Source of the DNA: Xestospongia bergquistia
Taxonomy: Eukaryota; Porifera; Demospongiae; Haplosclerida; Petrosiidae
Direction: 5' to 3'
NCBI GenBank assembly: GCA_963965975.1
Contig: OZ014414.1
Coordinates: 1 to 64,000 of the forward strand
Length of the DNA stretch: 64,000 nucleotides
Shown piece by piece: positions 1 through 64,000 of the stretch (position 1 is the stretch's first letter; each line of letters starts with the position of its first letter). Position numbers and translations under genes: made by a program. The notes under the pieces were generated by a model that searched no databases, was not told the DNA's origin, and saw nothing but the letters and a program-made list of their open reading frames with translations.

Positions 1-230
1 CCCTTAGTCACCCCAAAGTCTTAGGGAAATTTAAGTCATAATATCAAAAATTTTTAGCGCCAAAAATTTTTTAAATTCAACCCTTTATTTCCTTCCTTTT
101 TTGGCGCCAAAAATACTCGTATTTTAACCCCTTAGTCAATCCAAATGCTTTGTAAAATTTAAGTTATAATTTCCAAGATTTTTGGTGAAAAAAATTTTTA
201 AATTTAACCCTTTATTTACTTCTTTATTTA
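1..230. repeat. Two diverged tandem copies of a ~128-bp AT-rich unit
   Basis: The stretch starting CCCTTAGTCA at position 1 recurs from about 129. Both copies run through similar AATTTAAGT(C/T)ATAAT, a poly-A/T core and AACCCTTTATTT. The first copy also carries GGCGCCAAAAA-type segments. No coding potential is visible. The left end is cut by the window, so more copies may lie outside. Confidence 0.6.
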
Positions 231-714
231 TTAACTACAGTAGTATAGTACTTTTACTTATGTCTATATGATTAAATTGTTATCGTTAGAATGAATTTCT
301 GACTATACTGGTTTCTCTCTTCAAATGGCAGCCATTTTATTGATTAAAGAAATTCACGAGATCACATTCCTCATGGTCAATGGCATCTCCTGTACTTTGC
401 TTATGGAAAGTACAACGAATCTTGTTCTTGTGAGTCTGATCATATAAAACATGATGTGAAAAGAACTGGATGATTTGTCAGAAAACCACTTGACTTTGAA
501 ATTTTGAAATCTGATGAGTAATAAGGAAGTTACAGCGAAAAAATGAAGTGCCAGGTGAATGTGAATGGACTTTAGTAACCTAAGAAGACAATGGCAATTA
601 GAAATACACTTTAACCATGCTCCATTAGTAAAGCAACACCAAGAAGTGTAAGTCTAACTTCTACCACAATAACCCACCAATCAGACATCATCTGCCACAC
701 CCACTGACTATTTT

Positions 715-985
715 AATTGTGGCTTACTTTGACCACACCTCATATTTCAATTATTCCTAGGTCAGCCTAGAATATAAGCCTGACTATACACACAAATATT
801 ACAGCTGACAAACCTACCAACAATTGGGTGTGGCATATTCTGACCACACCTCGTATTTCAATTAATCTCTAGGTCAGCACCACGCATAATTATAGTAGAC
901 ACGCCTATCAACTATTGGGTGTGGCTTATTTGGACCACACCTCATATTTTTATTAATGCTCTAGGTCTGCCCAGAATAGCCTTGG
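715..985. repeat. Three-copy imperfect tandem repeat
   Basis: The core GACCACACCTCATATTT recurs at about 731, 841 (as CTCGTATTT) and 935. Each copy is preceded by a TGTGGC(T/A)TA-type segment and followed by ATTAnTnCTAGGTC(A/T)GC. Spacings are about 110 and 94 bp. No open frame is shared between copies. Confidence 0.65.
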
Positions 986-1123
986 CGTGTTTGGGGGTGG
1001 AAACAAGACAACTAATTTGTTGCTTGTGACTTCCTCAGCCTTCTCCTGGATTATATACTCACCTTTTTTCCTTACTCTAGAAGGTATAATTGTATTGTAC
1101 TTTAATTACAAATACACACTACC

Positions 1124-1511
1124 AAATCTATGACTGTCAAATGTACCACTCTCAAATGATATACTACCAACAACTACACTTTATGACCTTGTGTAAAATA
1201 CTAGTAAACTTACACCCTCAGTGTGGAGATAGAAGAATGTCTTGAGACAGCAACCCCCAACCTAAAAATCTGTAGAAAAAAAGTTGAAAAAAGAAGAAAA
1301 AATATGAAATAATATATAATAAAAATTATAAAATAAAACATACATTATTGTTACCTCCAACTTACTACCACCACACCTAGATTCAGGACTCCAACGATGC
1401 TACATAAAGAAAGAAGAATAAAGAGTAATTATGTAATATAGGCTAACATTACATTACAATATATTGACAGTATATCATTTGAGAGTGGTACATTTGACAG
1501 TTGTACATTTG
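1124..1511. mobile_element. MITE-like element with ~40-bp terminal inverted repeats
   Basis: The 31 bp at 1134-1164 (start CTGTCAAATG) are the exact reverse complement of 1470-1500 (end ACATTTGACAG). Similarity continues outward with a few mismatches to about 1124 and 1511. The roughly 300 bp inside are AT-rich and non-coding, so any element would be non-autonomous. I could not fix target-site duplications. Confidence 0.6.
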
Positions 1512-1598
1512 GCAGTATCACAAAATAAAAGTTACTGAAGTACTCTTAACAGTTTTACTAACAAATAAGAAACTTACAGTTTATAAAGTCTTTAACCT

Positions 1599-1621
1599 GT
1601 GTGTGTGTGTGTGTGTGTGTG
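1599..1621. repeat. (GT)n microsatellite
   Basis: Pure alternating TG dinucleotides, about 11 units, in non-coding sequence. Confidence 0.9.
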
Positions 1622-2542
1622 ACTCAAACATAAAAAGTTACAATGTTATGTTATACAGTGTTATGATTTTACTAACAGAATAAACTATATGTACCTTTAG
1701 TAATCATTAATAACAAACTGTCCAGATTGTTTCACTAGTACATAACATAGACACAACGTAAACTGCCTACAGAATAAAAAATTATATCATCAGTGATTAT
1801 AATTGTGTATGTTACTACATTATGTTACAATGTTATATATGCTAGCAGCATCCATAATACCAAAGACTCTGGAAGTGATCTGGTGTCTACAATATAATAT
1901 AAAGCAGTTTATAACTAATTAATATTTGGTAACTTTTCATTACTATTCAGGAGATAGGACTAGCATATAATCCTATGAAGAAAGAAAGGATATGAAAATA
2001 GTGATCTGACAAAAGGCTTACTTGAGAAATCTTTCTTGTTTTTACCCAAAGTTGTTCTTACTATCAGTAGCACTCAAACATATTATGATTAATATACAAA
2101 TTAATACACAATTTATATGTGTACCTCATATTATGGTGATAGGAGACATTGACATGAAAGAAAATACTGCAATAAACCATGAGCCTATTCTTACAGACAA
2201 ATAAACAGTAAATATGATAATTGACTAACCTCCTTATCAGTAGTCTTACTGCAGTCTGAGAATATACATTGACAAAAATGTGAACAAAATTAAATAGAAT
2301 GGATTCTTACAAATATATTTAGACATCAGGTTGTTCCTATAGCCACACACATTTGGTTAACGAGTTTTATAAACTCATTATAAGCCTGTGATAAAGAGTG
2401 ACAGAACACACAATTAATTAGACTACTGTCTTACATATTCCTTATTATCCAGAAGTTAGTATACAAATCTGACAATTTATTCAACTCCATGAACACTTAT
2501 GAATTAGAAACATATCAATATTGCAATGTAGAATGACAGACC

Positions 2543-2775
2543 TTCAATTCTTCAATTCTTGCTGTAGCAATGTCTATTTTTAAAAGTTATTGCGCCAAAT
2601 TCAGCACAATCACGTGATTTGTAGTATACTGACGTAGTGCACGTATTCAGTATATTATAACTATGACCTGTAGTATACTAAGTCAGTATACTGTAAGTTA
2701 CGAGAACGTATACAATTTTCAACTATAATACTGAACTACTGACATTGTTGCAGCAAGAATTGAAGAAGGATTGAA
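2543..2775. mobile_element. MITE-like inverted-repeat element
   Basis: The 25 bp at 2550-2574 (start CTTCAATTCTTGC) match the reverse complement of 2741-2765 with two mismatches; weaker similarity continues outward. The interior contains further palindromic pieces such as AGTATACTGAC and GTCAGTATACT. It has no coding capacity. The structure suggests a small foldback or MITE element. Confidence 0.55.
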
Positions 2776-3998
2776 CTCACAGTTGTTAATACAGTAGAAT
2801 ATATGTGACCTAATTTGGGAAAAGGGACTACTTCTGTCAAATAAAAAATCTCAGTATGGACAGAAAAAGTGATGATTTCAATATTTTTGAGAATTTGAGT
2901 TAAACCAAAAAACAAAGAGAATAGTACCTGACAGTCATTTTAAAGCGTCTATAAATCCAAAGTTCTTTCTAGATTAGCACGTAGAAGCATTCGTGTTCTC
3001 ATTTATTAGTGTACGATATGCGGGGGTGGAAAATTAAATTCCACTATTCTCGAGATTAATTTTTGGTAGTAGCCACTGTATTTTCGTTTATATCTTGTTT
3101 CTTAAGCAACGCATGCATTTATCCAAGGTATCAAACAATTCAGCATTATCTATACTTTAAAATGGTATGAAAAAGTGAAAATGACAGAAATGACTCAAGT
3201 GGTCTCTTTTTGCATATAGTCAGACTTATGTTTTAACTCCTGGATAATGAAGAACATGCAAGATTGTGTTATATGTAATGTTGTTGTGTTATCTCTCTGT
3301 GTTATTGATCTTTAATAACTTCTTACAATTGTACTATTCTCAACAATGAGATTATGTTCTTGATATACATGGGCAACAAGTTAACTACAAAATATGAAAC
3401 TCAAATCCTCTTCATGGCTCCTTAGAAACTAAATATTTGTCATCAAAATCAACAGCAAACATAATCAAATCTAACTGGTTCTTTTCATATGGTCTTCCTT
3501 GAAAGTTCTTATGTACCTAATCTATAATGTCTTCCATTGCTAATCAGTTAGCCCAGTTAATCACAAATAGGAACAGTTCCTGTATCAATGTCAAGAAGTC
3601 CAGCTGGATTCCCAAATCATAACATAACTATAATGTGGAGCACCTACCACATTTCATATAATGTTATATTATATACTATTATACTTAACAAATCAACATG
3701 TGAAAAAATAGCTCCATCAAATATTGTCATGAACTTAAAAACATTAATGTTAAAGTTAATTAAAAGTTGTGGTCAACTGTTGTTACCACTAATAGAGTAA
3801 TTTTTCACAAATGTTTTAATGTGTGTAAAATAAATGTATTATTAAAGCAAAGAGTAATATTATAATAATATATTTAATGACTGAATTAAAAAGACAATAC
3901 ATTATTAATCTCTAGGATAATCCACATGATGTATTAAAGGAATCATGGCATCTGCTAGTTCCTTAGTACAAGAGACTAGCACCAGCGTTCTATCTAGA

Positions 3999-4290
3999 TT
4001 TTTTTTTTGGGGGGGGGGGAGGGGGGCGATAATTTGACTACCAATGCACTTTTAGCTTTATTGAATAACATGTTGCAAATAACTAAAGAGAATAAATAAT
4101 AATTATTAATTACAATGCTGTTTTTTTTCTTGACTTTTTTTGTAATTTTCGATAATTTCTTCCAGTGCTTCATCTGTTAAACATTCAGGCCCTTCAATAC
4201 ATAATTCTCATTGCATTCTCTAATGTTTCTTCTCCTATCCCGCTTCTCAATCTTGTTTAAAGCGACCCCCCCTTCCCCCCCCCCCCCCCC
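3999..4290. repeat. Segment bounded by inverted G/C homopolymers
   Basis: A T-run followed by a G-run broken by one A lies at about 3999-4026 and ends in GGGGGGCGA. In inverted orientation, GCGACCCCCCC, TT and a long C-run lie at about 4261-4290. The two edges therefore resemble diverged terminal inverted repeats around a 230-bp interior. The G-runs could form quadruplexes. Homopolymer lengths may be assembly errors. Confidence 0.4.
4105..4250 (-). pseudogene. Frameshifted protein-gene relic, family unknown
   Basis: On the minus strand one frame reads EETLENAMRIMY and then stops. A neighbouring frame continues as CIEGPECLTDEALEEIIEN and ends in a lysine-rich tail and a stop. The two pieces look like one acidic, helical C-terminus broken by a single-base shift. 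I do not recognise the family. It could also be chance coding-like sequence. Confidence 0.25.
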
Positions 4291-4386
4291 CAGTAGATAA
4301 ACCCAGAGCACACACACCACGTCCAATCAAATCAAAGGGAGCTCCTATAATAAATTTTCATAAATAGTGAAAGATATTTGCCTTAC

Positions 4387-4518
4387 CTGTTGGGCAGAGA
4401 GAAACTCCCACCAGCTTCTCTGACAAGGAGTTCTCCTGCTACATAATCCCAGCAATGAATACCATAATCAAGTCAGCTCCACCCATAGAAACCATGCACA
4501 AACAAAGAGCTGAAGAAC
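4387..4518 (-). pseudogene. Orphan, frameshifted exon of an inositol monophosphatase
   Basis: The minus strand encodes GSSALCLCMVSMGGADL and, after a one-base frame shift, YGIHCWDYVAGELLVREAGG. These match the conserved core of the inositol monophosphatase (IMPA) family, where G-S-A-A...C...G-x-x-D and H-x-W-D-x-A-G carry metal and substrate ligands. A plausible acceptor (TTACATTAG) and donor (AACAG/GTAAGG) flank the segment, so it descends from a spliced gene rather than a retrocopy. No other IMPA exon is recognised nearby. A sequencing error is an alternative cause of the frameshift. Confidence 0.6.
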
Positions 4519-4690
4519 CTAATGTAAGAATGGTATAGTCTATGCATAATAAAACTATTAGTTAATAAAGAGTTATAATAATTATAATGTTATGAAAATT
4601 ACTCCTGCCTATCACTAACAATCTGAAATAATTATTTACATCTTGAGGGTGGAGCTTATTTTACAAATGTCGGGTGTGGCTATCAGCAAA

Positions 4691-4819
4691 AATGACATTA
4701 TCTTATGAAGAGTTTTTGAAGGATATTTCTCGGTTCCTTGATCTTTCAAATTCATCAAGAGATGGATGGGACCTCAGAGAGATAGATGAAGTGAAGTATC
4801 TATGCAAAAAACTTCTTTA
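4691..4819 (+). CDS. Small ORF, weakly ATG10-like N-terminus
   Basis: An ATG-initiated frame of 42 codons begins MTLSYEEFLKDISRFLDL and contains DGWDLREIDE before KYLCKKLL and a stop. The pattern of an N-terminal helix, a GW motif and a following beta strand is loosely like the start of E2-like autophagy enzyme ATG10. The conserved remainder of ATG10 is not seen downstream. Treat as a possible first exon, relic or chance ORF. Confidence 0.2.
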
Positions 4820-5199
4820 GACGCACCTATTAACCATTTCACAGGTGGGGCCAAATTCAATGCAATTACAGTGTGGGCAGCTCATATTGCAAATTGACAA
4901 CTAAAATCAAAACAATGCTTTGGACTCTTGTTCCATCCAAGAGTTTGCCATGACGACACCCCTGGATCGTCTCTAATATCATAGCAACAGGAAGGTTACA
5001 AAATACACTCAACATCAGTGATAATACTACAAAGAATGAAGCTCTCTTTCTTCATTTACGAATAGTGAATACTAATAAAATACAGAGATCTGTCTGTCTG
5101 TCTTTAGTACTTTTTTATTGATATATAGCTATAGTAATAGAGAGATGACAACTATATATCATGAATACATTTAAAATTTAAAAAAAAACCCTTGTGTGT

Positions 5200-5690
5200 T
5201 GCCCAAACGATTCCTACTCGCTCACCCACTCAGGCTTCCACTTAGGCTCCAGGATTCCCTGCTATTGCTAGCTGGGACCGCCACCTGGCTTGGTAACCCT
5301 CGTCTTCGCGAGGTAATCCTGGCTGGAGCGTCGCCCTAACTTAAAACCAGCCGTACGGGATTCCAGCTCTTAGGGAATGTCGCATTCAGGAACCGGGAAC
5401 CACAAATACACCAGCCTCATCTCGTTTAAAGGGAGACTACCAGCCCTATCCTAGTCGGCCTTTCGGATACTCCGTAGAGTATGCTGGTAACCATCTCAGA
5501 GGTCTGATGCATTGCAGAACGCTGGCCCACAACACACTGGCACTCATGACTGCTTTGGTTTCCTTTTATATGTACTTACGATTTTGTCTTCATGCTCTTG
5601 TGGGGCGCATTGTGTATGATTATGAACTCATTAACGGCACCTATGAATATGATTACCGGCATTACACTGTTAAAATAATCGAGACAGTCC
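5200..5690. other. Anomalous GC-rich non-coding block
   Basis: Base composition jumps here against AT-rich flanks; the block contains words such as CGTCTTCGCGAGG and GCCTTTCGGATACTCCG and ends near CAGAGTAGG. A poly-A/C stretch (AAAAAAAAACCC) lies just left at about 5180-5192. The one ORF through it (5507-5728) resembles no family. I do not recognise the block as rRNA or tRNA. It may be an inserted retroelement, a structured RNA gene or foreign DNA. Confidence 0.4.
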
Positions 5691-5937
5691 AGAGTAGGAC
5701 AACACTATTAATTATAATCATATTTTAATTTTTAGGGGCTTAAATAAAAATCCTTATCAAAACACTCTTCATTATCTTTTGTTCCTTCTTAGTCCATCTG
5801 TTAACTTTGACAAATGACAATAGTGTATAATATGTAATGTCTCTTAAACTGTTGTAATTTAGATACAATAACACTATGTATAATATAACATATAGTATGT
5901 AATAAAAGATAATATTTTTTTAACTAATAAAACACAA

Positions 5938-6288
5938 TTAGCTTATAGTAGTATGTGGTAAGTATCCTATACAATTACTTGATCCACAGTAACAAGATTT
6001 ATGACTTAGAGAAGTATCTTGTGTGTTATCATAATATCTAAATGTTAGTTCTTGCCCTACTTTAATATCTGCTATAGTGAAAAGACAAAGATGTGGAAGC
6101 ATTGAGTCCCTTCGTACTGGTAGCAACTTGAGATTAGGATTACACGAATGATTAATAAATCTACTGTAGTTACCACAGAATTGAGCATCAATACAAGTTG
6201 TCATGACATCACCAGATTTTAAATGTTCTCTATAAACATAAATACCATTGACCTGATAATTATTAACATAACTAAATCTTAAACCTAC
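5938..6288 (-). CDS. 5'-truncated SET-domain exon, SETMAR-like H3 lysine methyltransferase
   Basis: The frame encodes the C-terminal half of a SET domain. YREHLKSGDV leads into IDAQFCGNYSRFINHSCNPN, which contains the GNxxRFxNHSCxPN signature that helps build the S-adenosylmethionine and catalytic site. The LPVRRDSMLPHL segment and post-SET CYCGSSNCIGYLP (zinc-binding cysteines) most resemble the SET part of SETMAR and related H3K9/K36 enzymes. A possible acceptor (GCATTTAG) lies before 6288. The pre-SET region and the N-SET GWGV part are not found before the divergent gene that starts at 6452. It is therefore a relic, or a gene whose first exons are displaced. Confidence is high for the domain, low for a functional gene. 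Confidence 0.6.
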   Translation of the reverse strand, partial: VGLRFSYVNNYQVNGIYVYREHLKSGDVMTTCIDAQFCGNYSRFINHSCNPNLKLLPVRRDSMLPHLCLFTIADIKVGQELTFRYYDNTQDTSLSHKSCYCGSSNCIGYLPHTTIS

Positions 6289-6451
6289 CTAAATGCTTTT
6301 TGTACAAAATGCAAAGGTTTAATCGTTAGTTAAACCAAAAACCATAAACACTATTCCTCAAACACAAAACACTTTTAACACAATAATTGTAAGAATTTCA
6401 TCAATTTACATAGCAAAATGGGTAAGGCTTACAGTAAGGGGTGTGACTAAT

Positions 6452-7900
6452 ATGGCGGGGTATTCGAGCGATGATGTTCAAGATTTAGTCAGTGACTATG
6501 AGTTGTTATAGAAGTTTAATTCCTTTATAATAATTTAGATTTGCTCTACATATAAGGGACTAGATAGATGTGCGTCTTTGTTAAAAGTGTTAGCAAGTCC
6601 TGCGACAGTCTCTGATAAAATGATCACTAATAGACTATTTCCAGGTGCAGGAAGACATAGTGATCTGGGACATTGTGACAATCAAAGTGTGAAGATATGT
6701 AATAAAGAGAATAATTCAGTTCAAAGTAGTTGTGATATTAGCAAGTATCCTACTAGAAAAGCAATGAAGAAAGTAACAAGAAATGTGAAGAAGAAAGCTC
6801 TTAATCCTGTGACTACTAGTACTCCAATAATTTCTCCATTAAGAGCTAAAGATGAAGGAATTCAATGTTGTCCACATTGTCCATGGAACTGGTCTTGTCA
6901 AGATCAGAGGTGGTAACTACATGTAATTATTCATTACTTAACATCTTATCAATAGTAAACCAAGTCACTTGGAAAGGGACTTGAAGGAAGCTCTTCTTTC
7001 TCTTAAACAATCACAGTTATCATTACATCAGTATAAAATACAATGTTAGTCAAATATCTCAATTTATTAATATTAGAAAGTATTTTAGTGTCTAAAGTAG
7101 AGAGAGAACGAGATCAACTTCAGTTAAGTTTAGAAAATGCTGAAGAAAGGATTCAATACCTTCAATCTAACCACGTCAGTCTTTATTAATTTTGTACATA
7201 ATAAATGTTATATCCCATTTCTATGAAGGATATATTATGTGAACTTAAGGAAGAAACAAAATCTATGACATTATGTGTTGAACAACTTCAAAAGGAGAAT
7301 AATGTATTAAAATGTTCTGAAGAAAACTGGAAAGAAAGTTTGTACAATAGTTTTTGATGTCTTTATTACAAATGTTTATAGAGTATGAAAAATTAGAAGG
7401 TCAATATAATCATGAGAAACAGGAGACTGAAGATGATATGCAAATACTAAAGTTATCATTGGCAGAAAAAGAAACAGAATTATTACAATGTCAGGATACA
7501 TTATTGTGAGAAATGTCAGTTTTACTATTACAACATGATCTTCTCTTAGAGGTATTCGTCAATGCTTGGCTCAATTATTGATTGAGATAAAACCAAATCC
7601 TGACAATCATGCATGGTCAATTTTTCCTCATAAAAATGTTCTTAAACTACAAACTATAGTTAATATTGGTTGTATTGAAGAAACTAGGTTAGTTTATAAT
7701 AGTTATTAAAATATTTATCCTGTTATTATAGTGATTACACAACACCAGTAAATTCTGAATCATCAACTCCTACTCCATCTTGGGACAAAATGACTAGTAT
7801 AACTACCAACAGTGAATTAGAATTTCGAAAAGATTTAGCAACATTGGATGCTGATATTGCTAGACTCCAAATACATTTTAATGTATCAAAACAAAATTAA
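6452..7900 (+). CDS. Coiled-coil protein, function unknown
   Basis: The proposed start MAGYSSDDVQDLVSDYEL lies in a short first exon (6452-6504). The second exon (about 6568-6912) encodes a basic serine/threonine-rich region and a CCPHCPWNWSC cluster. Small exons follow at about 6956-7044, 7092-7174, 7229-7337, 7381-7506, 7550-7689 and 7733-7900. Most junctions use GT-AG sites that keep one frame. The middle exons read as heptad-type coiled coil (QLQLSLENAEERIQYLQS; LCELKEETKSMTLCVEQL). The last exon is rich in Ser/Thr and ends RLQIHFNVSKQN. A centrosomal or ciliary scaffold is a reasonable guess from composition only. The first junction is the least certain. Confidence 0.6.
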
Positions 7901-7948
7901 TATATAATGCTAAATTATACAGTTGATTGTCCAGAATGTAATGATTGA

Positions 7949-8512
7949 CTAGTATATGTTTGTTAAGAATACAACACAATAGATAATTATATTGATATTA
8001 TTATGTGAGAAAGGATACATTGATGTTCCCAATTTCTCCAGCTAATAAGAACAAAATATTATACAAATTAGTATATAATAATAATAGACTTACTGTTTGT
8101 GTCAGTTCATGCAATGATGCTTCATCTTTATAATCTTTTGATGATCTATTAATACATATAATATCTATATTATATCAATAATTGCTTACGCATTTTGACT
8201 AATTCTCATTTGATCTATTTCAAAATGGCGCAATGTTAAATGCTCTTGCATGTGCCGTATTTCATTAAGCTTTTGTAACATATCAGAGTTACCTTTAAAA
8301 TAGAACATTTTATATCAACTTATACAAAAACATTTATTACCAAAGGCATTTAATTTGCCATCTTCAAAATCTTCCAGTAATTTATACAAAGAACGTTCAG
8401 ATTCTTTCATAGACTCTCCAGGTGACCTTGTTTTATGACGCAAAAGAGAACCTTTCGTTTTCGCTGGACTTTTACGAGAAGAGTCACTTTTCGATTTGTC
8501 TTGTTCTGCCAT
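7949..8512 (-). CDS. CCDC28: CCDC28-family coiled-coil protein
   Basis: Exon 1 begins MAEQDKSKSDSSRKSP and ends SLYKLLEDFEDGKLNAFGN, which matches the CCDC28A/B signature LLxDFxxGKLxAFG. Exon 2 continues MLQKLNEIRHMQEHLTLRHF, the helical segment after that signature. Later exons give KDEASLHELTQTLEKLG, equivalent to the C-terminal helix in the family. Vertebrate CCDC28B binds mTORC2 component SIN1 and Bardet-Biedl proteins and modifies ciliopathy; a related role is an inference. The start is the first ATG in frame. The start codon lies 64 bp from the RPL24 start on the other strand, so they probably share a promoter. The last exon, ending at 7949, is less certain than the first two. Confidence 0.75.
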
Positions 8513-8576
8513 AATTGATAAACAAAAGGTGTGGTGATGGGCGTGGCTTTAGAGCACGTGTGATTGTGCAACAAAG
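8513..8576. promoter_or_regulatory. Divergent promoter of CCDC28 and RPL24
   Basis: Only 64 bp separate two opposed start codons, so both transcripts must initiate in or next to this interval. It contains GAGCACGTGTGATTGTGC with a CACGTG E-box core. No TATA element is evident. Confidence 0.5.
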
Positions 8577-9244
8577 ATGAAGTGAGTTCTATCCTTTTCC
8601 ATCCTTTTATTTTATTATTTTTATGACCCAATAATATATATATGAGATACTTTGATATCAATATTATGCATTTCTAAATTGTAGGTTAGAACTGTGTAAC
8701 TTTAGTGGATATAAAATACATCCAGGACATGGCAAAAGGTTTATAAGAATTGATGGGAAGGTATTTGAACTTGTTAAAGCTGTAGTAACTAGTTTTGTTA
8801 CTAGGTTTTTAACTTCCTTAATGGAAAATGTGAAAGGTCTCATTTTATGAAACGAAATCCTCGAAAAACTTGTTGGACTGTTCTTTATCGTCGAAAACAC
8901 AAAAAGGGAACTCAAGAGGAAGTGGCTAAAAGGCGTACACGACGTACTGTCAAGCATGCTCGACCAATTCAAGGAGCTACATTGCAAGAGATTTTAATGA
9001 AACGTAATCAAAAACCTGAAGTTCGTAAGGCACAACGAGAACAAGTATTGAGAGCTGCCAAAGCCCAACAGGCTGAGAGAAAGGAGCGTCAACGTGCACA
9101 AAGAGTAACAAATGTCTTATTGTCTTGTTTATATTTAAATGTTTCTATTTATAGGCACAGCAACGTTCTCAGATGAAACAACCAGGAAAAACAAGTAAAG
9201 CAAAGATGCCCAAACACAGTAGTAAAGCTGGTGGTGGAAGATAA
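8577..9244 (+). CDS. RPL24: Ribosomal protein eL24
   Basis: Exons 8577-8581, 8685-8760, 8805-9104 and 9155-9244 join to a 156-residue protein, against 157 in human. The N-terminus reads [20 protein letters not shown], the conserved eL24 zinc-ribbon-like start. Then come [19 protein letters not shown] and [16 protein letters not shown], followed by [14 protein letters not shown] and a basic tail. eL24 is a large-subunit protein near the subunit interface. The first coding exon is only five bases (ATGAA), as expected for a ribosomal protein gene with an intron just after the start. All junctions are GT-AG. Identification is secure. Confidence 0.97.
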
Positions 9245-9570
9245 CACAATAATATGACATGTTTTGTTTTAATATCGAAAAATCTCTTAAAATAAAATTA
9301 GATCGGGAATAATTAGAATTACACGTGGTGGCGGTTATCCATTTTGCTTATTTACGGTATCTACCCACAATGGAAAAATGGCGACAGTTGTGAGAAAGAT
9401 GTTCTACTGGAAGCATCATAGCTAGAGATAAAAGAAAGCAAACTCTCCAAATAGCTTATAATTAAGTGTCCAGTAAGTTGTCTATTTATGTACTTGCGTA
9501 GCTTACTCTTTTACTGACAGATAAGCTTTAACTCTTTACGTTCTTAATATCCTACTTATTTTTGTTAGAG
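9245..9570 (+). promoter_or_regulatory. ARID1 promoter and 5' UTR with probable leader intron
   Basis: The interval between the RPL24 stop and the ARID1 start holds CACGTGG at about 9324, TTTACGGTA at about 9351, a YY1-like AAAATGGCG at about 9376, a GTAAGT donor near 9473 and a TTTTTGTTAG acceptor ending at 9568. This suggests a 5' UTR exon spliced two bases upstream of the start codon. Confidence 0.45.
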
Positions 9571-12500
9571 ATGTATCCGCAATTTGCAGAGAACCCAGCA
9601 ATGAGAGGCTTGCCTGATATGGCAAGATCAAGACTGCCATACCCTCCATATTATACTCCTAAATTGCCAGAAGGGATGCCATATGTTGGAGGACAGAGAC
9701 CCTCACTTCCTTATGGTGGGGGCAAGCCTATTCCACCTCACGACCCAATGTATGGACCATGGAATACGATGATGATGTCACAAGGAATGATGTCAGTGCC
9801 TAAACAAATGAATAAACCTGAATATGGTTTTCCAGGACAGGTAAGTTTCTAATGATAATAATCACATAATAATAATAGATAATATTCTTTTTAATGAAGT
9901 AAATGTTGAAATGTTTTGCTTGTTTAGTTTGCTTACATGCTAGCAGACATCAAGGGAGTTTCCCTCCTTTTGTAATTCCCGCCATCTTTATATGATCTGT
10001 CTATTATTATTATATAGAAATAATAGCAACTGTAAATTTATTAGTATTATATATTCCATATATGGTCATATCAGTAGTACCTGTGGTCATGACAGTACTT
10101 AACTCTACTTAATACTGCCCTCCCTCTCTCTTTCTCAGACTGATATTTATGGCAGACCATATCCTCCTGATCCTATGATGGGAGGTGGTTATCCTACTCA
10201 TGGCTATCCTTCAAGTTATTCACCCTATCAAACATATCCACCCCATCTTGGAATCCCCTCTCATATGGGAGATGGATATACTCCAGAACGACCAAGCTAT
10301 CAACCTCAAAATAATGTATGGAATACTGAAACAGGACCTGTTAATAGTCCTAGTAGAACATGGCCTACTCAACAACAACAACAACAAGTAATTGATGTCA
10401 TTAATACATTGTTATCAAATTTATGTTACTATTATTAGGAAATGATGACATCATCGGAAATGCCACGCCCACCTTCAGCTTTTCAAGGCTCTCCTCAACC
10501 AGCAGCTTTGTCATCTGATTTACAAAAAGGGTCTTCAATGACGAGTTTGAAAGATGCTCTTGTTAATCCACCCTGCACTTTACCAGACTCTAACAAGTAT
10601 CAGTTTAATTCATCTTATTTATCAGTGGGTGGAGATGCACGTGACCACACCTCTCCTCACACACCTAGCAACGCACGTACACCTGACCCTATCACACCTG
10701 GAAGGAGTGGTTTACTTGGAAATAATAATGGAATGTCACCATTATCATCAACTAATAATGATAACAATATAGCATCACGTCCGAGTCAGACTAGTCCATT
10801 TGAAGTTGAAGCTATTTTGGGTATTAAAGAATCAACAGAAAATGGAGAGTCATTTATAAACTCTAAAACAATAAAATCAATATCTCCTACTTCACCTGCT
10901 GGTAGTCCTCATACTAAAAAGGTTATTATGAATGAGTAAAACCCTAAATACTTATCAATGAATTTATTTAGGTGAGAAGTCCAATTTTTTCACCGGTCAA
11001 CAGACACCATCAAGTAGGTTATATTGTATTGTTCTAATTAATGCCCTTCCTTTTTCCAATAGTCATTTTCAAGCCAGTATAACTTGTCTGATGAACCAGG
11101 AAGACGAGATTTCTTAGATGCACTTTTCAAGTACATGGAACAAGAAGGTAGAGCAGCTATTCTGTTGCCATAGCAACCATTATGATATTTATTTAGGTAT
11201 TCCATTTCTAAGACCTCCTACTATGAACAAAAATACACTGGATCTCTTCAAGACATTTACTGCTGTTCAAAGTTTAGGTGGATTTACTCATGTATGTTAC
11301 CTACCTGTTGTCATGACAACATAGTAATTATGTTATTATTATTATAGGTTGTTAATAAACGTTTATGGAAAGATGTTGCAAAGTCTTCTAATAACAGTTC
11401 AAGTAGTACCAGCTCTGTCTTGTTAAAGACATTGTCTGAATATTATGTCAAAGTTTTACTTCCATACGAGTGTCATTTTACTCGTACTAACATACAAGAT
11501 TGTCTCTCGCATTATGAGTTATCACATCGTGTGGGCGGAGATAATGTAGTTCCTAATGATGACAGTGTATCGGACATATTAGCTGATAATTTACAAGATG
11601 ATCGTAAATCAACAACGTCATTAAGTCAAGACTTGACATTACTTGACAACAACAATACCAATCAAGATAATTTGTTAGTATTTTCAGAAGATTCACAAGG
11701 ATCTTTGGAGGGGTTTTCAAACCAACCCTTACCAGATATTAGTGTTCAAGAGGCTGAATCTGTATTAGGAATATCAACCACTAGTGCTGGCCCAACTACA
11801 CCGTCTCCTTCTTATCCTTCATATCATCGAGGTACTCCAGAGTGGCCTGCAAATTCTCCTGATCCATCACGAGACATGATGCCACCTTATCAAGCATCAC
11901 CTCCTACTGGAAACTATCCCCCATACTTTGATTATGGACATTATTCCAGAAGACAATATATGTCACGTGGATATCCTAATATGGAAGACAGCTCTACATA
12001 TTCTTATCCTCCTCATTTACCTAATATGATGGGAAGAGTTGAGGACTATCAATCTTTTAATCATCCAAGTATGAATACTGGTGAGTGGTCATCATGGCCA
12101 CACCCCCAAATGCAGGTCAGACCACGCCTACCTCCTCCATTACCTCCTCATTTGCAGTCAATGATGTTTACACCTCCTAGTCAAAGTCCACACCCACCTC
12201 TACCTTCTTCTCCTGTTCTTCCTCCTCAACATATTGATAACACATCACAAGCATTAGACCCTATTAAAATAATGGTCAATGAACAGGGTTTACCCCCAGA
12301 TAAATCAACTCCACCTCCTCCTCTTCCTTCTAAACCTGTCGTTAATCAAGATATGAAAGTAGCTGATAAAGTAACTGACAAAGCCACACCCCCTTTGGTA
12401 AGCCTTGTATAAGAATTTTGAATTTAGATTATCAACCATTTTGTAGTCGGCTCCTATAAAACAAGAATTACCGGTCATTCCAGTTGAAACAATACAGCCA

Positions 12501-14222
12501 CAGTTAGTGAAAAGAAGACGTCTTAATTGTGATCATTGCGGTAAGTTATCATTTATTTATTAAAAATGACATCATGATAACATCATAGGTCACGTTGAGC
12601 CTTGGCGAGTTATGATGTCATTAAAATGTGGTTTACCGGCAGAGAGTACCTGGGCCTTGGATACTTTATCAATTTTATTACATGATGATAGAACTGTCGG
12701 CTTCTTTTATTTGAAACATCACCATAGTTTATTGAATACGCTAGTTGACCACTTTACTAATTGTCTTGTGGATATATTTGGTGCACCATTTGAAATGCTA
12801 GCAAAATATGACACACCTGATGATGAGGTCTTACCAGGATCTGATCGTCCTGTCCCTTTAGCATCAATTTATCATCATACTGACAAAGATATAAGACTCG
12901 GCTATTCTGATCATGTCTGTCATGTTGTTACATCAACTCCTCTTATAGATGTCATTCCAGTAAGAGAGCCTGTTGCTCATCCCCTCACTAGACAAAAATG
13001 TTCTAACACACAACAAATTGATGAAACTTCTTTACTAGAATTATTGAAACGAGATGCTTTAACTGAACGTATTTTATTACATATGAAGACACCTCGTAGG
13101 TTAATGGCTCGTAGTCCAATACAAAAGTACTTCTTATCACCACCATCTTCAAATGAAATTGTTGATGATGAATCTGTTCTTGTCACATCTCCCAAGCAAT
13201 CACAATATAAACACACCCATCAAGAGAACGAAGTCATTAAAGAAGAACCCCTACCTTTATGGACCATACCATCTCAACTGGAAGCTCTTCAAAAGCGTAC
13301 TCTTTGTATATCTAACATCTTACGAAGTCTATCTTTTATTCCAGGCAATGATATGGAATTTTCTCAACATCCTGGTCTCCTTACGATACTAGGACATTTG
13401 TTACTCTTACATCATGTACATTTACAAAGTAAAGACCGTCAATACACCAACTATAAAGATGATGAAGTTGCACCTCCTACTATACAAGAAGATTATTGGT
13501 GGTGGTCATGTCTAGAGGTACTACGTGAGAATGTCTTTGTTATTTTAGCTAATATTGCTGGTCAGTTAGATCTCTCAGTTTATCCAGAGGTTATAAGTTA
13601 TCCATTAATAAATGGTCTACTTCATTGGTTAGTATGTCCCTCGTCATTAGCTACAGATCCTTTACCAGATACAGCAATGGTCTATTCTTTGTCTCCACAA
13701 CGTCTTGTCGTAGAAGCTCTTGCTAAAATGTCTATTTCTGAAATCAATGTTGATTACATATTAGCCACACCTCCTTTACCTCGCTTAGATTTAGTTTATT
13801 CTACATTGTTACATTTTATTAGTCAGAAGAAGCACCCTGCAGTTCGACAGTTTGCCCTGGTTTTCTTATCAAATTTAGCACAAGGTGGTGAGGGTGCTAG
13901 TCGAATGATTGGTCAACAAAAGATGACACTTCCTTTGTTATTAGAATGTATAGAATCATCTGTTAATGCATCACCACCTACAACTACCACATCAAAGTCA
14001 CGTACTTACCTTCATTATACGGATGATCTCAGTTCTCTATCTCTTGCGATGTTACGTCGTGCTGTTATCACATTACATTGTTTAGCTAAAGTACCTATTA
14101 ATCGTGTTTCTTTTCTTCCTTATTGTAATCGTCTATTAGCTCTCAGTATGTCTGACGTACTAGATCCCTCTCTCACTAGTACTCTTAGTGATGTCCTTTA
14201 TGAATTGTCAAGGTTACTCTAA
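9571..14222 (+). CDS. ARID1: ARID1/BAF250 subunit of the SWI/SNF (BAF) chromatin remodeller
   Basis: Nine coding exons (9571-9840, 10139-10387, 10439-10921, 10972-11013, 11063-11147, 11197-11291, 11348-12397, 12447-12540, 12589-14222) give about 1,333 residues; human ARID1A has 2,285. The N-terminus is Pro/Tyr/Met-rich low complexity with a short polyQ. The ARID DNA-binding domain spans exons 5-7: RRDFLDALFKYMEQEGIPF, the basic loop LWKDVAKSS and LSEYYVKVLLPYE. A Pro-rich linker follows. The last exon is the BAF250 C-terminal domain, recognisable by WRVMMSLKCGLPAESTWALD, with armadillo-like helices that hold BAF subunits together. The start was chosen as the first ATG after the leader acceptor. 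Exon 3 uses a GTTATT donor. Confidence 0.95.
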
Positions 14223-14380
14223 TTCAACATGTCAAATTACTTTCGTGTTTTCATTTTTTTTGAGACATCCAATTATTAATTATTTGATCATCATTCATTT
14301 TTGTACATACTTCTCTTCATAAAATACTTTTGAAATCACGTGATTATGACTATGAATATTGTTATCAATAAGTCTTCATT

Positions 14381-16360
14381 ATGGAGGTATATAACATACA
14401 ACACGAAGAACTTTTAGAGAGGCAAATAGTACGTTAAATTAAAGTAGATATATTTGTTAAGTCAATTATCATATTGTAGTTAGGTTCTGGGGCATTTGGT
14501 GCAGTCTATAAAGCAATATGGAGAGAATTAAGAGTAGCTGTTAAGTATTTTAATCACAAAGCTATTGGAGATGATCCTTCATCAAAGAGAGAGGTATTAT
14601 TGTGTTAATGACAGATGTAGTAGCTACTTTTTATATCAGATAGAAGTACTACGTCTTTTAAAGTCTTTAAAACATCGTAACATTGTCAATTTATTTGGTA
14701 TGGGCAGTCATGGCCCTCAGGTAACTAAGTGGAAGATATTATCAATATAATTCATTGTAATCTTTAGTCCTTTATGGTAATGGAGTTAGCACCATTTTCA
14801 CTGGAGCATGGTAAGTATTTAAATTTCTTTTATTATAATTTTTTTTTGTATAGTACTTCATGAGTGCAAGACAAAATATGACTATTACGTTGATCATGTG
14901 ATGTCATGGTCACTGCAGTTAGCTCAAGCATTGAAATGTTGTCATAAATTAGACATTGTACATCGAGATATTAAACCACCAAAGTAAGATTATTAAAATT
15001 ATAGTTGTACAAATATTATTCTTGTAGTATTTTATTATTTGATGAAGGGAGACATCTTAAAGTCTGTGATTTTGGGACAGCTAAACTGTTAGAAAATGCA
15101 ACGTCAGCAAGTACGTTTATTGGTACTTCGTATTATTTAGCTCCTGAAATAATGGAAGGTAATTAATTATAATGATAATCACTTAATTAATTGTTATTAT
15201 TATAGGGAAACACAAATATAAATGTGACATATACAGGTACTATTATAATCATTATTTATTATTTTAAGTACTTTATAGTTTTGGTATTACTCTCTGGGAA
15301 ATGGTTACTCGTCATAAACCAACATTAGATCTAAATCAGAAAGAAAAACCTCATCAATATCAAGTGTTTAAATTAATAGGAGAAGGTATTGTGTTTATTG
15401 TTTTAATATAATGTTGTTTATTTATTAAACAGGTAAGAGACTGCCCACTATTGTAGGTATTCCATGTTTTTTATGGGATATGATAACAAGGTTAGATCAT
15501 GTGATTCCTTGCTTTAAATCATGTGATTTATCAGATGCTGGTCACACAATCCAGAGGAAAGACCTCCTGCTGCTATGCTTGAACTTAAACTTAACTCCAT
15601 TATAAATCAATATTTTGAGAGGGAACCTCCTTTAATTGATATAAGTAAATTTGTTATTATTTAAATATTTTGTATCTTGAGTTTAGCAGCACGTCATCAA
15701 CGTAGTAAAACTGAACTTCATCTTGCTAGTCCATCTAGTAATAGAGCATATCAACGTGTTATATCACATCCTCCTGATAAAGTTGTTATAAGTTTTTATG
15801 CTGAAAGGTAACATTATATTGAATAGAAATGATTTTAATGAAATAACAGTCTTCAAGTTGATCTCACAGATGATGATAGCTTTCAGGATGATACAGTGGT
15901 TGATGAACCACATCAAGCTGATTGTAATTCTCGCTGTTATATTGAAGACCTTTCTCCACAAGATCAACCTTTTATTCCTCTTGAACATGATGAAGAATCT
16001 GTTCGACTTTATAATGAATATTGCTCTGTAAGTTTTCATTATTCCAGTGCATTCTTTTTAGTTTGTAGTATATGAAACAAAATATGAAAATACTTGAAGA
16101 ATTACAACAAATGGAAGATCATAAGTACTTAAAGAGTTATGTAGTATTGTGTGTTAACAATATAATACTTAGAAATCAAGTGATTAATGAAATAGAGAAT
16201 GAAGAAAGAAGACAGACAATATCATCTACAACATATCAACGTTACCAGTCTTTGCTTGAGGAAAATGTATAATTATTATAATATTTATTAAAATAGTTGA
16301 TTTTTACCATTCTAGGAGAAGCTGTCGTCTGAATTATCTCAGTTAAAACAAAATGATTAA
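14381..16360 (+). CDS. MAP3K7: TAK1 / MAP3K7 protein kinase
   Basis: Starts MEVYNIQHEELLERQI and runs through about a dozen short exons. Kinase landmarks are GSGAFGAVYKA (P-loop), VAVKYF (ATP-binding Lys), HRDIKPPN (catalytic loop; the PPN form is typical of TAK1), CDFGTAK and YYLAPEIMEG. The final exons encode a helical C-terminus (LEELQQMEDHKYLKSYVV, then RYQSLLEEN and KLSSELSQLKQND) placed like the TAB2/TAB3-binding coiled coil of TAK1. TAK1 relays TGF-beta, Toll/IL-1 and TNF signals to JNK/p38 and NF-kB in the cytoplasm. One intron in subdomain XI (about 15493-15536) joins ..TR to CWSHNPEERPP. Exon edges were checked by reading frame, not all individually listed. Confidence 0.92.
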
Positions 16361-16839
16361 ATGGAATTTGTTATTTTTATATAATTGTTTATTTGGTCAT
16401 ATAATTACTTTGTCTATTAAATATATTTTGCATCACCAAATTTTCCATGGTAACAATTACCATAGCAACAACTATCATCTAATTCTTTCAATAAAAAGAA
16501 CACTTAAATGTAATGAACTAGCCACATCTGATGTAGTGCTTTTTTAAAAAAGAGGACAATCCTGTCATTATCAAGATATATACAATTTGTTTAAGTATTT
16601 GTTTGTTTGTTTAAGTGTTATTATATAAAAATACAAACAAGTGACAAATGCTGAGATCTGATAAAACACACATGATACATGTAGTCTGTTATACTAAAAT
16701 CACAAAATTATAATTACTGATGATAAATCAGACTCATAAATGAGAAAATAACTCAGTCTGTTATTTATTTTGCTGGAGCACTATTGTTACTTGTAAAAGC
16801 TACAAGAACAAGATGACATCAAATGGCTACACAAAAAAA
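16361..16839. other. Convergent 3' regions of MAP3K7 (+) and RAPGEF (-)
   Basis: AT-rich and without coding signal. It holds AATAAA-type signals for the plus gene (about 16489) and minus-strand candidates. An ACCATAGCAAC half-palindrome lies at about 16460, and a TTTGTTTGTTTAAGT repeat near 16590. Confidence 0.5.
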
Positions 16840-19800
16840 TTACTCACAATTAACTGAAGAAGAGCGAGTTGGAGAGAGACTATCATCAGGTACTGAAGGA
16901 GATAGCAAAGCTATAGAGATAAGGGAACAATAAATAAACAATAAACATTCAGATTAGCCATTTGTAAAATAAGCCACACCCATTAATAATAAGAGCTTTT
17001 ACCAGAGATATTAGTAGCAGGTGAGATGAAGACTGGAGGAACTGACAGATCAGGATTGGGTGTATCTGATAAATTATTATTATTAATATTACAAAAAATA
17101 TTGTATACCTGAACTAAATGAGTTAGAAGTTGAAGAAGGAGATATGTTAGCACTTCCTACATTCCAAGATATATTAATACATACAAATCATAAATGTTCT
17201 TACGATGTTTAGCCTCTACAAGTAAATTCTTCTTTCCTTTATTTAGAGGACTTGGAGGATTTCGGCGAGTGACATTAGATACTATAAAAAACATTTAAGT
17301 TAGCTGATTCCCATAGCAACTTACATTTTTCTTGACTGTCGACAATTTGGTCCAAGATACTCTCATCTTGAAGGACATACTTTCGTAACAAATGTTTTCT
17401 AACCATTTTAGACATACGGTTCTAAACAATGATCATGTAGTAGGTAGTACATATCACATGATATTTAAAAAGCATCACATGGCCATCATATGATCACTTA
17501 TAAGTCACATGATGAATTAGTAGTAAAAGTTACATGACTATTAACAGATTATCACATGATAAATAATAAACATCATATGACTACAAAGTCACCAAGTAAA
17601 GGTCACATGACAAATAACAAATTATCACATGATAAGTGACAAGCATCATATTACTGGTCATGTGATAGTTATGTTATGGTTATTACTAATTGTGATAGTC
17701 ACATGATAAGTCATAACTAATAACAAATTATCAAATGATTGATGACAAACATCATATGACTATCATGTGACAACTAGTAAGGTCACGTGGCTAATTACAA
17801 ACATCACACTATTAATAGCAGTTATTACATGATTTCTAATATATCTCATGATTATCATGTGACCACCTAATAAGTGGTGACAATATCAAATGAATAATAA
17901 CAGATATTATACGACCAGAAGCAATATCATGTGACTAAAAACATCATGTGTCACTCACATAAACATACACTCTCTTCAGAGCATTCTCTGTTAAAGAAAC
18001 CATGTGAGAAGGACTACGTTGCTTCCAACGCAGTGAACCATGCAGACTGTTAATAGTTCTGTTGAGAACACCCAATTGACTAAGATCAACATCTGGAGAA
18101 GTAGGCTAGAAATTAGTATAAATGGATAATTGGACAAATGGATATTGTCGATACGTACCAGTATTGGTTGAGAACAGAACCCTTTTACAACACGTATTTG
18201 ATGAGAGAGCATTCGTAACTTCTCAAAGTTAATAAGTCCATTAACTATTGTATCATTACCATCAAAAAGAAATGTCAGGTCCTTTTTAATTATAGGAAAA
18301 AAAGGAATTAAAGGAGCCTTTGTATTTCTCTGTAGTTCACGATACTTTGACATATTGTGGAAAGGATTCATAAAAATTACTAAATCCTGTTAATAATTAA
18401 AATAATAACCAGTAATTAATTTAACAGAACTTACATCCATTGTTTTCCTGTAACGATGTGGTACCTTTTCCCATGAAGATCTCAGCCGTTGTACTAATCC
18501 ATGATTAAGACCACTGAAACAAAAAAAATCATATGACTATTATATGACAATCACATGACATACCTCAAAATATGAAACATTGTGTTGTAATTCTTTAAAA
18601 TTTTGCAGCACTCTAATAATTAGAAATAACACAGATTGCAGTATAGTGAGTGTGGCTTACTGGCTATTTTAATGAAGTGTCTGATGATTTTGGCTCTATT
18701 TGTTGTATTGGTCTCAGTAACAATGGTAGTTATTACCCAGTACATTTCATCATTAGGAATCTAGTCATGTGACAGATCATGTGATTCATTCATTAAATCA
18801 GGTGACCTACATTTTCAAAAGTAATTAGGTGATGTCTTGATGATGTGTCAGGATTCTTCCATAAATCAGCTATATATTCCGATGGACCTATACTACTAAA
18901 TACCTCAGAGTCCTAGATCACATGAAAGATCACATGACATCACTCTACAGGTCACAAGACATACTTGTTTAGTTAATTCTTCAGCTACTTGCATGGCTTT
19001 AAGATTATATATTGTTTCCCATTGACGGCTTTCTTTAACGATACGTTCAGCTTCTTCATCTTGTACTAACGTCCCATGATATGCTCTCTCTTTGAGATAA
19101 TATCTAAAGAATATTAATGAATTATTTAATATTAACTAATAATTCACCTGCTCTCCAAACCAATATAATTTGCAAGATCAGTGAGATGTCCTGGTAATAC
19201 AGAATTCTTAATAGGTCCACTACGACTTTGTACAGTCACCATACAAATACAAAATTCACTATACAACAAATAGCCGTTGCTATAGTAACAAGATAACACT
19301 TACTCTGACGGAGATGCTACAAATCTATCAGGATAAAACTCTTTGACTCCTCTGTCTATCAATTCAGCTACTGTTGTAGTCTGTACAATATATTATGTAA
19401 ACATAGATTATATAAAATATTAAAGTACCAATGTCACATCAAAATATTTGACACTGTGATCAGTAGCATATAATTTGACAACAGAGTCAATAACTTGACT
19501 ACGACTCATCCGATGTCCACGACGTGTTTGCTATAACAAGTGATCATAATGTATATGTAACTAGTTAATATACCTTAGGAGAATTAAATGTATTAACATG
19601 CATTAACGTAAGATCTTCGGCTGATGTTGTAGGTCTCAATACTTTACCATTAGAACTGCTGTCGTCAAGTAAGTTCTCTTCAGATGCTTTACGTGCGCCA
19701 AGTTTTTTGCGAGCTTTTAACGGACCAGATGGACTCTCTGATCCAGGCTCACTTGATGCTTGATGTCTAAATCATTGTGAATAATTAATAATATATTACA

Positions 19801-22800
19801 AATAACAAACCTCAGTCTTGATTTAAATTTCTCCATACTTGATTTACTTAGTGTTTTCACTATTGGTTTGAGGAAACCCTGTAATTAACAATAATTAATT
19901 GACACATATCAATTAATCAAGAACTAACTGGAGCTTTTCTTTTGCTTTTAGTTTGACCTGAAGATGAGTCTATAGAGATAACATATCACAAGACTGTCAT
20001 GTGACAATAGTTATAGCTCACGTGATGTTGCTCCTTTGTTAATAATTCGAGTAGATGATGAGGCAGAAGTAGAATTACTTCTAACAATGAATGGATTAAA
20101 CCCAGATGTGGGACCAGATACAGTCTGAGCTCGGACAAGCTATCAAAATTATTCATTACATCACTATTACATCATTGATATTACCTCTGGTATAGGCTCA
20201 GAACGAAACTGCTTGTATTCTGCATAGAAATGGGAGTGGTCATTTAAAAAGGCACACCTACTCATTAACTTACTTGGCATATTTGATCTTACAGTCATTT
20301 CTAACTTGTAGTTCTTTTGTAAAATATTCATTACCTGATTAATTAAATTAGTAATTATATAGTAATCAATTAGTAATTGATTAGTAAACAATAACTCACA
20401 TCTCGTATTTCTTTTTGTTCACATTTTGTATCATTAATAGACAAAATCTAGTGACAAAGTGGGTGGAGTTTCAATTACATCATTCTATTTAAAGCCCTTA
20501 CTTCATCTCCAATTTGGAGACCCATTTGGTCAGGATGAGATTTCGGTGTCACCTCAGATACAAAAATAGGTTGAGCAAGTTCCCAACCTCCAATGATAGA
20601 GAAACCAAGAGGAGAACTGATCCCATCTCGTTCCTACAGTGTTATATAACAAGGAAACCTTCTAAGTAATAAATAAATACCAAAGTGATTGTACGACTCT
20701 TGGCATTGGCAATTCTGGCTTCATCAAGTATTCTTTTCTCACCAATTTTGCCCTAATATAATAAGATATGATACAATATTAAATTTATTATCAGCTTACA
20801 TCTTCAATTAACATTCCTTCAAACCAATCCAAAAATTCTATGTTGTTCTCAAAATCTGAGAAATGATCACTGACCCAGTTCAGTACAATCATCGTGAGCT
20901 ATTGTAGATAATAAACCACACCCATTAGACACACCTACTTACCCTATCTCTTTGTTCAGGCACACCCATCATCCAAGTTGATTTTATTTTCTCAACAATA
21001 GGATCAATAGAGTCAAGAAAAGATCGATATGTCAATAAAAAGTCAGTATGAAATGTATCATCCACACCTTCTTCCATTAAATAATCCAATAACTTAGTGG
21101 GTGTGGCCTTTACAAACAAAACAATAACATATGTACAAAGTTATATGACTTACTTGTACTACAAAATAACCCTCTCTTTTTGCATTGACAGCTCTCTTCT
21201 CAAGGACAGCAACAATTTCGCCATCTTCTACAACACGTTTTAAATTCTCTTCTCCTTGTGCTAACACTTGACCATATTCTTCAGAACTAATATAACACAA
21301 CTATTATTATAATAAAATATATAATTAATGATATATAATAATTATCCTATATTACTTGACAGTCTTTACTGGCTGTTATAAGGCGACCACGATGAGGTAA
21401 CACTTTTAAACTTTTAGACACTCCCAAACATTCTCCAATATGAAATGTTTTATCCTGTTCAACATCTCTTATAAGACGTAATTGTCCGTGAAGTACAACA
21501 AACCATTTATTGACCTATTATACAAATATATATAATTTATATTAACAGAAATGGTATTTAATATTTCATTTACTTGTTCTCCGTTCTCTATTACAACGCT
21601 GCCTTCATCTGGAAACATTGTCAAAAGTAAAACTTTAAATAAAGCACGTCTTATATTTGACGTCATATTAGAAAATGCCTGGAGACAAAAAATCACATGA
21701 TAATCACATGACCAATACAACATACCGGCATATACTGTAGTACATCCATTACTCTCTCTGTAAGAAATATATTAGAATTTTATTACAAAGCAATTAATCA
21801 TACCGATATCTTCTTCAGTTCTTTCAAGTGGAGGTTTATTGAGGACCTCATATACTGAGTCCATTCCAGGAGAACTAGATGTCTATATATAATAAATGAC
21901 ATTTTATGACATCATTGTTGACCACACCTACTTCAGATTGCACTGATTCTTCATCTTCTGAGTCAACATCAACATGGCTCTCCGATAAATAATCTAAAGA
22001 ACCTACAGAGTCCCTCAATGAACGCTGACTGGAGGGTGGGGCACTGCGTCGATGAGCTACTTTTCTCCGATCTCGTAATCTGACTTCAGTTTCAGTTACA
22101 TCCTTATAATCATCATCTAAATGAATAGGGTCTTCCTCAACAGCTTTATAAAGACTGTCATTAGAACCAGATAATGTTTTTATTGCTGACTCATCAAATC
22201 TAAAACTGAAAGTTATTAAATGACTATTACTCAGCAGGTATGTCTTACTGATCAATATCATAACTATGGCTTCCTTTCCGTTGGCTGAGTCTCCGCCCAT
22301 CACCACTTATGTCAATTTCCTCTTCATCCTCATCATCATTACCATGGCAACCTTGATAAAGAGGATCAAGCTTTTCAATATCCCAAATATCCCGTGAACT
22401 CCATTCATCACTTAAAGTATGTCCTATTGGCACCTACACAATCATGTGACTATCATAGGATGATCACGTGACTAGTATACTAATACCTTGTGTGGTGGTC
22501 TGTCATCTTGTAACAATTCACCATCTGACAGACTTTCTGGCTCTTTTACATCACTTGTTACAGGGTGGGTGGGGTTTTCCAGGTCACGATGAGCCACAGA
22601 GTGGGTCAGACCAGATTCCATACTATTTGTTAATGAAACTGATCCACTTGTTTTAGTGCGACGTATAAACCGACTCAACTCTTTTTCAGTGTAATTAACC
22701 TATTTTTATAGCACATGTAAAGTCACACCTACTCATTAAGCTTACTCTTAGTAGTTCCGATTGATCAGTTACTACACATGCATCAGTTCTAAAGTTAGTA

Positions 22801-23981
22801 TCAACACATTGTCCAAAGCTACAACCACTACTGTATATGTAACTAGTAGAGATCAACACAGACCCATTTAAAATATAATACCAACAAGTAGCTCGATCAC
22901 CAGGTCTAATTGACAAAGATACAATTACATATACAAATACATTAATTGAAGAGGATACCCCTACAATTACAAAACCTATAAGTAATACTTACCTATATAA
23001 TGTTGTCTCTCCAGAATAATATTCATATACTAATTGATCAAGGATACCCCTACATAAATTATAAAACAATACTGTAATAATAGTATGTCCATTTAAAGAC
23101 TATCACTCTAACAGTGCTATTATATATCCATTGTTGTGACTAGGTATCCACTAGAGAATTTACCTCAAAGCTGGATTGTCAAATGTTTGAAATTCACTTA
23201 ACTTCTTCAAAATGTGACAAAGGTAGTCAACTTCCTAAGAAAGATGTGTTTATCAGGAAAGACAATGTGTAAATTATATAATTCACAATTGATGACTACT
23301 ACATATTCCCAGCAGATATAAGTACATGTAATTATAACAATTAACTTATTCCCTAAACATTTAATATTCTTATCATCTGTTTACAACAACAACAATACTG
23401 AAAGAAGTCATTTCCAAAACACAACAATCTTACACATTCCTTATCTGAGACTATATAATGTGAGGTATTCACAGCTACTGTGTTATTGTTTACAAAACAC
23501 AATATTAATAATCACATCAATACTATATAAAGACAATATTAATATTGTGTACTATAAAAGGATATACACAATATACCTTTTTGGAGAAACAATAGTAGTA
23601 CTATAACTTAATGGAACACTTGTCATTTCTAATTGTTAATATCATAAAGACAATCAGTAAATAGTGGAATCAGACTGAAAACATAGGTATGAGACTTAGT
23701 TACAGGACATTGACATCCTTTTAAGTAGTAAGGTAGTAATGTAATGAAACTAAATGTGGTATGAGTATAGGAACTAAAGTATGAACTAGGAACTGTTAAA
23801 CAGAATCAGTGTCATTGAGCATTGGCACTAATATGAAACTGAATATTAATGTTATATAATTTATAGGGGTTCTAAAATATTAGAGGGAGATATAAATATG
23901 ACTTACTTGACTAGTACGTTCATCTTTAGGTTTCTTAACAATATCTATGAATTTTTTAGTAAAGAAGCTGTCATCCTCCAT
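16840..23981 (-). CDS. RAPGEF2: PDZ-GEF: Rap guanine nucleotide exchange factor, RAPGEF2/6 type
   Basis: Start MEDDSFFTKKFIDIVKKPK at 23981; the end at ALLSPSVPDD...SSSVNCE is tentative. Domains in order: a first cyclic-nucleotide-binding-like domain (about 22.7-23.2 kb), an acidic linker, a second one (about 21.35-21.72 kb; IRRALFKVLLLTMFPDEGSV), RasGEF N-terminal domain (HTDFLLTYRSFLDSIDP), PDZ (PLGFSIIGGWELAQPIFVSE), Ras-association domain (about 19.2-19.7 kb) and the RasGEF catalytic domain (about 17.97-19.1 kb; FFPIIKKDLTFLFDGND, LINFEKLRMLSHQIR). The order equals vertebrate RAPGEF2/RAPGEF6, which activate Rap1 at membranes and junctions. Which vertebrate paralogue it corresponds to cannot be said; one ancestral gene is likely. 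The gene has some 30 short introns and one 540-bp intron (see 17421). Confidence 0.9.
17421..17961. repeat. Intronic array of TCACATGA-type octamers
   Basis: This intron of the RAPGEF gene holds about 20 near-copies of the octamer TCACATGA, its reverse complement TCATGTGA and the variant TCATATGA, roughly every 20-25 bp in both orientations (for example near 17455, 17504, 17549, 17602, 17657, 17698, 17762, 17856 and 17928). Spacing and intervening sequence vary, so it is not a simple tandem satellite. The core is an E-box (CANNTG). Confidence 0.7.
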
Positions 23982-24231
23982 ACTAATAGTGAAGCAGGTC
24001 TGTAGTTGTAGTGTTAGTACTCCAGTGACTAAGAAAAAGTTATAGTAGGGACTTGTCCTCTGATACTATATACTGACACTCCTTCTACTGGGAATAAACA
24101 GCTAGTAACTGAACTTAAAATGAACCATGCCTCCCAAACTGCCTTTCTAATTAAGTGAATTAGCGGAATTACGGTAAATAGTAACAACAACAATTAGAAT
24201 AAGAATTTCATTTCATAATTATTATCAAGTA

Positions 24232-25185
24232 TTATTCAACTCCATGCGCAAATATAACTACCATTCCGGGAAATACAATCATATTGTCTCCCATATGTTC
24301 ATTTTCTGATGCCATTATAACAACAGCTTGTTTCCCAGGGATACGTTTGGCCACATACTGTTCATAGCGTGACCGATTTAATTGTCTAGTCTCTAAGATA
24401 CTTAATCCACTAGGCCAGCGACGTTCATGAGAATTAGCCATTAATTCAACCAATAAATATTGAGGACAACCACTGTCACTTAGTGAACGACGTATAACAG
24501 ATTGTAAGATGGCATCTGGTGTTGAAATTATACCACACCAATGACGAATACGAGCTGGTTTAAGTCTCAATAACCATTGTGACACTTGTACAGCTCTTTC
24601 TACTTCATCAGGGTACTGTGATGACAATGGTATAGTACAGGACTTATTTTTTGCAACATCTTTTACAAGTGTCATTTCTCCTTTCAACTCACTAAGTTCA
24701 TGTCTCAAGGCTACAACTTCAGCTGATAACATTTTAATAGTGTCAGATTGTGTATCAATTAATTTGCGTAGTACATTAACACAATTATGTTGTGGAAGTT
24801 CATCCAATGGAACTGTACAACCACACCCTTTATCACAAGAGACTGGACGTTTTGGATTATACTGACATTGATTCATATGTGCACTCAATCCATCTAATCG
24901 TACGATTGTTGCACATCCAAATTGAGAGTTTTCACACTTTATTTTTAAACGAGAAAGAAGATTACGTAATATACGTGGAGCAGGTATTAAAGCAGTCCCT
25001 GACAGGACAGGCCTCCTATCAACAGGACATATCTGTTGATGTCTTAACCATTCATGAACACAATTTGTACAAAAACAATGTTCACAATCCTTGATTTGTA
25101 AAGGGTCTTGTAGCACGTGACCACAAATAGAACATAGTAATTCCTCGTCCACTTCTCCTACAAAACGTTCCAATTCGTAACCCAT
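24232..25185 (-). CDS. RNF41: RNF41 / NRDP1 RING E3 ubiquitin ligase
   Basis: A single exon encodes 317 residues, the same length as human RNF41. MGYELERFVGEVDEELLC opens the protein. The RING (about residues 18-57) has CSICGHVLQDP, CEHCFCTNCV and CPVDRR. A TRAF-type zinc finger follows (CENSQFGCATIVRL; NPKRPVSCDKGCG), then a coiled coil (about 135-170) and the USP8-interacting substrate domain, recognised by LETRQLNRSRYEQYVAKRI and PGKQAVVIMASENEHMGD. In vertebrates NRDP1 ubiquitinates ErbB3, BRUCE and parkin and is stabilised by USP8. The lack of introns is notable among intron-rich neighbours. The start codon is 83 bp from that of RSPH3 on the other strand. Confidence 0.96.
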   Translation of the reverse strand: MGYELERFVGEVDEELLCSICGHVLQDPLQIKDCEHCFCTNCVHEWLRHQQICPVDRRPVLSGTALIPAPRILRNLLSRLKIKCENSQFGCATIVRLDGLSAHMNQCQYNPKRPVSCDKGCGCTVPLDELPQHNCVNVLRKLIDTQSDTIKMLSAEVVALRHELSELKGEMTLVKDVAKNKSCTIPLSSQYPDEVERAVQVSQWLLRLKPARIRHWCGIISTPDAILQSVIRRSLSDSGCPQYLLVELMANSHERRWPSGLSILETRQLNRSRYEQYVAKRIPGKQAVVIMASENEHMGDNMIVFPGMVVIFAHGVE

Positions 25186-25268
25186 GTCTTATCGCTTATC
25201 AGCACTGCGCATGCGTGGTACGATGAAGGTAGCGTTACCATAGCAACATAAGATTCCAAACATTCAAG
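25186..25268. promoter_or_regulatory. Divergent RNF41/RSPH3 promoter with NRF1-like and X-box sites
   Basis: An NRF1-like palindrome TGCGCATGCGT lies at 25206-25216. A canonical X-box GTTACCATAGCAAC (RFX consensus GTNRCC-N0-3-RGYAAC) lies at 25234-25247, ending 21 bp before the RSPH3 start codon. RFX factors activate ciliary genes in animals, which suits RSPH3. Factor identities are inferred from consensus only. Confidence 0.6.
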
Positions 25269-27135
25269 ATGGCTACTGGTGCGTTGGTGAGAAACCCAGA
25301 AAGCTCTGGTTCATACAGCTATGCCTCACAACCTCGTGCGATTGGTGGTAGACAAAAATATCGTGAGCCAGATACTAGCAGGTAAATATACATAGAACTA
25401 ACTATCACTTCATCCTTTTAATAAACGGCAGACCTGCAAATATTATGTATGACAAACGTATAGTTCGTGGGAATACATATGCTCTCCATACTTTACCTGC
25501 AGTAAGTTAACAACTGTTTACTATATAACATTTCAATGAATTTAACAGTCTTCACAACCTAATCCGATGGAGCTTCAGAAACAACAAGAATCTCGCAGAA
25601 GAACAGGAGCTTATAGAAGAGCTCGAGCTCAAATGAGAATTCGTTCTCCTCCACCATTAGAGGGTCGTAAACATATAGATGTCCAAACTGAACTTTATCT
25701 TGAAGAAATCACTGACAGAGTGGAAGAAGCTGATGTACAAGTACAAACTGACGCCTTCCTCGATCGTCCTCCAACACCTCTCTTCATTCCAGCTAAGACT
25801 GGTGTAGATGTTGCTACTCAAATTGAAGAAGGCGATGTAATAAATATTATATTAAAAAAGAATGTCTAATTGTCTCTCTCTTACAGTTATTTGATTTTGA
25901 CAGAGAAGTTCGTCCAATATTAGAGGTATTAGTGGGAAAAACAATTGAACAAGCACTGCTAGAAGTTATGGAAGAAGAAGAATTAGCTGCTCTCAGAGAA
26001 CAGCAAAGAATATTTGAAGGAAATAGAAATGCTGAGTTAGTAGAAACACAGAGGTTAGAAGAACAAGAAAGACGTTACAGAGAAGAAAAGGTGTGTAAAC
26101 AAAAGGTTATATTATATCACTTCATTTTATTATAGGAGAGACGTATGCAACAACAGAGAGAAGCATTAATGAAAGAAAAGGAGACGGCAGAAAAAGTAGC
26201 TGCAAGAGCTTTTGCACAGAGTTATTTGTCTGACCTAGTACCTGCTGTATTTTCTAGTTTGAGTCAAAATGGTTTCTTTTATGATCCAATAGAAAGAGGC
26301 TAGTATTTGATATAATGTGTGGAATTTAATATGATCCTTTACAGATATTGAAACTACATTTATACCGTGGTTAATGGAAGAAGCTGAGATCTTACTGGAT
26401 AAAAAGTTATCAGCAAGACTGTTGCTAGATGGTACATTATCACAACTATGATCATGATCATGATAATATAATTTCTATAGTAATAATACGACAAGTTGTC
26501 AAAAAGAAGTTAGGTATTGTTACGCCACCTCCAGCTGAACAACCTACTGACAAACCAGAAAAACCTGATGAAGACCCTATTGAGAAACAAGAAAAACCTG
26601 ATGAAGACCCTATTGGGAAACAAGAAAAACCTGAAGACCCTACTGAGAAACAAGAAAAACCTGATGAAGACCCTACTAACAAACAAGAAAAACCTGATGA
26701 AGACCCTACCGAGAAACCAGAAAAACCTGAAGACCCTATTGAGAAACAAGAAAAACCTGATGAAGACCCTACTGAGAAACCAGAAAAACCTGAAGACCCT
26801 ACTGACCAACAAGAAAAACCTGATGAAGATCCTGCTGAGAAACAAGAAAAACCTGATAAGGACCCTACTGAGAAACAAGAAAAACCTGATGAAGACCCTA
26901 CTGAGAAACCAGAAAAACCTGAAGACCCTACTGACCAACAAGAAAAACCTGATGAAGATCCTGCTGAGAAACAAGAAAAACCTACTGAGAAACTGGTGGA
27001 ACAAGATAATATTGAAAAGTTAGTTGGAGATGAGCAACCATCAGGTAAGTCACTTCATTAAAACTATACAACACTCATTATATTATTATTACAGAGCCCT
27101 CACCTCAAGAAAACCAACAAACAGAAGAAAACTAA
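25269..27135 (+). CDS. RSPH3: Radial spoke head protein 3
   Basis: Exons 25269-25381, 25432-25501, 25549-25836, 25887-26090, 26136-26298, 26345-26431, 26481-27044 and 27095-27135. The start MATGALVRNPESSGSYSYAS leads to NIMYDKRIVRGNTYA. The core is conserved: HIDVQTELYLEEITDRVEE, VQVQTDAFLDRPPTPLFIPA, VDVATQIEEGDLFDFD, VLVGKTIEQALLEVMEEEE, SYLSDLVPAVFSSL and FIPWLMEEAE. RSPH3 dimerises in the axonemal radial spoke stalk and acts as an A-kinase anchor, transmitting signals from the central pair to dynein. The tail after ~residue 320 is a Lys/Glu/Pro/Asp repeat. The intron at 26299-26344 needs a GC donor to keep the family sequence. Confidence 0.95.
26545..26990 (+). repeat. Coding minisatellite in the RSPH3 tail
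   Basis: Units of 42 and 33 bp encode EKQEKPDEDPT and the shorter EKPEKPEDPT alternately, about a dozen in all. Copies are nearly identical at DNA level, implying recent expansion. Long open frames on the other strand and in the +1 frame here are by-products of the repeat. Confidence 0.9.
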
Positions 27136-27185
27136 TAAACATTATAATAATATATGATACAAGTTATTAATAAAATAGTTGTTAA

Positions 27186-28839
27186 TCACGACTCAGTATC
27201 TGCCTGTAAATGAAGACCATGATCAACTAATGAGGCCACACTCTCAGGAGCAATCTCAACCTCTGATAAACCCGTATCCTAGCAACAAATAATAGAGTAG
27301 TGTACAATACATTACAATATCTTACAGTCTGTGATGTTGAAGACAATTTAAGGAAAACAATTTTTTCCAAGTTGGCCAGTATCTGTTGTAATTGATGTTG
27401 ATTGTAAAGTAAAGGAGAATGAAAATGTATTCCTGCAGGCATTCCATAAACTTGAACTCCTAAAGTCTCCAAGTTATCATAAGGTATTTCAGATCGTCCA
27501 GTAGCAACCTCTATATATTAAAGATGTCATTATGAAGCATTACTGAAGACCTTACTGTATTTTAATGCAAATGCATTTATAACACTTCTTTGCATTGTTT
27601 CTGTACTAAGATTACTAGAACGTAATCCTTTAACAGGTGAGTTCTGTAAGCTAACATTAGCACTTGCTGCTGAAGGTGATGGAGTAGGTACTACAGGTGG
27701 GATCATATCTAAAGAATTACTTGAAATATGAACTTATTAAAACATTACCATTGTTCTCAGAAAAGACATAACCAATGAAAGGATTTTCTAATGGTTTTCC
27801 AATATGCTGTCTTTGCTTATGATAAGCCTTTCCTTTACTTGTTGCTAACAAATGAGTCTGTAGAGCACCAGTATTGACAAGAATAGCAAATCCTTCAAAT
27901 CCTAATTGTTCAAGCAATTCAAACTAAACAATAAGTTAATGTTATAATAAAAGAATCACTGCATGGATTTTTTTATATTAACTACCTTTTCTTGAATTCC
28001 TAACAATGTTTTTTCAACTAAATTTTCATCAGCTGTAACAGATGTAGGAGTTGAAGCTAGTGTTAATAAGGAGGACTCTTGTAATGAAACTTGCTGTTGG
28101 TTATACTCCTAATAATCATCACTAATTAAATGTGTTACTAAAATTAGAACTAACTTGAATTGATGTACTACATACTAGCTCAGCTCGAGCACCCCATTCT
28201 TTACGTTCTTCATCATTTAACTCCGCCCACTGCTGAGCAACTATTGCATTACGTTCTTTAAAATCTAACATTAACATTTAACATCACATGACATCATAAT
28301 GACATCACATAAAATTCAAACCTGGTCCTAGCTCAGGATGATTTTGAACATAATCAGAGAAGAAAACATTATATCCACTAACTCGACGTATCTTTTTAAC
28401 TGGTGGTGTTACAGATGCTTTTAACTCTGGATTACCCTAATCACAATAGATATTACTACCAACCATTGAATAATTCACATACTGATGAAAATTCAAATTT
28501 AGGTAATGGTAATATTCCAGCTTTTCTCTTTCGCTTCACAACTTCTGATCCAATCCAATTCTATAAAGTTTATCAGCATTGTTAATGATGTTATCTTAAT
28601 AATAGGGGCATTACCTTCACTTTAGCGACTGTTGTACCAACTTCAGTTGCACAACGAGCTATAACATCAGTATTACGTCTATGAGTTGATGTCATGCCAT
28701 AATCAATAAAATATTTCATTAATATCGCTCGTTGTTCATCAGAAAATGTCGTGAATTCTTTTTTTTTTAAATATAAATTAAAATTTTACATGTTAGTAAT
28801 CATCTTACTTCCTTTAGAAGAACTTGCCGATTGATCCAT
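27186..28839 (-). CDS. Homeodomain-like / HMG-box / GTF2I-repeat-like protein
   Basis: About ten exons give roughly 390 residues from MDQSASSSKG to LVDHGLHLQADTES. Residues ~12-72 look like a divergent homeodomain: TFSDEQRAILMKYFIDYGM, then VIARCATEVG and VKNWIGSEVVKRKRK, with the helix-3 W and basic tail. Residues ~100-152 resemble an HMG box: VSGYNVFFSDYVQNHPELGP, then IVAQQWAELNDEERKEWGAR. A middle region (LLEQLGFEGFAILVNTGALQ) is unknown. Residues ~290-362 resemble a GTF2I (I-repeat) domain: QRSVINAFALKY, EIPYDNLETL, VQVYGMPAGIHFHSP and LQQILANLEKIVFLKL. A nuclear DNA-binding factor is the likely role. Family assignments are from memory of consensus patterns. The start codon is 179 bp from the divergent gene at 29019. 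Confidence 0.7.
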
Positions 28840-28933
28840 TAAAAATCGATCTTCAGGAATTTCAATTTTTTAAAAAAGAAGTATTTTTGAAAGCAAAATT
28901 TAGCACTAACTACTCACGAGAAAGAAAATTTTG

Positions 28934-28944
28934 TGCGCATGCGT
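28934..28944. promoter_or_regulatory. NRF1-like palindrome in a divergent promoter
   Basis: TGCGCATGCGT, identical to the site at 25206, lies between the start codons at 28839 (-) and 29019 (+). Confidence 0.45.
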
Positions 28945-29018
28945 ATGAATTAAAGAATTGCCACGCCTAATAATTAGCCACTATTTTTAGGGTGGGGCTG
29001 TTGAGCTCTGCAGATAAA

Positions 29019-29936
29019 ATGACTTTGTTTTTAGAACCTTCATATCCTTCAACAAGAGGCTACTACACACTAAGAGAACTACAACTATTATCCAGTGTAC
29101 TGGGCTATGATAGTAAGTTATTTCAGAGAGGATTAAAGGACCATGGAATAAACATCACTGACAAAGATAGATATACTGAAGCTGAAATCCATTGTTGGTT
29201 GGATAGCAAATTGTTACACAAGGAATTAGACCATATTTTTAATCGATATACAGCAGATTATAATGTTATCGTGATAAAGAGAGCACTCCATCATCTACAT
29301 CAACACTCATTGACTTATAGTGATTTGGGAAAATCACGTAGAGCCTTTGAATCACAAACTTATGATCAATTTGGAATGCCTGCTAATATAGATGTCATCC
29401 TTTATACATTAAAGATAATAAATAAAGTCCTACCTCCATTAAAATTAGAACATCTGCTCAAAGTTATGTCCAAACAATTTGATACACCTCAGAAACTAAA
29501 AATCTATAATTTCCTGGACATTGTGGCACAATCGACTCCTATAGGACAGTTACCATTACTTTGTATTGAAGGTAACGACGATATCAATTTAGATGAATTA
29601 TTTGAAACACCATATCACAAGTTGCTATCAACTCTGAATACTGAGTATAAAACATCAATCACAAAACATAAAGTTAGACAGCAAGAGACACCATTTAAAC
29701 AAGCAACTAAATCTTTCATAGATACATCAAAACGAAAGACAGCAGTCCTTACATCTAAACAAACTGGACAATCGCTTACATCTTATATAAAATCTAGCGC
29801 TAGCTCTATTCAGTTAGCTCGTACAGGACAGAGACCACTATCAGTAGAACAAGGATTAAGAGTATTAACTCGTCTATCAGTAAGAGAGAGTGACTGTAGA
29901 TTAACGCCATTTTACATTAATTCAAGTGAATATTGA
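29019..29936 (+). CDS. Intronless gene, unknown helical protein of 305 residues
   Basis: The first ATG is MTLFLEPSYPSTRGYYTLRE. The sequence is mostly helical with the pattern of paired-helix (EF-hand-like) units: LRELQLLSSVLGYDSKLFQR, YTEAEIHCWLDSKLLHKELD and LYTLKIINKVLPPLKLEHLL. I see no canonical DxDxDG calcium loop. The last 80 residues are Lys/Ser/Thr-rich and look disordered. No signal peptide or membrane segment is seen. I do not recognise the family. It sits between RSPH3 and PACRG, so a ciliary role is possible by neighbourhood only. Its poly-A signals (AATAAA at about 29944 and 29960) lie beside the PACRG stop codon on the other strand. Confidence 0.75.
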   Translation: MTLFLEPSYPSTRGYYTLRELQLLSSVLGYDSKLFQRGLKDHGINITDKDRYTEAEIHCWLDSKLLHKELDHIFNRYTADYNVIVIKRALHHLHQHSLTYSDLGKSRRAFESQTYDQFGMPANIDVILYTLKIINKVLPPLKLEHLLKVMSKQFDTPQKLKIYNFLDIVAQSTPIGQLPLLCIEGNDDINLDELFETPYHKLLSTLNTEYKTSITKHKVRQQETPFKQATKSFIDTSKRKTAVLTSKQTGQSLTSYIKSSASSIQLARTGQRPLSVEQGLRVLTRLSVRESDCRLTPFYINSSEY

Positions 29937-29967
29937 CTTTTCTAATAAATTTATAAGTATAATAAAG

Positions 29968-30890
29968 TTAGTTTAACAAGCAAGACTCATATGTTGGTAC
30001 CATATACTTTATATTAATAAATGCATCTTCACCACCATGACGTTCAAATGCTTCTAATGTCTCCTGAATTAAGTCTCCAATATTTTCACGTTTTTGTTGA
30101 CTATAATCAATACCATCACCAGAATTCACTAGAGATCAATAATATATTAGATAGTACTTCTAACACTGTTTAAATACTCACAATTTTTGCTTTTAAAAAT
30201 GTTTAAAATAGGTAGAATTTGACGGTAATAAGGAACCAAAGCTTCACCTACCATGTCTGCAGACACCACTAAATGTTGCAGGACTTTCAGTGTGGTACAT
30301 ATTACTTTACAATTTCGTGTGTTAAGTGCATCTAAGTAATATCACAGTAAATCTAATGTAAGTTAAATAGAACTGACTTTTAATTGGTATTATTAACTGA
30401 GGGATTACTGGCAGTATCTTCTTGCCACCATGTTCCAACATATCATGGACTCCTTGACGCGCAAAGAACTCATATGGATGAGTGGTTTCACACAAACCAT
30501 CAAAAAATAATGGCAGGTAATGATGGTAATCTAGTTTCTCTATTTCTACCTGGATATACATTTATTTTAACTAGGTACATTTACTATATGACACTCACCT
30601 TCCAAGCTATCTTGTTTCCTTTAGTGTCGTGTTCTAGGGCTATAGGAAAGTCTCCTCGATCGTAAAACTTTCGGAAATCTGTTGGTTTGGCTTGTCTCTC
30701 AACAAAGGTTCCAGCTCTTGGTGGTGGGGGTACCTATAGTGTTAACAGAGAATGTGAACAACCGTCAAAACCACTATAAACTTACCTTCGCGTTCTTTGT
30801 GTAAGCTTTAGTAGAGAAAGCATCAGCAATTAATGTTTCCTTCTTTTTACTTGGAGAAGTCTTGACAGGAGAAACAACAGCAGTAGCCAT
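29968..30890 (-). CDS. PACRG: Parkin co-regulated gene protein
   Basis: Five or so exons encode [117 protein letters not shown] and [20 protein letters not shown], ending [11 protein letters not shown]. The match with vertebrate PACRG is close over the whole armadillo-like domain. PACRG is an inner-junction protein of the ciliary doublet microtubule. In vertebrates it shares a promoter with PRKN; here the divergent partner is LYRM2, 88 bp away. The start was chosen as the ATG of the first exon with family-like basic N-terminus. Confidence 0.97.
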
Positions 30891-30917
30891 CTTTCTATCT
30901 CGTTGTTATACCGCCAA

Positions 30918-30931
30918 GTAACCATAGCAAC
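30918..30931. promoter_or_regulatory. X-box (RFX-type) palindrome upstream of PACRG
   Basis: GTAACCATAGCAAC matches GTNRCC-AT-RGYAAC. It lies 28 bp upstream of the PACRG start codon and 48 bp upstream of the LYRM2 start on the other strand. Confidence 0.6.
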
Positions 30932-30978
30932 CTTGCTAAATGAAATTGCTTATTTACCGTATTTCAGTTAATTAGGAT

Positions 30979-31325
30979 ATGAATGGAAAACCTATTTTGA
31001 CACTAAAAGAGGTAATCATTCTATTCTACTTTTATTCACACGTAATTATGACATCATAGTTTATATACAGGAGACAAGCTATCCAATTGTATCGTGATAT
31101 GATGCGTACATTACGTCATATTGAAGACAGAGACCATCGACTTGAGATGTTGCAGTGGATAAGACATGAATTCATTAAACATAAAGAGACTAGAGATGAG
31201 GTACACAATTATGACATAACTCCATCTTAATTATCAGTTAATTACAGGAGATGATCAAGATTTTACTCGCACGTGGACAATCAGCATTGAAAGAACTAGA
31301 AACCAGCGCTTATTTAGTTAAATAA
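30979..31325 (+). CDS. LYRM2: LYR motif-containing protein 2
   Basis: Exons 30979-31011, 31060-31200 and 31248-31325 give 83 residues; human LYRM2 has 88. MNGKPILTLKEFIYRRQAIQ contains the conserved LTLKxFxxRR start, followed directly by the LYR tripeptide in LYRDMMRTLRHIED, then EMLQWIRHEFIKHKETRDE and LLARGQSALKELE. LYR proteins are small mitochondrial factors that bind acyl carrier protein and help assemble respiratory complexes; LYRM2 is linked to complex I. The acceptor at 31058-31059 (CATAG) was chosen over the later CAG at 31070 because only it restores the family frame. Confidence 0.9.
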
Positions 31326-31520
31326 ATTTAAACATCAAAATTACAAAAATGAAAGACAAGTTTAGAAAAATAGCTACTACAAATAAGTGCAAAAATCCAC
31401 TTATTATGTAAGACATGCGTGATCAATGGAGGAGGATGTCTCTTAATAACAAACTATAATTAGAAGGGTACAATCCTGTGTAATAACTAGCAATGTATTA
31501 CATCATTATGATGTAATCAT

Positions 31521-34356
<2,836 letters not shown>

Positions 34357-34581
34357 TTTGGCTGTCTTCACAACTAATACTGCAGAAAATAAGATGAAAA
34401 ACAATCATTAAATAAATGCGCATGATACGTACAACACATACCTTCACTCTACAATTAAAAAAACTGTCAATACAAGAGATTGTTCCTGTGGCAAAAGAGA
34501 GCTATAAAGGAGGAGGCGAGGACACGGAACACACCCCAACTTGGTGCTTTTGATTCGGCTGTGAACTACGCATGCTCTATG

Positions 34582-34595
34582 GTTACTATAGTAAC
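34582..34595. promoter_or_regulatory. X-box-like perfect palindrome upstream of ARL6
   Basis: GTTACTATAGTAAC is a perfect 14-bp palindrome of the RFX type (one C-to-T change from GTNRCC). It lies 37 bp upstream of the ARL6 start codon. ARL6 is a cilium gene. Confidence 0.55.
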
Positions 34596-34632
34596 ACACC
34601 ACACCTCCTTCAGATAAACAACTGCAAAAATA

Positions 34633-35737
34633 ATGGGTTTCTTTGATCGACTTGCCCAATGGCTTGGGATCCGTAATAAATATGCGACAGTTTTATGTGT
34701 AGGCCTCGATAACAGTGGCAAGACTACAATTATAAATCATTTTAAACCTCCACAGGTAAGATCATTACCTAATGTGTAATGTATTCACACCACTTCTTTG
34801 TAGACCAAATCAGAAGAAATAGTTCCCACAATTGGTTATAGTGTGGAGAAATTTTCAGCAGCACGGTACACCAAATATAACTAATAAATTCACAAAATAT
34901 TGTTATTTTTAGTGTAACATTTACAGTCCTTGATATGTCAGGTCAAGGAAGATATCGTAGTTTATGGGAGCAGTATTATAGAGAAACTGAGGCCATCATT
35001 TTTGTTATTGATAGCAGTGACAAGATACGAATAGAAGTTGCTAAAAATGAACTGCACACATTATTACAACATGAAGGTAAGAACCCACTAATCAAATATA
35101 ATGAAGAAATGTTCCTATTATATTGGAATAATGGATTATTTTCGTAGATGTAAGAGATAAGAAAATACCAATTTGTTGCTTGGCAAATAAGAAAGACATC
35201 CCAAATGCTTTGTCAGATGTTCAGGTAATTTACATGTACATATATGGAATAATACATGTCGTGTACATATATGGAATAATACATGTCGTGTACATATATG
35301 GAATAATACATGTCGTGTACATATATGGAATAATACATGTCGTGTACATATATGGAATAATACATGTCGTGTACATATATGGAATAATACATGTCGTGTA
35401 CATATATGGAATAATACATGTCGTGTACATATATGGAATAATACATGTCGTGTACATATATGGAATAATACATGTCGTGTGCATATATGGAATAATACAT
35501 GTCGTTAGATTGCAGAGACAATGGACCTTATGGAAATCTCTAACAAACCATATAATATATTGTGAGTTAATTATTATTTTAATAATAGCAACATCTCCTC
35601 TTTAATTAGTTCTACAAATGCATTAACTGGTGAAGGACTGGACTCTGCAATGGATTGGTTGTCAGGTATATGACATCATACTTGTGTTACTATTTATAGA
35701 TATATCCTTTTTAGAGCAAATTACAACAATGAAATGA
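34633..35737 (+). CDS. ARL6: ARL6 / BBS3 small GTPase
   Basis: Exons 34633-34755, 34804-34865, 34913-35076, 35148-35224, 35509-35561, 35610-35665 and 35715-35737 give 185 residues (human 186). The N-terminal amphipathic helix [12 protein letters not shown] precedes the P-loop GLDNSGKT. Switch I is TIGYSVEKF, switch [18 protein letters not shown], and the base-binding motif [12 protein letters not shown] is diagnostic for ARL6 among ARF-like proteins. GTP-bound ARL6 recruits the BBSome coat to membranes for ciliary trafficking. The intron after 35224 contains a large minisatellite. The gene is divergent from the ERM gene (276 bp between starts). Confidence 0.96.
35228..35505. repeat. 27-bp minisatellite, about 10 copies, in ARL6 intron 4
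   Basis: Near-identical 27-bp units (TACATATATGGAATAATACA plus TGTCGTG) repeat without interruption; the last copy has one substitution (GTGCATATATGG). Because 27 is a multiple of three and the unit lacks stops in several frames, long artificial ORFs appear on both strands. The array ends directly at the acceptor of the next exon (GTCGTTAG). Confidence 0.95.
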
Positions 35738-35807
35738 CTTTAACATTTAAATTATTTAAAATTCAATTTTTAAAAAGAAAACTCAATTAAAGGATATTTA
35801 TGTAATT

Positions 35808-38376
35808 TTATGATGAGTTTAGAAACAATGTTAAACGAGGATTACGTTTGACATAAGGTACTGGAGGAAAACGTAGTCTGATATGAAATTTGTCACAAAC
35901 AGATAAAACTGGAAGAAGACAAGATGAAACGTTAGTAAAAGCCACACCCAAATCTTGTCCATTTAAGAAGAAGCTAATGTTCACACCATTTAAACCAGAA
36001 TCAATCAGCATGCCAATACGATCACTAACTTGTAAGGTAGACACGCCCCCATAATCTTCCTCAACTAAAGAGGGACTTGCTATTTTGATACCAGCAATTA
36101 CTTCAAATCCCCAAGACTTGACAGATGAAAATCGACCAACCGGATTCTTGCAATCTTGCCAATTAATTAATTTGATTGTGGCCTCTGAATACTCGACCAC
36201 ACCCAATGCTATCTTTGTGAACCATTCACGATGAAAATTATGCCGTGCTAATTCTACAATTTCAATTTCCATATAATACTGTCCATGAGTAAGGGGTTGG
36301 TCTCCTATTAATTGAATAATATTATTAAATCTTTAACTAGTTAATTAATTTACCTGCTAATGAGGTCCAATCTTTATTAGAAGAATGACGTGACCACGCC
36401 TCCAATCGAGAATTGTTTAGCTCAATTTTAATGTTACGTAGTTGAAAGTCCCAAAACCATCCTAAAATAATTAAATATAAACTCATGACAGTTCTAGATG
36501 TCATTACCTGGTAGTGCTCTATAACATGACACAGTATCACACCATGGACCAACAACGCCTTCACAATTTTGTACACGAACACGAAAATAATACCTTTCCT
36601 TGTTCTGTTTGGGAACATCCCAACGCCAAGTAAACTTAGTATCACCACCTAATATAGACTTTAACACAACCTGGTAACATAGGCTGTTATACCTCTGTAG
36701 ATATTGACAAAATCTTCATTATTATGTGACATTTGAAGGGCATATGTCATTCCAATACTATCAACATAATTATGTCCTTGCCAATATAATCTAATTCCAT
36801 CATGAAATGGTTCACAACATAAATACTTAACCATTCCAACACCTATAAAAGACAGAAATATATTAACCAAGAACAACAAACCTGTTTATACCTGATTTTA
36901 AATTGCCATAACTTGAAAACTGACTCTCTAATTCTTCAGAGGTATCTGGAGGGAATTCAATCATCAGATCATCTCGACCAACAGGATCAAGAGATGGAGG
37001 ATTAATAAAAACCTTCTCAACAGCTTTCAATGACCTTTGAAACCCCTCAATAACTGTATAATTATCTCCTGATAACAGTTGAGTACAAGAAGAATGACAT
37101 TGTTGAGCCGCTGAAATACTTGACTGAATAGATCTATGATATATTATAATATATAAAGGAAACAATTAATAATTAATTGATATGTCTTACTCTCTTTGTT
37201 CCATTAATGACTCTATACGAGTTTGACTTCGATGAAGGACATCAACTTTCAGTTCTTTACATCTCTTTTCTAAAATCTTCACTAACTGGCCAAAATGACT
37301 GTCTACTTTTTTACTTAATTGTTCAGAAGACGAATTGACTTTCTCCATAACTCCTTCCACTTCTTGAACAGCTTCAACCATTGACGATATTTTTTCAGCT
37401 ACTTCAGGTGTTAATTTAACTAACATTTGACGATAATCTGCTGCAGCTTCCTTTAATAATTTACTATCATGCCCTTTATGTTTTCCATAAAGCAAGCAAG
37501 AACTACATACAAGAGAATCATCTTTTTGGCAATAACTTGAAAGCTGATCACCATGTTCTTCACAAAGAGGAACAGAGGAATGTAACTTTGACGGATTTTC
37601 TTGAACAGTAACATTAGCTCCTTTATCAAATAAGGACGGTTGACTGTACATAATCTCTAATACCCCATAGTTTTTAACAAGTGAATTAACTCCATGAAGA
37701 GTTTGAGGGATAGATGTTTTGTGGTGACATTTTGGGCAACTCAATGTACCATCCTTCACCAGACGACCGAGACATCCTGAGTAAGTTATTTTTTGCATTT
37801 TAATCAACTATTATTTTATGATTCATATCATGTATGTAATCTGTCTAGTTGATCCTTATCAAATTGCAAGTTTTGCTTAGAGTATTACTACAACCCACTG
37901 TTAATGTTGTAATAAAGATTATAAAAACATGTTTTGCATAATTTCATTAATTTCTAAGATGCTTTACTCACTAACAATATATCCTAATGTATCATGTACA
38001 TCACTAAAGGAGGGTATTTCCCTGAGTATACATGATGTTTAGATTATTTGGCAAAAGACCTCAATCTAAGTAACTTACCTGTACAAAATGTATGTCCACA
38101 TGAAAGACTTCTTGGTACATGCGATCCACTCTCACTGTACGTTTCAAAACATACTGCACATTCAAATTTCATTTTTATATTCGACTCCGAGTCCTCTGGA
38201 TCATTTTCAACAGGAGTAGAGATACCCAAGATTGTGTTCTGCTTGAGCAATAGAGAACTAGGCCTAGGTTGGACTTGTGGTAGACTACCACGAACACTAC
38301 GCCATTCTAACTGCCTCTGTTTACCACTGGTTTGAGAAAAGATGTCATCACTTTCAATCGTATCATTACCCTCCAT
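35808..38376 (-). CDS. TRIM-type E3 ligase: RING, B-box, coiled coil, FN3, SPRY
   Basis: The start MEGNDTIESDDIFSQTSGKQ opens a ~75-residue disordered leader. The RING follows (FECAVCFETYSESGSHVPRS, LSCGHTFCTGCLGRLVKDG, CPKCHHKT), then a B-box2 (CEEHGDQLSSYCQKDDSLVC SSCLLYGKHKGH), a coiled coil (about 37.2-37.4 kb), an FN3-like domain (KFTWRWDVPKQNKERYYFRV) and a SPRY domain (YYMEIEIVELARHNFHREWF, GLNGVNISFFLNGQDLGVAF). This order is that of class I TRIM proteins (MID, TRIM9, TRIM36/46). The leader before the RING is unusual. I cannot pair it with one vertebrate member. The stop codon is 70 bp from the ARL6 stop. Confidence 0.85.
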
Positions 38377-38563
38377 TACTTCCACAGATTCAAATCGAAT
38401 TAGCAAAAAATTGAAGTTAAAATTTTGGTCAATAGTTAAATTTTGTTTCTGATGATAAGTAAGGTTTCACTGCTTTACTTTAAAAATACATGATTATCAA
38501 AATAAAATAATGAGCCTTTAAGCTATAAAAATCCCAATATTAGTATTCTATTACATAAGTACA

Positions 38564-39884
38564 TTATAATGATGTCCTTTCTACATGAGAATCCACAGAT
38601 GAGTCAACATGTCCAGAAGGTGCATTGACATCACAAACAGCATCTGCTATTTTACGTCCAGATAATCCTATTCTAGTCTGAAACAGAGCTCGAGCTTGAA
38701 TAATAGGAGCCACTGGAACATGCTGTTGAGGTCTGGGGCTTGTACAGCTTAAAGTTGCAAGCTGTGGAGGCTGTCCACGTATTGTAGGAATACAACTTTC
38801 TGTTGTGTATTTAGGTTTAGCAGATACAGGTGAAGGAATTCGGATGGGCAGGGAAGCAGTCCAGTCATGTAGTATCATATCGTAAGTGTCAAACCGTTCT
38901 TTGACCTTTATATTTAATGCACATTTTATCAGTTCCCTTGCATCTGAAGATAGAGGTCTTGATGGAGGGAAGACAACTCCTTGTTTCTGTTGTTGTTTGA
39001 CTTGAGAATCATCACCAAATGGTAATCTACCACACACCATAGCATACAGAATCACACCCCTATACACACATAGTAACATAGTTTTATCAATAAGAACTCA
39101 CATGCTCCATGTATCAGATTTTTTAGCATCATAAATCTCTCCATTTGAAGCAAAGAGTTCAGGTGCAGCATATGAGTATGAACCACAAGGAGTCCTTGCA
39201 GGAGCATTAGAAAGATTGAGTGAAAACCCAAAATCTAAAAAGCAAAAAAATAGTCATTGCTTTGAAAGTTTTTCTCGCTCACCTCCTATTTTAACGTCCA
39301 TATCTTTGCTTAGCATTATATTCTCACATTTGAGATCACGATGTACCACATTGTGACGATGAAGATATTGAATACCCAATACAAGCTGCCGAAACAGGTA
39401 TTTAGCTTCAGCTTCTGGTATTGATCTCCTTGCATTAATATAGTCCAGAAGATCACCGTTTTGACCTAGCTCCATCATGAAGTACACCAGTCGATCAGTT
39501 TCAATGATTTCATAGACTCTGATGATATTTGAATGATTGAGTCTTTGAAGAACCTCAATCTCGCGAGGAAGGAACTTATTCAAGTAATCCTTTGATGCTG
39601 CAGTTTTATTCAAGATCTTCACAGCCATCTGTTAAACAAAGTAATATATTATATCAAAGGATATTATAAATACAACTACTGACTAAGTTCTGATGACGTT
39701 TAGACCAAGCTGCTTTGACTTTTGCATATGTTCCACTACCTAACGTTTTCCCCAAAATGTAGCCAAGTTGTAGATCAAGATTAGGACATTCTGCAGCAGC
39801 CACTTTTGCATACACACAATGTGTTGTTATTCTGTGACTGATTGCCCGACTTGAACCTTCACTGCAACAAGACGTAGAAGACAT
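38564..39884 (-). CDS. TSSK-type serine/threonine kinase
   Basis: MSSTSCCSEGSSRAISHRIT is followed by the kinase domain: LGSGTYAKVKAAWS (P-loop), MAVKILNK (catalytic Lys), HRDLKCENIML, DFGFSLNLS, and the activation loop CGSYSYAAPELF, close to the CGSxxYAAPE of testis-specific kinases. VILYAMVCGRLPFGDD continues the C-lobe. A ~110-residue Pro/Ser-rich tail ends DSHVERTSL. TSSKs act in sperm differentiation in vertebrates; expression in the male germ line here is an inference. The start at 39884 is the first ATG of the exon; an upstream in-frame TTG is not used. It lies a few kb from three ciliary genes. Confidence 0.88.
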
Positions 39885-40216
39885 TAAGCAGGTAATAAGT
39901 ACTTGACCTTTCAACAGTCACTCGCTGTCTAACTTTAGCGTTGACATGCCATGGTACCGCTTTGCTTGACGCTATTATAGCGTCGTTCCGCAAAGGACGC
40001 TATACTTTTGATCTTTCATTTTTGTTAATTATTAGCTTATAACGTATTTAACAAAAAAAATTTATTAATCTTTATAATTACTTTATTTCTAAGGAGGAAA
40101 GTTCTATGGATAGTCAGTATAATACACTATATACAAAATGGAGGTTTTCCAAATTATGACATATACAATCACTGCAGAGTTTATTGCATTATATGAAACT
40201 GATTACAATACTTATA
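39885..40216. other. Intergenic: TSSK promoter and VPS13 3' end
   Basis: Contains short inverted words AGCGTCGTTCCGCAAAGGACGCT near 39974, an A-run, and AT-rich sequence downstream of the VPS13 stop. No ORF or RNA gene is recognised. Confidence 0.4.
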
Positions 40217-43200
40217 TTAAATATATCCTCCATGTTGCTTGGCAAGTGACTTTCGTGCAGCACTAATCTTTTCTTCAAGTACCTATTTACAAATATTTTA
40301 ACAACACTTTTAATCTAACTCCTAACTTGTGCTCCAAGTGTATCTTCCAATTTCAATAAAAGGGAGATTTCTTTTTTACGAAACAACCCTTCTTCCTATA
40401 ATAAAAATGACATAATTATGACATCATGGTCAAGTGTACCTTATAAATTAAAAGGAGACCAGGGTCTTCTTCTTTTTGTCCTTCAATGACAAAATGCATA
40501 GCCTCAGTTCGTATTATAGTATCTAAGCCAGTACACCATTCTTTACGATAATGTCTACGGGTCTTCTTAAGTTGCATCAAATTCCTACCATTTAAATATC
40601 AATACATAAAAAGATAATCTTCATTATAATACTTTGATGTAACGACAATAAGTAGAGGATCTTCCGAGGGTTTAGTTGTAGGTAACCATTCATGGAACAC
40701 GTAGTTTTCATTGACAATAGGCTCTGCTAAATGGCGCAATATATAGAGACCCTCACCTTCACGACTGTTATATGGAGCGAACACCTGCCAAACCAACATT
40801 ATAATTAGCTTTACTTCATTAGTGCATGTACCCTATCTTTATGTATAAATCGAGGTAGTCGAGTAGTCTGTAGACCAAAGTCATCATCAACAGTACTGTT
40901 ACATAATAATATTAGTAATAGAGTAAGTGTTTTAACAAGTACCTTCTAATTCCTTCCATTGTGTATTTAGCAAGATCTACCACTCCTAATGTAGGTTTTA
41001 CAAGGACAGATACTGCCCCTCTTCCAAGACCCTTTAGAAAACCTTCAAAACCTTCAGTTGCTGCACCTGTTATTGGTTTAACAACGATATCAGTTGCTCC
41101 ATATAACACTCCCTAATAATAAATCACATTTTAACTAGCTATTAAATTTATACTTTGATGAAGAAGGTACTTCCTAATTTAAAGTTAGTACTGAAGTCAC
41201 TTTCTAAATCTCTTTGTCTCATATGGCGATGTTTCTAAACAAAATCAAATATCATATAACTATTGGTCATCAAATATCACATGACTTACTCGCTGATAAT
41301 CAATATCAGTAGCCGATAGTAATACACTGCTAAATGTTCCAGCTGATCTCACAACTGACTCAGAACTTCCCTCTATGATAATTGTTAAATTCAGTGTTTT
41401 CTGTTTCTTATTTACCTATAGAATGGCCTAGAAACCCCTTAACTCCACGAGCAATACCTGAACCCACTTCTCCATCAGCTATTCCCTAAGACACCAAAAA
41501 TGCATAACATATGTACAGACAATGTCTTGTTCATTTTTATTTACTTGTTTCTATTGTAGAACCTTTTATATCCAAAAAAATCATAAATACTAAAAAATAC
41601 TATTTTTAATTAACCTCCATTTTTGATTAATTTTTTATATAATTGAGCATGCTCAGAACAAAACTTGCTTTGAGCACACTCAGTACTAATAAAGAACTGA
41701 TCATACTCAGTTCTTTTTTTGCGGAAGCTGAAGGCAGACATCCAATTCTACTTTGTAATTTTTAATTCTACTTTGAAGTTTTCCAAGAATATTCCATTTC
41801 CAATTCTGTTTTTTATCCTTTGATGGAACAATTAACAATTAAAATCCTATATCCCCACTCTAACTGGAAACATGTCACTTTGGTCCATTCTAAGAGATGG
41901 CTTGCAGTGCTAGTACTTCACTTCATTGAGCTCAATAAAGTGAAGCAAGCCATCTCTTAGAATGGAGCGAAGCGACATGTTTCCAGTTAGAGTGGGGATA
42001 TAGGATTTTAATTGTTAATTGTTCCATCAAAGGATAAAAAATAGAATTGGAATTGGGAGCACTGAGCATATTCAGTAATACTATGAAGAATATTAATGAA
42101 TAATGGTTTCAAAGAAAAGTAATTAATTAAAACTTACTTGGCGGGAATAGTTAACGAGTACTTTTGCTCCAGTTTCAAAACTATTAAGAAGTTTTTCTGG
42201 ATTGCCAAGAACATCTAGTCCAAGAGCCAATCGTTGAAACTGCCATAGAATCTAGTGAGTTGTTACATTCAAACAGAGAAGGTATGTACATCATTTATTT
42301 CTTTACCTCATGTTTGTAATGACCCCAAAGAATACGTTTAATTTGTTCAGAGTCCATAGTCTCATTAGAAATTGTCACTGACTTCAAACTGAAAGAGAAA
42401 ATGAGTTTTAGAACCATTAATGGCTTACGTTATATCAAAAAGTCCTTTTGTAATCAGAGCAAAATGGATCAAAGCATTTACAACTTTTCCCCATTGACTA
42501 CTAAGATCATACTCTCCAGCAGTTGTGTACCCCACCAAAACCTAATAAAAATAATGTCATTATAATATCACTACAAAATGTAATACTAACAGAAGTCTGT
42601 GCTATTTGTAGCAGATCAATATGATTGACAGGTCGTACTTTGATGAGCTAAAACAATATACAATCACTAATGTCTATGATCACAATGTGGCATACTGAAT
42701 CAGTCTTCATTATGTCTTGTAATGGTCTCTTTATTTGACTTATCTCGTCTTTACTAAACTGGACAATCTAAAAATAAAGAGATCACATGAAGTTTCCTGA
42801 TCATCATATGATAAACCTCATTATCACTTGTAAATAAGACATCATAAAAAGGTACCAATCCTGCAACAAATCCAAGTTCAATTGTCAGTTGTGATGGTTT
42901 TACTTTAAAGAAGAATTTTCTATATACAAAAAGAACTATATCAATGAATTTTGATTTAGTACTTACTCTACTTCTCTGACAGCATTTTTATCACGAGTAT
43001 TAACAGTCGTGAGAAAATCAATAAATGGTGCAGCAACTATAAAATGTCACAATATAAAATTATTTACAATAATACAAACTACCTTCTAATGCATCAGGAT
43101 GTGTTTGATCTTTGGCAGAAAACACAACTCGAGATTGTAACTCAATCAATTCTAATTGATTATCAACTTGCATATGACCCAATTTGACACTATATGAACT

Positions 43201-46200
43201 CCTTTGCTCACATTGGGAATACCATACCCATATGCCAGGATTAAAGGAGCGAGATAAACGTCCTCCTTTACTGCTACGTATGACCATGTGATCCAAATCA
43301 TACTATACCAATGTAAAATGATATCATATATTGTCAAACTGGACTAACCTGTTCATCTCCAATCATACAAGAGGTTTCACCTGTTCTCCACGCTGTCTCT
43401 AAAAGAACACTATTCTCCCTATCAACAACTGACCATACTCCATCTGACTTGGGCCGTCTTATCATCCATAGTGTTGGGGAACTACAAGTATGTCAAATGA
43501 CTATTATTACGGATCAGAAGATTCATAACATACCTTGCTATAGTACAATATGCAACCTCCTCTGGTACATTATTAACTAGAGATAAACCGATTCCTTCAA
43601 GTGAACAAAAAATCTGTAAATCTGCAGACTTTTTGTGTTGTTGCAGCTACAATGAGTTCAAATGAGGACAGTTGTCAACTTATGATATATATACCTCCAT
43701 AAGATAATCATAGTCTTCTTTGTGATCAAAAAATCTTAAAACAAGCTGTGATCCTTCAAACATAGTTATCCAGTAACAAATTTTCTCTTCAACAACACTT
43801 CTTCCTTTATCATCATCAGTTACAACTCGTAATGACAAAGAACCATTCTGTTTTGTCTGATATCAAAAGTCAAAGATGACATAAAATATATAACACTCTG
43901 AGTGTACCTGCTCTAATATTAGGGGATACCATGTCATCTCTTGAGCTCCAATAACTTGCCACCTAAGTTCTCTTTTACCAGCTGGGCTATCCCAGGTATA
44001 TAAGACAGATTGATTAGGGGAAAGAACATATAATTGACCAGAACCACTAGTCATCCTGTAATGTGATAATTCTATGAAGAGAATATAGTGGAAGCTAACC
44101 CTTGAACAAATTTAATACTTAATTCACGACATAAATTTTCCACTTGTAATAATGCTCCTGTGTCAGCATAAGATAGCAGGGCAATAATAGCTGTACCTTT
44201 AAGAGGATCACGTTGGATTTTAACAGTTAATACTGGTAACTTCTGTTAAAGGCAATGGAATAACTGAACATATATAAAAAAAAAACTATTACTTTATCTT
44301 CCATTGGAAACACCATTGAATTAACAATACTTAAAGAAAATTTTTGAGAACGTGGGCCAACATTACCCACACTAACTCCAACACAATCAAAGGTCCCCGG
44401 CCAAAATGGTCGTAACTAAGTGGAAAAATTAACTGTTAAGATATAAATATTTTTCACAAACTTCATTTGGTAGAAGTCTAGCAGCTGTCTGTGTACGACC
44501 TTCCCCATCTGGTCCCAGTGACATACAAAGAAGTGGTACCTACATATTGTAATGTTAATTAGCATACATAAAAGATGTGGCTAATTAACATACATATGTT
44601 TGATTGAGGATGGAGTATTTGGGTAGAATATATACTACTTCAGTTAGTGTGCTCTTTAAAAGCTGTGTCTCTACTGAAAACTAAAACAAAATGACATCAT
44701 TATTATGTGAGTATATGATGTCATCATTACCTCATAAAGATGGTCTCCTCTTTTTGATGAGGCACTGTACGCTTTACCTACTGCACCCACAACAAATGAC
44801 TTTGACCAGTCTCCTTCAAGGACTCGTAACTTCACCTTTTGTCGTTCATCAGGTTTCCCAGCTTTATGATATGTAAGTAGAGTAGGAACATTATTTACTG
44901 CCTTATTAACAGATTTATAAGACTTTCCTTTACCAGACTAAAGGGATATAGCAAGGCTTTATAAAATGGTGTTGTCAAATACCTGATGTTCAAACTCCAA
45001 ATCTAGGCCAGTCTTATTAACAATCCAAAATGGTGCATATATATGTAACAATGCTGTATTTTCTTGATCAATACAAAGACTGACATACTATATTGTTAGA
45101 GAAGTTATAACAAACGTTAGCAAAGATAGTCAAACCATTATTGATATGCTTCGTCCAGATTCATTAAACCCTTCTAGAGGACAGGACGCCATTACTGGTA
45201 ATCCAAGATGTAGTTCACAATGACCTTGCCAATGTAATTCATTATATAAAAACTAGATAATGAAACAAATTAACTAAAATTAAAATGTCCGACATGTAAT
45301 TAGTACCTGTATTTTAATAACAATATCTCCTTTCAGCTGAAACTGATAAATTTGATCTTCACCACCAGGTTCTAATTCATATGGTTCACTTGGTTGTGTA
45401 GCTTTTGTGGGTGTGGCCTATAAAAATATATAAGTCTTGTTTAGACGTCATGTGCTTGTACCTGTAGAGTAACAGTAATTGGAATAGGAAGGTGATTTTG
45501 TAGTACAAGAGGAGCTCCCAATGTGATCATGTGACTTGGGGAATAAGTGGTTAAATTAATAGCAGGTTGAGGCTTAATATTTGCCTATAACATATCAGAT
45601 ATTAAAGGAGATGCATTATAACGTGTAGCTTACTCTTATGTAAAATTCTTCTCCATCTAACATGTTTTCTGGACATGTCATTATAATAGATTTATCACTG
45701 CTCATGTCTCGCCAATTAAGCGATTCTTGACAAGCAATACCACTAGACCTTGGAAAAAACATCATGTAACATGTCATGTGACATGTCATATGACATGATT
45801 TACCCGACACCAAAAGTAAGCTCTTGTTGCTTTGCCAAAACATTTAATGGAACATGAAAGATCTTGTCTCTATGAATTTCTCCAATTTTTTCAGCTGGGC
45901 TGAGAGGGCGATTCTTTGTGTACACAGTGACAAGAACAGGCAATTCATTTTTAATCTGATAAAGACAACAAAATAAATTTTATTTTATTTTAACAATAAC
46001 CTGAAGTCCAGAGTGGATAGTAACTTTACGTACTCCTTGTTTTATTGTGACATCACAGACTACAGATATCCAACCATACTGTTGAAAAAAAAACATGTAC
46101 ATGTTGTCATGACTACTGGAACCATTAAACTAACAAGAGTATGATGTATTGGGACCACAAATACTCCTGGATGAGATACTTTTATTGATTTTGATTTGTT

Positions 46201-49200
46201 ACTGTCATCAATCTAATAGTGACATAATAATGACATCACAATATATTGGGCTGATATATTGTTACTTGTAGTCTAATTTTGTGAGTTTTAAAAAGAGATT
46301 TTGGTCGCCAATAGTTGAGCTTTAGTGAAGATGTCACACGATCACTGTGTCTTGATGACATTGACCTCATACGGGACACAGATCGTCTTCTGACACGACC
46401 AGTACCTTTACCTTCGTCCTTTGCTTCCTCAACTCCAGAATCTGTTTCCTCTTTGTCTTTAGAGCTGCTCTTTTGCTTCTTTCCACTTTCCCCTCCTCCT
46501 ATATCTTCCATGCTCCCCTCAATAACAGGTACTTCCCCTGTCAATTGTCCAATTGTATCACGAGGAGGTGGATAGGGGCTAACAGAACGGCTTGTTATTG
46601 ACATATCAGAGTCACTATCTTCATCATCATCAGCTGTAATTATAAATGTCACATGATGTGAAATGATGTCATGGCATACCAAAATCCAAAGAGGTAGTGC
46701 GTCGTTGAAAATATAAAGGTACACCTCCAATTGATGAATCATCTGCTTTAGCAACCACAACATCACTATCTTCCATTATCGTCCCTAGTTTCCTTCTAAT
46801 ATTTCAACATAGATTGAAGCAGCATTAAAAATAGATTTCTTACCTTCTCTTCATGTAGTCAACTGTCTCATTAGTTTCCACAATACTTGGAAAGTGTCTC
46901 ATAGTGTGTGTAGGGAGAAGAACAGAAGTATTATACTTTCTTTGAGTTGCTCCATCCTATCATTTAGTAAAAAAATTCATGTTTATGGTACATGTATAAT
47001 AATAATATGCACCTGGAATGTTGGACCAGGATATACAAACATATTCATACCAGTCTGTACAAGGAACATAAGATAACTAGACAACGTTATCACTCATTAC
47101 CTTATTATCAACTCGTACCGGTGGTCGTGAATCATGAATGGCACTTCGTATGTTACTCATGGCAACAAAATGGTCATTGTTCTGAGCCTAAATTTGTTGT
47201 TATAACAAACTATACTTATTTCAAGATGTGTATATTACCTCAATATAATCTTTAATAGTATGAATGGCAGATGGAGTAATAGATAACTCAAGATGATCAT
47301 CCGAAGTACATATAACTATATATGCTGGTTTTTTGTCTTCTTTTGATTTGGCCATTGAGTGTCCTTCACTTGTCATACTAATAATAGATAACTGAGAAAT
47401 GGTTTCCATTAAACTAGAATTATTCATATCACGTGGAACCTTATCCTTATTTTCTATAAGTCATGTGATAATCACAAGATTATACAAATGATTACAAACC
47501 TTGTTCAAGGTTGATACTACCAGTAGGAGAATGAGTTGCAGGAGAAAATGGTGCTACTCCTTCTTTTGGGTCTACCATCAAAGCATCATAGACCCGAAAC
47601 ATCTACAAAGACATGTTGTGCAAGAGCATTGTTATAAATAGCTTACCTTTGCATGTACTTGATAAGGTCGATATCCCCCAATACGGATATCCTCTAATGG
47701 TTCTATCAATGGTTCCCACGATGCCAAATTCTCATTATAAATGAATGCTTCTAATGTTAACCGAAGATCCATTGACAGCTACAAGGGAACAATAGACACA
47801 GTTAATAATATGATGTCAATCTTACATTGTTCTCCCATTGTTTTAGTTCCATACGAGCAGCAGTATGTACACACATAACACTTGAACTATCCCCACCACA
47901 CATAAGATCAAAGTTCACTAGAAATTCACTCAATTCAATTGTTGCCTATAGTTAACAGACTCAGTCATACAAACTTTTTACATAAACAATACAATTACTT
48001 CTTGTTGCCTGTCAATTATTTCAGGAAGTTGATGTTTCCTAACTGTTTCTTCTTCTTCTTCAAGTTCATCTTCATCAAAATCTGTGGCTTCTTCTTGAAC
48101 ATGCACTAAATAAATAGCTAGAAAGGTTGTTATAAAAATACAGCTGTACTAGGTAAGATGGCATTTCTATCAATGTCTTTAATAGTCCATATATCAATAT
48201 TTGATACAGTTGTTGTTGTTGACTTATACTTTTCTCCAGACTATAAACAAAATATTATTATTGATTTACTATTTATAATTTACCAGTTTATCAATATTCT
48301 GATAGAAATTATTAATGACTTGTCTAAGTTCATTAGTAAAATTGACTACCATACGAGGTATTAATAGTATCACCCTCTCTAATGTATCAGATGAAACATA
48401 ATTAAACTCTATAGAGCTTGGTGGAATAACCTAAATAGAGATTATCACATAACATTGATTGCATATATTTTAATGACATACTTGATTAAGAGGGATAATA
48501 CCTTCTCCATGTAAGCACAAACTAGCTCTAAGCTGACAAGGAGAGAGAGTAATACCCCATTGAGTGGGTGTGGTTGTATAGTCACAAACAGCAGCATGTG
48601 AAAAACCAATACGATATGAATGAAACTAAAAAAATACATAAAATATACATGTAAATACATGTATCTCCATGGCAGTAATCAATTACTGTACATACAATTT
48701 AAATTACATTCCAGGTATTTTACGAACCTCAAAGAACATTCCAGGAGTCGTAATTTCTTGAGGGACTGGGTTTTCTAATACTGCAATAATGCATTCATCA
48801 AAAATCATTCTCAAATTAAATCTAGTTCCAGCATTTTTAGGTGTAGACTCAGACTCAAAAATTGATTCCTTCTTCTTCATTTTAACACCTCTAGTTCCAG
48901 GAGGTTCCAAAGTAGGTTTATTAATAATAATAGTTACTGGAGTAGCTACAAATAATTATAATACAACATTTAAATGACTTGTATGTCTACCTAATAATTC
49001 TAATGTGCTCTTTCGTTTGCTTTGTTTTCTTTTCCACCATTTAGTAGACTTACTCTCCTTTACTTTACACTGTTCAATAAACTTCATTAATGTATTAATA
49101 AAGTTTGGCCAAAGACAGAGACAAACAGTAGACATGATAGTGGTTACTAAAAAAATTTAAAACAATAATTTATCAACTATTAATTGTATATTGACGTTAT

Positions 49201-52200
49201 TATTTAGTACATCTGACACTGTGTCTATTATTTAGAAACCAAACCTCTTATTTCACCATCATTTTGTCTTGAAATCATTAAGTCAATTAGTGGACGCTGT
49301 CTATTTTGTAATGAAAGGTGGTGTTTATCAGATAACATAGATCGACAAAGTATTCTAACAAATTTAAGAGAAAATTAAAGATATAGAGAAAAGAATTATA
49401 AATACCTTCGAATAGAGTGATATGAATCACAGTATGCACCTTCAACCCCAATGATGTCTTGGATACAACCTTTAAACCACACTCCTTTATTGTTAGCAGC
49501 ATTTGTACCAAATCCAATATTAGTTTTGTGAAACACAATTGTTGTCATAATCGTGCTTTGTTGAACCTCTTCATGATACAATACCCACGTCCAGCAATCG
49601 GTAACTAGTTCAATTATTGGAGGCAAATCATCTTCAGATTCATCGGATTTGGTATCTGTAGAAGCTTTACGATAACGTGGACTCTCTGATTTTAAATAGG
49701 AGGTGTGGTCAAATTGTATTTGTTCCTGTGATGTAGTACGTGATTTATAGGGTAATCCAAGTGGCTCTGGTTCAGTAAAATTACTACTTATAATAACAGG
49801 AACTGTTGCTACACTTTCTGCAGTCAATGTGATCTAAAAATATCATATAATTATTATGTCATTATTACATAATAAAGTACTTCAAGATCTGGAATAGTCA
49901 CTCTATATGGTGTTGGTGATGTTGCCATCAGAGACGATGTAAATGGAGGTTTTATTTGAGAATGAGACATAGATAATTTTATAATTTTTAGAATCGTCTT
50001 CTCTTGTCCTCCAACCATCCTGAATATTTATTTAAAACAAGTGAATGATATATACATTATATAGTACCAATTGATTGTGATCATTTCTGCTAATGCATTA
50101 CATGTCACTTCATTTCGAGGTTGAGTATCTCTCTTCATAGAAAGTCCAGAACTCAAACCATCTGTTTCCTCAACTAATAAAGCAAGACTGACTTAAAAGT
50201 GTTTCTTAATACAGTATGTCTTACCATCTGATGATGAATGTTTTTTATAATATGGTCTACTTTTACATTTAACATTAAATTTGTTCATTGACAGTCTAAG
50301 AGTGTCAGGATTATAACTATCTTTAGGAAGTAGTAAAGATGGCTGATCAAAATATATATCAATGTCATAGACAATTAAAGACGTTGCAAGCTAAAAAGGA
50401 TAATATGCTTTAATGTACAAAGTAGTCTTCTTGGTTACTTTTGGTTTGGGTTTCAGAGGTTGACGTGGAAATCGTTTAGACCTTTTCATTGTTCTGACAG
50501 CAGCTGTCAGTTTCATGTTAACCCGTTCAAACATTTCATGCCAATAATGTATTAATTCTGAAACAAAAAACTACAAGAGTTGTCATGACAACATTTATAT
50601 TATCATTGAACACATACATGTATTGTTGTAGTCATTTTATGAAGATACACTGCTCGAAGTGATCCAATATTAATATTTCCTGTGAAATGTTTACGATATG
50701 AATCATCACATTTCCAAGACAACTGAGAAAATAATAATAAAAAACAAACTTTATCTGTTAATAACTAAACCTCTGTATTAATTAGCTGTTTGTCTGGTAG
50801 ATTTGACAATATCTAGTAAGTATATATATGTAATAATATCATGTATTATATAACGTACAAGATTATAAGGAGAATTTGTGATAAGTTTATCGATTAAAGA
50901 AATCCGATTAATACTGTATACAAAAATAACCACTTAACAAAGACATCACATGACTTACTGTCCCTGGAATTCCCCCACATCATATTTGTCGACATATAAG
51001 GTACTAAGGTCTATTAATATTAAATTAATATTAAATTAACAAACACACATATATAATTGTACCTGTTATTGTTACCATAGCAACCGTGTTAGCTAATTCA
51101 GTCGCTATAGCAACTGTAAATTCATGAATTTTCAAATGATGTATCATATGAATTGCACCCTCAACAGGTAGCGGTAGAGACGACACTAAATTGGCAATAT
51201 TAGAACTGATCTCATAATGACATCATTAATTTACCAGGCAGAAATTTTGAAGGTAATGATATGCGTTTGTTTTTGGCTGGATTAGATGTGGCCACACCCA
51301 TAAGAGATCTATTAATTTAAGTATAAACTAAACTTATTACAATGGCAACCCAAATATCTTACTTGAAAGGAGGTAAGTTGAGGTTTATAAAAAATGATAA
51401 AATGTCACAAAATACTTCTCTATGAAGACAGAGAGTAAAAGGGTTAATGTGAACAACATGTTCCTCTTCAATGGACTCATACGCTGACGAGAATAAAGGC
51501 ATCTTCGGATTTGCCTGTATATATTATTGGTCATGTGATCAACATGTGAAAAGTCACATGACTCACATAGGTATTTTTGAGCTGTAGAAAGTCTTTATTA
51601 GTGACTAACACTTGAATAGGTTTTCCATCTCGACCTAATAATTTAAAAATAATAAAGTAATGAACACTTTGACCAACCAGTGTAAGTGTGGCATTTTATA
51701 ACAACTTGTGAAAGTTGTACTATGAGTCGTGAGGCTTGTTCTCGCCACTCATCGACCACATCTATTTCTTGTATCTCTATAGAAACAAACAGTTTTATCC
51801 AATCTTTTTTACGTCTTTTCAAATTAACAACAACCTAAAATATGAGAAATAAATTAACACAATCATATATTTTATAAATATTACTTTATCAATGAGAACT
51901 TTACAAAAGAAAATGATATGATCATCTGATTCAGTGCTATACAAAAATTAGTATAGTTTTTATAATAAAAAATAATATTGTACCCTATATTGGGTCCTTC
52001 TAGTCCGAGTTCAGTCACTGAACGTGCTAATAATGGAGGATGATGTGATATTGTAAATCGTCTTAAATCATGGTATACAGTAGATACTAAAGGTTGAAGA
52101 GTAGAACCTGACAACTGGGACCTCTCCTTTAATGTATCACTATCAACCTATAATAATAATTATCACATTTTATCATTATTGTCATATATGTACTAACTTC

Positions 52201-55200
52201 TTCTGATCCTGGGGTTCGTAATGGCATGTTATGGACCGTTGCTATGGCAAGATAAAATGATGATAACTGGCCGTAACAGAATTGAAGAAGATTATCTAGC
52301 TGTCCATCTGAGATGGAAGTATACAACTCAGGTGTATGAATGTCCATACATAAGCTATAACATATGAGATCACATGATTATCACATGCATGGAATATCAC
52401 TTACTTTGATGGTATTGAAGGACTGTAGTACGTATTGTACATTAAAACAGTACTAAGAGTACCAACTCGTCCAATAATGGTTTCATCTTTCATAGCAGCT
52501 TCAGTATTTTCTAAGTAAGACATCCATTCATACCAACGAGGAGCAGGATCTATTATATAACAAAATAAAAACACTTAATTTTGTTATATACCAGTTTCTT
52601 GAAATAAAATTTTTATTCCTTTAAGAACACTATTATAAATTTGACAAGTTTTGTTCTTTTGTTCAGATTGATCTTCTGTAGTAGTCACAGATAAATGACC
52701 CAATTTTATAGCAACATGTTGACATTCATTCCTAAAAAATGACATATATATACTAAATGTAAAAATATATATACAAAATCTTTATTTTTTTACAATAATG
52801 ATCTCATTTAATTGTAGAGACATAGCAATTGTTTACACTCACCCAAGTGTATCTGTTAACACAATAAGTGGTAAATGTAAATCTGCTGTTACTGACGCTA
52901 GTTCCTTGTTAGCAATAAAGTAACGTAACTTCAACCGACTCTCTCTTCCAACTTGTTTAACAGTTTCTTTTACAGCATCTTTCAAACTAAATAATTATAA
53001 TATATAATAAAAAATAAATATGTTATATAATATACTCTTTATGTGTGCTAGTTAATAAAGAGCCAAATTCTGCCAAACACTGAGCAGTTTTCCAGTCAAA
53101 AATAAAAACTGACGGACGTAGAAAACATTTAATATTATGATGATAGTGAGTAGCTGGTTTTATTTTAGTAGATCCGTCTGTAGTTGTCAAAACGACAGAC
53201 AAAACAGGAAGAGCTAAATAATTAAATCATAATTACATCATAATTACATCATAATTAATACTATTATACCTTCATTTGATTCCACCCACATTAGCAAATC
53301 AGGGCGAGTCTGCAAGTCTTCATTCCTTTTAGCCACACCTACACATTTAACATCACCTAGTGTAACTTCCATACTGAAATAGATAGATGGTCACATGACT
53401 GATCACATGACATCATACTTTATCATCTGGTTTTGTTTCATCACTTCTACATGACTCTTACACACTTGCAAAGTAAAAATCTCTTTGTTGCTATAATGAT
53501 AAATAAAAACCAGTTGAACCAGTTTGAGTGATTATGAACATACAATTCATTTCCATTTGTATCCTCAATTAATGACAGTTCAATATCAGTAATAGAAAAT
53601 TGACCAGATAGCGAATAAAATGCCTATGAAATAATCATGTGATATGTCATATGACAATGTTATGATTATACCATTTGAGTTTTGTCATTCTTCCAAGTTG
53701 GTTTATCTACATTATATAAAAAAATTAAACAATTAAAGTATTTGCTGACTTTTCCATTTTCTTCGGTAGAAAACCCATAAATGTTTTTTCTTTCGTCTCT
53801 CGGCTTCTTCTTTTAATAAATTTTTGTTTACTTCTTCTTCAACCTTTCTTCTCACCAACAAAATATTTAACAAACTCATCTCATCTTCTAGTAACTAAAA
53901 TAACAGTGTTATTACTGACAAAGAAACAACTCCTTATTCTTGATTTATTAACATGATATTATTGTGGTCATAACACATCATGCATAATATCATATAATGC
54001 CATATGATTTAAGAAATGTCATTTGTCTAGTGTGATACACCTTTCTCATAGCCTTAACAATGTAACAAGACAATACATGATGTCAAATGATGTTATGTGA
54101 AGTGATATGATGTCATCTATTGTTAAAACACACCTGAAGCCTTTTCTTTAACCGTCTTGGTGCTCCTTTTTTCAAAAATTCTTGATAATATGTAGCATAT
54201 TTTTTACGAAGTTCACTATATTACAAATACAATATTTGTATATAGTAACATACCTCATACCTTTGTTCTTTAACTTCTAACCAGTCCCATTTGCTACGTC
54301 TCAGGTGCATACTGATACACTTCTGAGCATATAACCACCTAAAATGGACATATAAATGGATATATAAGTATATAAATGGATATACAAGTATATAAATGGA
54401 CAATAAGCAATGAATAAATGTATTAATGAGAAATGTAAATAATAATTAATTAACCATTGTTTAGCATGTCCTATTATAGGTTGTTTAGGTCTGTGCTCAA
54501 GAAATATATTAGTATTTTGTAAATGTTTAAGAAATCCTAGACTTTGGCTAGACACTCGTATCTGTTAAAATAAATGGTTAGGATCATTGTTATAAGAAAG
54601 GGGTGTGTCTATACCTGTTCCTTTGAGAGCTGGAAACAAATTCCTTTTAATTCTAAGGTAAATTGGAGCTATTTTTAAGGGACGATAAAATATTAGACAA
54701 AAAATTAAAATAATAACCTGTAAAACATATTGCTTTCCACTAGCAAGAAGAACACTTGATAAAATGGATGACGGTTTTAAAACTAAATATTGACAATCAT
54801 CTTTATAATTATATATTATATTGTGGTTACCATAGCAATACCCAATTGTTTTGACATAAGGAACAGTTTTCAACTTTTCCTAACAAACATATTTTATAAT
54901 TTATAAAATTATATATGAACAGTTTCTTACAATACTCTCTGATAAAGGTAAATATGAGAAAATCTGTTCTTCATGTGGATTTAAATAGAAAGAGATGTCT
55001 TCAATATTAATAGTTTTTGCTGAACCATTTCTTTTTAAATGTCTTTGTCTCAATACCTACATAATATAATGTTTATTAACAATCAAGAACATAATGTAAT
55101 ATATTAACATTATCTTCTCGTAAAGCAAACTGTCTTAAAGAAAAACCAGCTGATGTTTTTTCATTGACAAGTGATACCTATATAAGTACTTGAATAATTT

Positions 55201-56110
55201 TTTATACAATCAAATTGTTTATTCTATTAAAAAAGTCATAACATACATTATTAACTTACATCATCCTCAATTCTGATATGAACCTCATCAAAATAGATCT
55301 TATAACAATATAATATTACATACAAAAAAAGGTTAAGAGATAGTACCTCTACTTTTCTAAGAAGACATAGTATTATTTTAATGATTAATCTAGAACAAAA
55401 CCCAGTATTTTCATTAGATACAACAGGACCTATAGTGTATATATAACACATGCACAAATTTAACTCGAAAGGACCAACCATCTCTTCCTTCTAAATGTTC
55501 AAATTTCTTAACAAGAAATCGTTTCAATTCTAATGCTTTTTTTATTTCCCAGCTGGGATCATGATATCTTTCTATTAATAAATATAGCATTTTATGTATA
55601 CATTTTTATAGTAGTAATGATGACACACCATTAGTAACATGTGTCAGTAAAAACAATCCTCTAACTTGTAAAGATATCTTGCCTAATAATAGCCAGCCAA
55701 ATTGAATCTCTATGTGATCTGTAAATTAAATAAAATTGATAATAGCTAAAGGTTTAATGATCTCTGACCAATTCCTCCACATTTGACTCTTACTGGAGCA
55801 TTGAAAGCACGAAGAAGAGAATTCTAGAGAGGACCGGCAGTCAGCAGGAGTTTATTGTTGTAAATACTTACCCATCCTTCAGGATTGACTTCAAGATTTG
55901 TAGTAGATGATCTGATACCTTAGAACGAGGAAGATATGTAAGTTGTGTAGTTTGCAACAATATCTATAGGTTTTACAAACCTAAAAGTCCCGATAAATGT
56001 AAAGATTCCTTTTGAACAGTAAATAATCTTGATAACTCCAGTCCTAACCAACGAAATAACTGAGATATAGCCCAGTAAACGATTTGGAACGCCAAGTAAG
56101 CGAGAACCAT
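40217..56110 (-). CDS. VPS13: VPS13-family bridge-like lipid transfer protein
   Basis: A 16-kb gene with dozens of small exons reads continuously on the minus strand. The N-terminus is MVLAYLAFQIVYWAISQLFR, followed by a chorein-like region (VRVKCGGIGQ; FGWLLLGKISLQVRG; SRLIIKI; IYFDEVHIRIEDDVS), as in VPS13 proteins. The middle is beta-rich groove sequence. Around 44-47 kb lies the VAB-like adaptor-binding region (MITLGAPLVLQNHLPIPIT). The C-terminus has the ATG2_C/DH-like helices (ATEGFEGFLKGLGRGAVSVL; KPTLGVVDLAKYTMEGI) and a PH-like end (RLPRFIHKDRVFAPYNSREG) to the final SLAKQHGGYI. VPS13 proteins carry bulk lipids between membranes at contact sites. The A/C/D identity is open. I did not join every exon. 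Confidence 0.88.
41793..42056. repeat. ~260-bp near-perfect palindrome in a VPS13 intron
   Basis: Arms of about 105 bp (about 41796-41906 and 41945-42052) are inverted copies with few mismatches; left words CCTTTGATGGAACAATTAAC and CCCCACTCTAACTGGAAACA are mirrored at right. The spacer is itself partly palindromic around CATTGAGCTCAATAAAG (about 41920-41938). The whole folds into one long hairpin. A foldback transposon or a recent inverted duplication is possible. Confidence 0.9.
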
Positions 56111-56361
56111 GATGAACAGCAGGTGGAGCTCGTTGTAAACACTAGCCTATTAGCTAGTGAATACGATTAATGTCAATGATTTTATAATAAATCTTTTAAA
56201 ATAACTGAGAAATAAAATCAGTAATGACAAGTAATGTCAAATAATTCTAAGTTGTAGTAGTTCATTTATATATTAAGTAAAGTGATAAATGAACAGGTGC
56301 ATAAATGACAGTTTAACAAAGAACAGCTGGGACTACATGTATGATTTCATGGATGGGTGGA

Positions 56362-58575
56362 CTATGAGATGAAGGAAGGGTGGTACATCATTGTCGCAGC
56401 TTCTGTTTCCAAAAGCACTGTATCAAACAAATGATACATCACCTTTTTTTCTCCTTTAGGTGTTGAACTCCAATTAAAAGAATAAATACAACAATCTATA
56501 CGGGGTGGTTGCTTTGCCTGTGTAAATTTCAAAAAGGGGTCACGTCCAAATAATACCACAAAACGTTCACTGACATTATCACGAGCAACATTGTCCAAGT
56601 ATAAGTTCGTTGGAGGAAGGTTAGCTAGAAAAAGATTAGCATTGTCATAACTAACTTGTACAGCAATCATACCAGTATCATCTTGAAGATATAGTTGAAA
56701 TACATACGTGTACTTCAATAAGGGTACATTTGCTTCACTTGGTAACCTTTTCTCACATTTAGGGCATTTGCTTCCTGCCTTAAGGTAAGTATTAGTTGAT
56801 TCTGCTTTTATAGTTTTTGCTAAAGCATATGGTGCTCGACACTTGGAACAACAGAGTTTTACAATCTCTTCAATGCATTTAGCAGATATTCCAACTGGTT
56901 GGACATCACAACGATATCTATTAGGGATTTCAGTTGAGGTGAGAATATCACTGAGTTTGGTGAAAGGATGAGAAGAATGACGAGTGTATGTCACGTAAGT
57001 TGCAAAGGGAATCTTGGTTAACAGAAGATTTGAAGGAGCAACCAAAGTCTGTAGTGTTTTTTTAAGAGACAACACATCAGAGTCAGTCTCTGGAAGCACA
57101 GAGCATGAGATTCCTTCTCCTTTGGGGCAATTTACTAATAACTGAACAATTGAAATTTCATCTCCATAGGTGTTCTTACAGTAGTAAGAACAAGCATGCA
57201 CATTATGTAAATAGATATATTGTCCAGGTTGAAGATTTGATACCCGAACTGCTAATGCATTTATGATAATGACATCATAAACATAATTTGCATATTTATT
57301 TGCTAATGTTTCGTCTGTTATGGAACCGTCTTTTACATGAAAATTGTGAGCCATAAATTTAAGTGATGATTTGGTACCATCACAAACAGATAAGCACATT
57401 GATTTCTCTGCTACAATTGGAAGAACAGACACTAAATGACATACCATGTCAAAACGATCACCAGGTTGCACATTAATTAGCTTACATAATGATTTCCCTG
57501 ATGTGTGTTTAGCTGACCATTGTTTAAGTTTCGTTACTATACTTTTGTCAAACTCTGTGAGTGATGCATTAGAGGAGCTCTTGTATGGTTGTAAAGATTG
57601 GTCAAGAGAGCCATTAAAAACATGAAAAGATGAGAAATGAAAAACAACAGCTTGTGGAGATTCATTGAAAGTATTAACTTTCACTCGACGTAAGAGAACT
57701 ATATCTCCTACCCTTTGAATATTAGGTAATCCATCTAGAGTTTTATGGAAAGCGGTCACGTTGATACCATCTTCAGGTTGACTCGGATCAACTAGCACAA
57801 ATGATGTACAAAAATCCGTGCCTCTAGATTGATAACAAGGTTTAAAGAATTTGACTACTCCTGCTATATTGGTCTTTAATCCAACCACAACATCTTTAAT
57901 TAGAACATACTGATAGCTAGGACAAACAACAGAGGGTTTTTGTCCTGATATCATTTTTGGAGAGGCCTTTGGTGTCGCATATGATGATGATGGTTTTTCA
58001 AATGAGGAAGAGCTTTGTTTTGTCTCTTCTCTTTTTGAAAACAAAGATGAAGCATACGGTTTTTTTGACTGTAACTGTCTATAAACCCAACGATTTATGA
58101 GAATACAAGACAAATTACGACAGTCATTAGTGCAGTCAAGTGAGATAACACAATCTTCACTCTGAGTCTCCAAATCCATATTTCTACTAACTTTTGCTCC
58201 ATAGATATACATGTTAGTATTAGATGGTTTTATGCATGGAAAATCTTTAGCAGATTCCCCTTTAAATGATACTCGTACTTTCACGTCATTTTGAACATCT
58301 TTTAAGAGAACAATGACGTGTTTTAAATCACCACTTGTAGGCGTATGACCAAATGGTATCCCCAGTACACACGTATGATTAAGATCACTGTTTTCATTGC
58401 ATTCTCGCACATTTTTCCATCCTTGTGGTAATTTGGACAAGAAATCCTTCAGATATTCGTTTTTATGACTAGGTACCACGTAAAGACGTTCATTAACTTG
58501 AATTGGCTTAGTTGTCCAAAGACTCTCATGAGCAGGACCTACAAATCTAGAACTAGAAGAAATTGAGCCCGCCAT
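56362..58575 (-). CDS. POT1: POT1, telomere single-strand-binding protein
   Basis: One uninterrupted 737-residue frame (human POT1 634). Residues ~220-330 are the POT1 OB1 domain: YVLIKDVVVGLKTNIAGVVK, FFKPCYQSRGTDFCTSFVLV, LPNIQRVGDIVLLRRVKV. OB2 follows (~345-490; WSAKHTSGKSLCKLINVQPG, DRFDMVCHLVSVLPIV), then LPETDSDVLSLKKTLQ and the C-terminal OB3/Holliday-junction-resolvase-like part with zinc cysteines CCSKC and CPKCEKR. The last domain binds TPP1 in shelterin. The first ~215 residues before OB1 are extra relative to human POT1. The absence of introns contrasts with the neighbours. The start is the first ATG and lies 120 bp from the TRAPPC3 start. Confidence 0.9.
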   Translation of the reverse strand: MAGSISSSSRFVGPAHESLWTTKPIQVNERLYVVPSHKNEYLKDFLSKLPQGWKNVRECNENSDLNHTCVLGIPFGHTPTSGDLKHVIVLLKDVQNDVKVRVSFKGESAKDFPCIKPSNTNMYIYGAKVSRNMDLETQSEDCVISLDCTNDCRNLSCILINRWVYRQLQSKKPYASSLFSKREETKQSSSSFEKPSSSYATPKASPKMISGQKPSVVCPSYQYVLIKDVVVGLKTNIAGVVKFFKPCYQSRGTDFCTSFVLVDPSQPEDGINVTAFHKTLDGLPNIQRVGDIVLLRRVKVNTFNESPQAVVFHFSSFHVFNGSLDQSLQPYKSSSNASLTEFDKSIVTKLKQWSAKHTSGKSLCKLINVQPGDRFDMVCHLVSVLPIVAEKSMCLSVCDGTKSSLKFMAHNFHVKDGSITDETLANKYANYVYDVIIINALAVRVSNLQPGQYIYLHNVHACSYYCKNTYGDEISIVQLLVNCPKGEGISCSVLPETDSDVLSLKKTLQTLVAPSNLLLTKIPFATYVTYTRHSSHPFTKLSDILTSTEIPNRYRCDVQPVGISAKCIEEIVKLCCSKCRAPYALAKTIKAESTNTYLKAGSKCPKCEKRLPSEANVPLLKYTYVFQLYLQDDTGMIAVQVSYDNANLFLANLPPTNLYLDNVARDNVSERFVVLFGRDPFLKFTQAKQPPRIDCCIYSFNWSSTPKGEKKVMYHLFDTVLLETEAATMMYHPSFIS

Positions 58576-58695
58576 ATTTTTTTAAAGAAGGTGGATAGTA
58601 ACTTATTATTTTTAAGCCACACCTACTGCTTATTATTGTTAGTTTTTTCTAATCGTATTTAATAAAATTGTTATATTCTTCAATTAATAGACAAT

Positions 58696-59442
<747 letters not shown>

Positions 59443-59621
59443 ATGACAATAGTTATTACTGTGTGTTTACAATGAATATAATTAACTAGTAATCACGTGA
59501 CAACACGTCATTAAATTGAACTTCAAATTTGAAGTGCACTTAAAAGCCACACTTCTTCCAATCTGTAACTCCCTTGTCTTCTTTTCTCGGTTTTTGTTAG
59601 GTAAATATAGAAGTTGTTAAT

Positions 59622-60357
59622 ATGGCGTGTGTAACGTTGAAGAGGCCAGTAGATGTTTTGGGTAGTCCCCATGTTGAGCAGCAGCCCTTACCAAAACGTA
59701 AAAGATGTGGTCCTCCATTGTTTCCATCTACGCCACCATCTGAAAGTTCTCCTGGTAAAAGTTTTAAAAAAAGAAAAAGATTTTTAGAAGTGGAAGATAT
59801 GCCAGTATCCCCTCCAGCTAATACAAAACAACTTGTGTCACCATTTTTACAAGCGGCTCCACCCCTTTATACTGGTATTTCTTGAAGAAATAAGAAAATT
59901 TCGATACTTACCTTCTCTTTTGTAGATAGATTAGTAGCTAGTATTGAGGCTGAATTGAAGAGGCTCCAACGTCGTAAACTATTCAATGAGTCACAAGGAA
60001 GTCACATGACGTTACCTGTCTCATCTCCGACTGCTCATGGTAAAGACCAGCCTTTATTCACATTGAAACAAGTGACAATGGTTTGTCAACGAATGATGAA
60101 AGAACGTGAAGAGTTAGTACGAGAGGAGTACGACAAAGTCTTATCAGCTAAATTGGCAGGTATCATTATATAATGATAGTTTGATGATATTATGATAATC
60201 TTTTTATTTTCAGAACAATACGACGCATTTGTTAAATTTAGTCATGATCAAGTAGAAAGAAGATTGACAGAGTCTACATTTAGTTGTAAGTATCATGGAA
60301 AAAATTTTTTAGCAGAAATATATAATTCTTTTATTTTTCTTTTTAGACGTTTCATAG
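59622..60357 (+). CDS. AKIRIN: Akirin, nuclear transcription cofactor
   Basis: The N-terminus MACVTLKRPVDVLGSP and nuclear signal LPKRKRCGPP match akirins. The C-terminal region is strongly conserved: QPLFTLKQVTMVCQRMMKER, EELVREEYDKVLSAKLAEQY, DAFVKFSHDQ and the terminal YVS. The first exon ends at 59874, and the last coding exon (60347-60357) encodes only the final residues. Akirin bridges transcription factors such as NF-kB and Twist to SWI/SNF (BAF) complexes and mediates nuclear import of proteasomes. The ARID1 subunit of BAF is encoded 45 kb away. One ancestral akirin is expected in non-vertebrates. Confidence 0.95.
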
Positions 60358-60652
60358 TTTGATACTAGGTTCAGTCTATTGTCTCATATATCACTAACTA
60401 ACTGACTGTATAATTCAAGACTCGTTTCTCGTATTTGTAACTATAACTATAACTATTATGACACATTATTTTAAAAATAATAAATTATTATTGAAAAACT
60501 TAATTATTACGTACATTTAACGACACGCGTCAACAAAATTTAATATTCATCGACTATAGTCAAAATTCATAGGAATTTCCTTTATATAACGAGGTAGTAA
60601 CGAAGGATCATTTTCATTTTGAAAATAGGAAGATATTGGCTCTGCTCAGAGA
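60358..60652. other. Intergenic between akirin and the p190RhoGAP-like gene
   Basis: AT-rich, with an AATAAA at about 60477 for akirin and a GACACGCGTC palindrome near 60521. No ORF is seen. Confidence 0.4.
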
Positions 60653-63600
60653 ATGGCTACAGAATTTCACACTTGTTTGGTGAGCGTCGTTGGTTATTCA
60701 GCTCATGGAGCTACATATCATACTAGTACTGCAGGAATAGGAAAGTCGTGTCTCTGTAGTCGGTTGCGTTACAGTGGAGTCGATGACTACGTTGCAGATC
60801 ACCCATCCTTGTTAGCTCTGCACGAATTTGAAAGTCAAGTTGTAAGCACGGAACCCTTTCTTTATTGGGGACCACATCAAGTGACATATCCTGGAATTAA
60901 AGGCAAGGATATAGTAGTGACATATGAAGTAGTTGAGCACACTCTGTTTTATCACGATGAAACCTCTCAACCCTTTTCACCTTTAAAGAAGCTATTAAAT
61001 CATCGTGACTATGCTAAAAGAGCTCTTGTATCTCCTGATTCTTCACGTAAGATAAGTTATTATGCCCGAGATGCTATTGGTTTTCCAGATAAATATACTT
61101 GCCTGCCTTATCCATCCAATGTTAACAGGTTACCTCGAGGATTTATTATAGCAGTAGATATTTCAATGGAAGGTATGGAGTTTGAACGTCAGTTAACAGC
61201 AGTAGAAACAATTGCTTATGAAATGAAAAAGCAGACAGTAGTTATTGCAGCTACTAAAAGAGACTGTTACAATGAGCTTTCATTACGTAGACTTACTGAA
61301 TGGGCTACTAAACAGAAATTACCTATTATTGAGACTTCAGCTAAAGATAATGTTAACGTACAAGATGCTTTCCGTCTTGTTGCATCACGAGTTCTCAAGA
61401 AAGCCAAAATACCTGACACATGTATGGATTATGCTTCTGCCACAGGTTACCAGTTGACTTTGAGGTCAAAAGCTAAAAAAGAATTCAAGGAATATTTGTC
61501 AAAACGTATTCGTTCATCTACTGTTAGTTTAGAGACGATTGAAAAAATACCAGAATATAAAAAAGTCCTTGAAATGACGGGAAAATTTACCACAGATGAG
61601 ATTTTGGCACAACACCTGTTAGAAGTACGAAACACCGAAATAAGTAGCTATCCCGGAGTAGAAGACAACCCCGATATGAGAATTGAGATGCTTGAGGAGT
61701 TTATTGATAGTCTAATAGACTTTGTAGCACACCAGAAGACGTTATACATGTAAGTTGATTTACACATATTTTCTTATTAACACTAACATGCCTTAATTAC
61801 TATTTGTTGGTTTAACTACAATGATTGAACGTAGATATGACCTCTGTCAGGAATATAGTTGCATTATAAACATGTGTTGTTGACAAGTCAAAGCCCCTTC
61901 TAATTAATAGCATAATGTAAACAGATCTTTTTCCTAAATATGATTGTTGTTTGTCTTGTTAGTCTCTATAGCAAACATTGTCATCACCACTTGCCAAAAC
62001 ATTGATAATAGTTTGTATCTTTTCATATTTACATACTGAGAATAACACGAGATGTTGATATATGATATCACTAAGAGTGGTGTATTACTTTAGAAAGATC
62101 AACAACTATCACGTTAGTAGATTAAACTTTAAAAAAGTATCAACCAAATTTTAATACATTTAAATTTAAAAAACAAACTGTTTACCAAGCAGCTATGAAT
62201 GCCAGCTTATCACAACACCGGAATATTGAGGAATTACCCAATCATTGAGTCCTAGGAAATGTTTCTATTTCTTGTAGTAACCTTATTGTAGTTGTATATG
62301 TATTGCTTGTGTAGGAGGACATCATGTCTATAGCATATGAAAACATCAGCTTTTTTGTTAATCGTTAAATGTTGTTCTTGCTAATAATATCAGATATCGT
62401 AGAGTAGTACTCACAACTAAATTTAATCAATTTACTACAGTTTCCATAGCCTCACAATTATATACCATATATGGTCATAATTAAGGCTCTAACCTCTCCT
62501 TCACATCCTTTGTAAAATTTCAACCCAGCCTCTTTTTCCTTGTTGTACTTCTTCCTCTTTAAAGTTCATGTGTCATAGCTCTTTCCTTTTTATAATTTTA
62601 CAGGATAATGACTTCCTTTGTTACTGAAGAAGCTGTGTATTACAATGAAACCTTTCCTTCTTCTATATCAACTACATTTCATCCAGATACAACTTCTACA
62701 GAATTAGAGGCCAAGGAGACACCTCTATTAAATGAATATGAACAACCCACTTCTCCTATGAAGAATTATGTTAAACTTGAACGAACGGATAATGATATCA
62801 GTTCATCGTCATGCATTGAACAAGAAGAGATTCAACAAGTTGAAGTAGATATGATTAAGAATACAGAGGAAGAGAAGGAAAAAAGCAGTACTGTTCCTAC
62901 AAACCAACCGTTGAAACAAGCATCAGAAATTGAAGAAATTTATGATAATCAGGAGCCAATGATTCCTCATGTGGCCTCTTTAATTCCTCCTTCAGAAGAT
63001 ATTGATCATTTAACAACAATGTCAATGAAAGAACGTGCAAAACTTCTAAAAAAGCAAATTTCAGGAGAAAAGGTGACCATTGAAGAGTTTGTTAAAAATG
63101 AACTACCAAAAACACTGGCAACGGAAGGTGAAGGTGTAGTACCTACGTCCAAATCAGCCTCCAATAAAAAACACATTCACACACCACCCCCTTGTGTGCG
63201 TGCTTCAACTAAAATCCCTCCTCCATTAATTTCTCCTAAACAAAAGAAAAGAGATTATTCTGATACCAAACTACAAGAACATAAGCAAAATAAATCAATT
63301 GAAATATCTTCACCTTTACCTGTGATACTTTCACCTGAAATTCCTCCACCTGGAACACCTGAAACAGAGTCCCTTCCAAAAGGGACTCCCCCTATAAAAC
63401 CTAAACCGACTATTCCAAAGAAACCGGTAAAGTCTTCAGTTCCATTAATGACAAATCCTAATCCTATGACACCTGGAACACCACCATTGAAGGAGAAACT
63501 CCTTCCTTTACAGTCTATACCCCCTCTAAAACCACCTACTCCTGTGACATCCCCTCTAAAACCATCAACCGCTGGGACTCCCCCTTTAAAGCCAGCTTCT

Positions 63601-64000
63601 CCTAGGACACCATTATTTACTCCTGAGATGCCTCTAAAATCTCCATCAATCCTAGAAACAAAGCCTGATCAATTTTCAGCAAAACAGCCCTCACAATCAT
63701 CACCCAATCAAAAATTCAATCGAAAAAGCTATGAACGAGCTCCTCTTCCCCCACAACCAAAACAAGAAAGTTCAGTTATTGCTTCAGAAGCACACAAAGT
63801 TAGATCTAACTATGAGCCAAGGTTGCCGAAACTACGTGAGAAAGTCATGCAACAACAAAAACAACTTAAAAACTCTGATAATGACACTTCTACAACAACT
63901 ATTACATTATCCTCAGATCATTCCCATCCTCCATTGAATTCTACTCTCTCTCCTCCCCTTCCACCATTGCACTCTGCTCCCTCTCCTTCTCCATCTCACC
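60653..64000 (+). CDS. p190RhoGAP-like protein (ARHGAP5/35), 5' part
   Basis: Exon 1 (60653-61749) starts MATEFHTCLVSVVGYSAHGA. It contains the N-terminal GTPase-like domain with TAGIGKSCLCSRLRYSG (P-loop; p190 proteins share GIGKSCLCxR), TEPFLYWG, VVIAATKRD and IIETSAKDNVNV. One FF-like domain follows (about residues 275-335; KEFKEYLSKRIRSS, KKVLEMTGKFTTDEI). Exon 2 starts at 62604 (MTSFVTEEAVYYNETFP) and continues past the window end as an acidic then Pro-rich region with many PLKP/TPP repeats (63340-63620). The RhoGAP domain expected at the C-terminus lies outside. p190 proteins turn off Rho at the membrane. The remaining FF repeats and pseudo-GTPase domains of vertebrate p190 are not seen where expected. 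Confidence 0.82.
61750..62603 (+). other. Long (854-bp) first intron of the p190RhoGAP-like gene
   Basis: It is bounded by GTAAGT and TTTTACAG and is about 15 times longer than usual introns here. It is AT-rich, with no ORF, array or family match that I can see. A regulatory role is possible from length alone. Confidence 0.6.

What the first reader, a model, noticed from the sequence alone, without database searches (positions are those of the whole stretch)
27186..28839. One protein with homeodomain-like, HMG-box-like and GTF2I-repeat-like regions
The exons join in one frame from an N-terminal homeodomain-like segment (VKNWIGSEVVKRKRK) through an HMG-like segment (IVAQQWAELNDEERKEWGAR) to a C-terminal segment with the GTF2I-repeat pattern (RSVINAF..KY, PYDNL, VYGMPAGIHFHSP, LQQIL). 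GTF2I repeats are best known from vertebrate TFII-I proteins. A copy next to two other DNA-binding folds in an early animal would bear on where the I-repeat came from.
Basis: partly seen in the sequence, partly recalled or inferred. Interest (0 to 1): 0.72.

Follow-up and report, generated by a model that had tools for sequence, protein, structure and literature searches.

The report
Homeodomain, HMG and TFII-I-repeat protein
A small gene in an early-branching animal, probably a sponge, appears to encode one protein that joins three domains of DNA-binding types, one of them the repeat known mainly from the human transcription factor TFII-I, which would mean that this repeat is older than vertebrates.

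Summary
The finding holds. Ten minus-strand exons (28839 to 27186) join into one 394-residue frame with nine short GT-AG introns; codon usage favours that frame in the nine exons scored. The C-terminal segment passes Pfam's curated cut-off for the GTF2I repeat (32 bits against 27, E 1.6e-7). Homeodomain and HMG box are divergent and below Pfam's cut-offs. The homeodomain has Ser at position 51 and Val at 53 instead of the usual Asn and Arg. Its phase-0 intron after codon 46 occurs in many homeobox exons of this genome. One GTF2I match was found in the 146-Mb genome. The genome has Wnt genes, so an animal; sponge is inference. The segment before the repeat weakly resembles the start of TFII-I, suggestive only. 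Most likely it is a single-repeat, TFII-I-like nuclear regulator in an unusual domain combination. DNA binding, transcripts and relatives in other animals could not be tested.

The parts
27186..28839 (-). whole coding region, 10 exons, 394 aa (398 aa with the alternative donor in intron 8)
28809..28839 (-). exon 1, start codon at 28839
28615..28757 (-). exon 2: homeodomain up to codon 46, ending in a phase-0 intron
28483..28560 (-). exon 3: rest of the recognition helix (W48 I49 G50 S51 E52 V53; numbering recalled) and basic tail
28322..28436 (-). exon 4: basic stretch and first part of HMG box
28176..28264 (-). exon 5: second part of HMG box (QQWAELNDEERKEW)
27986..28108 (-). exon 6: linker before the TFII-I N-terminus-like segment
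27749..27923 (-). exon 7: segment weakly resembling the region before repeat 1 of TFII-I
   Evidence: suggestive; human letters recalled; no Pfam hit, no PDB hit
27556..27708 (-). exon 8: Pro/Ser-rich linker and first part of the GTF2I repeat
27326..27510 (-). exon 9: core of the GTF2I repeat (Pfam positions 24-71)
   Evidence: (29.5 bits, over cut-off)
27186..27278 (-). exon 10: C-terminus and stop

Best explanation
One gene, present as a single GTF2I-repeat locus in its genome, for a nuclear regulator that works like a TFII-I protein. It has a divergent homeodomain, an HMG box and one C-terminal GTF2I repeat, possibly preceded by a counterpart of the TFII-I N-terminal segment. The HMG box most likely supplies shape-dependent, weakly sequence-specific DNA binding. 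The homeodomain, lacking Asn51 and Arg53, more likely serves as an auxiliary DNA-backbone or protein contact. The single repeat acts as a protein-interaction or weak DNA-contact module. Shown: gene anatomy at sequence level and the GTF2I repeat. Well supported by sequence: homeodomain and HMG identity. Inferred: one transcript, nuclear location, binding modes, regulation of transcription.
For: GTF2I profile over the curated cut-off. 19 of 19 PDB matches at E<=1 fall into the three expected folds on the expected segments. 9 of 10 PDB matches to the repeat segment at E<=1 are TFII-I family repeats, best 2dn4 at E 3.8e-4, with the alternative donor. 17 of 18 homeodomain-segment hits are homeodomains. 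14 of 14 HMG-segment hits are HMG-box proteins (that TFAM is one is recalled). The homeobox intron after codon 46 in phase 0 is shared with 19 of 20 fetched homeobox exons of this genome, which were chosen because their match stops there (24 of 47 matches do). Codon usage favours the joined frame. Neighbouring genes lie close on both sides.
Against: Homeodomain and HMG box are each below their Pfam cut-offs and the locus is in neither genome-wide list at E<=0.001. The homeodomain lacks Asn51. The basic residues of TFII-I repeat 2dn4 (FRRP, PRLERIL) are replaced here (FHSP, HQLQQIL), so DNA binding by this repeat is doubtful. No RNA evidence. The structure model is too poor to use. No relative was found in the collections on hand, which hold few or no eukaryotes.
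Confidence: 0.75

Rival explanations
1. The GTF2I resemblance is convergent or chance in a short region, and the protein is simply a homeodomain/HMG protein.
For: Single repeat only; matches to the solved TFII-I repeats are modest (best E 3.8e-4); structure prediction uninformative.
Against: Pfam E 1.6e-7 for the whole protein and 6.3e-9 for the segment, over the curated cut-off. Exon 9 is the only match reported in 146 Mb even at E<=10. 9 of 10 PDB matches to the segment at E<=1 are TFII-I family repeats.
Confidence: 0.04
2. Two neighbouring genes or alternative transcripts: a homeodomain-HMG gene (exons 1-5) and a TFII-I-like gene (exons 6-10).
For: No transcript data. The two halves have different domain kinds. 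A Met in exon 8 (residue 253) could start a product holding the repeat alone, and intron 4 holds in-frame Met codons before exon 5.
Against: The intron between exons 5 and 6 is 67 nt with GT-AG signals and keeps the frame. There is no Met between residues 33 and 252, so exons 6-7 have no start of their own in the joined frame. The flanking genes close the interval: the radial spoke gene ends about 50 nt from this gene's stop and the next open frame starts about 180 nt beyond its start codon.
Confidence: 0.06
3. A stronger form of the best explanation, not exclusive of it: the protein keeps the ancestral form of the TFII-I family, exon 7 being homologous to the TFII-I N-terminus and the repeat to a TFII-I repeat, with the homeodomain and HMG box lost, or never present, in the vertebrate line.
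For: The segment aligns with recalled human GTF2I and GTF2IRD1 N-termini at z 2.6 and 2.5; of 16 windows along the protein the best start at 181 and 201 (GTF2I) and 161 (GTF2IRD1), just before the repeat. That TFII-I has the same order is recalled.
Against: Weak statistics: 38 and 61 of 2000 shuffles reach the pairwise scores. With a three-sequence profile, 36 of 5000 shuffles score at least as high as the segment and 23 of 5000 as exon 7; of 295 ORF decoys 3 and 2 do, one of them the exon's own frame, leaving 2 and 1 of 294. The whole protein is reached by 375 of 5000 shuffles and 53 of 295 ORFs. Human letters were recalled, not fetched. No Pfam or PDB hit.
Confidence: 0.45
4. Contaminant or recent horizontal transfer from a vertebrate.
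For: GTF2I repeats are best known from vertebrates (recalled).
Against: The gene lies on a contig of at least 8.39 Mb (C4) among ordinary animal genes, shares the genome's common homeobox intron position, and is far from the solved human repeats (best E 3.8e-4).
Confidence: 0.01

Closest known systems
TFII-I family (GTF2I, GTF2IRD1, GTF2IRD2)
   Same: GTF2I repeat over the Pfam cut-off; possible N-terminal segment
   Different: One repeat instead of several; has a homeodomain and an HMG box, which TFII-I proteins lack (recalled); basic residues of repeat 2dn4 not kept
HDX, highly divergent homeobox (PDB 2da4; that 2da4 is HDX is recalled)
   Same: Best single-domain match of the homeodomain segment (whole-sequence E 3.9e-4), sharing the WIG motif; HDX is described as a highly divergent atypical 68-residue homeodomain (PMC2211742, passages)
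   Different: The HDX chain reads WIGNRRRK, keeping Asn51 and Arg53, absent here; HMG box and GTF2I repeat are not known to me in HDX (recalled)
HMG-box proteins (TFAM, HBP1, TOX, NHP1, SMARCE1)
   Same: 14 of 14 PDB matches to the segment at E<=1
   Different: Below the Pfam cut-off; combined with a homeodomain and a GTF2I repeat

Membership tests
TFII-I family | GTF2I (I-) repeat over the curated Pfam cut-off | tested here: met
   32 bits against 27, E 1.6e-7
TFII-I family | Several I-repeats in one protein | tested here: not met
   One matched stretch in the protein and one match reported in the genome at E<=10 (six-frame, exon by exon, best candidates only)
TFII-I family | TFII-I-type N-terminal segment before repeat 1 (recalled feature) | tested here: inconclusive
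   z 2.6 and 2.5 with recalled letters; 36 and 23 of 5000 shuffles at least as good
TFII-I family | Repeat fold confirmed by structure | tested here: inconclusive
   AlphaFold2 on a single sequence with intron 8 read through gave mean pLDDT 45.7
Homeodomain | Homeodomain profile over the curated Pfam cut-off | tested here: not met
   12.7 bits against 22.9, E 0.12
Homeodomain | Sequence similarity to solved homeodomains | tested here: met
   17 of 18 PDB hits at E<=1; 6m3d 3.1e-5 summed over two domains of a fusion, 2da4 3.9e-4
Homeodomain | Asn51 (and Arg53) of the recognition helix (rule recalled) | tested here: not met
   Ser51 and Val53 in the sequence aligned
HMG box | HMG_box profile over the curated cut-off | tested here: not met
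   20.4 bits against 25.4, E 7.1e-4; 14 of 14 PDB hits are HMG-box proteins
Homeodomain, HMG box, TFII-I repeat | DNA binding | not testable with these tools
   Needs a binding assay

The most novel reading that the evidence does not exclude
The TFII-I repeat, with the TFII-I N-terminal segment, existed before the split of sponges from other animals as one module of a homeodomain-HMG-I-repeat regulator. Vertebrate TFII-I proteins would descend from this module after loss of the two other domains and multiplication of the repeat.
Probability: 0.3. Interest if true: 0.75.

Novelty: new variant of a known kind. Interest (0 to 1): 0.52.

Why it matters
GTF2I and GTF2IRD1 are prime candidates for features of Williams-Beuren syndrome (abstracts in the listing), and I know of no settled origin for their repeat. 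A single-repeat protein in an early-branching animal gives a starting point for dating the repeat and for asking what it did before it was multiplied. The domain combination itself is unusual (recalled). In the searched library no paper holds both 'GTF2I' and 'Amphimedon', and none holds 'GTF2IRD1', 'TFII-I' and 'invertebrate' together. The library lacks most subscription journals, and no protein database of eukaryotes could be searched, so such proteins may already sit in databases unremarked.

Tried and rejected
Relatives: one scan each of viral contigs and genome contigs with the 398-aa form found none (18 and 38 pattern stretches, none confirmed); expected, as these collections are viral and prokaryotic. 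Paralogues of the homeodomain segment and of the exon 6-7 segment in the own genome: only the locus itself at E<=1; the HMG and repeat segments were not searched as proteins, only as Pfam families.

Structure: a single-sequence AlphaFold2 run on exons 8-9 read through intron 8 gave mean pLDDT 45.7; no fold search was made with it, because matches of such a model mean nothing.

Species: a search for a sponge assembly of 146.46 or 146.5 Mb gave no paper with that size (14 of 16 listed). Crambe crambe (143.20 Mb, 124 scaffolds; passages) and Diacarnus erythraeanus (140.86 Mb, 145 scaffolds; passages) do not fit. Amphimedon queenslandica is possible (recalled: three Wnt genes, an NK homeobox cluster, short introns) but not shown.

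NCBIfam gave no family. TFII-I papers: none of the titles listed (20 of 374; 3 of 3; 37 of 37) concerns invertebrate GTF2I repeats; searches returned 0 papers. PMC12428995 and PMC10641963 were read in passages only and add nothing on the repeat outside vertebrates.

Full report
What was checked. The finding names a minus-strand protein at 27186-28839. Reading the strand and joining the exons gives 10 exons with 9 introns of 51, 54, 46, 57, 67, 62, 40, 45 and 47 nt, all GT-AG, and one frame of 394 residues that begins at the stated 28839 and ends at the stated 27186. A codon-usage score trained on seven long ORFs of the window outside 27-29 kb is positive in the joined frame for the nine exons scored (4.1 to 21.5 bits). 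In eight of the nine both other sense frames contain stops; the short first exon has one other open frame at -1.7. The tenth exon was not scored because it holds the terminal stop. Antisense frames are open in exons 1, 3, 8 and 10 (-5.8, 3.6, 6.8, 6.1), below the sense score in the three where both were scored.

Domains. Pfam finds the GTF2I repeat at residues 291-355 with 32 bits (cut-off 27, E 1.6e-7), and 36.5 bits for the segment alone. In the six-frame genome search exon 9 alone scores 29.5 bits and is the only match in 146,460,797 bases, also at E<=10. That search works exon by exon and scores only the best candidates, so a repeat split over small exons could be missed. A second donor in intron 8 lengthens the protein by four residues, raises the profile score to 37.2 bits and gives the best solved match, TFII-I chain 2dn4, at E 3.8e-4. 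It would leave a 33-nt intron, shorter than the other eight (40-67 nt), so the choice is open.

Searched apart, the homeodomain segment gives 18 hits at E<=1, 17 of them homeodomains, the HMG segment 14 of 14 HMG-box proteins, and the repeat segment 9 of 10 TFII-I family repeats. Against this, the Pfam scores of the homeodomain (12.7 bits, E 0.12, behind a picornavirus 2A model at 0.05) and HMG box (20.4 bits, E 7.1e-4) stay below the curated cut-offs, and the locus appears neither among the 18 HMG-box matches nor among the 47 homeodomain matches of the genome at E<=0.001. Both domains are split by introns here, which that search does not bridge.

Details of the homeodomain. Aligned with homeodomains, the recognition helix reads W48-I49-G50-S51-E52-V53 (numbering recalled). 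The Asn51 and Arg53 of nearly all homeodomains (recalled) are missing, so ordinary DNA reading is unlikely. The closest single domain is 2da4, which I recall as human HDX; it shares WIG but keeps Asn51. Papers describe HDX as a divergent 68-residue homeodomain placed near the POU class (PMC2211742, passages), with weak support for a link to three ctenophore homeodomains (PMC2959044, passages). The exon ends in phase 0 after codon 46. In the Pfam homeodomain search 24 of 47 genome matches stop at profile position 46; I fetched 20 of the 24, and 19 of 20 have GT directly after codon 46. These were chosen because they stop there, and several are near copies of each other, so the count shows only that this intron site is common in the genome. 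It supports descent from a real homeobox.

The segment before the repeat. Exons 6-7 have no Pfam or PDB match. From memory they looked like the start of TFII-I. With human letters recalled, pairwise alignment gives z 2.6 (38 of 2000 shuffles as good) for GTF2I and z 2.5 (61 of 2000) for GTF2IRD1; of 16 windows along the protein the best ones lie in this region for both. With a three-sequence profile, 36 of 5000 shuffles score at least as high as the segment and 23 of 5000 as exon 7; among 295 ORF decoys 3 and 2 do, and one of these is the exon's own frame, leaving 2 and 1 of 294. The whole protein is reached by 375 of 5000 shuffles and 53 of 295 ORFs. This is suggestive, not shown.

Organism and surroundings. 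The genome holds three loci with Wnt matches (9 matching stretches) and 47 homeodomain matches, seven of them within 146-186 kb of contig C13, as expected of an animal with a homeobox cluster. That it is a sponge is inference from short introns, close genes and these counts, helped by recall. The neighbours include an open frame with RING and USP8_interact matches, a radial spoke protein 3 exon and Parkin co-regulated protein exons; further away lie POT1 and BAF250 matches. The radial spoke gene, by my reading of its last exons, ends on the other strand about 50 nt from this gene's stop, and an uncharacterised open frame begins on the other strand about 180 nt beyond its start codon. There is little room for two transcription units. 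There is no Met between residues 33 and 252, so a separate downstream protein would have to start at residue 253 or in an intron.

How it may work. I-repeats are described as helix-loop-helix modules that can bind DNA independently, with an RGATTR core for repeats 4 and 6 of TFII-I and 4 and 5 of BEN (PMC3438194, passages). The basic residues of the TFII-I repeat in 2dn4 are replaced here, so I favour a protein-contact or weak DNA-contact role for this repeat, DNA bending by the HMG box and an auxiliary role for the homeodomain. All of this is inference.

Verdict. A real gene by its sequence, with an unusual domain combination and a well-supported GTF2I repeat in what is probably a sponge. It is TFII-I-like but does not meet the family's multi-repeat feature, so I do not file it as a TFII-I. 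Whether it is the ancestral form is open.

Noticed in passing
window 26530-27020 (+): The exon that appears to follow the radial spoke protein 3 exons has a long run of DPTEKQEKPDE-like repeats.
   Followed up: partly
window 28974-29936 (+): A 320-codon stop-to-stop frame, apparently a single-exon gene, divergent to this gene with a short shared upstream region; no Pfam match at E<=0.001.
   Followed up: partly
genome contigs C8 (2.06-2.34 Mb, 3.73-3.87 Mb) and C10 (3.48 Mb): Similar homeobox exons with the same exon end: 9 of the 20 fetched (L020-L026, L028, L029) read NVHV or NIHV and then GTAAGTCTA; some further C8 matches have stops. An expansion of a homeobox gene or a mobile element carrying one.
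   Followed up: partly
genome contig C13 146-186 kb: A tight cluster of seven homeodomain matches, perhaps the NK cluster.
   Followed up: no
window 62596-63999 and 11348-12409 (+): Two long open frames without Pfam matches at E<=0.001; the second lies just before the frame with the BAF250 C-terminal match and may be part of that gene.
   Followed up: no
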